64,000 nt of DNA. Origin: Flavobacteriaceae bacterium. GTDB lineage: Bacteria > Bacteroidota > Bacteroidia > Flavobacteriales > Flavobacteriaceae. A model generated the notes under the pieces. The model was not told where the DNA came from. It was given only the letters and a program-made list of their open reading frames with translations, and did not search any database. Of the stretch, positions 1 through 64,000 are shown piece by piece. The translations under genes and the position numbers were made by a program. Numbering within the stretch: the stretch's first letter is position 1; the number at the start of each line of letters is the position of its first letter. The stretch spans positions 1-64,000 of the forward strand of contig JAQWSC010000009.1 in the NCBI GenBank assembly GCA_029243385.1, read 5' to 3'.

Positions 1-744
1 TCATGGCAGGAAAAGTTGGGTCTTTCATCACTTCAAGCATCGGTACCATGCGAGTTACAAGGAATTCAATTGTACAAAACCTATACTAGCGAAGCTATCA
101 AAACCGCGACTTCCAACAAGATACGAGAAAAATTATGGGTCGATTTTTACAACAGCGCATTCATTCATCCTTCATTGGATAAAAATGCCATTTATCACAA
201 ATCAAAACTTGTTGTGGGAGTAGAAAACACCCCTTACCGCTCTATTATCGAGCCTCTTTTGGGTAACGTACTTTTGGATTTGGGAGGAACCGTATTTACC
301 AAAGCTACACAAAAGAACCGCACTTCTTTTCCATTAATTAAAGGCGCAAGCATCGCTCCAATCATCTGCTATGAGTCTGTTTACGGAAGTTTTGTGACAG
401 ACTATGTAAAAGCAGGAGCCACGATTTTGGTAATAATGACAAACGATGCTTGGTGGGACAATACACAAGGACACAAACAGCATCTGAGTTATGCCAAATT
501 AAGAGCTCTTGAAACTCGAAAATTTATTGCTCGTAGCGCCAATACTGGAATTTCGGCATTTATAGATCCCCTTGGAAGAATTGTCAGCCAACTTGAATAC
601 GATTCTCAAGGTGTGTTAACCGCCACCGTGTATCCACAGCAAAAAAAGACATTTTATGTACTTTACGGCGATTTCATTGCTCGAATTGCAGTTCTTGTCG
701 CCGGTTTAATCCTACTCTTTTCATTTTCCAGAAAGAAACAGTAA
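1..744 (+). CDS. lnt: Apolipoprotein N-acyltransferase, C-terminal part (5' end outside window)
   Basis: The reading frame is open from base 1, so the gene begins upstream; only the last ~247 codons are here. Lnt transfers an acyl chain to the N-terminal cysteine of lipoproteins in the inner membrane. The visible part is the carbon-nitrogen hydrolase (nitrilase) domain. The YHKSK segment near base 200 carries the expected catalytic lysine, and ICYES near base 367 the nucleophilic cysteine. TNDAWWD and the RALETRK...RSANTGIS stretch are typical of Lnt, and a final hydrophobic helix (VLVAGLILLFSF) closes the protein. The TTG at base 16 is not the true start. The stop codon abuts the ATG of the next gene (TAAATG), so the two are probably co-transcribed. 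Several lipoproteins in this window (MsrA, DUF4252, cytochrome c) would be its substrates. Confidence 0.93.
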   Translation, partial: SWQEKLGLSSLQASVPCELQGIQLYKTYTSEAIKTATSNKIREKLWVDFYNSAFIHPSLDKNAIYHKSKLVVGVENTPYRSIIEPLLGNVLLDLGGTVFTKATQKNRTSFPLIKGASIAPIICYESVYGSFVTDYVKAGATILVIMTNDAWWDNTQGHKQHLSYAKLRALETRKFIARSANTGISAFIDPLGRIVSQLEYDSQGVLTATVYPQQKKTFYVLYGDFIARIAVLVAGLILLFSFSRKKQ

Positions 745-1215
745 ATGCTTTACAAGTACTACTCTTACTTCAAATACCTGTTGTTGTCAAAAAACCAACA
801 CGGCGTACATTCTCCATTTGTATATGATTTGATTACAAAATCAATTTACACACAGTCCAAAGAAAACAATCCCAAAAAAAGTAGAATAATCCACGGGGTT
901 CTTAATCATTATAAGATAAAATCGTATAAAAAAATAGGGCATCCATTGACAAATATTGATTCTATTAAAATAAAAAACACGAATGACAGCTATGAAATAA
1001 TTCATATAGAAAACCCCATAATGGCCTTACCGCTAGACTTTGAAACAAACCAGTTGTTTGTCATTGAAAAAATACACGAAAATCACAGCTTTGAAAATGC
1101 ATGGGAATTGCTTCTACAAAAACAATCTTCAATAGTTTCTTTGGATTTTTTTGAATTGGGAATTGTGTTTGTGAAAACCACCCAAGCGAAAGAACATTTT
1201 GTGCTAAGAGCCTAA
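745..1215 (+). CDS. Methyltransferase-family remnant lacking the SAM-binding core
   Basis: 156 residues. The first ~30 residues (KYLLLSKNQHGVHSPFVYDL) and the last ~45 (IHENHSFENAW... then GIVFVKTTQAKEHFVLRA) look like the two ends of a flavobacterial class I SAM-dependent methyltransferase family of roughly 230-270 residues that I recall. The middle, where the Rossmann fold with its glycine-rich SAM loop should be, is short and lacks any G-x-G loop. The frame is intact and the gene starts directly on the stop of lnt, so it may still be translated. It is either a shrunken paralogue with a non-enzymatic role or a decaying gene. The family assignment is from memory and the function is unknown. 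Confidence 0.6.
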   Translation: MLYKYYSYFKYLLLSKNQHGVHSPFVYDLITKSIYTQSKENNPKKSRIIHGVLNHYKIKSYKKIGHPLTNIDSIKIKNTNDSYEIIHIENPIMALPLDFETNQLFVIEKIHENHSFENAWELLLQKQSSIVSLDFFELGIVFVKTTQAKEHFVLRA

Positions 1216-1296
1216 TAAAGTTTAAATTGCAAAAGATTGTGTAGTTTTACTTGAATATTTTATAGTTGCTAATTATCACTAAACACTCGAAGACGA

Positions 1297-1845
1297 ATGA
1301 AAATTTACACAAAAACCGGTGATCAAGGGATGACTTCTCTATATGATGGGATTCGTATTTCCAAAAGCGAATTGAGAATGGAGTGCATTGGCACACTCGA
1401 CGAGTTGAATTCATGGATTGGACTGTTACTAGCCAACAATAATCAAATTAAGCAAAGCGAAGAACTCGAACGCATTCAAAACGAGTTGTTTCACATTGGC
1501 GCACAACTGGCCGTTAAAAAGGTAGATAGCAATAAAGAAAAAATCATCGAAAGCAACAATGAAATTTTGTGGCTTGAGGAATGCATTGATCTTATAGAAA
1601 AGGAATTGCCCACAATGACTCATTTTATTCTCCCCGGTGGGAATACCGAATCCTCCCAGGCTCACATTGCCCGATGTGTATGTAGAAAAATAGAACGCTA
1701 TGTAGTAATGCTTCACTCCTACGAGCCCATCAATGAAACCATACTCAAATATCTAAATCGGTTGTCGGATTACTTGTTTGTTCTTTCCCGAAAAATTGTT
1801 TTTGACAGTGGAATTGAGGAAAAAAAATGGCATTCAAAAAAATAG
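1297..1845 (+). CDS. Cob(I)alamin adenosyltransferase, PduO type
   Basis: Transfers the 5'-deoxyadenosyl group of ATP to cob(I)alamin/cob(I)yrinate to make adenosylcobalamin. The 182-residue length is normal for the PduO-type family. The N-terminus has the ATP-binding signature IYTKTGDQGMTSLYDG (residues 3-18), followed by the ECIGTLDELNSWIGLL helix. The late motif RCVCRKIERYVV (about residues 126-137) matches the family's R-x-x-C-R-x-x-E-R. ATG 1297 leaves about 80 bases after the preceding gene. No cobalamin biosynthesis genes are nearby, so with the B12 riboswitch-controlled receptor at 49.8-51.9 kb it fits a cell that imports and adenosylates B12. Confidence 0.92.
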   Translation: MKIYTKTGDQGMTSLYDGIRISKSELRMECIGTLDELNSWIGLLLANNNQIKQSEELERIQNELFHIGAQLAVKKVDSNKEKIIESNNEILWLEECIDLIEKELPTMTHFILPGGNTESSQAHIARCVCRKIERYVVMLHSYEPINETILKYLNRLSDYLFVLSRKIVFDSGIEEKKWHSKK

Positions 1846-1936
1846 CAATTTTTTGATTTTTTATTAAATAATTCGCCTCAAAAACGACCACATTCTAAAG
1901 ATAATGAATCACACCAAGATTTTTTTTAATTTTTAC

Positions 1937-1966
1937 TTGTATAATTCCATTAAAAATATACTTTTG
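1937..1966 (+). promoter_or_regulatory. Bacteroidota-type promoter of the DUF2795 gene
   Basis: TACTTTTG at 1959-1966 matches the -7 consensus TAnnTTTG. A TTG at 1937-1939 lies 19 bases upstream, the usual spacing for the -33 element. The start codon follows 24 bases later. Confidence 0.6.
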
Positions 1967-1990
1967 CAAAATATATAAATACAAAAAGCT

Positions 1991-2212
1991 ATGTATTGGA
2001 CATTAGAACTTGCTTCATATTTGAGTGACGCGCCCTGGCCAGCCGTTAAAGACGAGCTAATCGATTACGCTATTCGAACCGGAGCACCTCTTGAGGTTGT
2101 AGAGAATCTTCAAGCAATAGAAGACGAAGGCGAAATGTACGAATCCATTCAAGAAATTTGGCCAGATTATCCCACCGACGAAGATTATCTTTGGAATGAG
2201 GATGAATATTAA
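1991..2212 (+). CDS. DUF2795 family small protein
   Basis: 73 residues, very acidic at the C-terminus (YPTDEDYLWNEDEY). The central segment, with YLSDAPWPAVKDELIDYA and TGAPLEVVENLQAIEDEGE, fits the DUF2795 family, small soluble proteins of unknown function that I recall as common next to secA in flavobacteria. It has its own promoter and is followed by an intrinsic terminator, so it appears to be a single-gene unit rather than part of a secA operon. No catalytic residues can be recognised. Confidence 0.85.
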   Translation: MYWTLELASYLSDAPWPAVKDELIDYAIRTGAPLEVVENLQAIEDEGEMYESIQEIWPDYPTDEDYLWNEDEY

Positions 2213-2227
2213 TTGATAAAACATGAT

Positions 2228-2254
2228 AAAAGTCTCTTTGGAGGCTTTTTTTTT
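2228..2254 (+). terminator. Intrinsic terminator after the DUF2795 gene
   Basis: Hairpin AAAGTCTC-TTTG-GAGGCTTT (one G-T pair) followed by a run of eight T. It lies between the DUF2795 stop and secA. Confidence 0.8.
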
Positions 2255-2288
2255 GCTTAAATTTGAACCTTAATCGACCATCTTATAA

Positions 2289-5200
2289 ATGAGTTTTTTA
2301 AATTCCATATTAAAAGTGTTTGTTGGCAACAAAGCCAAAAAAGATATTTCGTTAATTCAGCCTACTGTTGATAAAATTTTGACCGCTGAAAAGCAACTCG
2401 AGTCCTTAACCCACGACGAGCTTAGAAACAAAACTATTGAGTTTAAAAACCGTATTCAGGAAGTCCGTAGTCCTTTTCAAGAACAAATTTCGGAGATTGA
2501 AAAAGAAATTGAACAAGAAGAGGATATTGACAACAAAGAGGCGCTTTATCAAAAAATCGATCAGTTAGAAATTGAATCTTACGAAGCTGTCGAAGTCTTG
2601 CTCGAACAATTGCTCCCAGAAGCGTTTGCTGTAGTGAAAGAAACTGCCAAACGATTTAAAAATAATAAAACACTGAATGTCACAGCAACTGAGTTTGACA
2701 GGGAATTGTCGGGCTCAAAAAGCTATGTTGTTCTAAAAAACGATCAAGCGGTTTGGAATCAATCGTGGGATGCTGCTGGAAAGCAGGTTACTTGGGATAT
2801 GGTTCATTACGACGTACAATTGGTGGGTGGAATTGCATTGCACCAAGGAAAAATCGCGGAAATGCAAACCGGAGAAGGAAAAACTCTGGTAGCAACTTTG
2901 CCTGTTTACCTCAATGCGTTGACTGGAAAAGGAGTGCATTTGGTAACGGTAAACGATTATTTAGCAAAAAGAGACAGTGCTTGGATGGCGCCTATTTTTG
3001 AGTTTCATGGTCTGAGCATTGATTGTATCGATTACCACAAGTCCAACTCGGAAGAACGCAAAAAAGCCTACCGAGCGGATATTACGTATGGAACGAACAA
3101 CGAATTTGGGTTTGATTACCTTCGAGACAATATGGCACACTCTCCTGACGGATTGGTTCAACGCAAGCACCACTATGCAATAGTTGACGAAGTTGACTCA
3201 GTGCTTATTGACGATGCGCGAACTCCGCTTATTATTTCGGGAGCTATTCCTGAAGGAGATCGACACGAATTTAATGAATTGAAACCCAAAGTATCTGCTT
3301 TGGTATCTCAACAGAGACAATATTTAACAAGCGTGTTGGCAGAAGCTAAAAAAATGATCGCTAGTGGCAACACTAAAGAATGTGGTGTTTTATTATTGCG
3401 AGTATTTCGAGGACTGCCAAAAAACAAAGCGCTCATAAAGTTTCTGAGTGAAGAAGGCATCAAACAATTGCTTCAAAAAACAGAGAACTTCTACATGCAG
3501 GACAACAATCGTGAAATGCATGTGATTGACGAAGAACTATGGTTTGTGATTGATGAAAAAAACAATCAAATTGAGCTCACGGACAAAGGAGTCGAAGCCC
3601 TATCGAAAGATGGAGAGGAAAGCAACTTTTTTGTCATGCCCGATATCGGAATTGAAATTGCAAAAATTGAGTCACAAAATCTTGAAATAGAAAAAGAAGC
3701 TGAACTAAAAGAAGTTCTATTCAAAGATTACGGAATCAAAAGCGAGCGAATACATACGCTCAATCAATTACTTAAAGCCTATACTCTTTTTGAAAAAGAT
3801 GTCGCCTATGTGGTGATGGATAACAAAGTAATGATTGTTGACGAACAAACGGGTCGGATAATGGACGGAAGACGATATTCGGACGGACTCCATCAGGCGA
3901 TTGAAGCCAAAGAAAATGTAAAAATCGAAGCGGCTACGCAAACTTTTGCGAGCGTTACCCTACAAAACTATTTCAGAATGTATAAAAAACTTTCTGGAAT
4001 GACGGGTACTGCCGTTACTGAAGCAGGAGAATTTTGGGAAATCTACAAACTCGACGTCATAGAAATCCCAACCAATCGCCCCATTGCTCGAGACGATAGA
4101 AACGATTTGATTTACAAAACCAAACGAGAAAAATACAACGCAGTTATTGAAGAAGTTGTTGCACTTTCCAATGCAGGAAGACCGGTTTTGATTGGAACCA
4201 CTTCTGTTGAAATTTCTGAGCTGCTCAGTAAAATGTTGGGTATTCGAAAAATTCATCATAATGTATTAAATGCAAAGCTTCACAAAAAAGAAGCTGATAT
4301 TGTTGCCGAAGCAGGAGAACCCGGTGTGGTTACCATTGCCACCAACATGGCTGGTCGTGGAACTGACATCAAATTGAGTGATGCAGTAAAAGAAGCTGGA
4401 GGTTTGGCTATTGTAGGTACAGAACGTCACGACTCCCGAAGAGTTGACCGCCAATTGCGTGGACGATCGGGTCGTCAAGGTGATCCTGGAAGTTCGCAGT
4501 TCTATGTGTCTTTAGAAGACAATTTAATGCGTTTGTTTGGCTCCGATCGGGTCGCCAAAATGATGGATCGAATGGGACTGGAAGAAGGAGAGGTTATTCA
4601 GCACTCCATGATGACAAAGTCTATTGAGCGTGCTCAAAAGAAAGTGGAGGAAAATAATTTTGGTATTCGAAAAAGGCTGTTGGAATATGATGATGTAATG
4701 AATGCCCAACGTGAGGTAGTTTACAAACGAAGACGTCACGCACTTCAAGGCAGTCGACTAAAAGTTGACATTGCCAATATGATTTATGACACCTCTGAAG
4801 TCATTACTGAATTCAACAAAAACAACAACGATTTCAAAAATTTTGAATTTGAGTTGATTCGCTATTTTTCGTTTAGTTCCCCAATTTCACAAGAAGAATT
4901 TGAAACTAAGAGTGTTCAGGAAATCACAGAAAATATTTATGAAATCGCTCTCAAGCGCTATGAAGAAAAAATGGCTAAGAGTGCTGAGAAAGCGTTTCCT
5001 GTCATGAAACGAGTGTATGAAGACAACAGTAACCGTTATGAACGAATTGTGGTCCCTTTTACCGATGGGGTAAAAACACTCAGCGTTGCTACAAACCTTG
5101 AACAAGCATACAATTCAAATGGGAGTCAGCTTATTGCAGATTTTGAAAAAAATATTTCCTTGGCGCTCATAGACGAAGCATGGAAAACCCATTTAAGAAA

Positions 5201-5645
5201 AATGGACGAACTCAGGCAATCTGTTCAATTGGCTGTTCATGAACAAAAAGATCCTTTATTAATTTATAAGTTCGAAGCCTTTGAGCTATTTAGAGGGATG
5301 TTGGATGGAGTGAATAAGGAACTTATCTCATTTTTATTCAAAGGAGAACTTCCAACACAAGATCCTTCACAAATTCATGAAGATCGCCAAACTCGAAGAC
5401 GAGAAAAGTTCAACACTTCCAAAGAAGAAGTTTTAAACAGTGACGAAATGGCTGCTCGCAGTAGAGCCGCTGGACAAACACAACAGAGACAAGCAGTCGA
5501 AACCATTGTAAGAGAACAACCAAAAATTGGTAGAAACGATCGTGTGGTAATTAAAAATGTAGTTTCTGGTGAAAATAAAACATTGAAATTCAAGCAAGCT
5601 GAACCATTACTGAAAAAAGGCCAGTGGGTTTTGGTGGAAAACTAA
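2289..5645 (+). CDS. secA: Preprotein translocase ATPase SecA
   Basis: Motor of the Sec pathway, pushing unfolded preproteins through SecYEG. The protein is 1118 residues, compared with about 900 in E. coli; the extra length is typical of Bacteroidota and comes largely from an insert after the DEVDSVLIDDARTPLIISGA block (about residues 298-317). Walker A is MQTGEGKT (about 192-199). The helicase motifs ATNMAGRGTDIKL and RGRSGRQGDPG (about residue 725) are intact. The C-terminal tail has no cysteine-rich zinc-binding motif and ends in a lysine-rich segment (KNVVSGENKTLKFKQ). The glycosyltransferase gene begins 13 bases after the stop, so read-through transcription is likely. Confidence 0.98.
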   Translation: MSFLNSILKVFVGNKAKKDISLIQPTVDKILTAEKQLESLTHDELRNKTIEFKNRIQEVRSPFQEQISEIEKEIEQEEDIDNKEALYQKIDQLEIESYEAVEVLLEQLLPEAFAVVKETAKRFKNNKTLNVTATEFDRELSGSKSYVVLKNDQAVWNQSWDAAGKQVTWDMVHYDVQLVGGIALHQGKIAEMQTGEGKTLVATLPVYLNALTGKGVHLVTVNDYLAKRDSAWMAPIFEFHGLSIDCIDYHKSNSEERKKAYRADITYGTNNEFGFDYLRDNMAHSPDGLVQRKHHYAIVDEVDSVLIDDARTPLIISGAIPEGDRHEFNELKPKVSALVSQQRQYLTSVLAEAKKMIASGNTKECGVLLLRVFRGLPKNKALIKFLSEEGIKQLLQKTENFYMQDNNREMHVIDEELWFVIDEKNNQIELTDKGVEALSKDGEESNFFVMPDIGIEIAKIESQNLEIEKEAELKEVLFKDYGIKSERIHTLNQLLKAYTLFEKDVAYVVMDNKVMIVDEQTGRIMDGRRYSDGLHQAIEAKENVKIEAATQTFASVTLQNYFRMYKKLSGMTGTAVTEAGEFWEIYKLDVIEIPTNRPIARDDRNDLIYKTKREKYNAVIEEVVALSNAGRPVLIGTTSVEISELLSKMLGIRKIHHNVLNAKLHKKEADIVAEAGEPGVVTIATNMAGRGTDIKLSDAVKEAGGLAIVGTERHDSRRVDRQLRGRSGRQGDPGSSQFYVSLEDNLMRLFGSDRVAKMMDRMGLEEGEVIQHSMMTKSIERAQKKVEENNFGIRKRLLEYDDVMNAQREVVYKRRRHALQGSRLKVDIANMIYDTSEVITEFNKNNNDFKNFEFELIRYFSFSSPISQEEFETKSVQEITENIYEIALKRYEEKMAKSAEKAFPVMKRVYEDNSNRYERIVVPFTDGVKTLSVATNLEQAYNSNGSQLIADFEKNISLALIDEAWKTHLRKMDELRQSVQLAVHEQKDPLLIYKFEAFELFRGMLDGVNKELISFLFKGELPTQDPSQIHEDRQTRRREKFNTSKEEVLNSDEMAARSRAAGQTQQRQAVETIVREQPKIGRNDRVVIKNVVSGENKTLKFKQAEPLLKKGQWVLVEN

Positions 5646-5658
5646 ATCACCCAAAACA

Positions 5659-6783
5659 ATGAATATTATTATACTGGGTCCTGCTTACCCCTTTCGAGGC
5701 GGAATTTCAGACACAAACGAAGCATTGTGTAGGAATTTAATGAATGAAGGACACAAAGTCAGTATATGGACGTTTACGTTGCAATATCCCTCGCTATTAT
5801 TTCCTGGAAAAACTCAATATTCACAAAGTAAGGAACCCGAAAAACTTGATATTCAAAGAAAGATTAACAGTTTATCTGCGTGGAACTGGATACAGGTAGC
5901 AAAGCAAATAAACAAGATTCAGCCTGATTTGGTCTTGGTTCGGTATTGGACACCTTTCCTAGCACTTACTCTGGGAACTATTGTTGGAAAACTTAGCAAA
6001 AACATTAAAAAAATTGCCATTACGGACAATATTCGTCCCCATGAAAATACGATTTTTCAAAAACAATTTACCTCTTATTTTTGCAAACAGTTTGATGGGT
6101 TTATTACGCTTTCAAAGGCTGTTGCTGAGGAATTGAGTGCGTTTGTTCAAAAACCAACCCTCTTTTTACCGCATCCCATCAATGACCTGATTCCTCCTCC
6201 TGAGGATCAATTAAAAGCTCAACAAGAATTAGCATTGGATCCTTCCAAAAAGTATTTTCTCTTTTTTGGATTGATTCGTAAATACAAAGGATTGGACTTG
6301 CTACTAAAAGCCTTCGCACATCTTCACAAAAAATACTCTAACACGCATCTTCTGGTTGTAGGAGAACATTATGAATCGCTTCAAAAATATCGTGATTTAG
6401 CAACATCGTTAGAAATAGAAGCCTCCGTTACTTTCGAGAATAGATACATACCCAATCATGAGCTTTCTTACTGGTTTTCTGCGTGTGACTTGGTAGTACA
6501 ACCCTATAAAACTGCAAGTCAAAGTGGGGTTACTCCATTATCGATTTGGTTCAATAAACCTACGCTGGTTACAAAAGTGGGTGGACTTTATGAATCAGTT
6601 ATCCCAGACAAAACGGGATGGATTGTTGATCCTACCGTCGAAGGAATTGAAAAAGGAATGGAAAATTATTTGAATCTAAAAAACACAGAATCGTTTGCAC
6701 ATAATTTTGAATTGCAACAAAAAAAATTAAGTTGGTCTCATTTTTGCAAAGAGTGTATTAAATTCAGCAAAACATTGCCATGA
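5659..6783 (+). CDS. Glycosyltransferase family 4-type (GT-B fold)
   Basis: 374 residues. The N-terminus has the GT-B start GPAYPFRGGISDTN (residues 7-20). The C-terminal Rossmann domain begins near KKYFLFFGLIRKYKGLDLLLKAF and includes the donor-binding segment TASQSGVTPLSIWFNKP around residue 290. Retaining transferases of this class use nucleotide-sugar donors, but the sugar and acceptor cannot be read from the sequence. No transmembrane segment is present, so it is probably cytoplasmic or peripheral, acting on a polysaccharide or glycolipid precursor. It lies 13 bases after secA, with no other glycan genes nearby. Confidence 0.88.
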   Translation: MNIIILGPAYPFRGGISDTNEALCRNLMNEGHKVSIWTFTLQYPSLLFPGKTQYSQSKEPEKLDIQRKINSLSAWNWIQVAKQINKIQPDLVLVRYWTPFLALTLGTIVGKLSKNIKKIAITDNIRPHENTIFQKQFTSYFCKQFDGFITLSKAVAEELSAFVQKPTLFLPHPINDLIPPPEDQLKAQQELALDPSKKYFLFFGLIRKYKGLDLLLKAFAHLHKKYSNTHLLVVGEHYESLQKYRDLATSLEIEASVTFENRYIPNHELSYWFSACDLVVQPYKTASQSGVTPLSIWFNKPTLVTKVGGLYESVIPDKTGWIVDPTVEGIEKGMENYLNLKNTESFAHNFELQQKKLSWSHFCKECIKFSKTLP

Positions 6784-6796
6784 AACGAACATTAAC

Positions 6797-6840
6797 AAAT
6801 TTTAAAAATACATTCACAAAAGAGAATGTTTAAAATTTTT
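6797..6840 (+). terminator. Probable terminator-like inverted repeat after the glycosyltransferase
   Basis: An AT-rich inverted repeat (AAATTTTAAAAATACATTC against GAATGTTTAAAATTT, imperfect) ends in five T. A second short inverted repeat, GCGAGTG-GTTG-CACACGC (one mismatch), lies at 6859-6876. Nothing else is visible in this 144-base gap. Confidence 0.45.
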
Positions 6841-6927
6841 AATGAGAGAACGAGTACAGCGAGTGGTTGCACACGCTCTCAATTTTATAATTATCATAAA
6901 AACAATTAATTACTAAAATTTAAACGT

Positions 6928-7605
6928 GTGAAAAAATCAATCTTTTTTTTATTATTACTATTAAGCAGTTCAGTACTTCAAGCCTGCACAACGAAGCCCC
7001 TTGCTCCTGCTAATAATGCAGTCCCTACTCCAACTCCTATTCCGTCATCCCTTCAACATTTAGAAACTGCATACTTTGCATCGGGATGTTTTTGGTGTGT
7101 CGAAGCTATTTATGAAAGTTTAAAAGGCGTCGAAGAAGTAGTTTCAGGATATGCTGGAGGAAAAACGGCCAACCCAACTTACAAACAAGTTATTTCTGGA
7201 AGAACAGGGCATGCAGAAACTATTCAAGTTTTTTATAATCCAAAAATTATAAGTTTTAAAACGCTTTTGAAAGTATTTTTTGATTCGCACGACCCCACAA
7301 CCCTAAACAGACAGGGACCTGACAGAGGAACGCAATACCGATCAATTGCCTTTTACGAAACAGCAAAAGAAAAGGAAATTATAGAAGCATACATTCAACT
7401 TCTAACAAATAAAAAGGTGTTTAAGGACAAAATCACTACAGAAGTAAAAAAATTGTCTCGTTTTTACAAAGCCGAAGAATATCATCAAGATTACGAAAGA
7501 TTAAACCCAAACAGCACATACATTCAAAGAGTTTCTAAACCTAGACTCCTTAAATTTCAAATCAACAACTCGGCACTTTTAAAAGAAAACGATAATACAC
7601 ACTAA
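6928..7605 (+). CDS. msrA: Peptide-methionine (S)-S-oxide reductase, lipoprotein form
   Basis: Reduces the S-epimer of methionine sulfoxide in proteins. The active site GCFWC is at residues 53-57 with nucleophile Cys54, and the core shows SGYAGG and the D-x-x-T...DRGTQYRS block. Residues 1-20 form a lipoprotein signal ending in the lipobox LQAC (Cys20), followed by a Thr/Pro-rich linker, so the mature enzyme should be anchored outside the inner membrane. The start is GTG at 6928; it is chosen because it begins the complete signal peptide (KKSIFFLLLLLSSS). The stop overlaps the stop of the opposite gene by four bases. Confidence 0.93.
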   Translation: MKKSIFFLLLLLSSSVLQACTTKPLAPANNAVPTPTPIPSSLQHLETAYFASGCFWCVEAIYESLKGVEEVVSGYAGGKTANPTYKQVISGRTGHAETIQVFYNPKIISFKTLLKVFFDSHDPTTLNRQGPDRGTQYRSIAFYETAKEKEIIEAYIQLLTNKKVFKDKITTEVKKLSRFYKAEEYHQDYERLNPNSTYIQRVSKPRLLKFQINNSALLKENDNTH

Positions 7606-9557
7606 TTATTAAAAGAGCTAACTGCTAGTCTTTTGGTTATAACCCGATTCATGTAGTCCTGAAAAAAGGCCTTCATAAAGCGTTCATGTTGTTCCATTTC
7701 AGGGGTTTTTTTTTCTATTAAATTAACTGAAAGGCCCACATCCTCAACAGCATACACTCCAATAGTCTTTTCTCCATCGAATACAAAAGTGAACTCGCCC
7801 ACAGAGAAATGATAAACAGTTCCTAGATAGTGAACAGAAAAAGGAATTTCTTCCTCTTTTCCAGCTACTAAACTTCTTCCCCAAGACTGAATAGGTTGAT
7901 CGTAGCCCAACAAATCAACCAGTGTTGGGAAAATATCCATTTGTTGTGTTAATTCATTTGATTCTCCAACCAACGTTCCTTCGGGAGCATAAAACATGAC
8001 AGGAACCGCAAATCGATTTATTGGTTTATTGTAAATTGAATAAAAGGATTCATTGCAATGGTCTGCTGTAAGAACAAATAGCGTGTTTTCAAACCAAGGT
8101 TCTTTTTGCGCAGCTTTAAAAAACTGCCTTAAAGCATTGTCAGAATATCCAACAACCTGATGAATAGGAATATCCCCTATGGGAAAGACTCCTTTGTATT
8201 CACTAGGAACCTGGTAAGGTTCGTGGGAGGTTACCGAAAATATTGTTGCTAAAAAAGGAGATTTTTTTTGGCTTAGTGTTTGGTTCATAAACTGAAAAAA
8301 AGGCTCGTCCCAAATGCCCCATACACCATCAAATTGTGAATTATCATTAAACTCGTCTTTGCCATAATAATGATCAAATTCCAAAATATTTGAAAACCCT
8401 AAAAAGCCCATAGATCCATTGGGAGCACCGTGAAAAAAAGAGGTGTCGTATCCCATTTCATTGGTAACCGAAACAATCGACTGTACCTTTTGATTGGCAT
8501 AAGGAGACGATGTAAAAGCAATTTTAAAAGAAGGAACACCTGCTAAAATTGCTGGCATGGCATGAATGGATTGTCGCCCATTAGAAAAAGCGTTTGAATA
8601 CAGCATACTGTGATTCGCCAAAGAATCCAAAAAAGGGGTATAGCTTACATAATCTGGAATACGGGTATGCTTGTTAAAAGCGCCAATATACTCACGACCA
8701 AAGCTTTCCATAATCAAAATAACTACATTTTTGCCTTTGTGTTGTCCTCCGCTATATTGCTTAATGGGATGAATTACATCCTCTATTTGGTCGTTGGGCA
8801 AGAAATCTACTTTCTTAAAAAAGTTTTTATTGTAAGTTCGAATCAAACAAAAAGGCGAATTTAAAACCAAATCTGCATGTGTGCCATTGGTTACATAGCG
8901 ATGAGCATCCACCATATTAATTGGGCGTGATGAGTTACCAATTCCTCCTCTAATACCAATTATACTAATTCCAAGTACAAATACGGCAATTAAAATAGAT
9001 TGGAGGAAGTATTTTATAGCAAAAGGATGTGCACTGTAGGAAACCTTAACGCGGTTATAAAGAATATACCAAGCATAGCCCAAAACAAAAAAGAGCAAAA
9101 AGACATGCCAATAGTTTTTTATAAACAACAGTAGAAGAGTGACTTTGTTTTCTTCGTTTCCAACCACATCGAACACAGCAGTGGTTAAGCGACTTTGTGA
9201 AAATTTATAGTATATAAAATCAACAAAGTTAGTTGCATAAGCAATAGCGTTGGTAACTCCGTATAACAATCCCATCCCCCATTGAAACCGAGGAAAAGTA
9301 TTTATTTTAAGCGGAAGGATGCTGAGCAATACAAACAAGCTGTTGGTGTACAGAATCGCTGTAGTATCAAACTGAAGCCCTATAAGCGCCAACCTGAAAA
9401 ATTGTCCAACAGATTCAACATCGATAAGGTCTATATTGTATAGGAAAAACAAAACACGAGCCATAAAATAAAACAGATACGGTAAAAATATTCTGTAGAA
9501 AAGAGCGCGATATTCTGTCATTCTAAAATTCATATTTATATAATTTTTCAGGCCCAT
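7602..9557 (-). CDS. LtaS-like membrane sulfatase-fold phosphoglycerol transferase
   Basis: 651 residues: about five transmembrane helices in the first ~200, then an extracytoplasmic alkaline phosphatase/sulfatase-fold domain. Metal-site features are visible: VVILIMESFGRE (glutamate), SNGRQSIHAMPAILAG with the likely Ser/Thr nucleophile, and FVLTADHCNES (Asp-His). The family (LTA synthase-like, COG1368) transfers phosphoglycerol or related headgroups from lipids to envelope glycans. A Gram-negative has no classical lipoteichoic acid, so the acceptor is unknown. The gene overlaps PAP2 by 10 bases and is last in the MATE/PAP2 operon. An alternative start is Met9. Confidence 0.85.
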   Translation of the reverse strand: MGLKNYINMNFRMTEYRALFYRIFLPYLFYFMARVLFFLYNIDLIDVESVGQFFRLALIGLQFDTTAILYTNSLFVLLSILPLKINTFPRFQWGMGLLYGVTNAIAYATNFVDFIYYKFSQSRLTTAVFDVVGNEENKVTLLLLFIKNYWHVFLLFFVLGYAWYILYNRVKVSYSAHPFAIKYFLQSILIAVFVLGISIIGIRGGIGNSSRPINMVDAHRYVTNGTHADLVLNSPFCLIRTYNKNFFKKVDFLPNDQIEDVIHPIKQYSGGQHKGKNVVILIMESFGREYIGAFNKHTRIPDYVSYTPFLDSLANHSMLYSNAFSNGRQSIHAMPAILAGVPSFKIAFTSSPYANQKVQSIVSVTNEMGYDTSFFHGAPNGSMGFLGFSNILEFDHYYGKDEFNDNSQFDGVWGIWDEPFFQFMNQTLSQKKSPFLATIFSVTSHEPYQVPSEYKGVFPIGDIPIHQVVGYSDNALRQFFKAAQKEPWFENTLFVLTADHCNESFYSIYNKPINRFAVPVMFYAPEGTLVGESNELTQQMDIFPTLVDLLGYDQPIQSWGRSLVAGKEEEIPFSVHYLGTVYHFSVGEFTFVFDGEKTIGVYAVEDVGLSVNLIEKKTPEMEQHERFMKAFFQDYMNRVITKRLAVSSFNN

Positions 9558-10111
9558 CTTTTTTCAAAAAATCTGTAAATAAAATAAAACATTGTACCCG
9601 CAGCAAGACCGAAAATTGCTCCTGAAATGATATCTAGTGGAAAGTGAACGCCGATATAAATTCGGCTGTAGGCCACAACCAATGCCCATAAAAAAAGTAA
9701 ATACCACAAACGATGTAAGGGCTTGAATATCCAATAGAAAAGAGTAGCCAATGCGAATGAATTGGATGCGTGTCCAGAAAAATAACCAAATTGCCCTCCA
9801 CAACTTTCTTTTACCAAACGCATAATATCCATGGTTTCAGGATCAAAACAGGGTCGAAGTCGCATGAACGAATACTTAAACAAATTGGTTATTTGATCTG
9901 TGAAAGCAATCATTGAAACTGCACTAATCAAAATGATAAAAAAACGTTTTTGACCTAATTTTACATACGCATAATAAAGCAAAAAAATATAAAGTGGAAT
10001 TGAAGACCGTTTGTTGGTGATAAACATCCAAAGCGAATCAAATGACTCACAACCCAATGCATTGAGCCATAAAAACAATTGTTTGTCCAGTTCTAGTAAC
10101 GTTTCCATCAC
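9548..10111 (-). CDS. PAP2-family membrane lipid phosphatase
   Basis: 187 residues with the three-part PAP2 phosphatase signature: K79...R84-x-R86-P87, the SGH at 112-114 (in FSGHASNS) and SR149-150...H156...D160. Five to six hydrophobic helices surround these motifs. Members dephosphorylate undecaprenyl diphosphate, phosphatidic acid or phosphatidylglycerol phosphate; which substrate applies here is not decidable. It overlaps the upstream small gene by four bases and the downstream LtaS-like gene by ten, indicating translational coupling. A phosphatase that recycles lipid carriers or diacylglycerol would complement the neighbouring transferase (inference). Confidence 0.88.
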   Translation of the reverse strand: MMETLLELDKQLFLWLNALGCESFDSLWMFITNKRSSIPLYIFLLYYAYVKLGQKRFFIILISAVSMIAFTDQITNLFKYSFMRLRPCFDPETMDIMRLVKESCGGQFGYFSGHASNSFALATLFYWIFKPLHRLWYLLFLWALVVAYSRIYIGVHFPLDIISGAIFGLAAGTMFYFIYRFFEKRWA

Positions 10112-10341
10112 TCGTTCTCGAATTCTTTAATTTGGGCATCATAAAATGCAGTGGCTTTCTCAATCCAAAGTGCAATTTCAGAGGTAGCTTCCTCCTTATC
10201 GTTGGAAGCAAAATGTTCCCACCAAGTCAGCTCATCAGTTGACAAATCAATTATAAATCTTGGAAATTCAGTATGAATTACAAATATGGAATCCGGAAAC
10301 TCTAAACTATCCGCTAATAAAAAGGAAGGCAATTGACTCAT
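10108..10341 (-). CDS. Conserved-looking small acidic protein, unknown function
   Basis: 77 residues, soluble, acidic, rich in Trp/Phe (ELTWWEHFAS). No recognised domain. It is embedded in an operon with four-base overlaps on both sides (MATE stop over its ATG, its stop over the PAP2 ATG), strong evidence that it is a real translated gene. I do not recognise a characterised homologue. Confidence 0.75.
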   Translation of the reverse strand: MSQLPSFLLADSLEFPDSIFVIHTEFPRFIIDLSTDELTWWEHFASNDKEEATSEIALWIEKATAFYDAQIKEFENE

Positions 10342-11711
10342 AAAGCGTCGGATTTTATCAATTGTTGTGTTTTAAAATAAAAGCGAAGATACAACATTAT
10401 CGAGGAAACTACCAGTCCCAACAACAGACCTATCCACACTCCTGTTGCTTCTAAAGAAGTATGCAACCCTAGATAATATGAAATCGGAAAACCAACCAAC
10501 CCATAAGCAATAAAGGTAATTAGAGTAGGAATATTGACATCGTGTAGTGCTCGTAAAGCTCCCAAGGCAACGACTTGCGCTCCGTCAAATATTTGGAAAA
10601 AGGCAGAAATCCATAATAAGGTAGAAGCTATTTGAATCACTTCAATAACATCCAATCCTTGAGAATTATCAAGATATATAGAGGGTAAAAACTCGTTAAA
10701 AGTGATGAAGAAAATGGCAAAAATAATATCAAGTATCAACGTGACTAAAAATATGGAGTGAGCAATATCATGAAGCGAACGAAATTGTTTCTTTCCCTTT
10801 TGATTACCAACGCGTATTGTAGCAACTACTCCAAGCCCCATGGCAACCATAAAGGTCATGGATGACAAATTGAGTGCAATTTGATTGGCTGCTTGGGCAT
10901 TTTTTCCGATCATTCCACAAACCCATATTGCCGCAGTAAAAAAGGATACTTCAAACAACATTTGAAGCGCGGATGGAAATCCGAGATTAAAAAGCTTTTT
11001 GAGCATTTTTTTACGAACATCTGAAAAATTCAATTGAGTTACAAAATAATTGGCTTTGGTACTTCGTATTAATAAAAACCACAAAATAACAACCATAGCC
11101 ACTCGAGATGCTAACGTACCAAAGGCCGCTCCCACTATTCCCAATTTGGGAAAGCCCCACATCCCAAAAATTAACACATAATTGATGAGCACATTAATCA
11201 CATTGGCAAATAGGGTTGCGTACATGGGAATTCGTGTCATGGAAAGTCCATCGGTCAATTGCTTAAGAGCCTGGAAAACAATCAATGGAAATAGAGAAAT
11301 TGAGACCCACTTCAAATAAGGGAAAGCCAATTCAACAACCTCAGCAGGCTGTCCCATATAAAAGAGAATGGATTTTGACTGATAAACTAACAATGCTAAA
11401 ACAAGTCCTAAAAAAACACACCAAACTAAACCATTGGTAAAGGCTGATTTTATGCTTTCTGATTGATCGGAAGCGTCAGCCTCAGCTACCAAAGGAGTGA
11501 TTGCCGTAGAAAATCCAATCCCCAACGACATGGCTATAAAAACAAAGGAATTTCCTAAAGAAATCGCCGCTAACTCCGCCGTTCCCAATTGACCTACCAT
11601 TACATTGTCAACCAACTGTACCAAAGTGTGACCCAACAAACCAATGATAACTGGATAAGCAAGTTTTAGGTTGTATCGAAATTCTTTGGTATAACGTTCC
11701 AGTCTTTGCAT
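10338..11711 (-). CDS. MATE family efflux transporter
   Basis: 457 residues forming twelve hydrophobic helices in two repeats, as expected for multidrug and toxic compound extrusion antiporters. The first helices contain HTLVQLVDNVMVGQLGTAEL, the typical MATE helix-1/2 segment. Exchange with Na+ or H+ is known for the family; the cargo is unknown. It is the first gene of a four-gene overlapping operon with lipid-phosphate and phosphoglycerol enzymes, unusual company for a drug pump, so an envelope-lipid or precursor cargo is possible (inference). Confidence 0.92.
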   Translation of the reverse strand: MQRLERYTKEFRYNLKLAYPVIIGLLGHTLVQLVDNVMVGQLGTAELAAISLGNSFVFIAMSLGIGFSTAITPLVAEADASDQSESIKSAFTNGLVWCVFLGLVLALLVYQSKSILFYMGQPAEVVELAFPYLKWVSISLFPLIVFQALKQLTDGLSMTRIPMYATLFANVINVLINYVLIFGMWGFPKLGIVGAAFGTLASRVAMVVILWFLLIRSTKANYFVTQLNFSDVRKKMLKKLFNLGFPSALQMLFEVSFFTAAIWVCGMIGKNAQAANQIALNLSSMTFMVAMGLGVVATIRVGNQKGKKQFRSLHDIAHSIFLVTLILDIIFAIFFITFNEFLPSIYLDNSQGLDVIEVIQIASTLLWISAFFQIFDGAQVVALGALRALHDVNIPTLITFIAYGLVGFPISYYLGLHTSLEATGVWIGLLLGLVVSSIMLYLRFYFKTQQLIKSDAL

Positions 11712-11782
11712 CCGGCAAATATATACAGTATGTTTTTATAAAAGTATCTAAAAGACTAGTAATTGAAGTCTGAAAATATAAA

Positions 11783-12949
11783 TTACACCTTGTGAGCAAA
11801 TGCTAAGACATCCTCAACAGTAATCCGATCATCGCTTAAAATAGTAAGTCGTTCAATTACATTGCGAAGCTCTCTAACATTTCCAGTCCAGTCATATTCT
11901 TGGAGTTGTTTTACAGCTCTAGGATGAATATCTTTAACTGGTGTTCCTTCAAGCAAGGCAATTTGCTTGAGAAAATGATTTACTAATATGGGAATATCGT
12001 CTTTACGATTATTTAAAGGAGGAACTGCTATTTCAATAACCGCCAATCGATGGTACAAATCCTCTCTAAAACGGTTGTATCTAATTTCTTCTGCTAAATT
12101 TTTATTAGTAGCCGCTACGACCCGCACATCAACTACAATATCTTTGTCGCTTCCAACACGTTGCACTTTGTGTTCTTGTAAGGCGCGTAATACTTTGGCT
12201 TGAGCAGAAAGGCTCATGTCACCGATTTCATCCAAAAACAAAGTTCCGCCATTAGCGGCTTCAAATTTTCCTGCACGATCTTTATTAGCAGAAGTAAAAG
12301 ACCCTTTAACGTGTCCAAACAACTCACTTTCTATAAGTTCCGAGGGGATGGCAGCGCAATTCACCTCAATCATAGGACCTTTGGAACGTGTGCTTTTTTG
12401 ATGGATCCAATGAGCTACCAATTCTTTCCCAGTTCCGTTGGGACCCGAAATAAGAACTCGAGCATTGGAAGGAGCCACCTTTTCGATCATTGATTTTATG
12501 TGCACAATGGCTTCCGACTCTCCAATCATTTTAAACTTGGAAGAAATTTTCTTGGCTCTTGTTGGGCTTTTTTGAATCTGAATTTTCGAATCCAAAGCAT
12601 TACGGACTGAATTTAGTAATCGGTTCAAATCGGGCGGTTTTGAAATATAATCAAATGCACCCATTCTCATAGCTTCAACAGCAGTGTCCAAATCGCCATG
12701 ACCAGAAATCATAACTACAGGAAGATCGGGATGCGTTTTTTGGACTTTTCGCAACACTTCTATGCCATCCATTTTGGGCATTTTAATGTCACACAAAACC
12801 AAGTCTATGGCATTTTTTTCAATAATAGAAATCCCTAGAAGCCCGTTTTCAGCTTCTAAAATTTTATATCCTTTGTTTTCTTCCTCTAAAATTTTTACCA
12901 GAACTCTTCGAATACTGGCTTCGTCTTCAATAATTAAGATGTGTGACAT
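11783..12949 (-). CDS. NtrC-type response regulator without HTH domain
   Basis: 388 residues. The receiver domain covers ~1-120 with phospho-acceptor Asp54 (VLCDIKMP). The AAA+ sigma-54 activator domain runs from ~140 with Walker A GPNGTGK (169-175) and Walker B FLDEIGDM (238-245). Two departures from classic NtrC are visible. The sigma-54 contact loop reads GSFTSA (216-221) instead of GAFTGA. The protein ends at [11 protein letters not shown] just after the AAA+ lid, so the Fis-type DNA-binding domain is missing. It probably acts from solution or through a partner. The mscS gene ends two bases before its start, suggesting an mscS-regulator operon. Confidence 0.9.
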
Positions 12950-12951
12950 TA

Positions 12952-13779
12952 TTAATTGTTTTGCATGTGAACAACGCGTTGTGGAAACGGAATTTCAATA
13001 TTATGTTCTCTAAACGAAGATACAATACTGAAGCGAATATCACTTTTGGAAAGATTAGACTCAAAGCTACTATTCATACTAAATAGCAACGTAAACTCAA
13101 GACTACTATCGCCAAATTCCGACAACATAACTATGGGGGCGGGATTTTTAAGAACTTTAGGATGATCATTTGCGACAGCAATTAACAGTTCTTTTACTTT
13201 GTCGGGATCGGAGTCATAGCTTACCCCGACAACTATACTCTCACGAGTAAGCGCTCCGTTGGCTGTCCAATTGTACAAAATTGAAGTCAAATAAATGTGA
13301 TTAGGAATAATCAAAACTTTATTGTCAATAGTTGTAGCGCGAGTGGTCCTTAATTTGATATTTTTCACCTTACAAACTTTACCATTAATTTCAATAACAT
13401 CTCCCACATGCACTGTTTGGTCAGAAAGTATAAAAATTCCAGATATAATGTCTTGAAAAAAGGTTTGTAAGGCAAGACCAATACCAACCAACAATGCGGC
13501 AGAAGCTGCAAAAATAGCGGTTATATTAACACCAAAATTTTGCAGGGTTAATAAAAACACTACGGCATATATAAAGTTGTTAAAAAATGAAAAAACAGAC
13601 TTGAACTTCAATCGACTGTCTTTATTTAGTTTGCTTGAAGCAATTCGATTGATTATTTTAAGAATAAAAGACGTTAAAAGAAAAACACCAATCACCATTA
13701 GTGCTCCCAAAATGGAGATAGTTATTGTATCGCCAATGACATATTCATGGGTGAGAAAGTCTAAAATTTTTGATAGCAT
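12952..13779 (-). CDS. Small-conductance mechanosensitive channel, MscS family
   Basis: 275 residues. Three N-terminal helices are followed by the pore-lining helix segment AASAALLVGIGLALQTFFQD and the beta domain (VHVGDVIEINGKVCKVKNI), which together define MscS. The family releases osmolytes under hypo-osmotic stress. It is transcribed from its own start after the dnaJ terminator and runs with a two-base gap into the response-regulator gene. Confidence 0.92.
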   Translation of the reverse strand: MLSKILDFLTHEYVIGDTITISILGALMVIGVFLLTSFILKIINRIASSKLNKDSRLKFKSVFSFFNNFIYAVVFLLTLQNFGVNITAIFAASAALLVGIGLALQTFFQDIISGIFILSDQTVHVGDVIEINGKVCKVKNIKLRTTRATTIDNKVLIIPNHIYLTSILYNWTANGALTRESIVVGVSYDSDPDKVKELLIAVANDHPKVLKNPAPIVMLSEFGDSSLEFTLLFSMNSSFESNLSKSDIRFSIVSSFREHNIEIPFPQRVVHMQNN

Positions 13780-13828
13780 AGGTTATAAATATTAAACGTA
13801 AATATAGACAAAAGACAGAAACCCACAT

Positions 13829-13864
13829 AAAAAAAACCCACCCTTAAAAATATCTAAGGATGGG
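13829..13864 (-). terminator. Intrinsic terminator of grpE-dnaJ (minus strand)
   Basis: Read on the minus strand, CCCATCCTT pairs with AAGGGTGGG (one mismatch) and is followed by eight T. It lies between the dnaJ stop and the mscS start. Confidence 0.75.
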
Positions 13865-13944
13865 AAAGTTGCTATGAAAAAGAAACAATAGATAAGCTAT
13901 TGCTTATCAAACTTAAAAAAATATTTTAAAAAATCAATAATAAA

Positions 13945-15054
13945 TTAAGAAAACATATCTTTTACTTTGTCAAAAAATGATTTTTCATTCTTTTCTGGAG
14001 CTGGACGAAAATTTTCATGGCTCTTCATTTCCTCAAAAAATTGTCGTTGTGATTTATCCAATGTTTTTGGGGTCCACACATTGATATGAACAAGTAAATC
14101 ACCCGAACCGTATCCATTTAAACTAGGAATTCCCTTTCCTCTCAAGCGTAATATTTTTCCTGACTGAATTCCAGTATCCAACTTGATACGAACTCCTCCG
14201 TTAACAGTTTCAATTTCTTTAGAAGTTCCTAAAACAGCTTCTGATATGCTGATGTATAAATCAAAATGTAGATTGTTTCCCTCGCGTTTGAGTCTGTCGT
14301 GAGGCAATTCCTCAATAAGCACAATTAGATCTCCTGAAACTCCATTACCAGGTGCTTCATTTCCTTTACCAGAAACTTTTAGTTGCATTCCGTCTTCAAC
14401 TCCTCCAGGAATTTTGATAGAAACCGTTTCTTCTGAAAGTGTCAATCCTTGTGAGTCCGCATTGGATGGGCGTTTGTCAATCACTTGGCCTGCACCCGAA
14501 CAAGAACTGCATGTAGTAGCGGTTTGCATTCTTCCCAAAATAGTATTGGCAATACGCGTCATTTGTCCTGTACCGTTACAGGTTGGACAAGTTTTGTAGG
14601 TAACTCCGGGAGCTTGAACTTTTCGCTTAACCTTTACTTTTTTATCAACGCCTTGAGCAATTTCAGTAAGTGTAAGCTTTACGCGAATGCGAAGATTGCT
14701 ACCTTTGGTACGACGTTGTCCGCCTCCACCAAATCCGCTGAAGCCTCCGAATCCACCGCCTCCAAAAATGTCTCCAAACTGACTGAAAATATCATCCATG
14801 TTCATTCCACCTCCTTGGAAACCGTTGCCTCCTTCAAAAGCAGCGTGTCCATATTGGTCGTATTGTGCCTTTTTATTAGAATCTCCCAAAACCTCATAAG
14901 CCTCTGCTGCTTTTTTAAAATTCTCTTCTGCAGTTTTGTCTCCTGGGTTTTTGTCAGGGTGGTATTGGATAGCTTTCTTTCGATACGCTTTTTTGATTTC
15001 ACTTTCCGAAGCTGATTTGCTTACTCCCAATATGTCATAAAAATCCTCTTTCAT
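13945..15054 (-). CDS. dnaJ: Chaperone DnaJ with reduced zinc domain
   Basis: 369 residues. The J domain has the HPD motif at 32-34, followed by a Gly/Phe-rich region (about 74-113, with DIFSQFGDIFGGG). The zinc domain contains only two CxxCxGxG repeats (Cys156 and Cys182 blocks), where E. coli DnaJ has four. The C-terminal substrate-binding beta domains are complete (SIKIPGGVEDGMQLKVSGKG). As I recall this reduced form is usual in Flavobacteriaceae, so it is not a local lesion. It is downstream of grpE with a nine-base gap, in the same transcript. Confidence 0.96.
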   Translation of the reverse strand: MKEDFYDILGVSKSASESEIKKAYRKKAIQYHPDKNPGDKTAEENFKKAAEAYEVLGDSNKKAQYDQYGHAAFEGGNGFQGGGMNMDDIFSQFGDIFGGGGFGGFSGFGGGGQRRTKGSNLRIRVKLTLTEIAQGVDKKVKVKRKVQAPGVTYKTCPTCNGTGQMTRIANTILGRMQTATTCSSCSGAGQVIDKRPSNADSQGLTLSEETVSIKIPGGVEDGMQLKVSGKGNEAPGNGVSGDLIVLIEELPHDRLKREGNNLHFDLYISISEAVLGTSKEIETVNGGVRIKLDTGIQSGKILRLRGKGIPSLNGYGSGDLLVHINVWTPKTLDKSQRQFFEEMKSHENFRPAPEKNEKSFFDKVKDMFS

Positions 15055-15063
15055 AGTAGTTTA

Positions 15064-15588
15064 TTAATTACCAACAACAACTTTGGGGTATCGAATGATT
15101 TTATCTCCTAAAGCGTATCCACTTTCGACAACATCGATAACAGCTCCTTTGAGTGATTCTTCGGGAGCAGGAATTTGAGTAATTGCCTCATGGATTTCGG
15201 CATCAAAAAGATCTCCTTTATTAACCTCACTCTTAATAAGTCCTTGATTTTTAAGTGTTTCTACCAATTTATTTTGAATAAGTGAAACTCCCTTGACCAA
15301 CTCCTGATTTTCTGATTTAGAAATTTCGATCATAGCTCTATCAAAGTCATCCATTACGGGAAGCAAAGCCCCTATAACCTCTTGGTTGGCTGTTTTATAC
15401 AACTCCAATCGTTCTTTACTGGTTCGCTTTTTATAATTTTCGAACTCAGCAAACAGTCTTAAAAACTTTTCTTTTTCCTGATCAATCTGTGCTTGAAGTT
15501 CGGCTACCTGATCGTTATTGGTAGTGGTTTTCTTTTCGACTTTGGACTCCTTGGCTTTTTTAGCTTTTGCTTTTTTAGCTTGGGTCAT
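15064..15588 (-). CDS. grpE: Nucleotide exchange factor GrpE
   Basis: 174 residues: a lysine-rich disordered start, a long coiled coil (AELQAQIDQEKEKFLRLFAE), the FENYKKRT signature, and the C-terminal beta domain (VVESGYALGDKIIRYPKVVV). It releases ADP from DnaK during the chaperone cycle. First gene of grpE-dnaJ, with a promoter just upstream. Confidence 0.96.
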   Translation of the reverse strand: MTQAKKAKAKKAKESKVEKKTTTNNDQVAELQAQIDQEKEKFLRLFAEFENYKKRTSKERLELYKTANQEVIGALLPVMDDFDRAMIEISKSENQELVKGVSLIQNKLVETLKNQGLIKSEVNKGDLFDAEIHEAITQIPAPEESLKGAVIDVVESGYALGDKIIRYPKVVVGN

Positions 15589-15624
15589 AATATATGCTGT
15601 TTTTAATTATTTAATTGGGTATGG

Positions 15625-15657
15625 CAAAAGTACTGCCAATTATTGAAAAATGTCAAA
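15625..15657 (-). promoter_or_regulatory. grpE-dnaJ promoter
   Basis: On the minus strand TTTG (15654-15657) is followed after 21 bases by TACTTTTG (15625-15632), matching the flavobacterial -33/-7 pattern. Confidence 0.6.
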
Positions 15658-15677
15658 TTGTCATCCCTAATTCATGA

Positions 15678-16589
15678 TTATTTATGAAACAATGCGACTA
15701 GAGCTCCTTGTAACTTTGAAAAGTGAAATTCAAAACCTGCATTTTGAATTTTTTGGGAGCTCACACGTTGACTTTCAAATATAACAGAGGCCATTTCGCC
15801 TAAAATTAATTTCATAAAAAATTGCGGTATGGGCGGAAGAAATAACGGCCGGTGTAACACCCGCGCTATTGTTTTTACAAATTCTTTGTTAGTAACAGGT
15901 TGAGGAGCCACTGCATTGTAAACTCCTTCGAGTTTGTTGACAACCGTAAAATCAATAATTCTTACCATGTCTTCAATATGAATCCATGATTGCCATTGTT
16001 GACCAGAGCCAAACCAGGATCCTACTCCGTACCGAATGGGAAGCGCTGTCATCGGCAAAGCACCGCCTTGATTAGAGAGCACCAAACCTATTCGTACAGT
16101 AGTCACGGGAATGTTGATTTTGGCAAACGACTGAACGGCACTTTCCCACTGATTTACTACAGTTCCCAAAAAAGAATCAGCAATTTTTGATTCCTTTTCG
16201 GTGTACAAACAATGCAAATCGTGAGGATAAACTCCGATTGCTGAGGCTGAAATCAGTTGTTGAATTTCATGCGAAGGTAGTTTTTGGATAGCATTTAGTA
16301 ACAATTCAGCACCCTTAATCCTACTTTCGCGAATTTTCTCTTTATAAGAGGAAGTCCAACGTTTTGAAACCGATGCGCCCGCAAGGTTCACAACAACTTG
16401 AACACCATCAAAACAATTTGAGTCAATAGAGCCATTTTCTGGATTCCAATAAAAGGAAGTTATATTGGGATGTGGGTGTTTGTGATTCTTGCGAGTTGTT
16501 AAGTAGTGTATTTCATGCTTTTTATCAATCCACAAACGAATTAATTCTTGACCGATTAAACCTGTTGCTCCTGTAATTAATATTTTCAT
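15678..16589 (-). CDS. TIGR01777 family NAD(P)-binding epimerase-like protein
   Basis: About 303 residues in the extended SDR/epimerase fold. The N-terminal dinucleotide loop GATGLIGQEL follows MKILIT directly. Later come VVVNLAGASV and the segment RWTSSYKEKIRESRI, which match the TIGR01777 (YfcH-like) family as I know it. The start is set at Met 16589 rather than 39 bases further upstream because MKILITGATG is the usual beginning of the fold. The substrate is unknown for the family. Monocistronic, pointing away from ilvE. Confidence 0.88.
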   Translation of the reverse strand: MKILITGATGLIGQELIRLWIDKKHEIHYLTTRKNHKHPHPNITSFYWNPENGSIDSNCFDGVQVVVNLAGASVSKRWTSSYKEKIRESRIKGAELLLNAIQKLPSHEIQQLISASAIGVYPHDLHCLYTEKESKIADSFLGTVVNQWESAVQSFAKINIPVTTVRIGLVLSNQGGALPMTALPIRYGVGSWFGSGQQWQSWIHIEDMVRIIDFTVVNKLEGVYNAVAPQPVTNKEFVKTIARVLHRPLFLPPIPQFFMKLILGEMASVIFESQRVSSQKIQNAGFEFHFSKLQGALVALFHK

Positions 16590-16758
16590 GTAAAATAAAC
16601 TTCTGTTGGTGTAAAAAAACTGCAGCAAATAATCACTGTTGAATTAAATCGTGCGCAAAATACTATTTTCCAAAATAAATTGATGAAGTAATGAACAGAA
16701 AATTGTAATTTAGCTTTCATAACGTGTCCTAGTTTAAGAACGGATTAGTGCCCATACA

Positions 16759-17805
16759 ATGAAAATAGAAAAAGTTACAACATCTCGCATTCATCAAGTT
16801 GATTTTGAAAACATCCCCTTTGGCGACTTATTTACAGACCATATGTTTGTTTGTGATTATGAAAACGGAGCATGGAAGGAGCCTTCCATTGTACCCTATC
16901 AACCGATGAGTATTTCACCTTCGGCAAGAGTATTTCATTACGGACAGGCTGTTTTTGAGGGTATGAAAGCTTACAAAGATGAGCAAGATAAAATCTGGCT
17001 TTTTAGACCGGAAGAAAATTTTAAAAGAATCAACAATTCGTCCAAGCGATTGGCGATTCCTGAGTTTCCAAAAGAATATTTTTTTGAAGGAATGAGCAAA
17101 CTTCTTCAAATGGATGCAGATTGGATTCAAAAAGGAATGGGCAACTCACTTTACATTCGTCCCTTTGTATTTGCTACCCAAGCCAGTGTTCAGGCTTCTC
17201 ATGCTGAAGAATACCGATTTATGATTATTTGTGCACCAGCACAATCTTATTATTCGGGCGCTGACGTACGGGTTAAGATTGCAGATTATTATAGTCGTGC
17301 TGCAAGTGGCGGTGTTGGATCGGCAAAAGCTGCGGGGAATTATGCAGCTCAATTTTACCCTTCCAATCTAGCTAGAGAAGAAGGTTTTCAACAAATCATT
17401 TGGACAGATGCTGCTGAACATAAGTTTTTGGAGGAAGCAGGAACGATGAATATTTTCTTTCGAATAGGAGACCAACTAATTACGGCTCCTACCAATGAGC
17501 GTATTTTGGACGGTATTACTCGAAAAAGCCTCATTGATCTTGCAAAAAAATCAGGGATTGATGTGCAAGTTCGACCTATAGCTGTAGATGAATTATTGGA
17601 AAGTGCCAATGCTGGAACTCTACTCGAAATCTTTGGTAGCGGAACCGCTGTGGTAGTCAATCCTATAAAAGGGTTTGGATACAAAGACTATCGATACGAT
17701 GTTCCTGACATTCAAGATTCTTTTGCACTCAAGCTAAAGGAACAGCTCATTGCTATTCAATACAATTTGTCCGAAGATCCTTTTCAGTGGAGGTTTTCTA
17801 TTTAG
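16759..17805 (+). CDS. ilvE: Branched-chain amino acid aminotransferase
   Basis: 348 residues of the fold-type IV PLP aminotransferase family. The PLP lysine is Lys190 in GSAKAAGNYA. FHYGQAVFEGMKAYK near residue 55 and FLEEAGTMNIFF are characteristic. Transfers amino groups between Leu/Ile/Val and 2-oxoglutarate, the last step of branched-chain amino acid synthesis. No other ilv/leu genes are in the window. Its stop overlaps the opposite gene's stop by four bases. Confidence 0.95.
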   Translation: MKIEKVTTSRIHQVDFENIPFGDLFTDHMFVCDYENGAWKEPSIVPYQPMSISPSARVFHYGQAVFEGMKAYKDEQDKIWLFRPEENFKRINNSSKRLAIPEFPKEYFFEGMSKLLQMDADWIQKGMGNSLYIRPFVFATQASVQASHAEEYRFMIICAPAQSYYSGADVRVKIADYYSRAASGGVGSAKAAGNYAAQFYPSNLAREEGFQQIIWTDAAEHKFLEEAGTMNIFFRIGDQLITAPTNERILDGITRKSLIDLAKKSGIDVQVRPIAVDELLESANAGTLLEIFGSGTAVVVNPIKGFGYKDYRYDVPDIQDSFALKLKEQLIAIQYNLSEDPFQWRFSI

Positions 17806-18188
17806 CTGTTAACAACCTTTGCAATATTGGGTTTGAAGTAATCAGGACCTTTAAGTACTTTTCCATCTTCTCTGTAAATAGGTTTTCCGTCTGCTCCTAA
17901 TTTACTCATATTGCTTTTTTGAATTTCAGCAAATACTTCTTCGATTTTGTCTTGCATACCGTGCTCCAAAATGGTACCACACAAGATGTACAGCATATCT
18001 CCCAAAGCATCAGCAACCTCAATCAAATCATTATTAGTAGCAGCTTCAAGATACTCTTCGTTTTCTTCTGCCATGAGGTCAAATCGCAATTTGAGTTTTT
18101 CTTTTGTAAGTTGAGCGGTGGGCGTTTCTAGGCATCCAAGACCAAAGGCTGAATGAAATTCTTTTACGGCATCAAGTTGATCCTTCAT
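17802..18188 (-). CDS. MazG/PRA-PH-like NTP pyrophosphohydrolase
   Basis: 128 residues. The all-alpha NTP-PPase signature appears as EENEEYLEA followed by IEVADALGDMLYIL (E-x-x-E...E-x-x-D-x-x-x-D), which binds Mg2+. Family members hydrolyse (d)NTPs to monophosphates, often for nucleotide-pool cleaning; the preferred nucleotide here is unknown. The C-terminal SKLGADGKPIYREDGKVLKG segment is seen in phage/flavobacterial members as I remember them. Confidence 0.85.
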   Translation of the reverse strand: MKDQLDAVKEFHSAFGLGCLETPTAQLTKEKLKLRFDLMAEENEEYLEAATNNDLIEVADALGDMLYILCGTILEHGMQDKIEEVFAEIQKSNMSKLGADGKPIYREDGKVLKGPDYFKPNIAKVVNS

Positions 18189-18212
18189 TTGTATTTTTTT
18201 ATTTGTTAGTTA

Positions 18213-18938
18213 TTACATTACTTTTCGCTGAAGCCATGAGGGAACAATTTTTAGCACCCATGCAATCAGGTTCCAGCGTTTGGTTATATAGACTCTTCTT
18301 TTCTTTTTTTGAATGGCTTTGAAAATTTGTTTACAAGCTTTTTGAGTTGAAGCCATCCAAAAAATACCGTCACCAAGGGCCATTTTGGTGTCTATAAAAC
18401 CAGGACGTATATCGGTAACAAACACTTGGTTTCCTGGTACCTCTTTGGTCTTGAAATACAGCGACTCTAAATAATTTACCTGAAAGGCTTTGGATGCAAA
18501 GTAGGCAGGAGATGATCGGTTACCTCGTAGCGAAGCAATTGATGATATTGCAACCAAATGACCGTAACCTTGTGATTTAAAAAAACGAAACACTAGATTG
18601 TATATTAACGTCGCACCCATCACATTAGTTAATAAGGTGTCTTTTTCTTTATTCCAATCGAGAGTTGGATTTTCGTAACCAATACCCGAACTGTGAATGA
18701 CAAGATCTACAGAACCACCCAAAGCATTGATTAGGTTTGTAAAACACTTCGAGCTAGTTGCTTCTTCTTGCACATCGTGAGTAGAGGTTTCAATACGATT
18801 TCCGTAAGTAGTTTTTAATTGGTTGAGTAATTCGGTTCTCCTCCCTGTAACTCCAACCTTATATCCATGAGAAATCAAAAGCGCTAACAACCCTTTGCCT
18901 ATTCCTGATGTTGCTCCAAATATAATGGCTGTTTGCAT
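18213..18938 (-). CDS. Short-chain dehydrogenase/reductase
   Basis: 241 residues with the classical SDR features: cofactor loop GATSGIG (8-14), Ser132/133 and the catalytic Tyr146-x-x-x-Lys150 pair (AYFASK). The segment VTDIRPGFIDTKMA follows the active site. NAD(P)-dependent oxidoreductase, substrate unknown. Start ATG 18938 diverges from the small membrane gene at 18972 with a 33-base gap. Confidence 0.9.
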   Translation of the reverse strand: MQTAIIFGATSGIGKGLLALLISHGYKVGVTGRRTELLNQLKTTYGNRIETSTHDVQEEATSSKCFTNLINALGGSVDLVIHSSGIGYENPTLDWNKEKDTLLTNVMGATLIYNLVFRFFKSQGYGHLVAISSIASLRGNRSSPAYFASKAFQVNYLESLYFKTKEVPGNQVFVTDIRPGFIDTKMALGDGIFWMASTQKACKQIFKAIQKKKRRVYITKRWNLIAWVLKIVPSWLQRKVM

Positions 18939-18971
18939 TCGATTTTGTAATTTCGCCTAAAATACATAAAT

Positions 18972-19157
18972 ATGTTCAGTAAAGGTCAAATCATTTTTGG
19001 GATTTGTTTTTTTATCGGTTTTGTGATCCTTATAGCATTGAGTTATAAGAAAGACCGTGCAGTTATTCAACAAAACTACAAAGGAAGCCTATGGGTACTC
19101 GTCGGTTTCATTGGTTTTGTTTTACTATTATTGGCCTTAAAATCATACAACTTTTAG
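18972..19157 (+). CDS. Small membrane protein with two helices
   Basis: 61 residues: two transmembrane helices (IIFGICFFIGFVILIALSY and LWVLVGFIGFVLLLLAL) separated by a charged loop. No known domain. It precedes crcB by 24 bases and is probably co-transcribed with it. Likely real because of codon use, position and clear hydropathy; function unknown. Confidence 0.7.
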   Translation: MFSKGQIIFGICFFIGFVILIALSYKKDRAVIQQNYKGSLWVLVGFIGFVLLLLALKSYNF

Positions 19158-19181
19158 GCGCATCAGATAACCTTATATATA

Positions 19182-19553
19182 ATGAAGTATTTTTTGTGGG
19201 TATTTTTAGGAGGAGGATTGGGTAGCGTATTACGATACGGTGTTTCAAAATTTATTCCTTTTCAGCAAAATGCTTTTCCTTATCCAACCCTCATTGCCAA
19301 TCTGCTGGGCTGTCTCCTTATAGGGTTCATAATGGGCAGTGCAATAAAGCATGAAACCTTATCTTCATCACAAACTCTTTTTTTTGCCACAGGCTTCTGT
19401 GGAGGGCTAACGACGTTCTCAACTTTTAGTTTGGAAGGTTTGGAACTTCTTAAATCAGGAAATCTGGGGGTTTTTCTTTTTTACACACTTATTAGTATTA
19501 TTTTAGGTTTGCTTGCCGTAGGATTGGGAATATACCTATCTCGATCTATCTAA
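19182..19553 (+). CDS. crcB: Fluoride channel CrcB/Fluc
   Basis: 123 residues, four helices. The hallmark GFCGGLTTFSTFSLE block is at residues 71-85 (pore phenylalanines and the Na+-site TTFST), with the conserved Asn40 in IANLLG. Dimers export toxic fluoride. No fluoride riboswitch was recognised upstream; the gene follows the 61-residue membrane protein closely. Confidence 0.94.
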   Translation: MKYFLWVFLGGGLGSVLRYGVSKFIPFQQNAFPYPTLIANLLGCLLIGFIMGSAIKHETLSSSQTLFFATGFCGGLTTFSTFSLEGLELLKSGNLGVFLFYTLISIILGLLAVGLGIYLSRSI

Positions 19554-19656
19554 ATTACCGTAAAACATTTCTTTTTTAGTAAAATCCACCTAAGACAAGG
19601 TTTATTTTAAATTATAACGCATTTTTTATATTATAAATTAATATACTGTCATTTTT

Positions 19657-19741
19657 TAGGGGGTTAAATTAATATATATGTAAAAATATTATATTTAACC
19701 CTATAAAATTAGGGGGTAAAATTAATTTTACAATATATTTG
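19657..19741 (+). promoter_or_regulatory. amt1 promoter with paired CCCTA/TAGGGG operator
   Basis: A full palindrome AACCCTA-N6-TAGGGGGT lies at 19697-19717, and a further half-site TAGGGGGTTAAAT at 19657-19669. The G-runs are 53 bp apart. TATATTTG at 19734-19741 is the -7 element; no TTG occurs at -33, where the palindrome sits instead. The same arrangement precedes glnK-amt2 and the GSII gene, so it is probably an activator binding region. The rest of the 217-base gap after crcB is AT-rich and otherwise featureless. Confidence 0.7.
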
Positions 19742-19770
19742 CTGAAATAATCATTAAAACCTAATTTATT

Positions 19771-21042
19771 ATGTTAAACACATTATTATTAAGTCTGCCT
19801 CTTGCAATTCAAGATACAGCAGCCATAGAAGGCGACATGGGAATGCTTTGGATGTTATTGTCCGGTATCCTTGTCTTTTTTATGCAAGCAGGGTTCACAT
19901 TGGTTGAATCAGGAATGACAGATTCCAAAAATGCAGTGAACATTGCAATGAAAAACATCCTTGACATTTCTGTAGGGTCGCTTTCATTTTGGTTCGTTGG
20001 GTATTCACTTATGTATGGATCAGGGAATGGATTCTGGCACTGGGGAGATTTCATTTTTTCTCAGGGATCAGCAGATTTGTTTTTCCAAACAGTATTTGCC
20101 GCAACAGCCGCAACCATTGTTTCTGGAGCCATTGCAGGTAGAACTAAATATACTACCTACGCTGTGTTTACCGTAGTTATGACTGCTTTCATTTATCCTG
20201 TTGCAGGTGGATGGGAATGGAATGGCGGATGGCTAAATACCATTGGTGACGCTGAATTTATTGATTTCGCTGGATCATCTATTGTTCACTCTGTTGGTGG
20301 ATGGGCTGCATTAGTTGCTGCATGGATGGTAGGCCCACGTATTGGTAAATATATCAAGGGAGAATCTCAATCTTTACCAGGTCACAATCAATTGTTAGCT
20401 ACTTTAGGTGTATTCATCCTATGGTTAGGTTGGTTTGGATTTAATGGTGGATCTCAACTTGCTTGGGGTGGTGATGATGCTATAGGAGCTTCAACTGTTG
20501 TTCTTGTGACAAACTTAGCTGCTGCTGCAGGTGCGTTCGGAGCCTTGTTCTTAACATGGTTCAAAGACGGAAAACCGAATCTATCAATGACACTTAACGG
20601 AGCACTTGCTGGACTTGTAAGTATTACTGCTGGTTGTGGTAATATGACTGAAATAGGATCTGTAGCCGCTGGATTTATTGGTGGTGTAATCGTTGTATTT
20701 GCGATTGAATTTATAGACAAAAAATTAAAAATTGACGATGCAGTTGGTGCAGCTTCAGTACACGGTGTTGCCGGTGCTTGGGGAACAGTTGTTATTGGAC
20801 TTTGGGGTGTTGATGGAGACACTGGCATTGGAGTTTTCAATGGCGGTGGATTTGATCAACTAGGTATCCAAGCGATTGGTGTATTGGCTTACGGTTTGTG
20901 GGCTACTGTACTATCTCTAATATTCTTCTTTATCCTTAAGAAAACTATCGGATTGAGAGTTTCTGAAGAAGAAGAATTAGCTGGATTGGATATCTCTGAG
21001 CACGGTTCTATTGCTTATGCCGGAAAAAGAATTAGAGAATAA
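19771..21042 (+). CDS. amt: Ammonium transporter (Amt family), first copy
   Basis: 423 residues, about eleven transmembrane helices. The pore histidine pair is present: the first in AGSSIVHSVGGWAALVAA, the second in GAASVHGVAGAWGT. The ammonium-binding aromatic/Trp region (FGFNGGSQLAWGG) is also visible. Imports ammonium; Amt trimers are gated by PII proteins such as the GlnK encoded at 21986. Followed by a porin-like gene after a 50-base A-rich gap and a terminator at 21801, making an amt1-porin unit. Confidence 0.96.
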   Translation: MLNTLLLSLPLAIQDTAAIEGDMGMLWMLLSGILVFFMQAGFTLVESGMTDSKNAVNIAMKNILDISVGSLSFWFVGYSLMYGSGNGFWHWGDFIFSQGSADLFFQTVFAATAATIVSGAIAGRTKYTTYAVFTVVMTAFIYPVAGGWEWNGGWLNTIGDAEFIDFAGSSIVHSVGGWAALVAAWMVGPRIGKYIKGESQSLPGHNQLLATLGVFILWLGWFGFNGGSQLAWGGDDAIGASTVVLVTNLAAAAGAFGALFLTWFKDGKPNLSMTLNGALAGLVSITAGCGNMTEIGSVAAGFIGGVIVVFAIEFIDKKLKIDDAVGAASVHGVAGAWGTVVIGLWGVDGDTGIGVFNGGGFDQLGIQAIGVLAYGLWATVLSLIFFFILKKTIGLRVSEEEELAGLDISEHGSIAYAGKRIRE

Positions 21043-21092
21043 TTACAATAAAGCAAACAATTAAATATTAACAAACAATTTAAATTTAAATT

Positions 21093-21743
21093 ATGAAACA
21101 ATTAACAAACAAAAGTTTATTATTTGTATTAGCACTTACAACTGCTTTTACAACACTAGGTACCCAAGAAGCAAACGCTCAAGATATAGGAGCTGATGTA
21201 GTAAGCCGTTATGTATGGAGAGGTACTCAATTTGGAACTGGAGCTCATATTCAACCTTATATGTCATATGCGGTTGGAAGTCTTGAGCTAGGAGCATGGG
21301 GGAGTTTTGGTCTTGACAACGACGGAGGTTCAGAACTTGACATCTACGCATCTTACGATTTTGGATTCGCTTCATTAACTGTTACTAACTACACATTTCC
21401 TGCAGATACTGGAGGAGCGGTTACCGATGACTTCTTTGGAGTTGAAGGCTATGAAGTTAGTACTGGATTTGACTTAGGCCCTGTTGGAATGACTGTTGGC
21501 TACTTTACGGAAACTGAAGACTTGTATGTTGAAGCTGGATTCTCATTAGGATCTCTTGATCTTGCTGTTGGAGCAGGTGACAACGTATACACTTCTACTG
21601 GAGACTTTGCAGTAGTAAATATTTCTCTCGGAACGTCTAAAGACATCAAAATTACTGAAGAGTATTCACTTCCAGCATTTGGATCTTTCGTATACAATCC
21701 TGAATTAGAAACTGCCTATTTAGTATTTGGATTAAGTTTCTAG
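21093..21743 (+). CDS. Putative TorF-like outer-membrane beta-barrel porin
   Basis: 216 residues. A Sec signal peptide ends near ANA-QD (about residue 29), then alternating amphipathic strands rich in Gly, Tyr and Phe end with an aromatic C-terminal residue (YLVFGLSF), as in outer-membrane barrels. DVVSRYVWRGTQFGTG near the mature start resembles the TorF-like porin families of Bacteroidota. Located in the amt1 transcription unit, so it may let ammonium or small nitrogen compounds through the outer membrane (inference). Confidence 0.75.
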   Translation: MKQLTNKSLLFVLALTTAFTTLGTQEANAQDIGADVVSRYVWRGTQFGTGAHIQPYMSYAVGSLELGAWGSFGLDNDGGSELDIYASYDFGFASLTVTNYTFPADTGGAVTDDFFGVEGYEVSTGFDLGPVGMTVGYFTETEDLYVEAGFSLGSLDLAVGAGDNVYTSTGDFAVVNISLGTSKDIKITEEYSLPAFGSFVYNPELETAYLVFGLSF

Positions 21744-21800
21744 TCAACGCTTAAATAAGAATTTTCATTATATATTTTCATATTTAGTTGTTTTAGTGAA

Positions 21801-21833
21801 AGCCCGGTGAAGAAATTCATCGGGTTTTTTTTA
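21801..21833 (+). terminator. Terminator of the amt1-porin unit
   Basis: Hairpin CCCGGTGAA-GAAA-TTCATCGGG (one G-T pair) followed by eight T. Confidence 0.88.
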
Positions 21834-21868
21834 TTAAATTTTTCATAAAAAAGTAATATTATTCAATC

Positions 21869-21964
21869 ATCCCTATTTTTTATGGGGTAAAAAAATGTTT
21901 TTAATAAAATTTAAAATATTTACCCCTAAAAAGTATGGGGTATTTTTCAATTTAATTATTTTTG
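21869..21964 (+). promoter_or_regulatory. glnK-amt2 promoter with two palindromic operators
   Basis: Site 1 is ATCCCTA-N5-TATGGGGTA (21869-21889). Site 2 is TACCCC-N10-GGGGTA (21921-21942), a perfect 22-bp inverted repeat. The centres are 52.5 bp apart. The -7 element TATTTTTG is at 21957-21964 and has no -33 TTG. The centre of site 2 is 32.5 bp before the end of the -7 box, as at amt1 and GSII. ATG follows 21 bases later. Confidence 0.75.
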
Positions 21965-21985
21965 TTCAATAAAATTTTTATAAAT

Positions 21986-22324
21986 ATGAAAAAAATCGAA
22001 GCTATTATTAGGAAATCACAATTTGGTGAAGTCAAAAAAGCGCTACATCAAGTGGAAGTGAATTTTTTCAGCTACTGGGATGTCACTGGAGTTGGAAATG
22101 AAAAAGAAGGACATGTTTATCGTGGAATCACATACAGTACAAGCGATATTCAACGCAGGTATTTATCCATTGTTGTCTCTGACGAATTTGAGGAAAGAAC
22201 CGTTAAGGCTATTATAGATGCTGCTGCTACTGGAAAAGTGGGTGATGGTAAAATCTTTGTCTCTTCAGTTGACGAAGCTTACCGAATTCGAACAAGCGAA
22301 TCAGGAAATTCAACGCTAAACTAA
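21986..22324 (+). CDS. glnK: PII nitrogen regulatory protein GlnK
   Basis: 112 residues from ATG 21986; an in-frame ATT/TTG-type extension upstream would run into the promoter. PII signalling trimer that blocks Amt channels and reports 2-oxoglutarate/ATP. Visible are the T-loop (GVGNEKEGHVYRGITYS) with Tyr50 aligned to the uridylylated Tyr51 of E. coli and Arg46 to the Amt-plugging arginine, the B-loop TGKVGDGKIF and the C-loop RIRT. The T-loop is one residue shorter than in E. coli, and Glu39 replaces Gln39, which helps bind 2-oxoglutarate, so ligand sensing may differ. It starts 25 bases before amt2. Confidence 0.94.
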   Translation: MKKIEAIIRKSQFGEVKKALHQVEVNFFSYWDVTGVGNEKEGHVYRGITYSTSDIQRRYLSIVVSDEFEERTVKAIIDAAATGKVGDGKIFVSSVDEAYRIRTSESGNSTLN

Positions 22325-22348
22325 TAACATCACAAGAATTAAAATATT

Positions 22349-23587
22349 ATGAATATTGAAATTTTAACTACAAATAACGTATGGATGATGGTCTGTACGG
22401 CCTTGGTGTTTTTTATGCACCTTGGGTTTTCTCTTTTAGAAATTGGACTAACACGCCAAAAAAACACCATCAATATTTTATTTAAAAACTTTTTTGTAAT
22501 CACGGCAGGACTTCTTATTTACTGTTTTGTTGGATTCAACCTTATGTACCCTGGAAGTTTTATCGGCGGAATTATACCCGATTACTTTTTTGATTTGTTT
22601 GGACTTTCCGCTCCTCTAGTGGACGGAAACCTCGACTTGACGTACAGTGAAGGATACACCTATTGGACAGACTTTTTATTCCAAGGAATGTTTGCTGCAA
22701 CTGCAGCCACTATTGTTTCTGGAGCTGTCGCTGAACGTATTAAGCTTTCTAGCTTTATGCTTTTTGCAACTCTTTACGTGGGTGTTGTATATCCTATCGT
22801 TGGATCTTGGAAATGGGGTGCTGGATTCCTTGACGGTTGGGGGTTCTATGACTTTGCAGGCTCCACTCTTGTTCACTCTGTGGGTGGATGGGCCGCCTTA
22901 ATTGTTATTTATTTCCTTGGAGCTAGAATTGGGAAATTCAGTGCTGACGGAAAATCCATGGCATTGCCTGGGCACAACTTACCACTTGCGTCTGCAGGTG
23001 TGCTTATCCTTTGGTTAGGTTGGTTTGGATTTAATGGCGGATCAGTTCTTTCTGCTGACCCTGCATTAACTTCACTAACCCTGGTAACAACCTGTTTGGC
23101 TGCTGCTGCGGGAGGTGTAGGCGCTGCTGTTTTTTCTAACATTTTATACAAAAATTACGACCTTACCATGTTTATGAATGGAATCCTAGGAGGCCTTGTT
23201 AGTATTACTGCTGGTGCAGATCTAATGAGCCCAACTGAGGCTATCATTATCGGAGCTATTGGTGGTGTCGTTGTGGTATTCGCGGTTTCTCTTATAGACC
23301 GTGTAAAACTTGACGACCCAGTTGGAGCGATTGCTGTTCACTTATTCTGTGGAATGTGGGGTACATTGGCAGTTGGTTTATTTGGAGCAATGGCTGGATT
23401 CGACCAGTTCATGATTCAATTAGCAGGTGTAGGCATCATCGGTGCATTTAGTGTAATCATGGCCATCCTATTGATCAAAATCGTTTCGGCAATTTGCGGA
23501 TTGCGTGTCGATAAAGAAGAAGAAATGAACGGACTGGATCTTGCCGAGCACGGAATGGATGCATACGCAGATTTCAGAATCAAATAA
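22349..23587 (+). CDS. amt: Ammonium transporter (Amt family), second copy
   Basis: 412 residues with the Amt helices and both pore histidines (DFAGSTLVHSVGGWAA and IAVHLFCGMWGT). Encoded directly after glnK, the classic glnK-amtB arrangement, so GlnK most likely controls this transporter. It is clearly diverged from the first copy: a longer extracellular loop (YFFDLFGLSAPLVDGNLDL) and a different N-terminus. This suggests different affinities rather than recent duplication. Confidence 0.96.
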   Translation: MNIEILTTNNVWMMVCTALVFFMHLGFSLLEIGLTRQKNTINILFKNFFVITAGLLIYCFVGFNLMYPGSFIGGIIPDYFFDLFGLSAPLVDGNLDLTYSEGYTYWTDFLFQGMFAATAATIVSGAVAERIKLSSFMLFATLYVGVVYPIVGSWKWGAGFLDGWGFYDFAGSTLVHSVGGWAALIVIYFLGARIGKFSADGKSMALPGHNLPLASAGVLILWLGWFGFNGGSVLSADPALTSLTLVTTCLAAAAGGVGAAVFSNILYKNYDLTMFMNGILGGLVSITAGADLMSPTEAIIIGAIGGVVVVFAVSLIDRVKLDDPVGAIAVHLFCGMWGTLAVGLFGAMAGFDQFMIQLAGVGIIGAFSVIMAILLIKIVSAICGLRVDKEEEMNGLDLAEHGMDAYADFRIK

Positions 23588-23609
23588 TTTTATCATATAT
23601 CAATTCTAA

Positions 23610-23639
23610 AACCACCGAGTTCATTTCGGTGGTTTTTTT
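23610..23639 (+). terminator. Terminator of glnK-amt2
   Basis: Hairpin AACCACCGA-GTTCAT-TTCGGTGGTT followed by a T-run. Confidence 0.9.
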
Positions 23640-23726
23640 GTGTTTTAATGTAAAATTTGTGAAATATTTACTGACAAATAGCCATACTCAATCATTTTAC
23701 GCTATTTTTGAAACAAAGCAACATTC

Positions 23727-24581
23727 ATGAGTACGATTACAATTCTGATCCACTGTAAAGATCAACAAGGAATCATCGCTTCTATTACCAATTTTATCCA
23801 TCAAAACCATGGAAATATTGTTTACATTGACCAATATGTAGACCGAACGCATGATGCGTTTTTCATGAGACTAGAAAGTGTATTTGAAAATACTGATTTT
23901 TCTTTGGAGGACTTTAACAACGACTTTAACAACAGTTTGGGAGCCAAATTCAACATGTCTGTTCAGCTGTATCCTACCGATATTAAACCCAAAATGGCCG
24001 TGTTTGTCTCCAAATATGATCATTGCTTGTACGATTTGTTAGGAAGATACCAATCGGGAGAACTCCTTGTTGAGATACCATTTATAGTTAGTAATCACGC
24101 TGATCTTGCGCCAATAGCAGAGAAATTTTCCATTCCATTTTTTCACATTCCTGTAACAAAAGAATCCAAAGCTAAAGCAGAAAAAGAACAACTCAAGCTA
24201 TTGCAAGAACACGGGGTTGATTTTATCGTATTGGCACGCTATATGCAAATCGTTTCTCCTCTTTTAATTAAAGAATATACCCACAAAATTATCAATATCC
24301 ACCATTCGTTTCTTCCAGCATTTCCTGGGGCAAAGCCCTATCACTCTGCTTATGAAAGAGGGGTAAAAATTATTGGCGCAACGAGTCATTACGTCACCGA
24401 AGAACTCGATGCAGGCCCCATCATTGAACAAGATATTGCACGGGTGAGCCACACACACCGAATAGATGATCTCATTCTGAAAGGGCGAGATTTAGAAAAA
24501 ATTGTATTCTCCAGAGCTATTAAGCTTCATACAGAAAGGAAAGTAATGGTTTACAATAATAAAACTATCATTTTCTCCTAG
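23727..24581 (+). CDS. purU: Formyltetrahydrofolate deformylase
   Basis: 284 residues. An N-terminal ACT-type regulatory domain (1-~80) is followed by a formyltransferase/hydrolase domain with the NIHHSFLPAFPGAKPYH motif and the catalytic aspartate in the ATSHYVTEELDAGPI block. Hydrolyses 10-formyl-THF to formate and THF, supplying formate and balancing the one-carbon pool. A TATTTTTG -7 box at 23703-23710 would give a short leader of about a dozen bases. Confidence 0.94.
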   Translation: MSTITILIHCKDQQGIIASITNFIHQNHGNIVYIDQYVDRTHDAFFMRLESVFENTDFSLEDFNNDFNNSLGAKFNMSVQLYPTDIKPKMAVFVSKYDHCLYDLLGRYQSGELLVEIPFIVSNHADLAPIAEKFSIPFFHIPVTKESKAKAEKEQLKLLQEHGVDFIVLARYMQIVSPLLIKEYTHKIINIHHSFLPAFPGAKPYHSAYERGVKIIGATSHYVTEELDAGPIIEQDIARVSHTHRIDDLILKGRDLEKIVFSRAIKLHTERKVMVYNNKTIIFS

Positions 24582-24584
24582 TAT

Positions 24585-25376
24585 TTATTGCAATTGTTTA
24601 TTAAGAAACTTCAACGTTAGACTGTTAAAATGAGCTGGTTGCTCTACGTTGACTACGTGACCGCAATCAGGAACTACCACCAAACGAGAAGTAGAATGAT
24701 TAAGCACCACGTGCTGCACTGAGGGCAAAAACATATAATCTTCTTCTCCCATTACATACAATGTTGGAATTTTAACGTCAACTTGTCGGAACCATTTTAG
24801 TACCGGATTGATTTCGGTAGTAAGCTTAAACCATCTGATAAACTCTTTTTGATATAATTTTTTTGCCTCATTTATAAACAACAAACGAGATTCTTTGTGG
24901 TTTTTGTTAGGCATAATGATAAAGGCAAAAAACTTGTAAATCCAAATATAAGGCACCACCGATTTGAACAAATTCCCTACTCGCATTAAAATCTGAGAAC
25001 GAAAATTAAGCTTAAGAATTGCTCCACCCAAAATCATACTTTGAACCCGTTCAGGAGACATTTCGGCAAGTTGTCTTATAAGAATGGTGCCCAATGAAAT
25101 TCCTACAAAATGTGATTTTTGAATGTCCTCATAATCCAACACCTCAAGAATGTCTCTAGCGATGGATTCAAACGTATATTTCTGATCGAAAGGATTATTG
25201 GGGGCTTTAGCGTTAGTAGAATCTCCATGCCCTCGCAAGTCAAGTAGCAACACGTTGTATTGTTTGGAATACTCTCGTATTTGCTTAAACCAAATGGAAG
25301 AACTTCCTCCTGCTCCATGTACAAAAGTGACCCACTCCTCAGAAGAATCGTGCTTATATAGTGTGTAATTTAGCAT
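24585..25376 (-). CDS. Alpha/beta hydrolase
   Basis: 263 residues with the alpha/beta-hydrolase order: oxyanion HGAGGSSS near the N-terminus, DLRGHGDS, the nucleophile elbow GISLG, a later acidic residue in GEEDYMFLP and the histidine in [11 protein letters not shown]. Substrate unknown. It overlaps pyrF by seven bases and is the last gene of the purM-prfA-pyrF run. Confidence 0.85.
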
Positions 25377-26185
25377 GTCAATAGTTTTGCCATTTGATTT
25401 TGAATTTTTTGGGCTACATCCAAAGCAGCTGATGCAAAATCTTTTTGATCGCTCGCATAAATAATTCCTCTAGAAGAATTAACCAACAATCCTACTCGGT
25501 CATTGGAACCGTACCTATATACTTCCTCCAAACTTCCTCCTTGTGCCCCTACTCCAGGAACCAACAAAAAACTATCAGGAATCACAGACCTAATCTCCGA
25601 TAAAAATGCCGCTTTAGTCGCTCCGACCACATACATCATTCGATCGGAGTGCTCCCAACTGCTTGCCGTTTCAATCACAGTTTTGTACAACTCTTTTCCT
25701 GCTATTTTTTGAGTTTGAAAATCAAACGCCCCCTTATTGGAAGTAAGTGCTAATAAAATGGTATGCTTGTCTTCAACACTTAGAAAAGGAGCAACAGAAT
25801 CCTCTCCCATATAGGGAGCAACAGTAATTGAATCGAAAGGAAGTGCTTCGTAAAAAGCCTTTGCATACCGCAATGAAGTGTTTCCAATGTCACCGCGCTT
25901 AGCGTCTGCAATGGTAAAAATATCTGGATAGTGTTCTTTGATATAGCGAATGGTTTTCTCTAAAGAAACCCACCCCTGAACACCGTAGGCTTCATAAAAA
26001 GCCGTGTTTATTTTAATGGCAATAGCAAGGTGTTGCGTAGCATCAATAATTTGTTTGTTAAATGCAAAAATAGGATCTTCCTCTGAAAGCAAATGCGAAG
26101 GAATTTTATCCTTATCGGTGTCCAATCCTATACACAGGAATGATTTTTTAATTTGAATTTGCTCAACGACACTAGCTATTTTCAT
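25370..26185 (-). CDS. pyrF: Orotidine 5'-phosphate decarboxylase, type 2
   Basis: 271 residues, the longer type-2 form. The catalytic segment is [13 protein letters not shown] (Lys with its flanking Asp residues), and the phosphate-binding end is [12 protein letters not shown]. Last step of UMP synthesis. The N-terminal [13 protein letters not shown] is typical. It lies 13 bases after prfA and overlaps the hydrolase gene. Confidence 0.95.
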
Positions 26186-26198
26186 ATAGATTTTAAAC

Positions 26199-27275
26199 TT
26201 AAAATACCTCTCCGGATTCTTTTAATTTTTCAGTATTCTGAACCAACTTTAGCTCGTCGATAATTTTTTGAACATCTCCATTAATAATGTTTTGAAGATC
26301 ATAGAGTGTAAGTCCAATTCGATGATCCGTAACTCTTCCTTGTGGATAATTGTAAGTACGAATTTTAGCCGAACGATCTCCTGAAGAAACCATGCTCTTT
26401 CGTTTTTCGGAATCCGCAGCTTGTTTTTTAGCCAATTCCATTTCATACAATCGAGAACGCAATACTTTGAGTGCTTTTTCTAAATTTTTGTGTGAAGATT
26501 TTTGATCTTGACAACTTACAATCATTCCTGTAGGTTCGTGATGCAATTTGATCGCCGAATAGGTCGTATTGACCGACTGCCCTCCAGGACCAGTTGATGT
26601 AGTTCGTTCTATTCTTACTTCAGACATATCCAACTCAACATCAAATTCCTCTGCTTCTGGCAATACAATTACAGATGCTGCACTGGTATGAACACGTCCT
26701 TGCGTTTCGGTTTGCGGTACGCGCTGCACACGATGAACACCTGCTTCGAACTTCAAGGTTCCGTAAACATCGGTTCCTGAAACTTCAAAAATAACTTCCT
26801 TAAATCCTCCCGCAGTTCCTTCACTCATATCAACCAAATTGACTTTCCAGCCTTTACCTTCACAATATTTGGTGTACATTCGAAACAAGTCACCTGCAAA
26901 AATACTGGCTTCATCACCACCTGTTCCGGCTCGTAATTCCATGACTACATTTTTACTGTCCTCGGGATCTTTTGGGATAAGAAGCACTCGAATTTCTTCT
27001 TCCAAAACGGCGATTTCTTCTTTGGCCTCATCGATTTGTAGTTTTGCCATTTCCATCATTTCTGCATCACTACCATCAGCAACAATTTCTTGCCCTTCAG
27101 CGATGTTGGCTAGCAAACTTTGGTAACGCTTCTTTTTTTCAACCAAAACACTTAAATCCTTGTATTCCTTATTGAGTTGAACGTAACGTTTTTGATCCGA
27201 AATAATATCGGGCTGAATGATCAAGTCCGATACTTCATCGAAACGCTGTTGAACAATTTGTAATTTTTCTAACAT
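26199..27275 (-). CDS. prfA: Peptide chain release factor 1
   Basis: 358 residues. The peptidyl-tRNA hydrolysis motif GGQ is in TGPGGQSVN, and domain 2 has [11 protein letters not shown]. Reads UAA/UAG at the ribosome. No programmed frameshift is seen (that belongs to RF2). Confidence 0.97.
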
Positions 27276-27335
27276 ACTTTAGTGGACAAATACCATTTAC
27301 AAAAATAGGCTTTTTGACTGAATCGTTTGAAATGG

Positions 27336-28517
27336 TTAATATTCAAAAACTCCGTTAGGACTATGAATGGTTAATTTTTTGGCATCGGAAGCAACTACTT
27401 TTCCGACTACTTGTGCATCAACATTGAACTCTTTGGAAATAGCGATTATCGCCTCGGCAACTGAAGGATTGACATACAACTCCATTCGATGCCCCATATT
27501 AAACACCTGATACATTTCTTTCCATTGAGTTTGGGACTGCTCTTGGATAAGCTTGAACAAAGGGGGCACTTCAAAAAGATTGTCTTTAATTACATGGAGA
27601 TTATCTCCTATAAAATGTAAAATTTTGGTTTGAGCTCCACCGCTACAATGAACCATTCCGTGAATATCGGAATGTGTGAATTGGGATAATATTTTTTTAA
27701 TTACCGGCGCATAAGTTCGGGTTGGAGAAAGCACTAATTTACCGGCATCCAGCGGTGTGTTTTTGACAGCATCCTGTAAATTCATACTGCCCGAATAAAC
27801 CAGTTCTGAAGGGACACTTGGATCGAAACTTTCTGGGTATTTTTGAGACAATGATTTTTCAAAAACATCGTGTCGAGCCGAAGTGAGACCGTTGCTTCCC
27901 ATTCCTCCATTGTATTCAGATTCATAAGTAGCCTGACCAAAAGATGCCAAGCCTACAATCACGTCTCCATCTTGAATATTTGCATTGTCGATTACATCGG
28001 TTCTTTTGATACGAGCAGTCACAGTAGAATCCACAATAATAGTTCTTACTAAATCACCTACATCAGCTGTTTCTCCGCCTGTAGAATGGATATTGACTCC
28101 AAAAGAGCGTAATTCTTCAATGATGGATTCGGTGCCTTCAATGATGGCTGCAATCACTTCTCCGGGAATGTTGTTTTTATTTCTTCCAATGGTTGACGAC
28201 AGTACAATTTGATCGGTAACACCGACACACAACAAATCGTCAATATTCATGATCAAAGCATCCTGCGCAACACCTTTCCAAACGGACAGATCGCCTGTTT
28301 CTTTCCAATACATATAAGCAAGTGACGACTTGGTTCCTGCGCCATCAGCATGCATAACTAGGCAGTAATCATCATTATGGGTTAACGTATCGGGAACGAT
28401 TTTGCAAAAAGCTTTTGGAAAAAGCCCTTTATCAATATTTTTGATCGCATTGTGAACATCTTCTTTGCTGGCTGAAACTCCACGCTGGCTGTATCTTTTG
28501 CTTACTTCAGAACTCAT
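27336..28517 (-). CDS. purM: Phosphoribosylformylglycinamidine cyclo-ligase
   Basis: 393 residues, longer than the ~345 of E. coli, in the Bacteroidota form of AIR synthase. Recognisable blocks are HADGAGTKSSLAY (substrate/ATP site), IDDLLCVG, STGGETADVGDL and GLASFGQATYESEYNGG. Converts FGAM to AIR in purine synthesis. It is 60 bases upstream of prfA and 62 bases after the glnN stop; no terminator is visible in either gap. Confidence 0.9.
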   Translation of the reverse strand: MSSEVSKRYSQRGVSASKEDVHNAIKNIDKGLFPKAFCKIVPDTLTHNDDYCLVMHADGAGTKSSLAYMYWKETGDLSVWKGVAQDALIMNIDDLLCVGVTDQIVLSSTIGRNKNNIPGEVIAAIIEGTESIIEELRSFGVNIHSTGGETADVGDLVRTIIVDSTVTARIKRTDVIDNANIQDGDVIVGLASFGQATYESEYNGGMGSNGLTSARHDVFEKSLSQKYPESFDPSVPSELVYSGSMNLQDAVKNTPLDAGKLVLSPTRTYAPVIKKILSQFTHSDIHGMVHCSGGAQTKILHFIGDNLHVIKDNLFEVPPLFKLIQEQSQTQWKEMYQVFNMGHRMELYVNPSVAEAIIAISKEFNVDAQVVGKVVASDAKKLTIHSPNGVFEY

Positions 28518-28579
28518 ACATTGAATTTGAGCTCAAAGATACCTTTTAAGAAGATGAAAAGAAAACGTTTGTAATAAAT

Positions 28580-30766
28580 CTATCGCATAAATAACAATTC
28601 GCGGTATTTTGTGAGCGACCATATCTCGTCATCAACCAATAATTCTAGTTTATCACAGTGATATCGAATTTCTTCAAACAAAGGCCTAACGTCGTAACAA
28701 TAACTTTGTGCCTTTTGTTCGATATTTTTTATGGAATTGGCTTTTTTACGCGCATTGACCATATCGGTAACACCTCTATTGATATTGGCAATATGATCGG
28801 ATATGTTCTCTATCAATTCCATTTGCTCACTCGCATGTTTTTTGTAGTCTTTGTCGTAAATATCTTTCAATCCTTTTACGTTTTCGATCAAGGTGTTTTG
28901 ATATCGAACCGCCGTAGGAATGACATGATTTCGGGCAATATCTCCCAAAACTCTGCCTTCTATTTGAATCCGCATCAGGTATTCTTCGAGCTCAATTTCG
29001 TAACGAGCTTGGGACTCCACAGCGTTCATAACTCCCATGGATTCGAAAAGCGCAATGTTCTTTTTAGAAACTTTTGCCTTGAGAGCCTCAGGAGTTTTGC
29101 GATTGTTACTCAATCCTCTTTTTTTGGCTTCTTTTTCCCAATCGTCACTGTATCCGTCTCCTTCAAAAAGAATTTTTTTGGAGCTTTTGATATATTCACG
29201 AATCACATTAAAAATAGCGTCGTCTTTTTTAAGCTTTTTAGTCTTAACAAGACTATCCACCTCCTTTTTAAAGTCTATAAGTTGTTTTGCTACAATGGTA
29301 TTGAGAACCGTCATTGGATTGGCACAGTTAGCCGACGATCCAACAGCTCTAAACTCAAACTTATTTCCCGTAAATGCAAAAGGAGAGGTTCTGTTTCTGT
29401 CTGTATTGTCTAATAATATTTCTGGTATTTTACCTACCACATTCAATTTTAAATCGGTTTTTTCTTTTGGAGATAATTTTCCTTTGGATACATTTTCTAA
29501 ATTACTCAATACTTTAGAAAGTTGTTGACCAATAAATACGGAAATAATGGCAGGCGGGGCTTCGTTAGCTCCCAATCGGTGGTCGTTTCCGGCACTTGCA
29601 ATGGTGGCTCGCAACAGTTCTTCATTGTCTTGAACCGCTTTTATGGTGTTTACAAAAAAGGTCAAAAATTGAAGATTACTCATCGGAGTTTTTCCAGGAC
29701 TGAGCAAATTTACACCTGTATCTGTAGAAAGCGACCAATTGTTGTGTTTTCCAGAACCGTTGATTCCTTTAAAGGGTTTTTCGTGAAGTAAAATTTTAAA
29801 GCTGTGCTTGCTAGCGATTTTACCCATAATATCCATCAAAAGGGAATTGTGGTCAACTGCCAAGTTGGCTTCCTCAAAAATAGGTGCCAATTCAAATTGG
29901 TTAGGAGCTACTTCGTTGTGTCGTGTTTTGACGGGAATTCCCAAAAGCATCGATTCTTCTTCAAGTTCTCTCATAAAAGCAAGCGCTCGACTGGGAATGG
30001 ACCCAAAATAGTGATCGTCAAGCTGTTGGCCTTTGGCGGGAGAATGCCCCAAGAGGGTTCTGCCAGCCAACATAATATCGGGACGAGAAAGAGCAAGATC
30101 TTTGTCCACCAAAAAATATTCCTGTTCCCAACCCAGAGTTGAGATAACTTTGGTTACATTTTTATCAAAATATTTTGCAACTCCCGTTGCCGCCTGATCA
30201 ACGGATTGTAAGGCGCGTAGTAAAGGAGTTTTATAATCCAATGCTTCTCCTGTATAGGACACAAAAACAGTAGGAATACAAAGGGTTGTTCCATAAATAA
30301 AAGCAGGAGATGTCGGATCCCAAGCTGTGTATCCTCGGGCTTCAAAAGTGTTTCTAATTCCACCGTTTGGAAAACTAGAAGCATCGGGTTCTTGCTGAAC
30401 CAATTGACTTCCTTCAAATTTTTCAATAGCAATTCCATCGAGTGTTAAATCAAAAAAAGCATCGTGTTTTTCTGCGGTAGCACCTGTTAAGGGCTGAAAC
30501 CAATGTGTGTAATGAGTAGCACCCTTAGAAAGAGCCCAATCTTTTAGTGATGTTGCTATCTGATCGGCTTCCGATCGGGTGATTTTGGTTCCTTTTTCAA
30601 TTGCAGATTTTACGCTTTTTAATGCATCATTGGTTAAATATTGACGCATAGTTTCTAGCCCAAAAACGTTTTTACCAAAAAGGTTGGATTTTTTTTCAGG
30701 ATAGTCATTTTGAATAGGGGTTTTTTGAAAAGCTTTTTTGAGAGCCTCAAAGCGAAGTGTAGCCAT
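28580..30766 (-). CDS. glnN: Glutamine synthetase type III (GlnN)
   Basis: 728 residues, the large GSIII family first known from Bacteroides. Visible are the family-specific N-terminus (FGKNVFGLETMRQYL), the catalytic GS blocks KTRHNEVAPNQFELAP, LLHEKPFKGINGSGKHNNWS and GNDHRLGANEAPPAI, and the FEFRAVGSSANCANPMTVLN segment. Forms glutamine from glutamate, ammonium and ATP. Divergent from a GSII-type gene across a 240-base control region with two palindromic operators. Confidence 0.96.
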   Translation of the reverse strand: MATLRFEALKKAFQKTPIQNDYPEKKSNLFGKNVFGLETMRQYLTNDALKSVKSAIEKGTKITRSEADQIATSLKDWALSKGATHYTHWFQPLTGATAEKHDAFFDLTLDGIAIEKFEGSQLVQQEPDASSFPNGGIRNTFEARGYTAWDPTSPAFIYGTTLCIPTVFVSYTGEALDYKTPLLRALQSVDQAATGVAKYFDKNVTKVISTLGWEQEYFLVDKDLALSRPDIMLAGRTLLGHSPAKGQQLDDHYFGSIPSRALAFMRELEEESMLLGIPVKTRHNEVAPNQFELAPIFEEANLAVDHNSLLMDIMGKIASKHSFKILLHEKPFKGINGSGKHNNWSLSTDTGVNLLSPGKTPMSNLQFLTFFVNTIKAVQDNEELLRATIASAGNDHRLGANEAPPAIISVFIGQQLSKVLSNLENVSKGKLSPKEKTDLKLNVVGKIPEILLDNTDRNRTSPFAFTGNKFEFRAVGSSANCANPMTVLNTIVAKQLIDFKKEVDSLVKTKKLKKDDAIFNVIREYIKSSKKILFEGDGYSDDWEKEAKKRGLSNNRKTPEALKAKVSKKNIALFESMGVMNAVESQARYEIELEEYLMRIQIEGRVLGDIARNHVIPTAVRYQNTLIENVKGLKDIYDKDYKKHASEQMELIENISDHIANINRGVTDMVNARKKANSIKNIEQKAQSYCYDVRPLFEEIRYHCDKLELLVDDEIWSLTKYRELLFMR

Positions 30767-30809
30767 AGGTTGTTCTTTTAGAATGAGTTGAAAAATAATA
30801 AATGAAACA

Positions 30810-30817
30810 CAAAATTA
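30810..30817 (-). promoter_or_regulatory. Predicted -7 element of glnN
   Basis: Minus strand TAATTTTG fits TAnnTTTG. No TTTG lies 19-21 bases upstream. The nearest palindromic operator centre (30893) is 83 bp before the box end, close to the distal operator position seen at the plus-strand promoters. Confidence 0.5.
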
Positions 30818-30882
30818 AGCAATTTTATGAAATTTTATGGAATTCTCATTTAAAAAACTCGAAAATGAATTTTATTTAAAAT

Positions 30883-30977
30883 ATCCCTAAAAAAAATAGG
30901 GTGTTGATAAAAATATTAAATAGTTGATTACTTTTTACCCCATAATATAGGGAGGTTCTAGAAAAAAATTAAATTTG
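30883..30977 (+). promoter_or_regulatory. GSII promoter with two palindromic operators (shared with glnN)
   Basis: Site 1 is ATCCCTA-N7-TAGGGTG (30883-30903). Site 2 is TACCCC-AT-N3-ATAGGG (30936-30952). The centres are 52 bp apart. The -7 box TAAATTTG is at 30970-30977, 32 bp from the centre of site 2, without a -33 TTG. The layout is the same as before amt1 and glnK. Confidence 0.75.
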
Positions 30978-31006
30978 TGGTCAATTGTAATTCAAACTTT
31001 CACATT

Positions 31007-32017
31007 ATGAGTAAAACAAAACTTGAGTATATCTGGCTTGACGGATACAAACCAACAGCTAACCTTAGAGGAAAAACAAAGGTAGTTGAAGATTTTAATG
31101 GAACTTTGGAAGAATGTCCTATTTGGTCATTCGATGGTTCCTCTACTTTACAAGCAGAAGGTGGATCATCTGATTGTTTATTAAAACCAGTTGCAATCTA
31201 TCCTGATCCGCAAAGAAAAAATGGATTTTTGGTAATGACTGAAGTATTGAATGCTGACGGAACACCTCATGAATCCAACGCTCGTGCTACTATTGACGAC
31301 GACGATAATGATTTCTGGTTCGGGTTTGAACAAGAATATTTCATCATGGACACAGAAACTCAACTTCCTCTAGGATTTCCATTGGGAGGTTACCCAGGTC
31401 CTCAAGGACTTTACTACTGTTCTGTTGGTGGAAAAAACACTCATGGGAGAGACTTTGTTGAAGAGCACGCTGACTTATGTATCGAAGCAGGTCTAAACTT
31501 CGAAGGAATTAACCAAGAAGTTGCTAGTGGACAATGGGAATTCCAATTGTTTGCCAAAGGAGCCAAAAAGGCAGGTGACGAAATTTGGATCGCTCGCTAC
31601 TTATTAGACCGATTGACTGAACAGTACGGTTACTATATTGAATACCACCCGAAACCTATCAAAGGAGATTGGAACGGTTCTGGTATGCACGCTAACTTCT
31701 CAAACAACACGTTGAGAACATGTGGGGACAAAGCAACTTATGAAGCTATTTGTGAGGCGTTCCGTCCTGTGACTAAAGAACACATTGAAGTATATGGTCA
31801 TGACAATAACCAACGTTTGACAGGATTGCATGAAACTGCATCTATCAACGATTTTAGCTACGGTATTTCTGACCGTGGAGCTTCCATTCGTATTCCAATT
31901 ATTACAGTTGAGAAAGGCTGGAAAGGATGGCTAGAAGATAGACGACCTGCATCAAACGGTGATCCATACAAAATTGCTGGACGAATCATCAAAACTGTTA
32001 AGTCTGCAAAGGTTTAG
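31007..32017 (+). CDS. glnA: Glutamine synthetase type II (eukaryote-like)
   Basis: 336 residues from ATG 31007; the ten codons upstream belong to the leader. The compact GSII form shows EYIWLDGY, the WSFDGSSTLQA beta-grasp motif, WFGFEQEYFIMD (metal-binding glutamates), GVGGKNTHGRD-like SVGGKNTHGRD, EVASGQWEFQ, DWNGSGMHANFS and the late RGASIRIP. Makes glutamine. A second, unrelated GS beside GSIII implies different conditions of use; both share a regulatory gap. A terminator follows. Confidence 0.95.
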   Translation: MSKTKLEYIWLDGYKPTANLRGKTKVVEDFNGTLEECPIWSFDGSSTLQAEGGSSDCLLKPVAIYPDPQRKNGFLVMTEVLNADGTPHESNARATIDDDDNDFWFGFEQEYFIMDTETQLPLGFPLGGYPGPQGLYYCSVGGKNTHGRDFVEEHADLCIEAGLNFEGINQEVASGQWEFQLFAKGAKKAGDEIWIARYLLDRLTEQYGYYIEYHPKPIKGDWNGSGMHANFSNNTLRTCGDKATYEAICEAFRPVTKEHIEVYGHDNNQRLTGLHETASINDFSYGISDRGASIRIPIITVEKGWKGWLEDRRPASNGDPYKIAGRIIKTVKSAKV

Positions 32018-32044
32018 CCCTTTTGAATAATTTAGTTTTCATTA

Positions 32045-32073
32045 AAACCCAGCTTCGGCTGGGTTTATTTATA
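32045..32073 (+). terminator. Terminator of the GSII gene
   Basis: Hairpin AAACCCAGC-TTCG-GCTGGGTTT with a T-rich tail that runs into the stop of the convergent antiporter gene. Confidence 0.88.
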
Positions 32074-32998
32074 CCGTAATGTAAATGTATCCAATATAGA
32101 TTCCTAGCAGCAAAACCCCATCTCTCCACCCCAATCGAAGCCCTTTAGGTATAAAAACCAAAGGGAGAACAAGAAATGAAATGAATAGCATTACGTAAAC
32201 GTCGAAATTCAAAAGAGTGGTATCCATAACTTCAATGGGGATTATCATCGAAGTAATTCCCAATACTGCCAATAGATTAAACAAATTGGATCCTATGAGA
32301 TTGCCAATCGAAATGGCTTTTTCTTTGCGTAAGACAGCCATTACAGAGGCCACCAACTCAGGAATGCTTGTGCCAACCGAAACCATAGTAACTCCGATAA
32401 CACGCTCACTGACACCCAGTTGAGTGGACAAAGAAACAGCACCATCAATAAGCCACTGCGAACCAAATGCCAGCCCCAATGAACCAATAACTAAATACAC
32501 CAAAGTTTTGAAAACCGAATACGAAGCATCCACCTCATGTATTTCTTCTACGACTGCTTTTTCTTGAAACTTAATCAAATATATGATTGTAAAGAGTAAG
32601 AGTAGAAACATAAGAGCGCCTTCCCAAAACACCAATACTCCGTCCAAGATAAATCCAAAAAACACGAGTGAAGCAATCATCATAATTGGCCAATCGAAAC
32701 GATAAAAGTTTTTGGTAACCAAAATAGGAGAAAGAATAACCGTAATACCCAAAACCAAACCAAGGTTGGCTATGTTAGAGCCCACAACATTTCCTAAAGC
32801 CAAATCAGGAGCTCCTAGAAGCGCTGATTGAACACTAACTATGAGTTCAGGTGCTGATGTAGCAAAGGAAACTACTGTCATCCCAATTACAATTTTAGGA
32901 ATGTTGAGTTTTAGCGAAATAGAAACTGCTGCTTTAAGCAAAAAATCGCCTCCAACAATCAAAAATACCAACCCAACAACTAACAATACTATATTCAT
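32069..32998 (-). CDS. Calcium/sodium (CaCA family) antiporter
   Basis: 309 residues, ten helices in two inverted repeats, each with the alpha motif: TSAPELIVS with GNVVGSNIANLGLVLG, and GTSIPELVAS with GNLIGSNLFNLLAVLG. These are the cation-coordinating segments of YrbG-type exchangers. Exchanges Ca2+ or K+ for Na+ across the inner membrane. Monocistronic. Confidence 0.94.
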   Translation of the reverse strand: MNIVLLVVGLVFLIVGGDFLLKAAVSISLKLNIPKIVIGMTVVSFATSAPELIVSVQSALLGAPDLALGNVVGSNIANLGLVLGITVILSPILVTKNFYRFDWPIMMIASLVFFGFILDGVLVFWEGALMFLLLLFTIIYLIKFQEKAVVEEIHEVDASYSVFKTLVYLVIGSLGLAFGSQWLIDGAVSLSTQLGVSERVIGVTMVSVGTSIPELVASVMAVLRKEKAISIGNLIGSNLFNLLAVLGITSMIIPIEVMDTTLLNFDVYVMLFISFLVLPLVFIPKGLRLGWRDGVLLLGIYIGYIYITV

Positions 32999-33057
32999 AC
33001 CGATTTCATTTGAACGGCTAAGATACGAGGAAGGAATCTATTTTGTATTTTTGTAAG

Positions 33058-33213
33058 ATGAAAAAACTTTTTTTTAAATGGATGGCATCTGTTAATCGAA
33101 TGGTATTGCCCAGCTTATCTCGAAAAAGACTGGATTTGAGCAGAGCCACCAAATGGCAATTGGGGCTTATTGCTTGGCGGTTTTACATTACAAAAAACGC
33201 ACTGGATTCTTAG
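33058..33213 (+). CDS. Small basic conserved-looking protein (51 aa)
   Basis: 51 codons starting ATG 33058. Basic, with KKLFFKWMASVNRMVLPSLS, KRLDLSRATKWQLGLIAW and a YITKNALDS tail. I recall very similar ~50-residue proteins in many flavobacteria, sometimes mislabelled as SsrA-binding protein; true SmpB is about 150 residues and unrelated in sequence. Function unknown. It sits between the antiporter (divergent) and the tRNA-Arg promoter. Confidence 0.7.
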   Translation: MKKLFFKWMASVNRMVLPSLSRKRLDLSRATKWQLGLIAWRFYITKNALDS

Positions 33214-33222
33214 TGTGTTTTA

Positions 33223-33253
33223 TTTGCAGACTCTTTAAAAAACGATATATTTG
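33223..33253 (+). promoter_or_regulatory. tRNA-Arg promoter
   Basis: TTTG (33223-33226), 19 bases, then TATATTTG (33246-33253): a full match to the Bacteroidota -33/-7 pattern. The 15 bases TTTGCACCCAACAAA are repeated exactly at the promoter at 60432. Confidence 0.7.
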
Positions 33254-33267
33254 CACCCAACAAAATA

Positions 33268-33341
33268 GGCCTCGTAGCTCAACTGAATAGAGTACTTGAT
33301 TACGGCTCAAGAGGTTGCAGGTTTGAATCCTGCCGAGGTCA
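33268..33341 (+). tRNA. tRNA-Arg (anticodon ACG)
   Basis: 74 bases fold as a full cloverleaf: acceptor GGCCTCG/CGAGGTC (one G-U), D-stem GCTC/GAGT, anticodon stem CTTGA/TCAAG with loop TTACGGC (anticodon ACG), five-base variable loop, and T-arm GCAGG-TTTGAAT-CCTGC. CCA is not encoded. Its last bases begin a 42-bp direct repeat whose second copy is 1.09 kb away. Confidence 0.95.
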
Positions 33342-33378
33342 CAAATAAATCGCACAATAAGAAAAAACGCCAAGCTTG
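33337..33378 (+). repeat. 42-bp direct repeat, copy 1 (tRNA-Arg 3' end)
   Basis: Begins with the last five bases of tRNA-Arg (GGTCA) and continues through AATAAATCGCACAATAAG into the left arm of the tRNA terminator. Copy 2 at 34428-34469 differs at one base (33343 A versus G). A repeat starting in a tRNA 3' end is what integrase-mediated insertion leaves, but no integrase gene is present. Confidence 0.85.
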
Positions 33379-33394
33379 CTTGAGCGTTTTTTTG
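33364..33394 (+). terminator. Terminator of tRNA-Arg
   Basis: AAAACGC-C-AAGC-TT-GCTT-GA-GCGTTTT hairpin followed by T's. The left arm belongs to the 42-bp repeat; the second repeat copy lacks the right arm. Confidence 0.75.
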
Positions 33395-33522
33395 TTTGGA
33401 CTATTTTTAGCACGGAGTGCGAAGGATTATAAAATAATTCTGTCGCAATTACAAATTATTCCCTAGAACAATAAATTATTTTTGGGTATATTTTTTATCT
33501 TTAGATTCAATAATTAACCATT

Positions 33523-34283
33523 ATGAAAAAATTATTCTTAATCTTTTTTGTTTTACCCTTAATAAATTACAGTCAAAACTATCAACAACAAAACTTTTTG
33601 CTCCCTCTAGAAATCACAGGGACTCAGTTGATACAAGAAGGCGTCAATTATACTATTTCTGAAAATACAATACTTCATATGATGGATAGATATGGAACTA
33701 TACAGTACGTTACTAATAACTATCAAAACCTTGAATGTCCCTGTATAATAGGCCCAGGTAATACGGTAGCTCACGCTTATAGCAATAATGGTGTAAATGG
33801 TATATTATATTATTTTGATGAAAATTCTTATGTTAAGCCTATCACAATTAATAGTGGAGATTCCTGGAATACTTGGGTTGTTCCAGAAAATAAATTTTGG
33901 TATGTATTACACTCTAACTTTTATACTGAAAAATTCGAAAAAGGTGATATTTTATGGGCTGGAAGAGAAATAGGTTCAAATGAAAATAATAATTATTTTT
34001 TGGCTATTGAATACGATATTCTGGCCTATAACTCTTCTTTGTCAATATCTTCTGTGGACTTAAAGGAGGCTCCAATTTTATTTCCAAATCCAACAAATTC
34101 TCAATTATCTTTTAATTCTAACCATAATTATAAAATAGAAGTCTTTGATCTGAGTGGTATAAAATAATGGAAGTGACAGGAAACACACTTAATATGTCCG
34201 TGTTGTCCAACGCTACATACTTGGTCAAAGCTTTTGACAAGCAAACAAAAGAAACAAACACATATAAAGTGGTGAAAAACTAA
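33523..34283 (+). pseudogene. T9SS-secreted protein, frameshifted in its sorting domain
   Basis: A signal peptide (MKKLFLIFFVLPLINYS) and ~190 residues of unrecognised beta-rich sequence lead to a T9SS type A sorting domain beginning ILFPNPTNSQLSF. The frame stops at 34167 (VFDLSGIK, then TAA), but the rest of the sorting domain continues in another frame from ATG 34172 (MEVTGNTLNMSVLSNATYLV, ending TYKVVKN at 34283). One missing base near 34164 explains this. As read, the protein would lose its secretion signal and stay in the periplasm. TATTTTTG at 33477-33484 may be its -7 box. A sequencing error cannot be excluded. Confidence 0.75.
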
Positions 34284-34334
34284 AAGGAAAAAAATACTCA
34301 AAATGTTCAAACTTTCTAAAGTTTGGGTCACAGA

Positions 34335-34378
34335 TTATTCCCAAAAATAATTTTTTATTTCTGGGAATATTTTTTTTG
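34335..34378 (+). terminator. Terminator after the T9SS gene remnant
   Basis: Hairpin ATTCCCAAAAATAA against ATTTCTGGGAAT (one mismatch region) around TTTTTT, followed by eight T. Confidence 0.75.
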
Positions 34379-34427
34379 ACTATATATCACTAATTCCGTT
34401 AAAAAAGTCTGAACTACTGTATGTTTG

Positions 34428-34469
34428 GGTCACGAATAAATCGCACAATAAGAAAAAACGCCAAGCTTG
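34428..34469 (+). repeat. 42-bp direct repeat, copy 2
   Basis: 41 of 42 bases identical to 33337-33378. It is preceded by GTTTGGGTCAC, a string that also occurs at 34321-34331. It fuses directly onto the pckA remnant, so the in-frame ATG at 34421 and the first ~20 codons of that reading frame come from repeat sequence. Confidence 0.85.
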
Positions 34470-34872
34470 ATCGTCATCTCCACCAATATAAAAAGTATCT
34501 CCAGACTTGTTTTGGAGCGCCATTCATGCCTTTGCAGCCTACTAAATATGCAGAAATGTTAAGCAAGAAAATCAAAGAAGCCAATACAAACGTTTGGCTA
34601 ATAAACACTGGTTGGACAGGAGGAAAATATGGGATTGGAAGACGAATCCCTCTGAAACAAACAAGAGCCATGATTAACGCCTTGCAAAACCTAGAGAATG
34701 TCCTGAAGTTCCATCGGGATTGTTAAGCCCTAGAGCTACTTGGAACAACGATGAAGCCTAATACAAAACAGCCTTTAATTTGTCAAATGCCTTTCGAAAT
34801 AACCTAAAACAGTTTGAAGAATTTGCTAACGAGGAAATACGAAGAGGCGAACCACAACGCTATTCCAGTTAA
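34470..34872 (+). pseudogene. pckA: Remnant of ATP-dependent phosphoenolpyruvate carboxykinase (3' end)
   Basis: A reading frame up to about 34690 encodes TCFGAPFMPLQPTKYAEML, VWLINTGWTGGKYGIG and QTRAMINAL, unmistakable PckA C-terminal sequence. A shift then moves the homology to another frame (CPEVPSGLLSPRATWNNDEA, a stop TAA at 34759, then NLKQFEEFANEEIRRGEP up to 34872). About 20-25 residues between these parts are missing. The N-terminal three quarters, with kinase P-loop and metal site, are absent. It is therefore a dead 3' fragment; a functional pckA would have to lie elsewhere. Confidence 0.88.
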
Positions 34873-35172
34873 ATGGGTTTTGAATGAGCTTTGAATGGAT
34901 ATAAAACATATTTCGTGTGAAGCGATTGAAAATTTAGATTACATACCGTATAACAAAAATAAATTTTAAACACACAAAGATTGAATTTTGAATATATACC
35001 ATAAAATCTCATTGTAATTCTTTATTACAATGAGATTTTTATTAACAATTTTTTGGGTGACAAATATTCTTGTCAAGCTTTATATTTACTTGAAAAGTTG
35101 TGAAATTATTAAAAAAAAATATTTAATTTTGAGAGTATATCTGGCAAAAAAGCGCCTAAGGATTCAACATAT
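34873..35172. other. Non-coding AT-rich gap with a strong hairpin
   Basis: No gene is supported in these 300 bases; the longest frame is a 24-codon ATG frame ending AIENLDYIPYNKNKF, with no evidence that it is used. A perfect inverted repeat (AAAATCTCATTGTAA / TTACAATGAGATTTT with a 7-base loop) is at 35003-35039 and is flanked by T and A runs, so it could terminate transcription in both directions. It is probably left over from a lost gene. Confidence 0.6.
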
Positions 35173-35454
35173 ATGAGTACTATACATCAGAGAATTTTAA
35201 CTATCATTGATGAGCAAAACCTTTCTATAGCTTCATTTGAAAGGAAAATTGATGTTGGCCGTAATTCCATTTCTATGGCGATTCGAAAAAAATCAGCAAT
35301 TGATCACAATGTCTTAAAAAAAATTAATGAAAAGTTTCCAACCTACAGTTTTGGATGGATTATAACGGGTAAAAGTGAAGTTGATCGCGAATCATCCGCC
35401 GAATTTTCTAGAGATGTAATGCTTTTGTTTAAAAAGAGGAAAGATAAAATATAG
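35173..35454 (+). CDS. Small XRE/lambda-repressor-like DNA-binding protein
   Basis: 93 residues. The first ~65 form a predicted helix-turn-helix domain (RILTIIDEQNLSIASFERKI, VGRNSISMAIRKKS), then the FGWIITGKSE segment that I know from flavobacterial phage/island repressors. No enzymatic domain. It is the only intact protein gene in the decayed patch and may be a surviving regulator of the former element; a host regulator is also possible. Confidence 0.7.
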   Translation: MSTIHQRILTIIDEQNLSIASFERKIDVGRNSISMAIRKKSAIDHNVLKKINEKFPTYSFGWIITGKSEVDRESSAEFSRDVMLLFKKRKDKI

Positions 35455-35507
35455 CTTTAGAAATTAAATTTATAGATTCAAAAATATTTGTCAAGACATC
35501 ATTTTTT

Positions 35508-36884
35508 TTAATGTTTAAAGCATGACTTTTCAACATTTTTAAACGCTATTATTTGCTGATTGCCCGTCTTCATATTCTTGATGACAACCTCCTTTCGAAG
35601 TGATTCCTCTTCTCCATACATCAATACAAATTGCACATTATTTTTATCTGCATAAGAAAATTGCTTTTTAATTTTTGCAGCATTAGGATACAAACTGACA
35701 CGCATTCCTTGATCCCTTAATAAATTGATTAAAGGCAATATTTCAAATGTAGTAGATTCTCCAAAATTCAAAACTAAAACATCAATAGAGGATTCGATTG
35801 ATGAGGGAAACAAGTTTAATTGCTCTAATACCAAATAAATGCGATCCAAACCAAATGAAATTCCGATGCCGCTCATGTTAGACAAACCAAATACGCTGGT
35901 AAGATCGTCATAACGACCTCCACCTCCAATAGAACCTATTTCTACCTCCTTAGGCGCTGAAACTTCAAAAATTGTTCCTGTATAATAGTCCAACCCTCTG
36001 GCTAGCGTAACATTAATCGCCAACGAAACCGATTGCAACGGTTGTGTTTCAAATACTTTGGCAATAAATCGCACATCTGATATACCCTGAAGACCTATTG
36101 CAGAATTTTGTAAAATTGTTTCGAGCTGATTTAAAACCTCATCTACCGTTCCCGAAATAGAAAATAAAGGGCGAAGCTTTTCAATAGCTGACTGATCAAA
36201 ACCTTTACTTAATAATTCCTTTTCAACTGCTTCTGAGCCGATTTTATCGATTTTATCCAATGCAACCGTGAAATCAATCAAACGAGTTTCAGCTCCAATA
36301 ATTTCAGCTATACCCGCTAGAATTTTTCGATGATTCATATGTACAGTTACTCCTGAAAGTCCCAAATTAGAAAAAACAGCATCGTACAATTGTATGCATT
36401 CGACTTCTTGCCAAAGGGAATCTACTCCTACAACATCAGCATCGCATTGATAGAACTCTTGAAAGCGACCAAATTGCGGCCTATCGGCTCTCCAAACTTG
36501 TTGGATTTGATACCTTTTGAACGGAAATGTTAGTTCGTTTTGGTGTTGTACTACAAATCGAGCAAACGGCACGGTAAGATCGTATCGTAACGCTTTTTCA
36601 GAAAGCGAGTTCGAAAATTTTGCCAGCTCGTTATTTTGCAAAGCGGCAACATCGGCTTTTTTGACCTTGTCTCCAGAATTAAGAATTTTAAAAACCAAGC
36701 GGTCTCCCTCTTCGCCATACTTACCCAGCAATGTACTGGACTTTTCAAAAGAAGGTGTTTCGATGGGTAAAAAGCCAAATTTTTCAAAATGAGATTTGAT
36801 GATTCCTGTAAGATAATTTCTCTTAATAACCGTTTCAGGTAAAAAATCTCGGGTGCCTTTGGGTGTATTTGGCTTCTGCGACAT
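35508..36884 (-). CDS. hisS: Histidyl-tRNA synthetase
   Basis: 458 residues of class II synthetase. Motif 2 region RYQIQQVWRADRPQFGRFQEF, histidine-specific ARGLDYYTGTIFEV, and a glycine-rich motif 3 (GIGISFGLDRIYLVLE), then the anticodon-binding domain. Charges tRNA-His. Confidence 0.96.
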   Translation of the reverse strand: MSQKPNTPKGTRDFLPETVIKRNYLTGIIKSHFEKFGFLPIETPSFEKSSTLLGKYGEEGDRLVFKILNSGDKVKKADVAALQNNELAKFSNSLSEKALRYDLTVPFARFVVQHQNELTFPFKRYQIQQVWRADRPQFGRFQEFYQCDADVVGVDSLWQEVECIQLYDAVFSNLGLSGVTVHMNHRKILAGIAEIIGAETRLIDFTVALDKIDKIGSEAVEKELLSKGFDQSAIEKLRPLFSISGTVDEVLNQLETILQNSAIGLQGISDVRFIAKVFETQPLQSVSLAINVTLARGLDYYTGTIFEVSAPKEVEIGSIGGGGRYDDLTSVFGLSNMSGIGISFGLDRIYLVLEQLNLFPSSIESSIDVLVLNFGESTTFEILPLINLLRDQGMRVSLYPNAAKIKKQFSYADKNNVQFVLMYGEEESLRKEVVIKNMKTGNQQIIAFKNVEKSCFKH

Positions 36885-36924
36885 CTGTAATTGTTTTTTA
36901 CAAATATCTTATTATTTTGAAGAA

Positions 36925-37389
36925 TTAAGAAATAAGCGTTTGAATTCTTTTAAACAGCTTACCATCAGTAATTTGCCCACCTCGTGCAATCCATTCAAAG
37001 AGTTCAGCATGAATATCTTTTGATTTGTCTCCTAGAGCCATCTCAACCTGATCGGAATGCATGTTTTTTTCCAACCACTCAAGACCACCTTGGGTTTCAA
37101 AATCTACTTCTTGATTAGTAGTAGTAATTATAACGGCTTTTAAAACGTGGTTCGCTCTGTCAAGCAGCACCACTTTTTGGGGAGCATAATATTCAACATA
37201 AACCGTCTTAGACAATACCTTTTCCCAAACAATATCACTAAAAATATCCAATAAAGAGTCCACTTTCTTGGAGTTTTCATGTTTGAGTTGTTTCCATTGA
37301 GCTGCATCGATTGAATGACTGGCTAAAAATTGGCTAAACTCAAAATGCAGTTCTTCAAACTGCTCTTTGGACAAACGGCTGTATTTCAT
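36925..37389 (-). CDS. DUF6495 family protein
   Basis: 154 residues from ATG 37389. The start seven codons upstream is rejected because that stretch is the terminator of rplI. MKYSRLSKEQFEELHFEFSQ, SIDAAQWKQLK and DIFSDIVWEKVL match a flavobacterial family I know as DUF6495; function unknown. Soluble, no catalytic motif. It sits between rplI and hisS. Confidence 0.75.
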   Translation of the reverse strand: MKYSRLSKEQFEELHFEFSQFLASHSIDAAQWKQLKHENSKKVDSLLDIFSDIVWEKVLSKTVYVEYYAPQKVVLLDRANHVLKAVIITTTNQEVDFETQGGLEWLEKNMHSDQVEMALGDKSKDIHAELFEWIARGGQITDGKLFKRIQTLIS

Positions 37390-37391
37390 AC

Positions 37392-37423
37392 AAAAAAAAA
37401 GACCACTCAAAAGGTGGTCTTTA
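37392..37423 (-). terminator. Terminator of rpsF-rpsR-rplI
   Basis: Minus strand AAAGACCACC-TTTT-GAGTGGTCTTT (one mismatch) followed by nine T, directly upstream of the DUF6495 start. Confidence 0.85.
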
Positions 37424-37439
37424 TATCTTTAGGATTGAA

Positions 37440-37895
37440 TTATTTTTCCGCGGCTGGAACTACATCAAAAGGAAGTTGAAAAACAACTTCTCTGTGCAAA
37501 CGAATAGTCGCATTGTAGCTCCCTAATCGTTTGATAGATCCTCCTGGAACGGATATGTATTTCTTATCCAATTCTTGACCTGCAGCCGATAGTGCTTCAG
37601 ATACATTGGCGTTGTTAACCGATCCAAATAGTTTATCACCTGCGCCTACTTTCGCGTCAATTTTAATAGATAATTTCCCATAGGCTTTTTCGAGCTTACG
37701 AGCATCATCAATTAATTTTTGCTCTTTAAAAGCACGCTGCTTTAGATTCTCAGCCAATACTTTTCTTGCGGAAGACGTAGCTAATATAGCATGACCTTGC
37801 GGAATCAAGTAGTTACGACCGTATCCATTTTTTACCGTTACAATATCGTCCTTAAACCCTAGGTTTTGAACGTCATTTTTTAAAATAAGCTCCAT
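37440..37895 (-). CDS. rplI: Ribosomal protein bL9
   Basis: 151 residues. N-terminal MELILKNDVQNLGFKDDIV and VKNGYGRNYLIPQGHA are the L9 signature; a long connecting helix and the C-terminal rRNA-binding domain follow. Last gene of the operon. Confidence 0.97.
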   Translation of the reverse strand: MELILKNDVQNLGFKDDIVTVKNGYGRNYLIPQGHAILATSSARKVLAENLKQRAFKEQKLIDDARKLEKAYGKLSIKIDAKVGAGDKLFGSVNNANVSEALSAAGQELDKKYISVPGGSIKRLGSYNATIRLHREVVFQLPFDVVPAAEK

Positions 37896-37907
37896 ATCTA
37901 ATATCGT

Positions 37908-38204
37908 TTATTTTAGTAAATCAGCCACATAGGGCATTAACGCCAAGTGACGCGCTCTTTTAACTGCTACTGAGACTTTTCTTTGGTATTTTAAAGAAGT
38001 TCCTGTAAGACGTCTCGGCAAAATTTTACCTTGTTCGTTGACAAATTTCAAAAGAAAGTCAGGATCCTTATAATCAATATACTTGATTCCAGATTTTTGG
38101 AAACGACAATATTTCTTTTGCTTATTAGTTTCAATATTTAGAGGAGTCAAGTAGCGAATTTCTCCTTGTTTTCCTCCTTTACTTGCTTGATCGATTGATG
38201 ACAT
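37908..38204 (-). CDS. rpsR: Ribosomal protein bS18
   Basis: 98 residues with [17 protein letters not shown] and [20 protein letters not shown], the S18 core that pairs with S6 in the platform. Between rpsF and rplI with short gaps. Confidence 0.97.
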
Positions 38205-38207
38205 ACC

Positions 38208-38549
38208 TTAAGATGCTTTTTGAGTGTTACGCGTTCTTCTTTTTTCAGCCCATGCTTCTGCGTGTTTGTCTAATTTGACAGTCAAATAACGCATCACACG
38301 CTCGTCTCTCTTGAATTCAACTTCAAAAGGGATGATGGCTTCGCCAGCAACCTTAAAGTCAAATAAGTGATAAAAGCCACTTTTTTTGTTTTCGATTGGA
38401 TAGGCAAACTTCTTGAGCCCCCAATCCTCTTTAGCAACCATTTCTCCTCCTTTGGACGTTAAGAAATCTTCAAATTTCTTTACTGTTTCCTTTATCTGTT
38501 CATCAGATAAAACGGGATTCAAAATGAAAACAGTTTCGTAATGATTCAT
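38208..38549 (-). CDS. rpsF: Ribosomal protein bS6
   Basis: 113 residues. MNHYETVFILNPVLSDEQIK, the DWGLKKFAYPIENKKSGFYH beta region and RDERVMRYL identify S6. First gene of the operon, separated from rpsR by three bases. Confidence 0.97.
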   Translation of the reverse strand: MNHYETVFILNPVLSDEQIKETVKKFEDFLTSKGGEMVAKEDWGLKKFAYPIENKKSGFYHLFDFKVAGEAIIPFEVEFKRDERVMRYLTVKLDKHAEAWAEKRRTRNTQKAS

Positions 38550-38578
38550 ATGTATTGTATTTGTTTTTAAATAGCTGG

Positions 38579-38609
38579 CAAAAATAGCATATAAACCTTC
38601 ACAATCAAA
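38579..38609 (-). promoter_or_regulatory. rpsF operon promoter
   Basis: Minus strand TTTG (38606-38609), 19 bases, TATTTTTG (38579-38586): a full Bacteroidota promoter match. Confidence 0.7.
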
Positions 38610-38733
38610 AGAATTTTCTGTTTTTTAATGGTTTATTTTAAGGTTCTTGGTAAATTTTAGTAAATTTGCTCTACAGTCACGGTTTTATTTATATAATTAA
38701 GCATGTAACTGACTATCAATAAAAATCCTACTT

Positions 38734-39429
38734 ATGAAAATTCAATGTGTCGTAATTGACAAATCTCCTTCACAACATAGGGCTATTTCCAAACTTATCG
38801 ATAAGTTCAAAAATCTAGAATTAGTCGCTTCTTTTTCGGAAGCAACACAGTTCAAAAAACAAGTTTCTTTATTAGATATCGAGCTTCTCATTACAGATAT
38901 TAACATGCCAGTGATTGAGGGTGTTGAACTTTTAAAACTTTGCAAACAGCAGCCAGAAGTGATTTTCATGGCAAACTCTAAAAAAGATGCTTACAAAGCC
39001 ATAAAACATCACCCTGTTGATTATTTGGTAAAACCCATAAATTCAAACGAATTTGAAGAAGCTATTAAAAAAGCTGTCAAAGTCATTGAAAAAAACAGAT
39101 TGCAAAATCAACACAACGAAGCCTATATCAACGTTACAAGCGACGCACAAAAACAACGTGTAAAACTCAATGATATTCTTTGGATTGAGGCATTGGGGGA
39201 TTATGTGTGTATCATTACCCAGAAGAAAAAAATGGTGGTGCATTCCACCATGTACTCGTTTGAACAAAAACTACCTGAGCATCAATTTGTTCGTATCCAT
39301 AAATCCTACATTGTAAATCAGAATAAAATTTTGAGTTACAATAGTAAAGAGGTGGATTTGTTAGGAAAAAAGCTTCCGCTCAGCAGATCTAAAAAGCACA
39401 TTCTCGACGCGGCTTTTATGGAAATTTAA
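38734..39429 (+). CDS. LytTR-type response regulator
   Basis: 231 residues. Receiver domain ~1-120 with Asp55 (LLITDINMP) and the expected lysine in YLVKPIN. The LytTR DNA-binding domain (~135-231) contains ILWIEALGDYVCI, FVRIHKSYIVN and LPLSRSKK. No histidine kinase is adjacent. TAAATTTG at 38661-38668 may be its -7 box. Its stop overlaps that of priA by four bases. Confidence 0.92.
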   Translation: MKIQCVVIDKSPSQHRAISKLIDKFKNLELVASFSEATQFKKQVSLLDIELLITDINMPVIEGVELLKLCKQQPEVIFMANSKKDAYKAIKHHPVDYLVKPINSNEFEEAIKKAVKVIEKNRLQNQHNEAYINVTSDAQKQRVKLNDILWIEALGDYVCIITQKKKMVVHSTMYSFEQKLPEHQFVRIHKSYIVNQNKILSYNSKEVDLLGKKLPLSRSKKHILDAAFMEI

Positions 39430-41867
39430 TACGCATCAACGTCTATCTGAATTTTTATACTTCGAAAAGTTCCTACGCTAACAAAGCTTTTATGAATTTT
39501 TTTAATAAAAGATTTTGATTTTTTGAGATCAAAGTCCTGTGGGATTTTAATCAAAATTTGTTGCTGATATTGATTTCTGATTCGCTCTATTAAAGGAGCT
39601 TCTGGACCCAATACATGATTTTGAAAACCGCCTTTTAAAGCGGTTGCAAACCACGCTGCACCTTCTTTGACTTTTTGAAAATCTTTGTGCAGCAACACAA
39701 TTCGAATTAGCTTTACAAAAGGTGGATATCGAAACAATTCGCGTTGTGCTAATTGACTCTCGAACATTTCGTTGTAATGATTTTTCACTACTTGAATAAG
39801 AATAGGGTGTGTAGTCGAATACGTTTGAATGATAACTTGCCCTTGTTTGTTGCTTCTCCCCGATCGTCCAGCCACCTGTTGCAGTACCTGAAAACAACGC
39901 TCATGGGATCTGAAATCCGGAAAATTCAGTAATCCATCAGCATTTAAAACACCTACCAATGCTACGTTCTGAAAGTCAAACCCTTTGGTAACCATTTGTG
40001 TACCAATCAGAATTTGGAATTCTTGATTTTCAAACCCTTTGATCAATTGCTCGTAGCTGTTTTTTTTGCGTGTGGTGTCAAAATCCATACGTCCTACCTT
40101 TGTATTGGGAAACATCATGGCTAATTCTTCTTGAATTTGCTGAGTTCCTAAACCTCTAGAAAATACATTGGACGATTCACAAGCACCGCAGTGCGAAAAG
40201 TATGGAGTATGATAGCCACAATAATGACATTTGATTTGATGATCGGAAGAGTGATAGGTCAAACTCACATCGCAATTAGGACACTGAGGCACAAAACCAC
40301 AACTCAAACACTCCAAAAACTTGGCATATCCTCTGCGATTTTGAAACAAAATTACTTGCTCCTTGTTGGCTAGCACTTGTTCGATAGCAGCAATCAATTC
40401 TTCTGAAAAATGTCTTTTTATTTGCTTTTTTCTGTACGATTCTTTTAAATCTATTAATGTTACTTTGGGAGGAATTACCTTACCGTAACGCTCAGAAAGT
40501 GTTACACAACCGTATTTATTGTGTTGGGCATTGTAATAGCTTTCTAGACTGGGTGTTGCCGAACCCAATAATATCTTGGTCTCATGCAAATGAGCCAACA
40601 TAATAGCCGAGTCACGCGCATGATATCGCGGAGCGGATTCGTACTGCTTAAATGCGGATTCGTGTTCTTCATCAACAATGACAAGCCCCAAATCAACAAA
40701 AGGAAGGAAAATAGAAGACCGTGCTCCCAAAACAATTCGAGCTTTGGAGTCGTTTGCAGCTACCTTATTCCAAACTTCAACACGCTCACTCTGGGAGTAA
40801 CGGGAATGAAAAACAACCAATTGTTCACCAAAATAACGTTGCAACCTCCCAACCAATTGGGTAGTTAAAGCAATTTCGGGAAGTAGGTATAACACTTGTT
40901 TGTTTTGAGCAAGTATTTCTTCGATCAAATGAGCATAAACTTCGGTTTTTCCGGATGAAGTTATCCCCTGAAAAAGCACCACTTTTTTGTGATTAAAAGA
41001 CTCCTTGATTTCTTGAAAAGCGAGGTTTTGAGCATGGCTTAAAGCTTGTGTTTGGGTGGTTTTTCCTTCAAAAATAAATCGATCTACTATTTTAGAATAC
41101 CTAACAAGAATTTCTTTTTTAAGCAACGTATTAATCGTAGAACTAGAGACACCGCTCAATTCCTGAAGTTCTTTAGAAGTAATGTTAGAATCCAAAGGCA
41201 ACTTGGCAAGTGTTTCAACAACCGATTTTTGAAGCGGTTTTTTTAACAAAAGATCTTGCAAATCTTTCATGATTTCAGGAGAACTGAATCGTTGATGAAG
41301 TTTTAAAAAGTTTTTGGTCTTTGGACGAAAACCTTGATACACCTCTTCTTTTAAGGCTATAATTTTATGATCTAACAACTCTTGTATTGCCAAAAGCAGG
41401 CTTTTTCTGGGCATTCTCTTTTGGGCTTCTTGCAAAGAAAGTCTTTGTTCGACTTGGAGCAAATACGCAATTTCTCTAGACGAGTGGTTGGTGATTTTGG
41501 ATAAATTATCATCAGAAATCCATTCCAACTCAGTTTCGCTTTCTAGCAAAAACAAGCTTGGCAAAGCTGTTTTGAGCACCTGCCCCATGGGTGTTAGGTA
41601 ATATTCAGAAATCCATTTCCAATGCGCCAACTGAACCAAATTAACCAAAGGTGATTCGTCAATAATAAATTCAATTTCTTTAGCTTGATATGTCGAGGGT
41701 GGGTTTTGGTGAACATTCATCACAAACCCTGTAAGCATTTTGGATTTCCCAAAAGGAATTATTACTCGCATACCGTTTTGCAACAGCTTTGATTCGGACT
41801 GTGAAATACTGTAGGTAAATAAATTGTCGAGCGGAAGCGGCAAAAGGATGTCGGCAAAATATCGCAT
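39426..41867 (-). CDS. priA: Primosomal replication restart helicase PriA
   Basis: 813 residues. An N-terminal DNA-binding domain is followed by a superfamily 2 helicase with Walker A ITSSGKTEV and Walker B IVDEEHE. Zinc-binding cysteine pairs are in CLSCGFVPQCPNC and CHYCGY...CGAC. The helicase core ends in QVAGRSGRSNKQG. Reloads the replisome at stalled forks. It overlaps the BrkB gene by one base, so the two are co-transcribed. Confidence 0.96.
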   Translation of the reverse strand: MRYFADILLPLPLDNLFTYSISQSESKLLQNGMRVIIPFGKSKMLTGFVMNVHQNPPSTYQAKEIEFIIDESPLVNLVQLAHWKWISEYYLTPMGQVLKTALPSLFLLESETELEWISDDNLSKITNHSSREIAYLLQVEQRLSLQEAQKRMPRKSLLLAIQELLDHKIIALKEEVYQGFRPKTKNFLKLHQRFSSPEIMKDLQDLLLKKPLQKSVVETLAKLPLDSNITSKELQELSGVSSSTINTLLKKEILVRYSKIVDRFIFEGKTTQTQALSHAQNLAFQEIKESFNHKKVVLFQGITSSGKTEVYAHLIEEILAQNKQVLYLLPEIALTTQLVGRLQRYFGEQLVVFHSRYSQSERVEVWNKVAANDSKARIVLGARSSIFLPFVDLGLVIVDEEHESAFKQYESAPRYHARDSAIMLAHLHETKILLGSATPSLESYYNAQHNKYGCVTLSERYGKVIPPKVTLIDLKESYRKKQIKRHFSEELIAAIEQVLANKEQVILFQNRRGYAKFLECLSCGFVPQCPNCDVSLTYHSSDHQIKCHYCGYHTPYFSHCGACESSNVFSRGLGTQQIQEELAMMFPNTKVGRMDFDTTRKKNSYEQLIKGFENQEFQILIGTQMVTKGFDFQNVALVGVLNADGLLNFPDFRSHERCFQVLQQVAGRSGRSNKQGQVIIQTYSTTHPILIQVVKNHYNEMFESQLAQRELFRYPPFVKLIRIVLLHKDFQKVKEGAAWFATALKGGFQNHVLGPEAPLIERIRNQYQQQILIKIPQDFDLKKSKSFIKKIHKSFVSVGTFRSIKIQIDVDAY

Positions 41868-42787
41868 TAGTTTTTTTTGTTTAAGCGATTAAACGCAGCG
41901 TTTAATTCAAAGCCCAACAATAAAATAATGGAGTTTAACCATATATAAAGCATAAGAATCAAAAGCGCACCAATAGAGCCGTACAACTCGTTGTAATTCG
42001 AAAAATTATCAATATAAATTCCAAACAAATAGGTAGTTAAAATAAATAAAATGCTCGTCATAAAAGCTCCTGGCGAAAAAAAGCGAACTTGTTTCTTTTC
42101 AGCAGTACCAAAATAGTAAAGCAAGGAAGTTGATACAATGGACAGTCCTATAAAAAAAGTGTACTTACCGACCAACAATATATTTTCTTGATTGTCAAGA
42201 ATTCCAGATTCTGATAAGTTACTAATGATGGACACCTCAAAAAACACAAATCCAGAAACGGCAATGATTAAGACAATAGACAACAGCAAGCCAATCAAAA
42301 GTGCAAATAAATATTGTTTGACAAAATGACGCGTTATCAATACGTTGTACGAATCACTAAAGCCTCCAAAAATTGCATTAACCCCGTTTCCAATTAAAAT
42401 TATTGACAATAAAAAACTGGAAGACAGCAGTCCTCCCCTCCTATTTTGTTTGATGTCTGTATAAATTTCCACAAAGAAGTCCAGTGAGGAATCTGGAAGA
42501 AGGGACTCAATAAAAGCTAAAAATGAAGCGTCAAAATCTTGAATGGGAACAAAAGGGATCAAATTCAAAACAAAGAGCAGAAATGGAAAAAGTGCCATAA
42601 AGAAACTAAACGAAATACTTCCCGCTCGCGTTGTTAAAGCTCCTTTAAACAATCCTATGGCGTACATTTCAAGCAGGTCGAAAACAGAAAGACCCTGAAA
42701 ACCTGGTAATTGCAGCTGTTTTAAGAACTGAATCAATTGCTTAACTATGGGCAATTCTAAAAAGCGGAAATCCTTGGAAAACATCAC
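41867..42787 (-). CDS. YihY/BrkB family membrane protein
   Basis: 306 residues with six helices in the YihY arrangement. AGSISFSFFMALFPFLLFVL near residue 60 is the usual start of the membrane core, and NELYGSIGALLILMLYIWL a late helix pair. Function is uncertain; the family is often misnamed ribonuclease BN. Precedes priA in the same operon. Confidence 0.9.
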   Translation of the reverse strand: MMFSKDFRFLELPIVKQLIQFLKQLQLPGFQGLSVFDLLEMYAIGLFKGALTTRAGSISFSFFMALFPFLLFVLNLIPFVPIQDFDASFLAFIESLLPDSSLDFFVEIYTDIKQNRRGGLLSSSFLLSIILIGNGVNAIFGGFSDSYNVLITRHFVKQYLFALLIGLLLSIVLIIAVSGFVFFEVSIISNLSESGILDNQENILLVGKYTFFIGLSIVSTSLLYYFGTAEKKQVRFFSPGAFMTSILFILTTYLFGIYIDNFSNYNELYGSIGALLILMLYIWLNSIILLLGFELNAAFNRLNKKN

Positions 42788-42857
42788 GTTATTTGTTTAC
42801 GCTAAAATAACCATTGAAATTGAGAAAACCAGTATTCTAAGTATCAAAAGGTGTTTG

Positions 42858-42865
42858 TACATTTG
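42858..42865 (+). promoter_or_regulatory. Predicted -7 element of rlmH
   Basis: TACATTTG ends five bases before the rlmH ATG (42870). No clear -33 element. If real, the transcript would be leaderless or nearly so. Confidence 0.4.
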
Positions 42866-42869
42866 TTGA

Positions 42870-43343
42870 ATGAAAATAAAACTCATCGTCGTTGGAAAAA
42901 CCGATCAGCAAGCGCTAGAATCACTTGTAGATGAATACCTCAAAAGACTCAGGCGCTATGTATCCTTTGAGATAGAAATTATTCCCGATTTGAAAAACCG
43001 AAAAAGTCTTTCCCAAATGGAACAAAAAAGTAAAGAAGGAGCGTTGATTTTATCTAAGATAAAACCCTCCGAGGCGCTGTATCTTTTGGATGAAAAAGGA
43101 TCAAAATACACGTCGGTTCAGTTTGCTAGTTTTATTCAAAAAAAAATGCTTTCTGGCATCAAAACATTGGTCTTTGTTATTGGAGGACCTTATGGATTTT
43201 CCGATGAAGTCTATCAACAAGCTGTTGGTAAAATCTCTTTTTCATCCATGACATTTTCTCATCAGATGTTTCGCTTGTTTGTTGTTGAGCAAGTATATAG
43301 GGCCTTTACTATTCTCAAAAACGAACCGTATCATCATTCCTAA
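42870..43343 (+). CDS. rlmH: 23S rRNA (pseudouridine-1915-N3)-methyltransferase
   Basis: 157 residues of the SPOUT fold. LVFVIGGPYGFSDEVY holds the knotted SAM-binding loop, and SFSSMTFSHQMFRLFVVEQVYRA is the characteristic C-terminus. Methylates pseudouridine 1915 in helix 69. Directly followed by rdgB (six-base gap). Confidence 0.97.
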   Translation: MKIKLIVVGKTDQQALESLVDEYLKRLRRYVSFEIEIIPDLKNRKSLSQMEQKSKEGALILSKIKPSEALYLLDEKGSKYTSVQFASFIQKKMLSGIKTLVFVIGGPYGFSDEVYQQAVGKISFSSMTFSHQMFRLFVVEQVYRAFTILKNEPYHHS

Positions 43344-43349
43344 CGACAT

Positions 43350-43928
43350 ATGAAACTTATATTTGCAACACACAACCCCAACAAGGTTATCGAACTCAAC
43401 AAACAACTTCCATCTTCTATTGCCCTATCCGATTTGTTGGAATTGGGGTTCAATGAAGAAATTCCCGAAACAGAAAACACCTTGGAAGGCAATGCTATTT
43501 TGAAAGCTACATATATTTACGATAAGACTGGAAATGATGTTTTTGCAGACGATACTGGCTTGGAAATTGAAGCTTTGAATGGTGAACCTGGAGTATTTTC
43601 TGCGCGGTATGCTGGAAATAATAAAAACGCTACCGATAATATAAAAAAAGTACTGAAAAACATGGAAGGTGTTACCAACAGAAAAGCACAGTTTCGTACT
43701 GTTTTTGCCCTTATTATAGCTGGAAAACTTCAGCTATTGGAAGGAGTCATTAAAGGGTCTATTCTGAAACAACCCCAAGGAGACAATGGATTTGGTTACG
43801 ATCCTATTTTTTGTCCAAACGGATATACACAATCATTTGCTGAAATTTCATTGGATGAAAAAAGCAAGATAAGCCATCGTGGAATAGCTACTCAAAAATT
43901 GGTAGCGTTTCTTAAAAATCGAACGTAA
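43350..43928 (+). CDS. rdgB: Non-canonical purine NTP pyrophosphatase (RdgB/HAM1)
   Basis: 192 residues. FATHNPNKVIEL at the N-terminus, FADDTGLEIEALNGEPGVFS (metal and substrate site) and GFGYDPIFCPNG are family hallmarks. Hydrolyses ITP/dITP/XTP to monophosphates. Co-transcribed with rlmH. Confidence 0.96.
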   Translation: MKLIFATHNPNKVIELNKQLPSSIALSDLLELGFNEEIPETENTLEGNAILKATYIYDKTGNDVFADDTGLEIEALNGEPGVFSARYAGNNKNATDNIKKVLKNMEGVTNRKAQFRTVFALIIAGKLQLLEGVIKGSILKQPQGDNGFGYDPIFCPNGYTQSFAEISLDEKSKISHRGIATQKLVAFLKNRT

Positions 43929-44000
43929 ACCGTTAAACTTTCCCTAAATAAAGATATCAAGCTGCCTAAAAGTATTTAGTTTGTACCTTTGGAAGTGTAT

Positions 44001-44771
44001 ATGATAAAAAAACTTTTTATTGTTTATATAATTATTGGACTAGTAAACGTTCATAATTCAGATGCACAAACCCCCATTTTCAAAGGGATTGTCAAAAATG
44101 CTGTTGATGGAAAAGCTGTTTCCAATGTTCATGTTATCAATCTTTCCAAGGTCATTGGAACCATTTCAAACGCAGAAGGTGCATTTGAAATACCTGCTGA
44201 GGCGAATGACACTTTGTACTTATCCTATCTAGGATTCAAGCCTATCAAGGTTCGAGTGGCAAGTGATTTTTTAAAATACGACAATTCAATCATCGAACTT
44301 ACCGAACGGGCTTTGGCCTTGGAAGAAGTGGTTGTAAAACCCTACGAACTCACAGGTTACTTAGAAATTGACGCAAAAAACGTACCTATCAGTACTTCTT
44401 ACCGCTACAATATTCCTGGCTTACCAACCCGAGGCTACGAAGCGGGAAGTCGAAATCCCAACGCAATATCCAAAGTTTTTGGAGCCATATTTAATCCGGC
44501 TGATTTTTTATACAATTTGTTTGGAAAAAAACCAATGCAATTTAAAAAGCTTCGAAAAATGCAAGAAGACAACCAAATTCGAGATTTTTTAGCAACGAAA
44601 TTTGATCGTCAAACGCTAGTTGAACTGCTACAAATTGAAAAGCTCGATTTGGATGAAATTCTTAGGAATTGTAATTTTTCGGAAACCTTTATTACTTCCG
44701 CAAACGATCTCCAAATCTTGGAAGCGATAAGTGGCTGCTACGAGGAGTACAAAATATTAAATCGTAGCTAG
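44001..44771 (+). CDS. Secreted carboxypeptidase-like regulatory domain protein
   Basis: 256 residues from ATG 44001 (the TTG twelve bases upstream lies in a TACCTTTG -7 box). A signal peptide ends near SDA-QT, then a CarboxypepD_reg-like beta-sandwich (FKGIVKNAVDGKAVSNVHV ... LYLSYLGFKPIKV), as in the N-termini of TonB-dependent receptors and many surface proteins of Bacteroidota. The remaining ~140 residues are unrecognised and lack a barrel. Probably periplasmic or outer-membrane associated; role unknown. Confidence 0.8.
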   Translation: MIKKLFIVYIIIGLVNVHNSDAQTPIFKGIVKNAVDGKAVSNVHVINLSKVIGTISNAEGAFEIPAEANDTLYLSYLGFKPIKVRVASDFLKYDNSIIELTERALALEEVVVKPYELTGYLEIDAKNVPISTSYRYNIPGLPTRGYEAGSRNPNAISKVFGAIFNPADFLYNLFGKKPMQFKKLRKMQEDNQIRDFLATKFDRQTLVELLQIEKLDLDEILRNCNFSETFITSANDLQILEAISGCYEEYKILNRS

Positions 44772-44868
44772 TTTGCCCTTCTTATTTTTGTTTAAATGGG
44801 GGTGCTTTTCGCCAATTGGAAATCCTTAAATATTTTTGATTTAAAAATAGTAAATATCAAAAAAGCTG

Positions 44869-44876
44869 TAACTTTG
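44869..44876 (+). promoter_or_regulatory. Predicted -7 element of purB
   Basis: TAACTTTG, 23 bases before the ATG at 44900; no convincing -33 match. Confidence 0.45.
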
Positions 44877-44899
44877 CGCTTTCTTTGAAAAAACAATTC

Positions 44900-46243
44900 A
44901 TGTTACTCACAACTCTCAATGCGCTATCTCCAATCGACGGAAGATACCGTTCCAAAACAAAGTCACTAGCGCCATATTTCTCCGAAGAATCGCTTATCAA
45001 ATATCGTGTTCGAATAGAAATCGAATACTTTATTGCTTTGTGCGAACATCCGCTTCCGCAACTAAGCAATTTTAACCCTTCTTTGTTTGAAGAGTTGCGA
45101 AGTATTTATCAGCATTTTTCGGCTGAAGATGCACAGGCCATCAAAGAAATTGAGCAAATCACCAATCACGACGTAAAAGCAGTAGAATATTTTATTAAGA
45201 GTGAGTTTGACCGTTTGGAGCTGGGAGAATTTAAGGAGTTTATTCATTTTGGGCTTACGTCTCAAGATATTAATAATACAGCCATTCCGCTTTCTATTAA
45301 AGAAGCTTTGGATGCCATTTACTTACCTCAATTGGAGGAAACCATTGCCTTGCTAAAATCGTTGGCAGAAGAGTGGAAAGAAATACCCATGTTGGCCAAA
45401 ACACACGGACAACCAGCTTCTCCAACTCGATTGGGAAAAGAGATTATGGTATTCGTAAAACGACTTGAAGAACAAAAGAAGTTATTAAGTCAAGTTCCTA
45501 TAGCAGCCAAATTTGGTGGAGCTACTGGAAATTTTAACGCACACCATGTTGCTTATCCTCAAAACGACTGGAAAAAGTTTGGAACCCATTTTGTTGAAAA
45601 CCAACTCGGTTTGTACCATTCGTTTCCTACCACGCAAATTGAACATTACGACCATATGGCTGCTTTGTTTGATAATCTTAAGCGTATCAACACTATTTTG
45701 ATTGATTTGGATAGGGATTTTTGGACCTATATCTCGATGGAATATTTCAAACAAAAAATTAAAGAAGGAGAAATCGGTTCTTCGGCTATGCCACACAAAG
45801 TAAACCCGATTGATTTTGAAAATTCGGAGGGGAATCTGGGGATTGCCAATGCAATTTTTTGTCATTTATCTTCCAAACTTCCTATCTCAAGACTGCAACG
45901 CGATTTGACCGACAGTACAGTTCTTCGAAACGTAGGTGTGCCCTTTGGACATTCTGTTATTGCGTTTGAAGCTACTCGAAAAGGGTTGAATAAATTGTTG
46001 TTAAATGCCTCCAAAATTCAAGCTGATTTGGATAAAAACTGGGCAGTAGTCGCTGAGGCAATTCAAACCATTTTACGAAGAGAAGGGTATCCTAATCCCT
46101 ACGAAGCGCTAAAAGGATTGACAAGAACCAACACACACGTAACACAAGATTCTATTGCATCGTTTATAGATACCTTAGAAGTTTCTGAAGCTTTGAAAAC
46201 CGAACTGAAAACCATTACCCCTTCGAATTTTACTGGAATTTAG
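44900..46243 (+). CDS. purB: Adenylosuccinate lyase
   Basis: 447 residues from ATG 44900; the TTG at 44885 is rejected because LNALSPIDGRYRSK follows the ATG as in other PurB proteins. The fumarase/aspartase signature GSSAMPHKVNPIDFENSEGN and the substrate-binding THGQPASPTRLGKE are intact. Acts twice in purine synthesis (SAICAR and adenylosuccinate). E. coli-type length. Confidence 0.96.
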   Translation: MLLTTLNALSPIDGRYRSKTKSLAPYFSEESLIKYRVRIEIEYFIALCEHPLPQLSNFNPSLFEELRSIYQHFSAEDAQAIKEIEQITNHDVKAVEYFIKSEFDRLELGEFKEFIHFGLTSQDINNTAIPLSIKEALDAIYLPQLEETIALLKSLAEEWKEIPMLAKTHGQPASPTRLGKEIMVFVKRLEEQKKLLSQVPIAAKFGGATGNFNAHHVAYPQNDWKKFGTHFVENQLGLYHSFPTTQIEHYDHMAALFDNLKRINTILIDLDRDFWTYISMEYFKQKIKEGEIGSSAMPHKVNPIDFENSEGNLGIANAIFCHLSSKLPISRLQRDLTDSTVLRNVGVPFGHSVIAFEATRKGLNKLLLNASKIQADLDKNWAVVAEAIQTILRREGYPNPYEALKGLTRTNTHVTQDSIASFIDTLEVSEALKTELKTITPSNFTGI

Positions 46244-46788
46244 AGTAGAAAAGAAAAGGATTCTTTGAGTTGTTTTATATCAAAATCACTACTGTTAAGC
46301 TGAGAAGCAAACGATGCTAGCTGTTCTGGATTCATGTCATTTCCTAAAATACGTACAACCCCGAAGCCGATATTTTTTATATCACCATAAACAACCACTT
46401 CGTCAATTGCATCGTCATCGCCAATATACATGATTTTTGCGTTCAAATCTTTATCAGAAAGCGTCATTAGGGTATTGAATTTTTGTTGTGAAAAGATGTT
46501 TTTCAGAACGGCTTTTTCTTTGGTAAAAACCGACTCATTTTCTACTGAATACTTGAAGAGTAACATATTGAGCTTTCGAAAGGAATCGAAAGTTTTTTTA
46601 TTTTCTTCACTTAACTCGGCCATATTTAAACCTAACACGTTGGCAGGAATGTCAACGGATAAGAAATTGGGATCCTCGCTTTTTTCAACATAATATTGTT
46701 GGAGTGAAAGCTCCGTATTGCAAGCAACTAAAAGAAGTATCGCAAAACCTAGTACAAATAATTTAAAATTAGTTAATGCTCGTTTCAT
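46240..46788 (-). CDS. DUF4252 lipoprotein
   Basis: 182 residues. A lipoprotein signal with lipobox VAC (Cys at about residue 23), then a DUF4252 domain with two-fold alpha/beta pattern (KIMYIGDDDAIDEVVVYGD). Family function unknown. It pairs with a second DUF4252 gene four bases upstream, downstream of an ECF sigma factor, a common Bacteroidota arrangement. Confidence 0.85.
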   Translation of the reverse strand: MKRALTNFKLFVLGFAILLLVACNTELSLQQYYVEKSEDPNFLSVDIPANVLGLNMAELSEENKKTFDSFRKLNMLLFKYSVENESVFTKEKAVLKNIFSQQKFNTLMTLSDKDLNAKIMYIGDDDAIDEVVVYGDIKNIGFGVVRILGNDMNPEQLASFASQLNSSDFDIKQLKESFSFLL

Positions 46789-46792
46789 GGGC

Positions 46793-47341
46793 TTATTTTG
46801 AGTTGGAAACCTTATTGAGTTGTTTTCCTCCAGGAAGATTCATTTGGGCTGTGAGCTTAGAAATTTGATCCAGTTCAATATCACCTTTGAGTTGCAATAA
46901 TATTGTCTCAAATGAACGATTGTCGATCGATATTTTTTCATCCAATTCGGTTACACACATCAATAATTCTTTGATTCGATCGGGTTTTGGAGATTCCATA
47001 ACATAAAATTTAACATTGGTATTGCCGTCCCTAACTTTCATAAGCTCTAGCATTCCTTTGTTTTTTATTGACATGGTTGCATAATTTTCAAGTTCTTTCG
47101 AAATGCTTTTATTGTCAGTTGTAATAACCTTAAAGGATTGCACGCTTTTAATAATTTCAAAAAATTGTTCGGCCTCTGGATCGTTGGTATTAACGCTCAT
47201 TTTACCAAGCATTTGAAACATTTTTGGGCTGATTGAGACAAACGATACGTCCTGATTGTCTTCGTATTTGTCAAAAATAGATTGCCCTGACACACCCGAT
47301 GTCAAAAGACAAAAAGTTAGGAATAAATAGATTTTTTTCAT
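46793..47341 (-). CDS. DUF4252 exported protein
   Basis: 182 residues. A Sec signal peptide (MKKIYLFLTFCLLTSGVSG) without lipobox, then a DUF4252 domain (VKFYVMESPKPDRIKELLM, ETILLQLKGDIELDQISKL). Same length and fold as its downstream neighbour but low sequence identity. Third gene of the sigma factor operon. Confidence 0.85.
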   Translation of the reverse strand: MKKIYLFLTFCLLTSGVSGQSIFDKYEDNQDVSFVSISPKMFQMLGKMSVNTNDPEAEQFFEIIKSVQSFKVITTDNKSISKELENYATMSIKNKGMLELMKVRDGNTNVKFYVMESPKPDRIKELLMCVTELDEKISIDNRSFETILLQLKGDIELDQISKLTAQMNLPGGKQLNKVSNSK

Positions 47342-47342
47342 G

Positions 47343-47768
47343 TTATTCTTTTTTTAAATATTTTGTTGTTGTTTTATTAAATGTTTCCAAATGAGCAACT
47401 CGATCAGCACCTAAATTGAGGTGTGAAGATACTAGTAGCACATTTTCTTTAAATTCTGCATACGATTCATGAGCTTCTTGCTCAGTATAGGAGTGCGTCG
47501 GTTTGTAAAGATTCCCACCGATAATGAGAAATGCGATAATTGCTGCTGATGCCCACCAAAAAGAATACCCTCTCTTTTTGGGCAAATCAATCGGTTGAAT
47601 ATACTTCTCATTCATTGAAGACTGAAACCCAACAAACAATGACTTATAGGGCAACCATTCCTCTTTTATAGTGTTACCTAAAAAATAGGTGCGTAATTGC
47701 TTATCCTGATGTGTAGTCGTTTTACCATCAAAATACAAATCCAATAATTTTTGAATATTAAGTTCCAT
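47343..47768 (-). CDS. Anti-sigma-like single-pass membrane protein
   Basis: 141 residues: a cytoplasmic N-terminal ~60 (IQKLLDLYFDGKTTTHQDKQ), one transmembrane helix (FWWASAAIIAFLIIGGNLY) and a short outer part. No zinc-binding anti-sigma motif is seen. It overlaps the sigma gene by 11 bases, the usual anti-sigma position in Bacteroidota, so an anti-sigma role is likely (inference from context). Confidence 0.7.
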   Translation of the reverse strand: MELNIQKLLDLYFDGKTTTHQDKQLRTYFLGNTIKEEWLPYKSLFVGFQSSMNEKYIQPIDLPKKRGYSFWWASAAIIAFLIIGGNLYKPTHSYTEQEAHESYAEFKENVLLVSSHLNLGADRVAHLETFNKTTTKYLKKE

Positions 47769-48285
47769 ATTCGTGTATTTTTAGGAGTGCTTTTTTGAGT
47801 GTGTTTCTTGCTCGGGATAGAGCAACGCGAATGGCGCCTTGCGACATATTCATTATTTCTGCGATTTGCTTAAAATCAAACTGTTCCACATCTCTTAATT
47901 GAACAATCATTTGTTGCTGAATGGGTAAATCTTCCATCAGTCGATTTAATAACATAACACTTTCACGGTCTTCAATTTTTTTTTCGAGACGTTCCTGATC
48001 CCAATAGTTGGAATGAATTAACTGCAAGTTGCCAGCTTGTTTTGATTTCAGCCTATCCAAACAATAATTCTTAGTCATAGTCATCGCAAAAGCTTCAATA
48101 TTTCTATAATTTATCATTTTTTCTTTCTGTACCCATAATTTTAAAACAACTTCTTGGACAGCATCTTGAGCCTCTTCATGAGACACCAACAAACGTTTTG
48201 CAAACCGAAATAATTTGTCCTTAAACATATCGATAGTGTCTAAAAATTCAATTTCTGTAAGATGTTTGTTGGGGAAGTTTTTCAT
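47758..48285 (-). CDS. ECF sigma-70 family factor
   Basis: 175 residues. Sigma region 2 (FRFAKRLLVSHEEAQDAVQE) and region 4 with HTH (LRDVEQFDFKQIAEIMNMSQ, GAIRVALSRARNTLKKAL). Directs transcription of a regulon probably including its own operon and the DUF4252 genes. The 107-base gap to the divergent S41 protease gene would hold its promoter; I see no clear repeat motif there. Confidence 0.93.
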   Translation of the reverse strand: MKNFPNKHLTEIEFLDTIDMFKDKLFRFAKRLLVSHEEAQDAVQEVVLKLWVQKEKMINYRNIEAFAMTMTKNYCLDRLKSKQAGNLQLIHSNYWDQERLEKKIEDRESVMLLNRLMEDLPIQQQMIVQLRDVEQFDFKQIAEIMNMSQGAIRVALSRARNTLKKALLKIHEYGT

Positions 48286-48392
48286 TTTATCTTATTCCTT
48301 AGACGATAAGGCAAGATTTTTGTTACAAACCGTCTGAATCAATTTATATATGTAAATTTAGTTCTTTATTAACAATTCAAATCTTTAGCCTT

Positions 48393-49835
48393 ATGAAATA
48401 TGGCATTAAAATTCTTCTTGTTGCTCTGTTGCTCTCCCTAAGCAACTGTAAAGATAGAGACGATGATTATAAGCCGATAGATGAATCTCTTGAAATTAAA
48501 GACTTTGTATGGAAAGGTCTCAACTATTATTATTATTGGCAAACAGACGTGAACGACTTGGCCGACAATCGATTTTCGACTAGCGAGGATTATACTAGTT
48601 ACTTAAAAAAATACACCGGACCCGAAGAGTTGTTTGATGCACTCTTGTATCCTGGGGATCGGTTTAGTTGGATTGTTGATGATTACGAAGTCTTGGAGAA
48701 CGCACTAAACGGAATCACGCAATCCAACGGGATGGAATTTGGACTGTCCTATATTGACAGTAGTGTTTCAAATAAATTAATAGGTTTTGTTCGCTATGTT
48801 CTCCCTAATTCAGATGCGGCTGCTAACAATATCAAACGTGGGGATATTTTTTACGCTGTTAACGATATCGAACTCACCATTGACAATTATCGAGAGCTGT
48901 TGTTTAGTGACACAAGCACTTACAGTATTGCCTTTGCCTCGGTTAGTAATGGGACTGTAAGTCCCAACGGAATATCTGTTTCGTTGACAAAAGAAGTTGG
49001 TTTTCAAGAAAACCCAATACACGTTCATAAAGTTTTGAATGTGGGTGGAAAAAAAGTAGGCTACTTAATGTACAACGGTTTTATAGAGGCATATGACAGT
49101 GACTTAACCGGTGTTATTATGGATTTTAAAACTCAAGGGATTGACGAGCTTGTTTTGGATTTCCGATACAACCCTGGCGGTAGGGTTAGTAGTGCTATAC
49201 ATTTAGCAAGCCTAGTAACTGGTCAATTTTCTGGAAGTGTTTTTGCAAAAAAGAAATACAACGGAAAAATAAATGACAACAATCTCAATTACTATTTTAA
49301 AGACGTGTCTGTCCAACTAAACATGGATAAGGTATATGTCATTACCACTTCGGGAACGGCTTCAGCAAGTGAGCTCGTTATCAACGGTCTTAAACCCTAT
49401 ATTGAAGTGATTCAAGTGGGCGACAATACCGTGGGCAAAAACGTAGCTTCAACCACCATCAAAGATTGGATTGATAATGACGGAACTGTAAACCCTGATC
49501 ACAAATGGGCAATGCAACCCATTATCCTAAAAATATCAAACAGTGAAGGGTTTGCAGACTACGAAAGCGGCTTGAATCCCGATGTGAAAATCACAGAAAC
49601 CATTAGCGAAATGGGAATTTTGGGTGATATTCAAGAGCCTTTACTTTCAAAAGCACTGGAACACATGGGTGTTGTAGCAGGTATAACAGAGCCCAAAGGA
49701 AATGTTATCAAAACCCAAGAAATTGCAAACTCAAAAATTATCTGGGAAACCATCAACGGGAATGTGATAGACGCTCCCATTGGAGAATTGAATATAGAAC
49801 CCCAAGTACTTTATTTGGAAAGCTACCCTGATTAA
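48393..49835 (+). CDS. S41 family C-terminal-processing peptidase, lipoprotein
   Basis: 480 residues. Lipoprotein signal with lipobox SNC (about Cys19). A PDZ-like region around 125-190 (IGFVRYVLPNSDAAANNIKRG) and the tail-protease core: LVLDFRYNPGGRVSSA and the nucleophile segment TTSGTASASELVINGL with catalytic serine. Related to the Bacteroidota family of S41 lipoproteins exposed at the outer membrane or periplasm. Divergent from the ECF sigma gene. Confidence 0.9.
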   Translation: MKYGIKILLVALLLSLSNCKDRDDDYKPIDESLEIKDFVWKGLNYYYYWQTDVNDLADNRFSTSEDYTSYLKKYTGPEELFDALLYPGDRFSWIVDDYEVLENALNGITQSNGMEFGLSYIDSSVSNKLIGFVRYVLPNSDAAANNIKRGDIFYAVNDIELTIDNYRELLFSDTSTYSIAFASVSNGTVSPNGISVSLTKEVGFQENPIHVHKVLNVGGKKVGYLMYNGFIEAYDSDLTGVIMDFKTQGIDELVLDFRYNPGGRVSSAIHLASLVTGQFSGSVFAKKKYNGKINDNNLNYYFKDVSVQLNMDKVYVITTSGTASASELVINGLKPYIEVIQVGDNTVGKNVASTTIKDWIDNDGTVNPDHKWAMQPIILKISNSEGFADYESGLNPDVKITETISEMGILGDIQEPLLSKALEHMGVVAGITEPKGNVIKTQEIANSKIIWETINGNVIDAPIGELNIEPQVLYLESYPD

Positions 49836-51682
49836 AATCGGAGTTGCATACCAAGACTGCAGTTTCGTCCTTTTGAACTAAACCCATAAATCTCCTGATA
49901 CGATTCATCCAAAATATTGGTTACAGATAAAGAAAAAGTCACATTGGGATTTAAAAATTGGTGTCGAACCGAAACATCTAGCAGTTGGTAAGAATCCAGA
50001 ATAATATCACCCGATGGGAAAACAGAAAAATCAGCATCGTTGCGTTCACTGTTGTATTGAAAATAAGTGGTAAACGATGTTTGTTTTGTAGCTTGAAAAT
50101 CTAGAGAAGCATTGATCTTATGGGGTGGAATCCGTAGCACCAAAACTTCTTTTTTATTGGTGTAAGTGTAATTTGTTTTAAAAGCGAGATTCTTTGACAA
50201 TTGAGCCGTTAAAGCAAACTCAATTCCTTCTACTCTAAAATTTTGAGAAACATTTTCATAACCATTCGCCAAATAATCTATAAAATTGATTTCTTTTCTT
50301 GTAAATAATAATACACTAGCATTAAAGCTGTTTGATTTATAAAACTCAACTCCTACTTCAGCAGTTTTATTTTCTTCGGGCTGTAAGTCGGGATTGGCGC
50401 CAAAAGGGCCAAACAAATAAGAAAGAGAAGGTGCTATAAATGCGCTACTGTAAGACGCCATAATTTTCCAATAGTTGTTTTCAGTTCCAATCACAAAAGA
50501 AGGATTTAAACTATAAGTCAAATGACTTCCATATTCAGAATGGTTGTTAAGACGAAGACCCGTGTTAGCATGAAACCCGTTGGCTGTCAAATACACAATA
50601 TTGATATAAGGATCTGTAGTCGAACTTTTGGCTTTTTGAGTAAATTCGGTGGAATGAGAAGTGTGCTGAACTCCCACAATAGAGAGCCATTTTTCTGTGA
50701 AACGGTATTTAAAAAGCAAATCAGAAATAAAACTAGACGATTGATAATCGTTTGGATAATTTGAAACCGCTTGACGATCCGATTCAACAAATGAAACGTT
50801 CGCTTCTATCGCACCTTTTTGCAATTTGTATTTGGAACCCAACGAATAACGCATCTGTTTGCTTTTTAAATAGTTATCTGCATCGGTTAACGAAAAAGAA
50901 TCGTCGTAAAAAGAACGATACTTGTCGTAATGAAAACCTCCTCGTATGGAAAAAATACTTGAAGGATTGTAGGTGGTTGAAAAATGAATATTTTGCTTGG
51001 AAAGCGGGTCGTTTTCATCTCCAACAACCGCCGAAATACCATCGGTATATTGATGCGCATAGCTCGTTAAAAACCCCCAAGCACCTGATTGCATTTGTAT
51101 CGATATGGAATTATTAAAATCATTGATACTATTGATTGTTTCGTCTTGGGTATTATTGGTTCCTAATGAAGAATCAACGGATAAGTGAATTCCATTTTGG
51201 GTAGCTTTTTTGGTAGAAATAAGAATAACTGCTGTGGCTGCTCCGCTTCCATATAGCGTACTCGAAGCTCCCTTTACTATCTCGACGGAATCAATTTGAG
51301 ATAAAGACAGTAATGTCAGATCAAAATCTGAAGTAGGACGCGAAGGATCCGAAACAGGAATACCGTCAATTAAAACCAATACTTGTCGGTTGTTTCCTCC
51401 ACGAATAAAGTAAGATAGGTTTTGACCTGCATAACTTCTGCTTCCATTGATTTCGATTCCACTCAATTGGTTAATAACCGCTGCCAATGATTTTCCGACA
51501 TGTTTTTGAAGGTCCGATGAAGTCAGTTTAATCACGGTTTTTCCTGACTGCGAGCGTTTTAATGGAAAACGCGAATCTGAGACTACCACTTCATCCAATT
51601 GTTGGTTTTGAAAAGAAGGTGGATTTTGTGCATAGGCAACATGCAGAGCAAATACTCCTAAAACTAAAATTCTAGAATACAT
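49832..51682 (-). CDS. btuB: TonB-dependent outer-membrane receptor for cobalamin
   Basis: 616 residues: a signal peptide (to about YAQ), TonB box/plug domain (LDEVVVSDSRF ... INQLSGIEINGSRSY, ILIDGIPVSD, SVEIVKGASSTLYGSGAATAVI) and a beta-barrel ending SLGMQLRF. The B12 riboswitch in its leader identifies cobalamin or a corrinoid as the ligand and matches the BtuB-like length. No btuFCD genes are adjacent; the divergent DUF6580 protein is the nearest candidate for a partner. Confidence 0.92.
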   Translation of the reverse strand: MYSRILVLGVFALHVAYAQNPPSFQNQQLDEVVVSDSRFPLKRSQSGKTVIKLTSSDLQKHVGKSLAAVINQLSGIEINGSRSYAGQNLSYFIRGGNNRQVLVLIDGIPVSDPSRPTSDFDLTLLSLSQIDSVEIVKGASSTLYGSGAATAVILISTKKATQNGIHLSVDSSLGTNNTQDETINSINDFNNSISIQMQSGAWGFLTSYAHQYTDGISAVVGDENDPLSKQNIHFSTTYNPSSIFSIRGGFHYDKYRSFYDDSFSLTDADNYLKSKQMRYSLGSKYKLQKGAIEANVSFVESDRQAVSNYPNDYQSSSFISDLLFKYRFTEKWLSIVGVQHTSHSTEFTQKAKSSTTDPYINIVYLTANGFHANTGLRLNNHSEYGSHLTYSLNPSFVIGTENNYWKIMASYSSAFIAPSLSYLFGPFGANPDLQPEENKTAEVGVEFYKSNSFNASVLLFTRKEINFIDYLANGYENVSQNFRVEGIEFALTAQLSKNLAFKTNYTYTNKKEVLVLRIPPHKINASLDFQATKQTSFTTYFQYNSERNDADFSVFPSGDIILDSYQLLDVSVRHQFLNPNVTFSLSVTNILDESYQEIYGFSSKGRNCSLGMQLRF

Positions 51683-51745
51683 AAAAAAAAATAAAAATTA
51701 ATTAGCCATTTCTTATCCCGAGAAATTGCAAAACGTATCGAAAAA

Positions 51746-51914
51746 GGCAGGTCTCCTGACTCGCTCAAGTCTATGCCTTCCCATTTGATTCAAACAGTGG
51801 CAAAAGTGATAGACTCCTTGTATGAGCTTACAGTTGCGGGAACAGTTTTGGATTTTCACCAAATTCCCTTTTAATTTTATGTTTTGAAAAACACAAAAAC
51901 CAATTTCCTGCCTC
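51746..51914 (-). promoter_or_regulatory. Cobalamin riboswitch of btuB
   Basis: Read on the minus strand, P1 arms GGCAGG (5') and CCTGCC (3') enclose the cobalamin aptamer core: GGTGAAAATCC, then the CCCGCAACTGTAA box near 51840, GCCACTG near 51800, GGGAAGGCAT and the B12 box GTCAGGAGACCTGCC. Between it and the ATG, ATTTCT / AGAAAT (about 51707-51726) may form the switching hairpin, which would control ribosome access. B12 should repress btuB. Confidence 0.94.
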
Positions 51915-51921
51915 AAAAGTA
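51914..51921 (-). promoter_or_regulatory. Predicted -7 element of the btuB transcript
   Basis: Minus strand TACTTTTG directly precedes the first P1 arm of the riboswitch, so transcription would begin at the aptamer's 5' edge. Confidence 0.55.
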
Positions 51922-52003
51922 TCGATTCTAATCGATAAAATAGACGGTTGGTTAAATTAAATATCCTTATTTTTGAAAAAGAATTTAGATTCTTCCTATT
52001 GTT

Positions 52004-52501
52004 ATGAAAAAAACTTTATTCACTCCCAGGCAATGGATGCTACTAACTTTTATAGTTGTGGCCATACTAACTCGTTGGCTTCCTCACCCACCTAACTTTA
52101 CAGCAGTTACAGCAATTGCACTCTTTGGCGGCGCCCACTTTTCGTCTAAAAAACTAGCTTATATGATTCCCTTATCGGCAATGTTTCTTTCAGATTTGGT
52201 CTTGGGATTGTCTTGGATCACGCTGTTTGTTTATACTGCAATTTTTGCGGTTACCTTTATCGGGTTTTATTTTAAAAGAATGTCTATCAAAACGATTTTG
52301 ATAAGCAGTTCAGCGTTTTTTATAATTACCAACTTTGGAGTTTGGTTGCTTAGTTATCCGCTAAACCTATCTGGATTGATAGAATGTTACACTTTAGCAA
52401 TTCCATTTTTTAGAAACTCCATACTCGGGGATCTATTTTTTGCAGGAGTATTGACTTATGGGTTTTCTTGGGCAGAAAAAAAGTTTTTACAAACTGCTTA
52501 G
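52004..52501 (+). CDS. DUF6580 membrane protein, candidate vitamin-uptake component
   Basis: 165 residues, about five helices. RWLPHPPNFTAVTAIALFGG near residue 25 and IPFFRNSILGDLFFAGVL near the end are the family's conserved segments as I know them. The size and fold resemble the S-components of ECF transporters. It diverges from btuB across the riboswitch region, so a role in cobalamin movement over the inner membrane is plausible but unproved. TATTTTTG at 51968-51975 may be its -7 box. Its stop overlaps the rmuC stop. Confidence 0.75.
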   Translation: MKKTLFTPRQWMLLTFIVVAILTRWLPHPPNFTAVTAIALFGGAHFSSKKLAYMIPLSAMFLSDLVLGLSWITLFVYTAIFAVTFIGFYFKRMSIKTILISSSAFFIITNFGVWLLSYPLNLSGLIECYTLAIPFFRNSILGDLFFAGVLTYGFSWAEKKFLQTA

Positions 52502-53607
52502 TCCTCGTTTTGAGGTCGTTCCAAAAAGGTTGATTCAAAATCAATAGAGCTTTTACCTCCTGATATTTTCAAAACGTCTTTGTCTATTTTCACAAATTCC
52601 TTTGAAGAAGTGTTGTAATGATTCACAACGGTTCCGAGAGAAACTCCCAATTTTTCGTGATAGGTTTTATAAACATTCAAGTGACTGGAAAGCTTATCTA
52701 CGTTTTTTAATATATCAGCTATTGATCGTTCCACTTTAAGATTGTGAAGCGCTTTTACAGTAATTTGAAGCATTGGAAACAAACTCATAGGAGATACAAT
52801 CATCACTTTTTTACTATATGCATAAGTAACCAAGTCCTTGGAGTTTATTTTCAGAGTTCCCACACGACTGTTTAGCAAGTCTTGATACAATCCGTCTGCT
52901 GGAATAAACATATAGGCATAATCTGTCGTGTTTTCATTCGGTCGAATGTACTTTGCTGTTTCGTCAATTCTAGATTTGATGTCTTCTTTAAACTTTTTTT
53001 CAAGCACAACAATTTCACTTTTATCGCTGCTTTCAATCATTTTATTGTAGTTGTCCAATGAAAATTTGGCATCAATAGGAATTATAAAATCGCCTACTTT
53101 GACAATTGCGTCAACTGCTTCTCCATTAGTAAACGAATGTTGCATCATAAAAAGCTCAGGAGGAAGTACGTTGGAAAGGAGGTTTTCGAGTTGAATTTCC
53201 CCTAAAATTCCACGTTGTTTTTGGTTGCCAAGAATCTTTTCTAGGGTTTTCATTTGATTGGCAAAATTCAACACTTGTTCGTTGGTTCCTTTGATTTTTT
53301 CCAATTCGGCCGTGACCTCCTTAATTACTTTGTTGGAATCCGTGAATTGCTTTTGCATATTTTGCTTGGAGGAAACATGAAAAGCATTGATCTCTTCGTT
53401 GATATTTTTTAATTTATTTTCAATTTCGGTTCTACTTTGCTTGGCGTTTTCTTGAACTTCTTTACGGATGTTCTGAATTTCTGAACGCAAGCTATCATTA
53501 AGCTGAATCAACAAATCACTGGACGGATTTGAACTTTGGCTTTTTTTGTTGTAAACAAAAAGCACAATAACTGTTATCAAGATAACAATGAGAAGAAGAA
53601 TTTCCAT
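52498..53607 (-). CDS. rmuC: DNA recombination protein RmuC
   Basis: 369 residues. N-terminal membrane helix (LLIVILITVIVLFVY), long coiled coil (about 35-130) and the RmuC nuclease-like domain with QRGILGEIQLENLL, VDAIVKVGDFIIPIDAKF and YMFIPADGLYQDLL. The family limits inversions; the PD-(D/E)XK-like residues DAK are visible. Confidence 0.93.
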   Translation of the reverse strand: MEILLLIVILITVIVLFVYNKKSQSSNPSSDLLIQLNDSLRSEIQNIRKEVQENAKQSRTEIENKLKNINEEINAFHVSSKQNMQKQFTDSNKVIKEVTAELEKIKGTNEQVLNFANQMKTLEKILGNQKQRGILGEIQLENLLSNVLPPELFMMQHSFTNGEAVDAIVKVGDFIIPIDAKFSLDNYNKMIESSDKSEIVVLEKKFKEDIKSRIDETAKYIRPNENTTDYAYMFIPADGLYQDLLNSRVGTLKINSKDLVTYAYSKKVMIVSPMSLFPMLQITVKALHNLKVERSIADILKNVDKLSSHLNVYKTYHEKLGVSLGTVVNHYNTSSKEFVKIDKDVLKISGGKSSIDFESTFLERPQNED

Positions 53608-53688
53608 AAAACAAAGATTAAAAGGTTAAAATTACCGAATTTATAAGACGAAACCTACTTAAAATACTGGAAATTCGTTGTTATTTCG

Positions 53689-54540
53689 CTAGAATCTTCG
53701 GATAAGATTGAACCCAAAATAGATATTCCCCTCACTCCAATCGCCCGAAGCAGAACTCAACATATAATTTGTATTCATTGCTTGTGCGTTGCTAAAGAGT
53801 AACTGAAAGACATGCCCGCCTGTTTCAATATCCAGTCCCAATCCCAACGGGTTGTTATACGGAGAGCTTTTGGCACGATTTAGATGATAGCCATAATCCA
53901 AATTAATGGACATTCGTTTTGAAATTTTATACCGACCTCCTACTCCAATGGCGTATTGGGTATTGCTTTGATCGTCCACAGACACATAATTGTCGTGAAA
54001 CACAGTTGGCATTAGTTGATACGATAGGTTTGTGGATACTTTCCTAGAAAACATCAGTTGAAGAGTGTATCCCAAACGATTGGAAAAAGTAAGATTTGAT
54101 AGATTTTCTTTTTTCAAAGAAGAATTAACCGTAAAGGCATTCAAAGCTACAACAGTAAAAGGAAATCCATTAACTTCTTGTTTTAACAAACGGTATTTTA
54201 AAGCAACATCATACAATTTTTGATATGAGCTTCTCGAAACACTGATATCAACAGCATCAGAAAGGCCGTAAATAAAATTGAGGCGAGTTACCGCATTATC
54301 AAGGCCAAAAAAAGTATCAAATCCGTCTTTTATTGATCCAAATCGGTGAGCGACTGAAAAGGTAAATGCCCCTTTTTCAATGAGTTTGGTAGACTCAAAA
54401 TTGACAATCTTGAGTCCTTTGAAAGTAGCCTCGACTACTTGTGGAACTTGAATAGTATCCAATTCTTTAAGCAAATCTTCTTGAGCAAAAGAATACAAGC
54501 TGAGGGTTAGTATTAAGAGGGTAAATCTATTTTTCATCAT
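53689..54540 (-). CDS. DUF5777 beta-barrel protein
   Basis: About 283 residues from the Met-Met pair at 54540; the longer frame upstream lies inside the preceding gene's tail. A signal peptide (LLILTLSLYSFAQ) is followed by alternating strands (LIEKGAFTFSVAHRFGSIKD, GLSDAVDISVSRSS) ending in NLIRRF, a typical outer-membrane barrel C-terminus. I assign it to DUF5777, a family recurrently found with YceI and cytochrome c genes in Bacteroidota. Ends a minus-strand run with the DOMON, ankyrin and OB-fold genes. Confidence 0.8.
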   Translation of the reverse strand: MMKNRFTLLILTLSLYSFAQEDLLKELDTIQVPQVVEATFKGLKIVNFESTKLIEKGAFTFSVAHRFGSIKDGFDTFFGLDNAVTRLNFIYGLSDAVDISVSRSSYQKLYDVALKYRLLKQEVNGFPFTVVALNAFTVNSSLKKENLSNLTFSNRLGYTLQLMFSRKVSTNLSYQLMPTVFHDNYVSVDDQSNTQYAIGVGGRYKISKRMSINLDYGYHLNRAKSSPYNNPLGLGLDIETGGHVFQLLFSNAQAMNTNYMLSSASGDWSEGNIYFGFNLIRRF

Positions 54541-54542
54541 AA

Positions 54543-55310
54543 CTATTTTTTTATCAATTGTTTGGTAGCCGACTTCCCGTGGGCGTTTAATTTGAGTAAA
54601 TAAACACCTGAATCCCAAGAGTACAAATCTATAACTCCATCGCTATTGGATATATTTTTATCTACAATTTTCTTGCCCAGTATGTTGTAAATTTCCAAAC
54701 GAGCATTTTTTATATCCTTTGGTAAATTAACTCTTACAAATCGATCTGCTGGATTCGGAGTTATTGAAAACGTGGAAAGAACTTTCTGTGATATTCCTAA
54801 TGTAGCGACTGTTGCCATTTTGGCCCCTCGAGCGTAGTGTTGATTGAACTGGGTATCATATCCAACTGCATAGAGCAGTGGAAAAGAACCTGCGGAAACT
54901 GGAAAATCAAAATCGTTTGAATCGGAGGAATTAATAGCTCGCGTTGCAACTACGGTTCTTACTGCATTGCTGACAATATTTGAAGTTACTGTCCAATTGT
55001 TAGTGACATCCATGGTAGGTTTATTCAGACTTCCTGTCATGTTGCGATCTTCCAATCCGCTTGAGTTGTACACAATGACGTCATCTCCTGGATTCCCCAT
55101 TCCATTTCCACCAGAAACACCAGGAGCTACTGCCAAATATCGATTAGAAGGACCTACAAGCGTCATCGTAACCGTATCGGAAGTAGTGTCAATATCGAAC
55201 TTTACAGTAACGTTAAAAGGACTGTATAAAGAAATCGTTCCTGTGGATAAATCTTGTCCAAAGAGCGGAGAAATCACCAAAAGAGATACAATGAGAATAA
55301 TTTTTTTCAT
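54543..55310 (-). CDS. T9SS-secreted DOMON-like protein
   Basis: 255 residues. Signal peptide (to FGQ), then ~150 residues resembling a DOMON beta-sandwich (TVTMTLVGPSNRYLAVAPG, GDDVIVYNSSGLEDRN, VVATRAINSSDSNDFDF), and a type A T9SS sorting domain (STFSITPNPADRFVRVNLP to SATKQLIKK). DOMON domains bind heme or sugar in other proteins; an axial ligand cannot be assigned here. T9SS would place it on the cell surface or in the medium. Confidence 0.75.
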   Translation of the reverse strand: MKKIILIVSLLVISPLFGQDLSTGTISLYSPFNVTVKFDIDTTSDTVTMTLVGPSNRYLAVAPGVSGGNGMGNPGDDVIVYNSSGLEDRNMTGSLNKPTMDVTNNWTVTSNIVSNAVRTVVATRAINSSDSNDFDFPVSAGSFPLLYAVGYDTQFNQHYARGAKMATVATLGISQKVLSTFSITPNPADRFVRVNLPKDIKNARLEIYNILGKKIVDKNISNSDGVIDLYSWDSGVYLLKLNAHGKSATKQLIKK

Positions 55311-55822
55311 AATGAAGTGTTTAATAATGTCATCAGCTTTGTATCGTTGAACATAACTGCATAATCCAAAGGAGAATAATTTTGAGCATCTACACTGTGA
55401 ATATTGGCTCCAGCTTCGAGTAACATTTGTATTGTGTTCGTGTTTCTAAACATTGTAGCATAATGAAGGGCTGTTGTGCCACTTTCGTCAGACAAATTAA
55501 CCGTTGCATTTTTTTGTAACAACTGCACAACAATATCCTGATGATTTTTTACTACAGCTGCCATCAAAGGAGTACCAAAACTACTGTTAAAATCAACATC
55601 CGCTCCGTTTTGTAAAAGAAAGGAAACCACGTCTTTATTGTTGTAATAACAAGCCAAAACCAATGGAGAATACCCATTGTTATTGGGGGTATTGATTTGA
55701 TTTGGAGACTTTTCATGCAAAGTTTGTAATTCCAAAACTGTTCCTTTTCGACAAATATCATAAATATCTTTGGGTTGTGAGCAACCTAATATCAAAAACA
55801 CTACCAACCACGTTTTATTCAT
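55307..55822 (-). CDS. Ankyrin-repeat lipoprotein
   Basis: 171 residues from ATG 55822, chosen because it begins a lipoprotein signal (MNKTWLVVFLILGC). About four ankyrin repeats follow (NNNGYSPLVLACYYNNKDVV, GTPLMAAVVKNHQDIV, GTTALHYATMFRNTNTIQ, NYSPLDYAVM). A periplasmic protein-protein interaction role is likely. It overlaps the OB-fold gene by eight bases. Confidence 0.85.
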   Translation of the reverse strand: MNKTWLVVFLILGCSQPKDIYDICRKGTVLELQTLHEKSPNQINTPNNNGYSPLVLACYYNNKDVVSFLLQNGADVDFNSSFGTPLMAAVVKNHQDIVVQLLQKNATVNLSDESGTTALHYATMFRNTNTIQMLLEAGANIHSVDAQNYSPLDYAVMFNDTKLMTLLNTSL

Positions 55823-56204
55823 TAGAAACAAAATTACATTGATCCAATTTAATTTCGCCAAGTAAGTCATCAAAGCCAACACAACGACCTTTGACCGTAA
55901 TTAATGATTGCGGTAAAACAGCTGCAAATGTGTCGTTAAATGAACAATGAATCTTATCGTGAAAAACAAGCGATCGATTCGATACTTGCTTTGCAACTCC
56001 TGAAACGGTAATTGTCTGATTTGAATATTTGAGAATAGCTTTCTCATGGTTATTTTCAAAATCATCCATCAATTGTTTTGCTGAAACAGCATAAACAACA
56101 TCTTCAACCTCAATATTTCGATGATCTTTTGCTATGAAAAGATAGAGTCCAATGCTTCCCAAAAAGAACACAAAAACAACCAATACCAATCTTTTTGAAG
56201 ACAT
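55815..56204 (-). CDS. OB-fold (tRNA_anti-like) membrane-anchored protein
   Basis: 129 residues: one N-terminal helix (LVLVVFVFFLGSIGLYLFIA), then a small beta-barrel region with SAKQLMDDFENNHEKAILKY and YSNQTITVSGVAKQV, matching the tRNA_anti-like family. Despite the name the family is exported and its function is unknown. First gene of the minus-strand run and divergent from the cytochrome gene. Confidence 0.8.
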   Translation of the reverse strand: MSSKRLVLVVFVFFLGSIGLYLFIAKDHRNIEVEDVVYAVSAKQLMDDFENNHEKAILKYSNQTITVSGVAKQVSNRSLVFHDKIHCSFNDTFAAVLPQSLITVKGRCVGFDDLLGEIKLDQCNFVSNE

Positions 56205-56268
56205 ATTCGAAAATGTTTATTTACTAATTTAGAAAAAAATAATTATATTGGTTAAATAAAAAAAAAAT

Positions 56269-56673
56269 ATGATGCTATTAAAAACGATTTGTTTGCCTAA
56301 AAACCCCTCAATTGTTCTGCTATTTAGTTTTCTGTTGTTGGCTTCCTGCGGTGGAGATAGCTCAGATGACCTTGTTGAAAAAACTGAAGATCCAACCGAA
56401 AATCCGAACGAAACCGCAGCATACACCTATACATCGCATGTGAAAAGCATCATGACAAACAATTGTGTTTCGTGTCATTCCAGTACACCTATTAACGGAG
56501 CGTCAAGTTCGTTGGTAACCTACGAAGATGTGAAAAATTACGGAACAAGTATAATCAATCGCATTACTCGAAATGAAGGAGAAGCAGGTTTTATGCCTAA
56601 AGGAGGGACCAAATTGCCGCAAAACCTAATCGATCAAATTATTCAGTGGAAAGAAGATGAGTATCCGCAATAA
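56269..56673 (+). CDS. Monoheme cytochrome c lipoprotein
   Basis: 134 residues. Lipobox ASC at Cys27, an acidic linker, then one heme c site CVSCH (66-70) with a probable Met ligand (GFMPKGG, Met109). Electron carrier anchored outside the inner membrane. The ATG leaves 64 bases to the divergent gene. YceI begins inside its last 17 bases, so the two are translationally coupled. Confidence 0.88.
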   Translation: MMLLKTICLPKNPSIVLLFSFLLLASCGGDSSDDLVEKTEDPTENPNETAAYTYTSHVKSIMTNNCVSCHSSTPINGASSSLVTYEDVKNYGTSIINRITRNEGEAGFMPKGGTKLPQNLIDQIIQWKEDEYPQ

Positions 56674-57208
56674 AGGAATAGCCTTTTTTTTTGGGTTGCT
56701 ATTTTGTAACCTCTCCATAGCACAAACCAAATACATTACCCGCTCAGGAGTACTTGGATTTGAGTCATCAATGGCTTCTTTTGAACCTGTAATTGCAGAA
56801 AATAAGGATGTAACTGCTGTCTTGGACACTAACAACGGGAACATTGCTATCTTAGCACTGGTAAGAGGTTTTCGTTTTCCAAATGCTCTTATGGAAGAGC
56901 ATTTTAATGAGAATTATGCCGAAACAGATCGCTTTCCTAAAGCAACCTTCTCTGGAACGATACTTGATTATGAAAACATCCATAGCCAAAAACAATGTGT
57001 CATTAGTGGTGCATTAAGTTTTCATGGGGTTACACAATCATTTCAAAACATTGTAGCTCATATTGAAATAAACCCAAACAGTATCCGACTCAAAGGAACG
57101 TTTTTGGGTACTGTTGCAGATTTTGATATCCAAATACCCAAATTGGTACGCAACAAAATTTCTAAGGATATCGAAATTTCGTTTGATCTGCTTCTAAAAA
57201 ATCTCTAG
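56657..57208 (+). CDS. YceI family exported protein
   Basis: 183 residues. Signal peptide (to SIAQ), then a YceI lipocalin-like barrel (FEPVIAENKDVTAVLDTNNG, ETDRFPKATFSGTILDYEN, VISGALSFHGVTQ). YceI proteins bind isoprenoid lipids such as quinones. It overlaps the cytochrome c gene and ends tail-to-tail with carB (four bases). A quinone carrier next to a cytochrome hints at a periplasmic redox role (inference). Confidence 0.88.
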   Translation: MSIRNKGIAFFFGLLFCNLSIAQTKYITRSGVLGFESSMASFEPVIAENKDVTAVLDTNNGNIAILALVRGFRFPNALMEEHFNENYAETDRFPKATFSGTILDYENIHSQKQCVISGALSFHGVTQSFQNIVAHIEINPNSIRLKGTFLGTVADFDIQIPKLVRNKISKDIEISFDLLLKNL

Positions 57209-60051
57209 TTGCTTAAATACATTTTTCTTCGAGCATACAACTCATAGAACTCGTCATCTTTTAAGCTATCAATAAACAAAATACTTTCTCCTGTACTTTT
57301 CATTTCAGGTCCAAGATTTTTGTTCACATTATGAAACTTATTGAACGAAAACACAGGTTGTTTGATCGCAAAACCTTCCAATTTTGGATCGTACGTGAAT
57401 TCACTAATTTTAGCCCCTAACATTACTTTTGTTGCAAAATTCACATACGGTTGTTTGTATGCCTTTGCGATGAATGGTACCGTACGTGAAGCTCGTGGAT
57501 TGGCTTCAATAATGTAAACAACCTCATCTTTGATCGCAAATTGAATATTGATAAGCCCGACTGTATTGAGTGCCAGTGCAATTTTTTTGGTATGATCTTT
57601 TATTTGCTCTAAAACCAAGTTCCCTAAATTAAAGGGTGGTAACGTAGCGTTTGAATCTCCCGAATGAATTCCACAAGGCTCTATATGTTCCATGATACCA
57701 ATAATCTGGACGTTTTCTCCGTCACAGATAGCATCAGCCTCGGCTTCGATAGCACCGTCTAAATAGTGATCCAGCAATAGTTTATTGTTAGGTATTTTTT
57801 GAAGTAAATCCACCACATGCGCTTCCAATTCTTCCTTATTTATGACAATTTTCATGCCCTGACCTCCCAATACATATGAGGGCCTAACTAATATGGGGAA
57901 ATCCAGATGATCAGCTAACTTTAAGGCTTCATCAGGTGTTTCGGCAACACCAAACTCAGGATAAGGAATGTTGTTTTCCTTTAACAAGGTAGAAAAACTT
58001 CCGCGATCTTCCGCTAAATCCAAAGACTCAAATGAAGTTCCCATTATTTTGATACCGTATCGAGATAATTTTTCGGCTAACTTCAATGCTGTTTGTCCTC
58101 CCAACTGAACGATAACTCCCTCGGGCTTTTCGTGTCGAATGATATCGTAAATGTGTTCCCAAAAAACCGGCTCAAAATATAACTTGTCAGCGACATCAAA
58201 ATCGGTAGATACTGTTTCGGGGTTGCAATTGATCATAATTGTTTCATAACCGCATTCCGAAGCAGCAAGCACTCCATGAACACAACAGTAATCAAACTCA
58301 ATTCCTTGACCAATTCGATTGGGTCCTGATCCAAGTACAATGATCTTTTTTCGATCAGAAACAGTACTTTCATTGTCACTGTAACGCGTTCCGTCTGCCA
58401 ATTCAACCTCATCTTCAAAAGTAGAATAATAATAAGGTGTTTGCGCTTTGAATTCTGCCGCACAGGTATCAACGAGTTTATAGACACGTTTTACGCCTAC
58501 TTCGTCTCTTTTTTTGTACACCTGACTTTCGAGGCATCCCAACATATGGGCTATTTGACGATCGGCAAAACCTTTTTGTTTGGCTTCCAATAAAAGGGCT
58601 TTTGGCAAAGTGTCAATATCGTAATTCTGAATTTCTTTATCGAGTAAAAACAACGCTTCGTATTGACGTAAGAACCACATATCAATCTTAGTGATTTCAT
58701 GGATTCTTTCCAATGAAATTCCCATTTGAATGGCATCATACACTACAAATACTCGATCCCAACTAGCATGGGTAAGCTTGGAAATGACCTGCTCATAGTC
58801 AGTATATCCTTTTCCATCAGCACCCAATCCATTGCGTTTAATTTCAAGAGACTGCGTGGCTTTATGAAGGGCTTCCTGAAACGATCTTCCGATTCCCATT
58901 ACCTCACCAACTGATTTCATTTGAAGTCCCAACTTACGGTCAGAACCTTCGAATTTATCAAAATTCCAACGGGGTATTTTTACAATTACATAGTCTAATG
59001 TGGGCTCAAAAAGTGCCGAAGTTGATTTTGTAATTTGATTATCCAGCTCATCCAATGAATAGCCTATGGCTAATTTGGCTGCTATTTTTGCAATTGGATA
59101 TCCTGATGCTTTGGAAGCAAGAGCAGACGAACGAGATACACGTGGATTGATTTCGATAGCAATGATATCTTCTTGATCATCGGGACTCACTGCAAATTGC
59201 ACATTACAACCTCCCGCAAAATCTCCAATGCTTCGCATCATCTTAATGGCCATATCACGCATCAGCTGATAGGTTTTATCAGATAGTGTCATTGCTGGAG
59301 CAACTGTTATTGAATCTCCAGTGTGAATTCCCATAGGATCCATATTTTCGATGGCACAAATGATTACTACGTTATCATTTTTGTCGCGCAATAGCTCAAG
59401 CTCGTATTCTTTCCAACCCAATAAAGCTTTGTCGATAAGTACCTCGTGAATTGGAGAAGCTTCCAAACCACGTTTCAACAACTCTTCAAATTCATCTCCA
59501 GTGTGAACAAAAGAGGCTCCTGTTCCTCCCAAAGTAAAGGAAGGACGAATAACCAATGGAAATCCGAACTCTTGGGCAATTTCTTTTCCTTTGAGGTAGG
59601 ACGTTGCCGTTTGCGCAGGTGCAACGGGTATATCAATTGTTTGGAGTAATTTTTTAAATTGATCTCTATCTTCCGTAATATTAATAGCGTCGATATCAAC
59701 TCCAATGATTTCTACATCAAAATCGGTCCAAATGCCTTTTTCATCTGCTTCGATACACAAATTCAAAGCGGTTTGACCTCCCATGGTTGGAAGCACAGCA
59801 TCCACTTTGTGTTTTTTCAAAATTTCAACGATAGATTTGGTATTTAGCGGCTTTAGATACACATGGTCGGCCATGGTCGGATCTGTCATAATAGTCGCCG
59901 GATTGGAATTGATAAGAATGGTTTCAATTCCGTCTTCACGCAGGGAACGCAGTGCTTGGGTTCCTGAATAGTCAAACTCACAGGCTTGACCAATAATAAT
60001 GGGGCCTGAACCGATAATTAAAATACTTTTGAGATCTTTTCTTTTTGGCAT
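57205..60051 (-). CDS. carB: Carbamoyl-phosphate synthase large subunit without allosteric domain
   Basis: 948 residues with both ATP-grasp halves: GSGPIIIGQACEFDYSGTQA and GSGPNRIGQGIEFDYC mark the start of each; GFPLVIRPSFTLGGTGA and VRPSYVLGGQGMKIV are the ATP-binding loops. E. coli CarB is about 1073 residues and ends in an MGS-like domain binding UMP/ornithine; here the protein ends at MKSTGESILFIDS...RRKMYLSN without it. As I recall this truncation is normal in flavobacteria. No carA is in the window. Confidence 0.94.
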   Translation of the reverse strand: MPKRKDLKSILIIGSGPIIIGQACEFDYSGTQALRSLREDGIETILINSNPATIMTDPTMADHVYLKPLNTKSIVEILKKHKVDAVLPTMGGQTALNLCIEADEKGIWTDFDVEIIGVDIDAINITEDRDQFKKLLQTIDIPVAPAQTATSYLKGKEIAQEFGFPLVIRPSFTLGGTGASFVHTGDEFEELLKRGLEASPIHEVLIDKALLGWKEYELELLRDKNDNVVIICAIENMDPMGIHTGDSITVAPAMTLSDKTYQLMRDMAIKMMRSIGDFAGGCNVQFAVSPDDQEDIIAIEINPRVSRSSALASKASGYPIAKIAAKLAIGYSLDELDNQITKSTSALFEPTLDYVIVKIPRWNFDKFEGSDRKLGLQMKSVGEVMGIGRSFQEALHKATQSLEIKRNGLGADGKGYTDYEQVISKLTHASWDRVFVVYDAIQMGISLERIHEITKIDMWFLRQYEALFLLDKEIQNYDIDTLPKALLLEAKQKGFADRQIAHMLGCLESQVYKKRDEVGVKRVYKLVDTCAAEFKAQTPYYYSTFEDEVELADGTRYSDNESTVSDRKKIIVLGSGPNRIGQGIEFDYCCVHGVLAASECGYETIMINCNPETVSTDFDVADKLYFEPVFWEHIYDIIRHEKPEGVIVQLGGQTALKLAEKLSRYGIKIMGTSFESLDLAEDRGSFSTLLKENNIPYPEFGVAETPDEALKLADHLDFPILVRPSYVLGGQGMKIVINKEELEAHVVDLLQKIPNNKLLLDHYLDGAIEAEADAICDGENVQIIGIMEHIEPCGIHSGDSNATLPPFNLGNLVLEQIKDHTKKIALALNTVGLINIQFAIKDEVVYIIEANPRASRTVPFIAKAYKQPYVNFATKVMLGAKISEFTYDPKLEGFAIKQPVFSFNKFHNVNKNLGPEMKSTGESILFIDSLKDDEFYELYARRKMYLSN

Positions 60052-60094
60052 CTTTTTGTTACTGTAGTAATATTAAACTGCTTGGCAATATATC

Positions 60095-60128
60095 AAAAAA
60101 AAGGTGTTACCTATACAAGTAACACCTA
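60095..60128 (-). terminator. Terminator of rpmH
   Basis: Minus strand perfect hairpin AGGTGTTAC / GTAACACCT with a seven-base loop, followed by eight T. Confidence 0.9.
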
Positions 60129-60150
60129 ATGTTTTCAACGATTTATTCAC

Positions 60151-60309
60151 TTATTTTTTATGTCTTGGTTCGGAGGATACAGACAATTTTTTTCTTCCTT
60201 TGGCACGTCGGCTCGCCAAAACTTTGCGACCGCTCACTGAGGCCATTCTTTCTCTAAAACCGTGCTTGTTGCGACGCTTTCTTTTTGAAGGTTGAAATGT
60301 TCTTTTCAT
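60151..60309 (-). CDS. rpmH: Ribosomal protein bL34
   Basis: 52 residues: [20 protein letters not shown] and [20 protein letters not shown] are the L34 signature, with a short extension ending PRHKK. It has its own promoter and terminator. It is not in the usual rpmH-rnpA order near the origin. Confidence 0.96.
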
Positions 60310-60362
60310 TACTTAAATTTATCTGAATACTTCTGTAAGAATATTTTTTCTTTAACTGTGCG

Positions 60363-60393
60363 CAAATATACAAGAAGTTTTTATTTTGTCAAA
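60363..60393 (-). promoter_or_regulatory. rpmH promoter
   Basis: Minus strand TTTG (60390-60393), 19 bases, TATATTTG (60363-60370): a full match. Confidence 0.7.
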
Positions 60394-60427
60394 CGTGTTT
60401 TGAAAAACATTTCGATAAGTTTTTTTG

Positions 60428-60435
60428 TAACTTTG
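60428..60435 (+). promoter_or_regulatory. Predicted -7 element of the TPR protein gene
   Basis: TAACTTTG followed by GCACCCAACAAA; the 15-mer TTTGCACCCAACAAA is identical to that at the tRNA-Arg promoter. Confidence 0.5.
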
Positions 60436-60454
60436 CACCCAACAAATTTATAAT

Positions 60455-60970
60455 ATGTATCCAAAAACAATCAAATTAATTCTTGCGCTAGGCATTATTG
60501 CATGGGCTATATATCAATTTATAGAAGGTTATATCGGTAACGGTATCGCTTTGATTTTCCTTTCGCTGATTTTTATTTTTCTCTATTTTAGAAACGAACT
60601 TATTCTTTTGGCGTTTTTTCGACTTCGAAAACAAGACTTTGCGGGTACCCAAAAATGGTTGCTGCGTATCAAAAATCCAGAAAGTGCCTTAACCACAAAA
60701 CAAGTGGGATATTATCATTATTTGTTTGGAATCATTACTTCTCAAACCAATTTAACACAAGCAGAAAAATATTTCAAAAAAGCTTTATCTATTGGGCTTT
60801 CTATGGATCATGATTTGGCTATGGCCAAGTTGAGTCTAGCAGGTATTGTGATGCAAAAACGCAGAAAGCGTGAAGCCACTACCCTTCTTAACGAAGCAAA
60901 AAAACTAGACAAACAAGGTATGCTAGCCGAGCAAATTAAAATGATGCAACAGCAAATGAAGAAAATTTAA
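60455..60970 (+). CDS. Membrane-anchored TPR-like protein
   Basis: 171 residues. Two helices (about 7-48, with IALIFLSLIFIFLYFRNEL) and a helical C-terminal part resembling tetratricopeptide repeats (YYHYLFGIITSQTNLTQAEK, YFKKALSIGL). Function unknown; TPR units usually mediate protein contacts. Short leader of about 20 bases after a -7 box. Confidence 0.75.
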   Translation: MYPKTIKLILALGIIAWAIYQFIEGYIGNGIALIFLSLIFIFLYFRNELILLAFFRLRKQDFAGTQKWLLRIKNPESALTTKQVGYYHYLFGIITSQTNLTQAEKYFKKALSIGLSMDHDLAMAKLSLAGIVMQKRRKREATTLLNEAKKLDKQGMLAEQIKMMQQQMKKI

Positions 60971-61872
60971 TTTTCTTTACTAGTTGGTATTTCTATGTAA
61001 TATTGTTTTCTTGACTTGTTATTCAGATGATTTTCTAATAACCAAGGGTTGAATATTTTCAATTGTTTGTAATTGACTTTATGCATTTTGGCAAAACTTG
61101 CCAAATTGGATATCGCTGAATCCACAGGCAGTTTTCGAGTCAGTACTCTTTTGTACTTATGAGAACTGGGCACTTCAAAGCCGTATCGACTGGGGTTAGT
61201 CAACAGTTCCTTCATGGCTAAAATTCTAAAAACATACCTTCCTGTTTCCTCTCCAAGCAACAAATCGTAATAAGTATTTACTTGTTGGGTTGTTAAATAT
61301 CGAGCAATACGCGCTCTTCCGCTATTGTAAGAAGCAGCGGCGAGTGTCCAACTACCGAATTTTTCTTTGGCTTTTAAAAAATACTTGCAAGCCAGTTCTG
61401 TGGTTTTTTCCAAATGATACCGTTCGTCCACATTTTTATTAACCTCTAATTTAAAATCTTTAGCAGTGGCTCTCATAATCTGCCAAATTCCTTTGGCTCC
61501 TGCTGGAGAAGTAGCATTAATCAATCCACTTTCTATAACGGCGATGTACTTAAAATCATTGGGTACATTGTGTTTTTCAAGAATGGGTTCAATAATAGGA
61601 AAATACTTATTGATACGCTTAATCATCAAAAGGCTGTTGGAATGCCAATATGCATTGACCATCAACTCGCGATCCATTCGCTCATAGACATCAGGAATAT
61701 GAATTGGAACGGGTTCTCCAGCAAAATTAAGATTTTCTGGAAGCGGATAGCTTTGAATTGTGGTAGGATTAATAACCTCCTTGTTGCTTAGCGTAAATGA
61801 GGCAAACAAAAAAACACCTAATAAAAGGATAAGGTAATAACGCTTACAAATTGTTGGGGTTGTAAAATACAT
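60967..61872 (-). CDS. Lytic transglycosylase (SLT domain)
   Basis: 301 residues. A signal or anchor helix (YYLILLLGVFLFASFTL), then an SLT/goose-lysozyme-like catalytic domain: catalytic glutamate in IAVIESGLINATS, PAGAKGIWQIM and AAASYNSGRARIARYL. Cleaves peptidoglycan glycan strands with anhydromuramic products. A C-terminal MltD-like tail without recognised LysM. TAATTTTG (minus, 61898-61905) may be its -7 box. Confidence 0.92.
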   Translation of the reverse strand: MYFTTPTICKRYYLILLLGVFLFASFTLSNKEVINPTTIQSYPLPENLNFAGEPVPIHIPDVYERMDRELMVNAYWHSNSLLMIKRINKYFPIIEPILEKHNVPNDFKYIAVIESGLINATSPAGAKGIWQIMRATAKDFKLEVNKNVDERYHLEKTTELACKYFLKAKEKFGSWTLAAASYNSGRARIARYLTTQQVNTYYDLLLGEETGRYVFRILAMKELLTNPSRYGFEVPSSHKYKRVLTRKLPVDSAISNLASFAKMHKVNYKQLKIFNPWLLENHLNNKSRKQYYIEIPTSKEN

Positions 61873-61913
61873 ATTGTTTGTTTTTGAAATAAAATTACAA
61901 AATTATTGGGTTT

Positions 61914-62576
61914 TCACAGCAATTTCGGAAGGTTTGTGTTGAACCAGGGCGCTTTGGTTAATATCATAGCATGCGTAGCCTTGGGAACAGGAATATAATT
62001 TTTGATTCCCAACACAGGAAGAATCAGGTCGTGAGTTCCGTGAATATGAATCAGATTGGGCGGAGGCGTTTCTTGTTGCCATTCGGTCATTTGCTCAATC
62101 GCCCAATCCAAGTAGTGTTTGTCTCTTACAGACAAATATTTTTTATGCAAATCCATTCGGCGTTTGATAGCTGGGCCAAAAATAAACCCCATTAAAGATT
62201 CCATATCATCAACATATTGAGTAGGAAGAATTTTATAAGCTTTGGTGAGTTTGCCAAATTTCATAGTGATAGGCAATTCTTTGTTAGATTTTATACTCGA
62301 AACAATGACTGTTTTTCGAACCTCAATAATTTTGGCTATTTCTTGCACCAAAATACCGCCAAACGAAACACCCAACAAAATAGGTCGGGGTTGTTCAATC
62401 AAATCAGACATTCGAAGCGCATAGGATTGTAGCGACTCCTTTTCATGAGGCGGAATCCAATCCAAATAAAACAACTGGTACGGAGCAGGAAGTTTGATAT
62501 ACTGAAAAATCAACGAATTGGCCGCCATTCCGGGCATACAATAAACAGGTATGGTTGCTGAATCGTTCTTCATCAC
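61914..62576 (-). CDS. Alpha/beta hydrolase
   Basis: 220 residues. PGMAANSLIFQYI near the N-terminus, nucleophile elbow GVSFGG, and IHGTHDLILP followed by KATHAMIL giving the Asp and His. Substrate unknown; short form without lid. Monocistronic. Confidence 0.83.
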   Translation of the reverse strand: MMKNDSATIPVYCMPGMAANSLIFQYIKLPAPYQLFYLDWIPPHEKESLQSYALRMSDLIEQPRPILLGVSFGGILVQEIAKIIEVRKTVIVSSIKSNKELPITMKFGKLTKAYKILPTQYVDDMESLMGFIFGPAIKRRMDLHKKYLSVRDKHYLDWAIEQMTEWQQETPPPNLIHIHGTHDLILPVLGIKNYIPVPKATHAMILTKAPWFNTNLPKLL

Positions 62577-62658
62577 GGGCTAATTTAATCACTCCTTTTA
62601 AATTTTCGTATATTCGTATGATAAAACTTGTTAAAGTTTAAGAAAATTAACACCACCT

Positions 62659-62949
62659 ATGGCAATTCTTGTAACTGATAATACATTTTTAAGACAATTC
62701 GAAGTTGAAATCAACGGTGTATTGGCCAAAATTGAATATTCAGAACAGGAACGGAAAATATTTTTAACCAAGCTGATTATCCCAGAGAGTGTAACAAATA
62801 AAAATTTTCAAGAAAATTTTATTAAAGAAGTATTGTCCATCATTGAAGATCGCAATGTTTATGTGATGCCCACCAGTCCACAAATTGTTAGTTTTATAAG
62901 AAAAAATAAGCAGTACAAGCACTTACTACCTATTGGAGTTCGGATTTAG
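62659..62949 (+). CDS. GNAT-like N-acetyltransferase (COG2388 type)
   Basis: 96 residues, the short Gcn5-related fold with the FEVEINGVLAKIEYSEQ start and VMPTSPQIVSFIRKN end seen in YjdJ-like proteins. No canonical acetyl-CoA loop can be proved at this length. Function unknown; stop overlaps mtaB by four bases. Confidence 0.75.
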   Translation: MAILVTDNTFLRQFEVEINGVLAKIEYSEQERKIFLTKLIIPESVTNKNFQENFIKEVLSIIEDRNVYVMPTSPQIVSFIRKNKQYKHLLPIGVRI

Positions 62950-64000
62950 ACGAGCGTTTCTTTTTCTACAAAATCAATTCGCACCCAACCAGATTCATCG
63001 ATTTCTAAAAGTTTGACACTGTGAATAGTGTTGACCCATTCGGGATTCCAGGGCACTCTTATTTTTACGTAGTTTTCAGTAAACCCATGAATATAACCCT
63101 GTTTGTTTTCTGCTTCAAAAAGCACTTTTTTAACCTTTCCTAGTTGACTTTGGTAAAAACTTCTTCTTTTTTTTACCGAAAGGCCTCGCAGCATTTTACT
63201 GCGCTTTTTTCGAACGTTTACAGGAACAACTCCTTCCATATCAGCGGCCAATGTATTGTCTCGCTCTGAGTAAGTAAAAACATGCAAATACGAAACATCA
63301 AGCTCGCTTAAAAACTGATAGGTTTCCAAAAAAAGAGCATCAGTCTCACCCGGAAATCCCACAATAACATCAACGCCGATACAGGCGTCTGGCATGTGAT
63401 TTTTGATTTGTTTTACTCGATCTACATATAATTCTTTTTGATAACGGCGACGCATTTTTTTTAGCAATTCATTGCTACCGCTTTGTAAAGGAATGTGAAA
63501 ATGAGGAACAAAAGCATGGCTTTTGGAAACAAATTCTATGGTTTCGTTTTTTAATAAATTAGGTTCTATCGATGATATACGAACGCGATCTATTCCTTCT
63601 ACTCGATCCAACTCTTCCACCAACTCAAAAAATGTGTGTTCGTGTTTTTTATTTCCAAACTCTCCTTTTCCATAATCACCGATATTAACTCCTGTCAAAA
63701 CAATTTCACGAATTCCTTGCGAAGCTATTTCGCTAGCATTATTCAAAACGTTCTGTAGCGTGTCACTGCGAGAAATTCCTCTAGCCAGGGGAATGGTGCA
63801 ATAGGTACATTTATAGTCGCAACCATCTTGAACCTTTAAAAAGGCACGCGTTCGATCGCCCAAAGAATAGCTACCTACATAAAAGTCTGCTTCTTCGATT
63901 TCACAAGAATGGACTTCTCCCATTTCATTTTTGGTAAGATCGTTTATGTAGTCCAGCACCTTGAATTTCTCGGTAGCTCCTAGCACCAAATCAACTCCGT
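62946..64000 (-). CDS. mtaB: tRNA methylthiotransferase MtaB, C-terminal part (5' end outside window)
   Basis: The frame is open to the window edge. The radical-SAM cluster motif is CDYKCTYC (in DGCDYKCTYCTIPLARG), followed by the radical-SAM barrel (GVNIGDYGKG, FHIPLQSGSNELLKKMRRRY, GVDVIVGFPGET) and a TRAM domain. Converts t6A37 to ms2t6A37 in tRNA. Missing here is the start with the N-terminal UPF0004 cysteines. The family is distinguished from MiaB by the overall block order; confidence in the subtype is moderate. Confidence 0.9.
   Translation of the reverse strand, partial: GVDLVLGATEKFKVLDYINDLTKNEMGEVHSCEIEEADFYVGSYSLGDRTRAFLKVQDGCDYKCTYCTIPLARGISRSDTLQNVLNNASEIASQGIREIVLTGVNIGDYGKGEFGNKKHEHTFFELVEELDRVEGIDRVRISSIEPNLLKNETIEFVSKSHAFVPHFHIPLQSGSNELLKKMRRRYQKELYVDRVKQIKNHMPDACIGVDVIVGFPGETDALFLETYQFLSELDVSYLHVFTYSERDNTLAADMEGVVPVNVRKKRSKMLRGLSVKKRRSFYQSQLGKVKKVLFEAENKQGYIHGFTENYVKIRVPWNPEWVNTIHSVKLLEIDESGWVRIDFVEKETLV

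Follow-up and report, generated by a model that had tools for sequence, protein, structure and literature searches.

A conserved gene core pairing a DUF5777 barrel with cytochrome c in Bacteroidota may form an outer-membrane redox unit

The window, a 64,000-nucleotide stretch of a Flavobacteriaceae genome, carries six ORFs in two divergent transcription units, four on the (−) strand and two on the (+) strand (Table 1), and the ORF list bore out the layout given in a first-pass annotation of this DNA. On the (−) strand the OB-fold and ankyrin genes overlap by 8 bp and the ankyrin and DOMON genes by 4 bp, while 2 bp separate the DOMON gene from DUF5777; on the (+) strand the cytochrome and YceI genes overlap by 17 bp. 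The ORF list starts DUF5777 at a TTG at 54618, and an ATG at 54540 immediately follows the DOMON stop codon. Export was judged by eye from the N-termini: the cytochrome has a lipobox-like LLASC, the ankyrin protein a lipobox-like LGC, and the OB-fold protein an N-terminal anchor. We found the gene order YceI, cytochrome, OB-fold, with the first two divergent from the third, in 30 related loci.

Table 1. Genes and candidate heme-binding residues of the cluster (window coordinates)
Feature	Position	Strand	Evidence
DUF5777 outer-membrane beta-barrel (core)	53689..54540	-	Pfam PF19089, 293 bits (cut-off 23.1), positions 1-247 of 247; AlphaFold2 pLDDT 90.9, 12 strands
DOMON-like domain protein with T9SS type A sorting tail (satellite)	54543..55310	-	Por_Secre_tail, TIGR04183
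DOMON His158 codon, candidate heme b axial ligand	54837..54839	-	Invariant in 32/32 distinct DOMON relatives
DOMON Met71 codon, candidate heme b axial ligand	55098..55100	-	Invariant in 32/32 distinct DOMON relatives
Ankyrin-repeat protein, export-type N-terminus (satellite, DOMON partner)	55307..55822	-	Pfam Ank, 88.5 bits
tRNA_anti-like OB-fold protein with N-terminal membrane anchor (core)	55815..56204	-	Pfam, 34.2 bits (cut-off 23.5)
Divergent intergenic gap between the two transcription units, 64 bp	56205..56268	.	ORF coordinates
Monoheme cytochrome c, predicted lipoprotein (core)	56269..56673	+	CVSCH, later Met-Pro
Heme c attachment motif CVSCH	56464..56478	+	Invariant columns C66, C69, H70 in alignment A2
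Cytochrome Met109 codon, candidate sixth heme ligand	56593..56595	+	Nearly invariant in alignment A2
YceI-family lipocalin-like protein (core)	56657..57208	+	Pfam, 40.7 bits (cut-off 23.7); AlphaFold2 pLDDT 91.4

The six genes form two units, a core (DUF5777, cytochrome c, YceI and OB-fold) and a satellite (ankyrin and T9SS DOMON). Co-conservation across Flavobacteriaceae, on which the first-pass annotation had said beforehand that its proposal should stand or fall, was strong for the core. Within 5 kb of DUF5777 in 80 named loci we found YceI in 79, the cytochrome in 74 and the OB-fold gene in 69; the corresponding counts were 32, 30 and 24 in the 37 loci of relatives, and 26, 23 and 5 in the 38 loci from across the phylum. 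Among 59 relatives, DUF5777 and the YceI subfamily each occur in 31 genomes, together in 30 and each alone in 1 (Fisher p 1.6e-14, a value that ignores kinship). This co-conservation, in relatives and named loci alike, indicates that the genes are grouped beyond chance. The core genes have also been duplicated and lost jointly. Eight loci carry the genes in tandem, and the trees of DUF5777, YceI and OB each place the two copies apart with support 1.0. At the corresponding site in sister genome G001 an intact ankyrin–DOMON pair stands with no core gene on either side. In G400 the pair lies at this site amid mere fragments of DUF5777, OB and YceI. The pair thus outlives loss or decay of the core in two genomes, and the claim that all six genes act as one unit was not borne out. 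The four-gene core is an old unit, widespread across Bacteroidota: DUF5777 was found in 98 of 247 sampled genomes of the phylum, about two fifths, although in five of these the match was weak and partial. A literature search found no paper that names DUF5777.

As a fold, the 12-strand DUF5777 barrel resembles general transport porins and channels; the nearest structures to the model were FapF (VIA Z 18.7), a COG4313 channel (18.1) and KdgM (17.9), with NanC also close and FadL lower. No Pfam cytochrome model reached its cut-off in the cytochrome (Cytochrome_CBB3 22.8 bits, cut-off 27), yet CVSCH and the later Met-Pro are present, and with CXXCH and a distal Met (Met109) the protein has the hallmarks of a class I cytochrome c. 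Met-Pro is kept in 147 of 149 distinct cytochrome relatives; because the cytochrome counts were drawn from profile matches, the universality of the heme motif is partly built into them. The top solved-structure match was FoxE, over two stretches of about 15 bits, and many ordinary cytochromes c score nearly as well. The YceI model best matched the 2x34/2x32 polyisoprenoid-binding domain in Foldseek (E 1e-10; TMq 0.75 for 2x34), and ubiquinone-8 is present in one structure of a domain of this type (PMC8981238, section 5). This likeness of fold suggests that the YceI ligand may be a quinone or polyisoprenoid.

One pointer to function came from natural fusions. The cytochrome and DUF5777 are separate genes in the window, but in seven genomes, from four families of the order of G088, a single ORF encodes a cytochrome c (CX4CH, later Met-Pro) N-terminal to DUF5777. 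These seven fusions sit in one clade of nine with support 1.0, and their cytochromes have CX4CH as against the CXXCH of the window protein. Since a heme protein and a pore have been joined into one protein in some relatives, electron movement at the outer membrane is probable, and the fusion implies that the cytochrome sits where a narrow barrel opens to the periplasm. Across 192 distinct DUF5777 proteins, 133 have both cytochrome and YceI nearby, 17 a cytochrome only, 30 YceI only and 5 neither; together with the 7 fusions, this gives 157 that have a cytochrome c either close by or in the same chain. The 30 with YceI only weigh against a redox unit, though some of them have a complete module next to them or come from short stretches. 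In the paralogous loci L036, L068, L152 and L179, DUF5777 lies with a cytochrome, a 4Fe-4S protein, NrfD and a second cytochrome c; in L036 and L068, the two covered by Pfam identification, a neighbouring protein has six heme motifs and matches to Cytochrome_C7 and MtrC/MtrF-like families.

From the genes, their co-inheritance, the modelled folds, the heme motifs, the fusions and the operon context of the paralogues, we infer that the core probably transfers electrons, and we lean towards reading it as an outer-membrane porin–cytochrome redox unit. In such a unit the lipid-anchored cytochrome c would dock at the periplasmic mouth of the barrel and pass electrons to or from a small solute with redox activity, which would enter the pore from outside. 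YceI, as a putative quinone or polyisoprenoid carrier, and the membrane-anchored OB-fold protein would connect the unit to the inner membrane. High potential is usual for His/Met class I cytochromes, and for that reason inward oxidation would be the favoured direction of flow. The electron-transfer role proposed in the first-pass annotation therefore gains support from the fusions, the respiratory-type paralogue operons and the invariant Met and His of the DOMON protein, though not as a function of all six genes together. Its further suggestion that electrons reach the cell surface is unsupported: the fusion implies a periplasmic cytochrome, a single heme cannot span the membrane, and among the six proteins only the DOMON protein bears a T9SS surface signal. 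At least two acidic residues follow the lipid cysteine at +5 to +9 in 90 of 141 cytochromes and at +2 to +6 in 43 of 141. The Bacteroidota surface-export signal is published at +2 to +6 (PMC5080379); the +5 to +9 residues recall this signal, which would place the cytochrome outside, contrary to the periplasmic reading.

Two known conduits offered themselves for comparison. In Cyc2, of the iron oxidase family, a c-type cytochrome with one heme precedes an outer-membrane barrel in the chain and is predicted at the periplasmic mouth of that barrel (PMC8406198), a layout that the seven single-chain DUF5777 fusions share. The Cyc2 barrel is, however, described with 16 predicted strands and its cytochrome with CXXCH and, upstream of it, the motif AXPXFAR[Q/K][T/Y] (PMC8406198), whereas the DUF5777 model has 12 strands and the fused copies have CX4CH; a scan of 187 cytochrome ORFs, among them the fused ones, found the motif in none. 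The fused relatives are thus Cyc2-like in layout, yet not Cyc2, and we rejected the window module as Cyc2 given its separate genes, its 12 rather than 16 strands and the missing motif. MtrCAB likewise combines an outer-membrane barrel with a c-type cytochrome, and two DUF5777 operons hold a cytochrome with six heme motifs, but MtrCAB has a 26-strand barrel and a decaheme cytochrome (PMC8406198) where the window has 12 strands and one heme motif. An MtrCAB conduit, which calls for a multiheme cytochrome in a large barrel, was accordingly rejected for the window.

The best-surviving alternative, which we nonetheless judge unlikely, is an envelope antioxidant system: quinone bound by YceI would quench lipid peroxyl radicals, the cytochrome c, in place of the cytochrome b561 LcoA, would re-reduce it, and the barrel would admit or expel peroxidised products. 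In Burkholderia cenocepacia the YceI-family lipocalin BcnA is genetically linked to LcoA, and mutants show more lipid peroxidation (PMC9113575); the core likewise couples YceI with a heme protein, and its barrel is akin to FadL/COG4313-type channels for hydrophobic molecules. LcoA is, however, a membrane cytochrome, in contrast to the cytochrome c lipoprotein and outer-membrane barrel of the window, and a Pfam search of nine window proteins found no cytochrome b561. The fusions tie the cytochrome to the barrel, whereas no ORF in the loci scanned joins it to YceI, and the 17 DUF5777 proteins with a nearby cytochrome and no nearby YceI include the four respiratory-type operons.

Less probable still is a role in transport rather than respiration, in which a hydrophobic or quinone-like molecule would pass through the DUF5777 channel, YceI would carry this molecule in the periplasm and the cytochrome would act as redox gate or accessory. 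The porin-like barrel neighbours and the polyisoprenoid-binding fold of YceI fit such a role, but the presence of cytochrome c at 157 of 192 DUF5777 proteins, the retention of Met-Pro and the multiheme and NrfD context of the paralogues argue against it.

The satellite probably makes a heme b protein exported by T9SS, as judged from sequence. The DOMON protein matches Por_Secre_tail (43.9 bits) and TIGR04183 (57.2 bits vs 23), and it joins a type A C-terminal sorting domain to a genome with T9SS, SprA_N being present here and in 56 of 60 genomes overall. Earlier called a heme- or sugar-binding DOMON, the domain scored 30.5 bits, under the Pfam cut-off of 32.7 (24.2 for the L049 relative), and no solved DOMON structure gave a profile match to the protein; the heme option is strengthened by Met71 and His158, which are of heme-ligand type. 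Met and His coordinate heme b in cellobiose dehydrogenase (CDH) and are described as not conserved in sugar-binding DOMONs (PMC10691727), and it is from their conservation that we infer heme b here. This Met/His pair is shared with the heme b DOMONs of the CDH cytochrome and CYBDOM proteins, at a spacing of 87 residues in the window and 93 in CG8399 (PMC10691727), but the window DOMON differs in being exported by T9SS as a protein of its own, with an ankyrin protein encoded next to it. The ankyrin gene adjoins DOMON in 17 of 18 DOMON-centred loci; most ankyrin orthologues lack the lipobox, and one Tyr is invariant across 15 aligned proteins. By analogy with the heme-trafficking ankyrin Cj1386, which binds heme and hands it to a partner (PMC11442138), the ankyrin protein may load the DOMON heme.

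That all six proteins form one surface conduit with the DOMON cytochrome as its end point seems very unlikely to us. The identical six-gene order recurs in L109, L125, L126, L134, L242 and L244, and DUF5777 occurs in 14 of 18 DOMON genomes vs 56 of 131 (p 0.006, the G400 fragment scored as present). Yet DOMON is near DUF5777 in just 10 of the 80 named loci. Besides G001 and the decayed core of G400, G442 (87% complete) and G497 (73% complete) carry the pair with no core, and G468 has DOMON by itself. In G030, G437 and G439, and at one of the two sites in G393, pair and core are not neighbours. Since carB is present in 16 of the 18 DOMON-centred loci, position accounts for part of the linkage; it cannot account for all of it, as ten loci (L049, L056, L168, L114, L125, L126, L134, L136, L240 and L243) have the pair beside the core and no carB in the stretch examined. 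A role in feeding electrons to lytic polysaccharide monooxygenases (LPMOs) that the cell secretes, as proposed for the exported redox system Cbp2D/Cbp2E, in which a YceI-type quinone-binding X158 domain likewise accompanies single-heme c-type cytochrome domains and the CjX183 cytochrome of Cbp2D reduces bacterial LPMOs (PMC8981238), is scarcely credible and, for LPMO_10, largely refuted in the sampled group, as LPMO_10 was found in 0 of 60 genomes, our own included (the control matched in 1 of 14). Cbp2D/Cbp2E is one polypeptide with a carbohydrate-binding module, whereas the window has separate proteins and a barrel.

Returning to the porin–cytochrome reading, we tentatively suggest, with less confidence than for the core itself, that DUF5777 and monoheme cytochrome c could be a third kind of outer-membrane porin–cytochrome system, differing from both Cyc2 and MtrAB and present in about two fifths of the Bacteroidota genomes sampled. 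It might couple external redox-active solutes to the quinone pool, using YceI for this in most lineages and NrfD-type operons in others; in one lineage it is fused into one protein, and a separate T9SS-exported heme b protein beside it would serve some of these bacteria as a surface cytochrome. Bacteroidota abound as degraders in the sea, in soil and in sediment, and they are not usually listed among bacteria with outer-membrane electron conduits. If the suggestion is true, a domain of unknown function would be a compact redox gate in that share of the sampled genomes, and the natural fusion offers a single protein in which the redox-gate idea could be tested directly.

The six genes were present as the first-pass annotation had described them, as judged from ORF positions and from Pfam and TIGRFAM-type profile scores, and the locus is flanked on either side by carB and rmuC, in a genome of 1.69 Mb on 15 contigs that is 99% complete. 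Among named genomes, the barrel has its best relatives, at ~62–66% identity, in Flavobacteriaceae, e.g. Mangrovimonas, Winogradskyella and Flavivirga. The same genome encodes a second YceI, which scores higher against Pfam (87.3 bits) than the YceI of the module; a PF04264 search listed only this second gene and missed that of the window (40.7 bits), so the negative was not used. Across Flavobacteriaceae the vicinity of carB, whose identity was established by alignment, is a recurrent site that holds the core, the ankyrin–DOMON pair, both, or nothing (the window and fetched loci L101, L230, L231, L232–L239, L241, L242 and L244–L248).

Coordinates and arrangement of features in the window and in fetched loci (L-numbers)
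Feature	Locus	Coordinates	Strand	Arrangement
OB-fold (tRNA_anti-like), ankyrin, DOMON with T9SS tail, DUF5777 barrel	Window		minus	overlapping or abutting
Monoheme cytochrome c lipoprotein, then YceI	Window		plus	17 bp overlap
Divergent gap between the two strands' genes	Window			64 bp
carB site, rmuC to carB	Window	53607-57205
Second YceI of the window's genome (G000)	L001	C11:9080-9565
Decaying core genes around intact pair (genome G400)	L238	about 5570-7430
Cluster with fused cytochrome-DUF5777	L219	158-5450
Cluster with fused cytochrome-DUF5777	L220	456-5637
Respiratory-type cluster	L036	12008-18310
Respiratory-type cluster	L068	5648-15098
Respiratory-type cluster	L152	9160-15274
Respiratory-type cluster	L179	9171-14249

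DUF5777 was matched in 33/60 genomes including the window's own (32 above cut-off) and in 98/247 across the phylum, five of the latter by weak partial matches only, and in 0/14 control genomes. Neighbourhoods were fetched from relatives (37), named genomes (80) and distant classes (40), sets that partly overlap in that some named genomes are also among the relatives. YceI, a short cytochrome and OB lay within 5 kb of DUF5777 in 32, 30 and 24 of the 37 relatives' loci, and in 79, 74 and 69 of the named loci, which are the best 80 of 587 confirmed and are thus dominated by near relatives. The corresponding counts were 26, 23 and 5 for 38 of the 40 phylum loci (L182 and L187, where the DUF5777 ORF was not called, were left out), so OB is rare outside the order; L189–L218 span only ~3–4 kb, and absence of neighbours there says little. 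Membership is constant while gene order varies, which argues for more than frozen synteny. Among the 59 relatives, DUF5777 was present in 31 (counting a partial match of 86 bits in G009 and not a sub-threshold match in G038), as was the YceI subfamily at a cut-off of at least 130 bits; the two occurred together in 30 genomes, each alone in one, and neither in 27 (Fisher p 1.6e-14, without phylogenetic correction). Scores for the YceI subfamily were 131 bits in G039, 183 as the lowest otherwise, and 46 for the next match below. OB at 50 bits or more was found in 23/31 genomes with DUF5777 vs 2/28 others; both cut-offs were chosen once the scores were known, and search profiles A3 and A4 were made partly from genomes under test. 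OB is found without DUF5777 in G035 and, together with the YceI subfamily, in G039 (76% complete).

Tandem pairs of modules occur in eight loci, and first and second copies separate in the DUF5777, YceI and OB trees with support of 1.0 each, indicating that these three genes were duplicated together. The core genes have also been lost jointly. In G001, a genome of the same genus, the site reads carB, ankyrin, DOMON, rmuC: the core genes, which lie on both sides of the pair in the window, are gone, and searches of this 92% complete genome found no DUF5777, YceI subfamily or OB. At the same site in G400 (1.9 Mb), an intact ankyrin–DOMON pair is flanked by the remnants of three core genes: 57 model positions of YceI, with a stop among them, and ~66 and 75 aligned residues of OB and DUF5777, respectively. 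The cytochrome was not found in the 14-kb stretch, and the site represents a decaying version of the arrangement in the window. In G005, rmuC directly follows carB. A single six-gene unit is therefore rejected: the pair outlasts both the loss of the core in G001 and its decay in G400, and the G005 site is empty. We conclude from these three states that the six genes form two units. The refuting condition set by the first-pass annotation, a lack of co-conservation across Flavobacteriaceae, is clearly contradicted by the core.

DOMON was searched independently of DUF5777 with a domain-only profile of 13 proteins, which found it in 18/149 family genomes, the window's own included. The ankyrin gene adjoins DOMON in 17/18 loci from other genomes (18 counting that of G001), L233 being the one locus with DOMON and without ankyrin; L101, with ankyrin and only a tail piece of DOMON, and L090, whose second ankyrin gene is without DOMON, were left out of this count. 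Earlier DOMON and 'DOMd' profiles, in which the T9SS tail and drift drew in LTD-like T9SS proteins as well as ~155-aa lipocalin-like lipoproteins (e.g. L040, L044, L065, L070), were not used in any count. In relatives (L037, L042, L048, L050, L051 and others) the slot of DOMON between OB and DUF5777 is filled by another small T9SS protein, which in L048 matches the lamin-tail (LTD) family weakly (17.1 bits vs 34.3). Met71 and His158 are invariant in 32/32 distinct DOMON proteins, the 13 that built the profile among them. Such a Met and His hold heme b in the cytochrome of cellobiose dehydrogenase and are unconserved in sugar-binding DOMONs (PMC10691727, excerpt), so the DOMON protein most likely carries heme b, and it is predicted to be exported by the T9SS; the genome encodes SprA. 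Solved-structure profile searches (A5, and A6 with the domain only) matched no DOMON structure, so the ligand assignment draws on conservation and the published criterion, without structural alignment. The ankyrin protein Cj1386, which is cytoplasmic, binds heme via Tyr57 and supplies catalase (PMC11442138, excerpt); one Tyr is invariant across 15 aligned ankyrin proteins here, a possible parallel that is a lead only. DUF5777 is present in 14/18 genomes with DOMON (the G400 fragment counted) vs 56/131 without (p 0.006, ignoring phylogeny). Since carB is present in 16/18 DOMON-centred loci, location explains part of this link; ten loci hold pair and core without carB in the fetched stretch.

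The DUF5777 model (pLDDT 90.9) has 12 strands and is nearest to FapF, the COG4313 channel, KdgM and NanC (Z 17–19), matches that point to a pore and leave its function undefined. A functional clue comes from gene fusion. DUF5777 is present in 40/114 genomes of the order containing G088, and in seven of those 40 (families f39, f58, f59 and f60) a single ORF of 407–440 aa encodes a cytochrome c followed by DUF5777, the check having obtained the DUF5777 ORF in 35 of the 40 loci supplied. All seven cytochrome parts contain CX4CH and a later Met-Pro; they were called from these motifs and a custom cytochrome profile (18.6–31.6 bits); a Pfam scan of three fused proteins placed DUF5777 alone above cut-off. 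The fused sequences fall within one nine-member clade (support 1.0), whose two unfused members are a 229-aa piece beside a cytochrome gene and a 334-aa protein without a heme motif. With an even number of strands both barrel ends would be periplasmic, which would place the heme of the fusion protein at the inner mouth, where the Cyc2 heme is likewise proposed to lie (PMC8406198, excerpt). In L219 and L220 the fused gene is accompanied by genes for an outer-membrane-like protein, MbnP, a CCP_MauG di-heme enzyme and a molybdopterin oxidoreductase; homologues of MbnP and CCP are also found in fetched neighbourhoods L038 and L047.

The distinct short cytochromes in the vicinity of DUF5777 number 149; of these, 120 carry CXXCH, 29 carry CX4CH and 147 have a downstream Met-Pro; CX4CH replaces CXXCH within the same small family, e.g. 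in L033, L041 and L055. The cytochrome has a candidate lipoprotein export signal that might place it on the surface, but its position is not a good fit to the published optimum. The closest structural match to the YceI model (pLDDT 91.4) is a Saccharophagus domain that binds polyisoprenoids (2x34/2x32), and ubiquinone-8 was found in one of that domain's two structures (PMC8981238, excerpt). A cytochrome is near but YceI is not for 17/192 distinct DUF5777 proteins. In four such loci, from four families (the second copy of L036, L068, L152 and L179), DUF5777 is clustered with a cytochrome, a 4Fe-4S protein, a membrane protein of the NrfD type and a further cytochrome c, with Pfam confirmation covering L036 and L068. 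In these two loci, an extra cytochrome contains six heme motifs and gives both Cytochrome_C7 and MtrC/MtrF-like matches; a cytochrome c assembly protein is also encoded in L068. From the NrfD-type protein in YceI-less loci we infer that a quinol-linked protein can replace YceI between the quinone pool and cytochrome c. The OB-fold protein weakly matches 3f1z, a putative nucleic-acid-binding lipoprotein (E 2e-4), and the role we propose for it is core membership alone. Our literature search found no paper naming DUF5777, and none on YceI and cytochrome c in Bacteroidetes outer-membrane electron transfer.

Other genes were seen near the module. An FAD-dependent oxidoreductase, presumably resembling L-2-hydroxyglutarate oxidase and of the DAO family in L061, lies close to DUF5777 in L033, L052, L061, L062 and L063 (five genomes, three families). 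A lipoprotein-like gene of 355–364 aa, without a Pfam match for its L050 copy, lies ~2–10 kb from DUF5777 in six loci including L042, L044, L048, L050 and L065, where genes that by eye are sigma-factor-like, FecR-like and large receptor-like stand beside the same module. A lipoprotein of ~155–180 aa, lipocalin-like by eye and without a Pfam match for its L065 copy, is in or near the module in L040, L044, L065, L070, L072, L074, L076, L083 and L124.

On balance we lean towards the core being a porin–cytochrome unit at the outer membrane. The layout of DUF5777 and cytochrome is similar to that of Cyc2; however, Cyc2 has 16 strands vs 12 in the DUF5777 model, its motif is in 0/187 cytochrome ORFs here, and it is fused whereas cytochrome and DUF5777 are separate genes in the window. 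The DUF5777 system thus resembles Cyc2 but is not Cyc2. The main rival, an envelope antioxidant system like BcnA–LcoA (PMC9113575, excerpt), we consider rather improbable. Partnership with an LPMO is largely rejected, as a search covering the LPMO_10 family found it in 0/60 genomes. For the porin–cytochrome unit, a His/Met heme suggests high potential, which would make the unit better suited to oxidise a small solute inwards, or to quench oxidants, than to reduce low-potential minerals.
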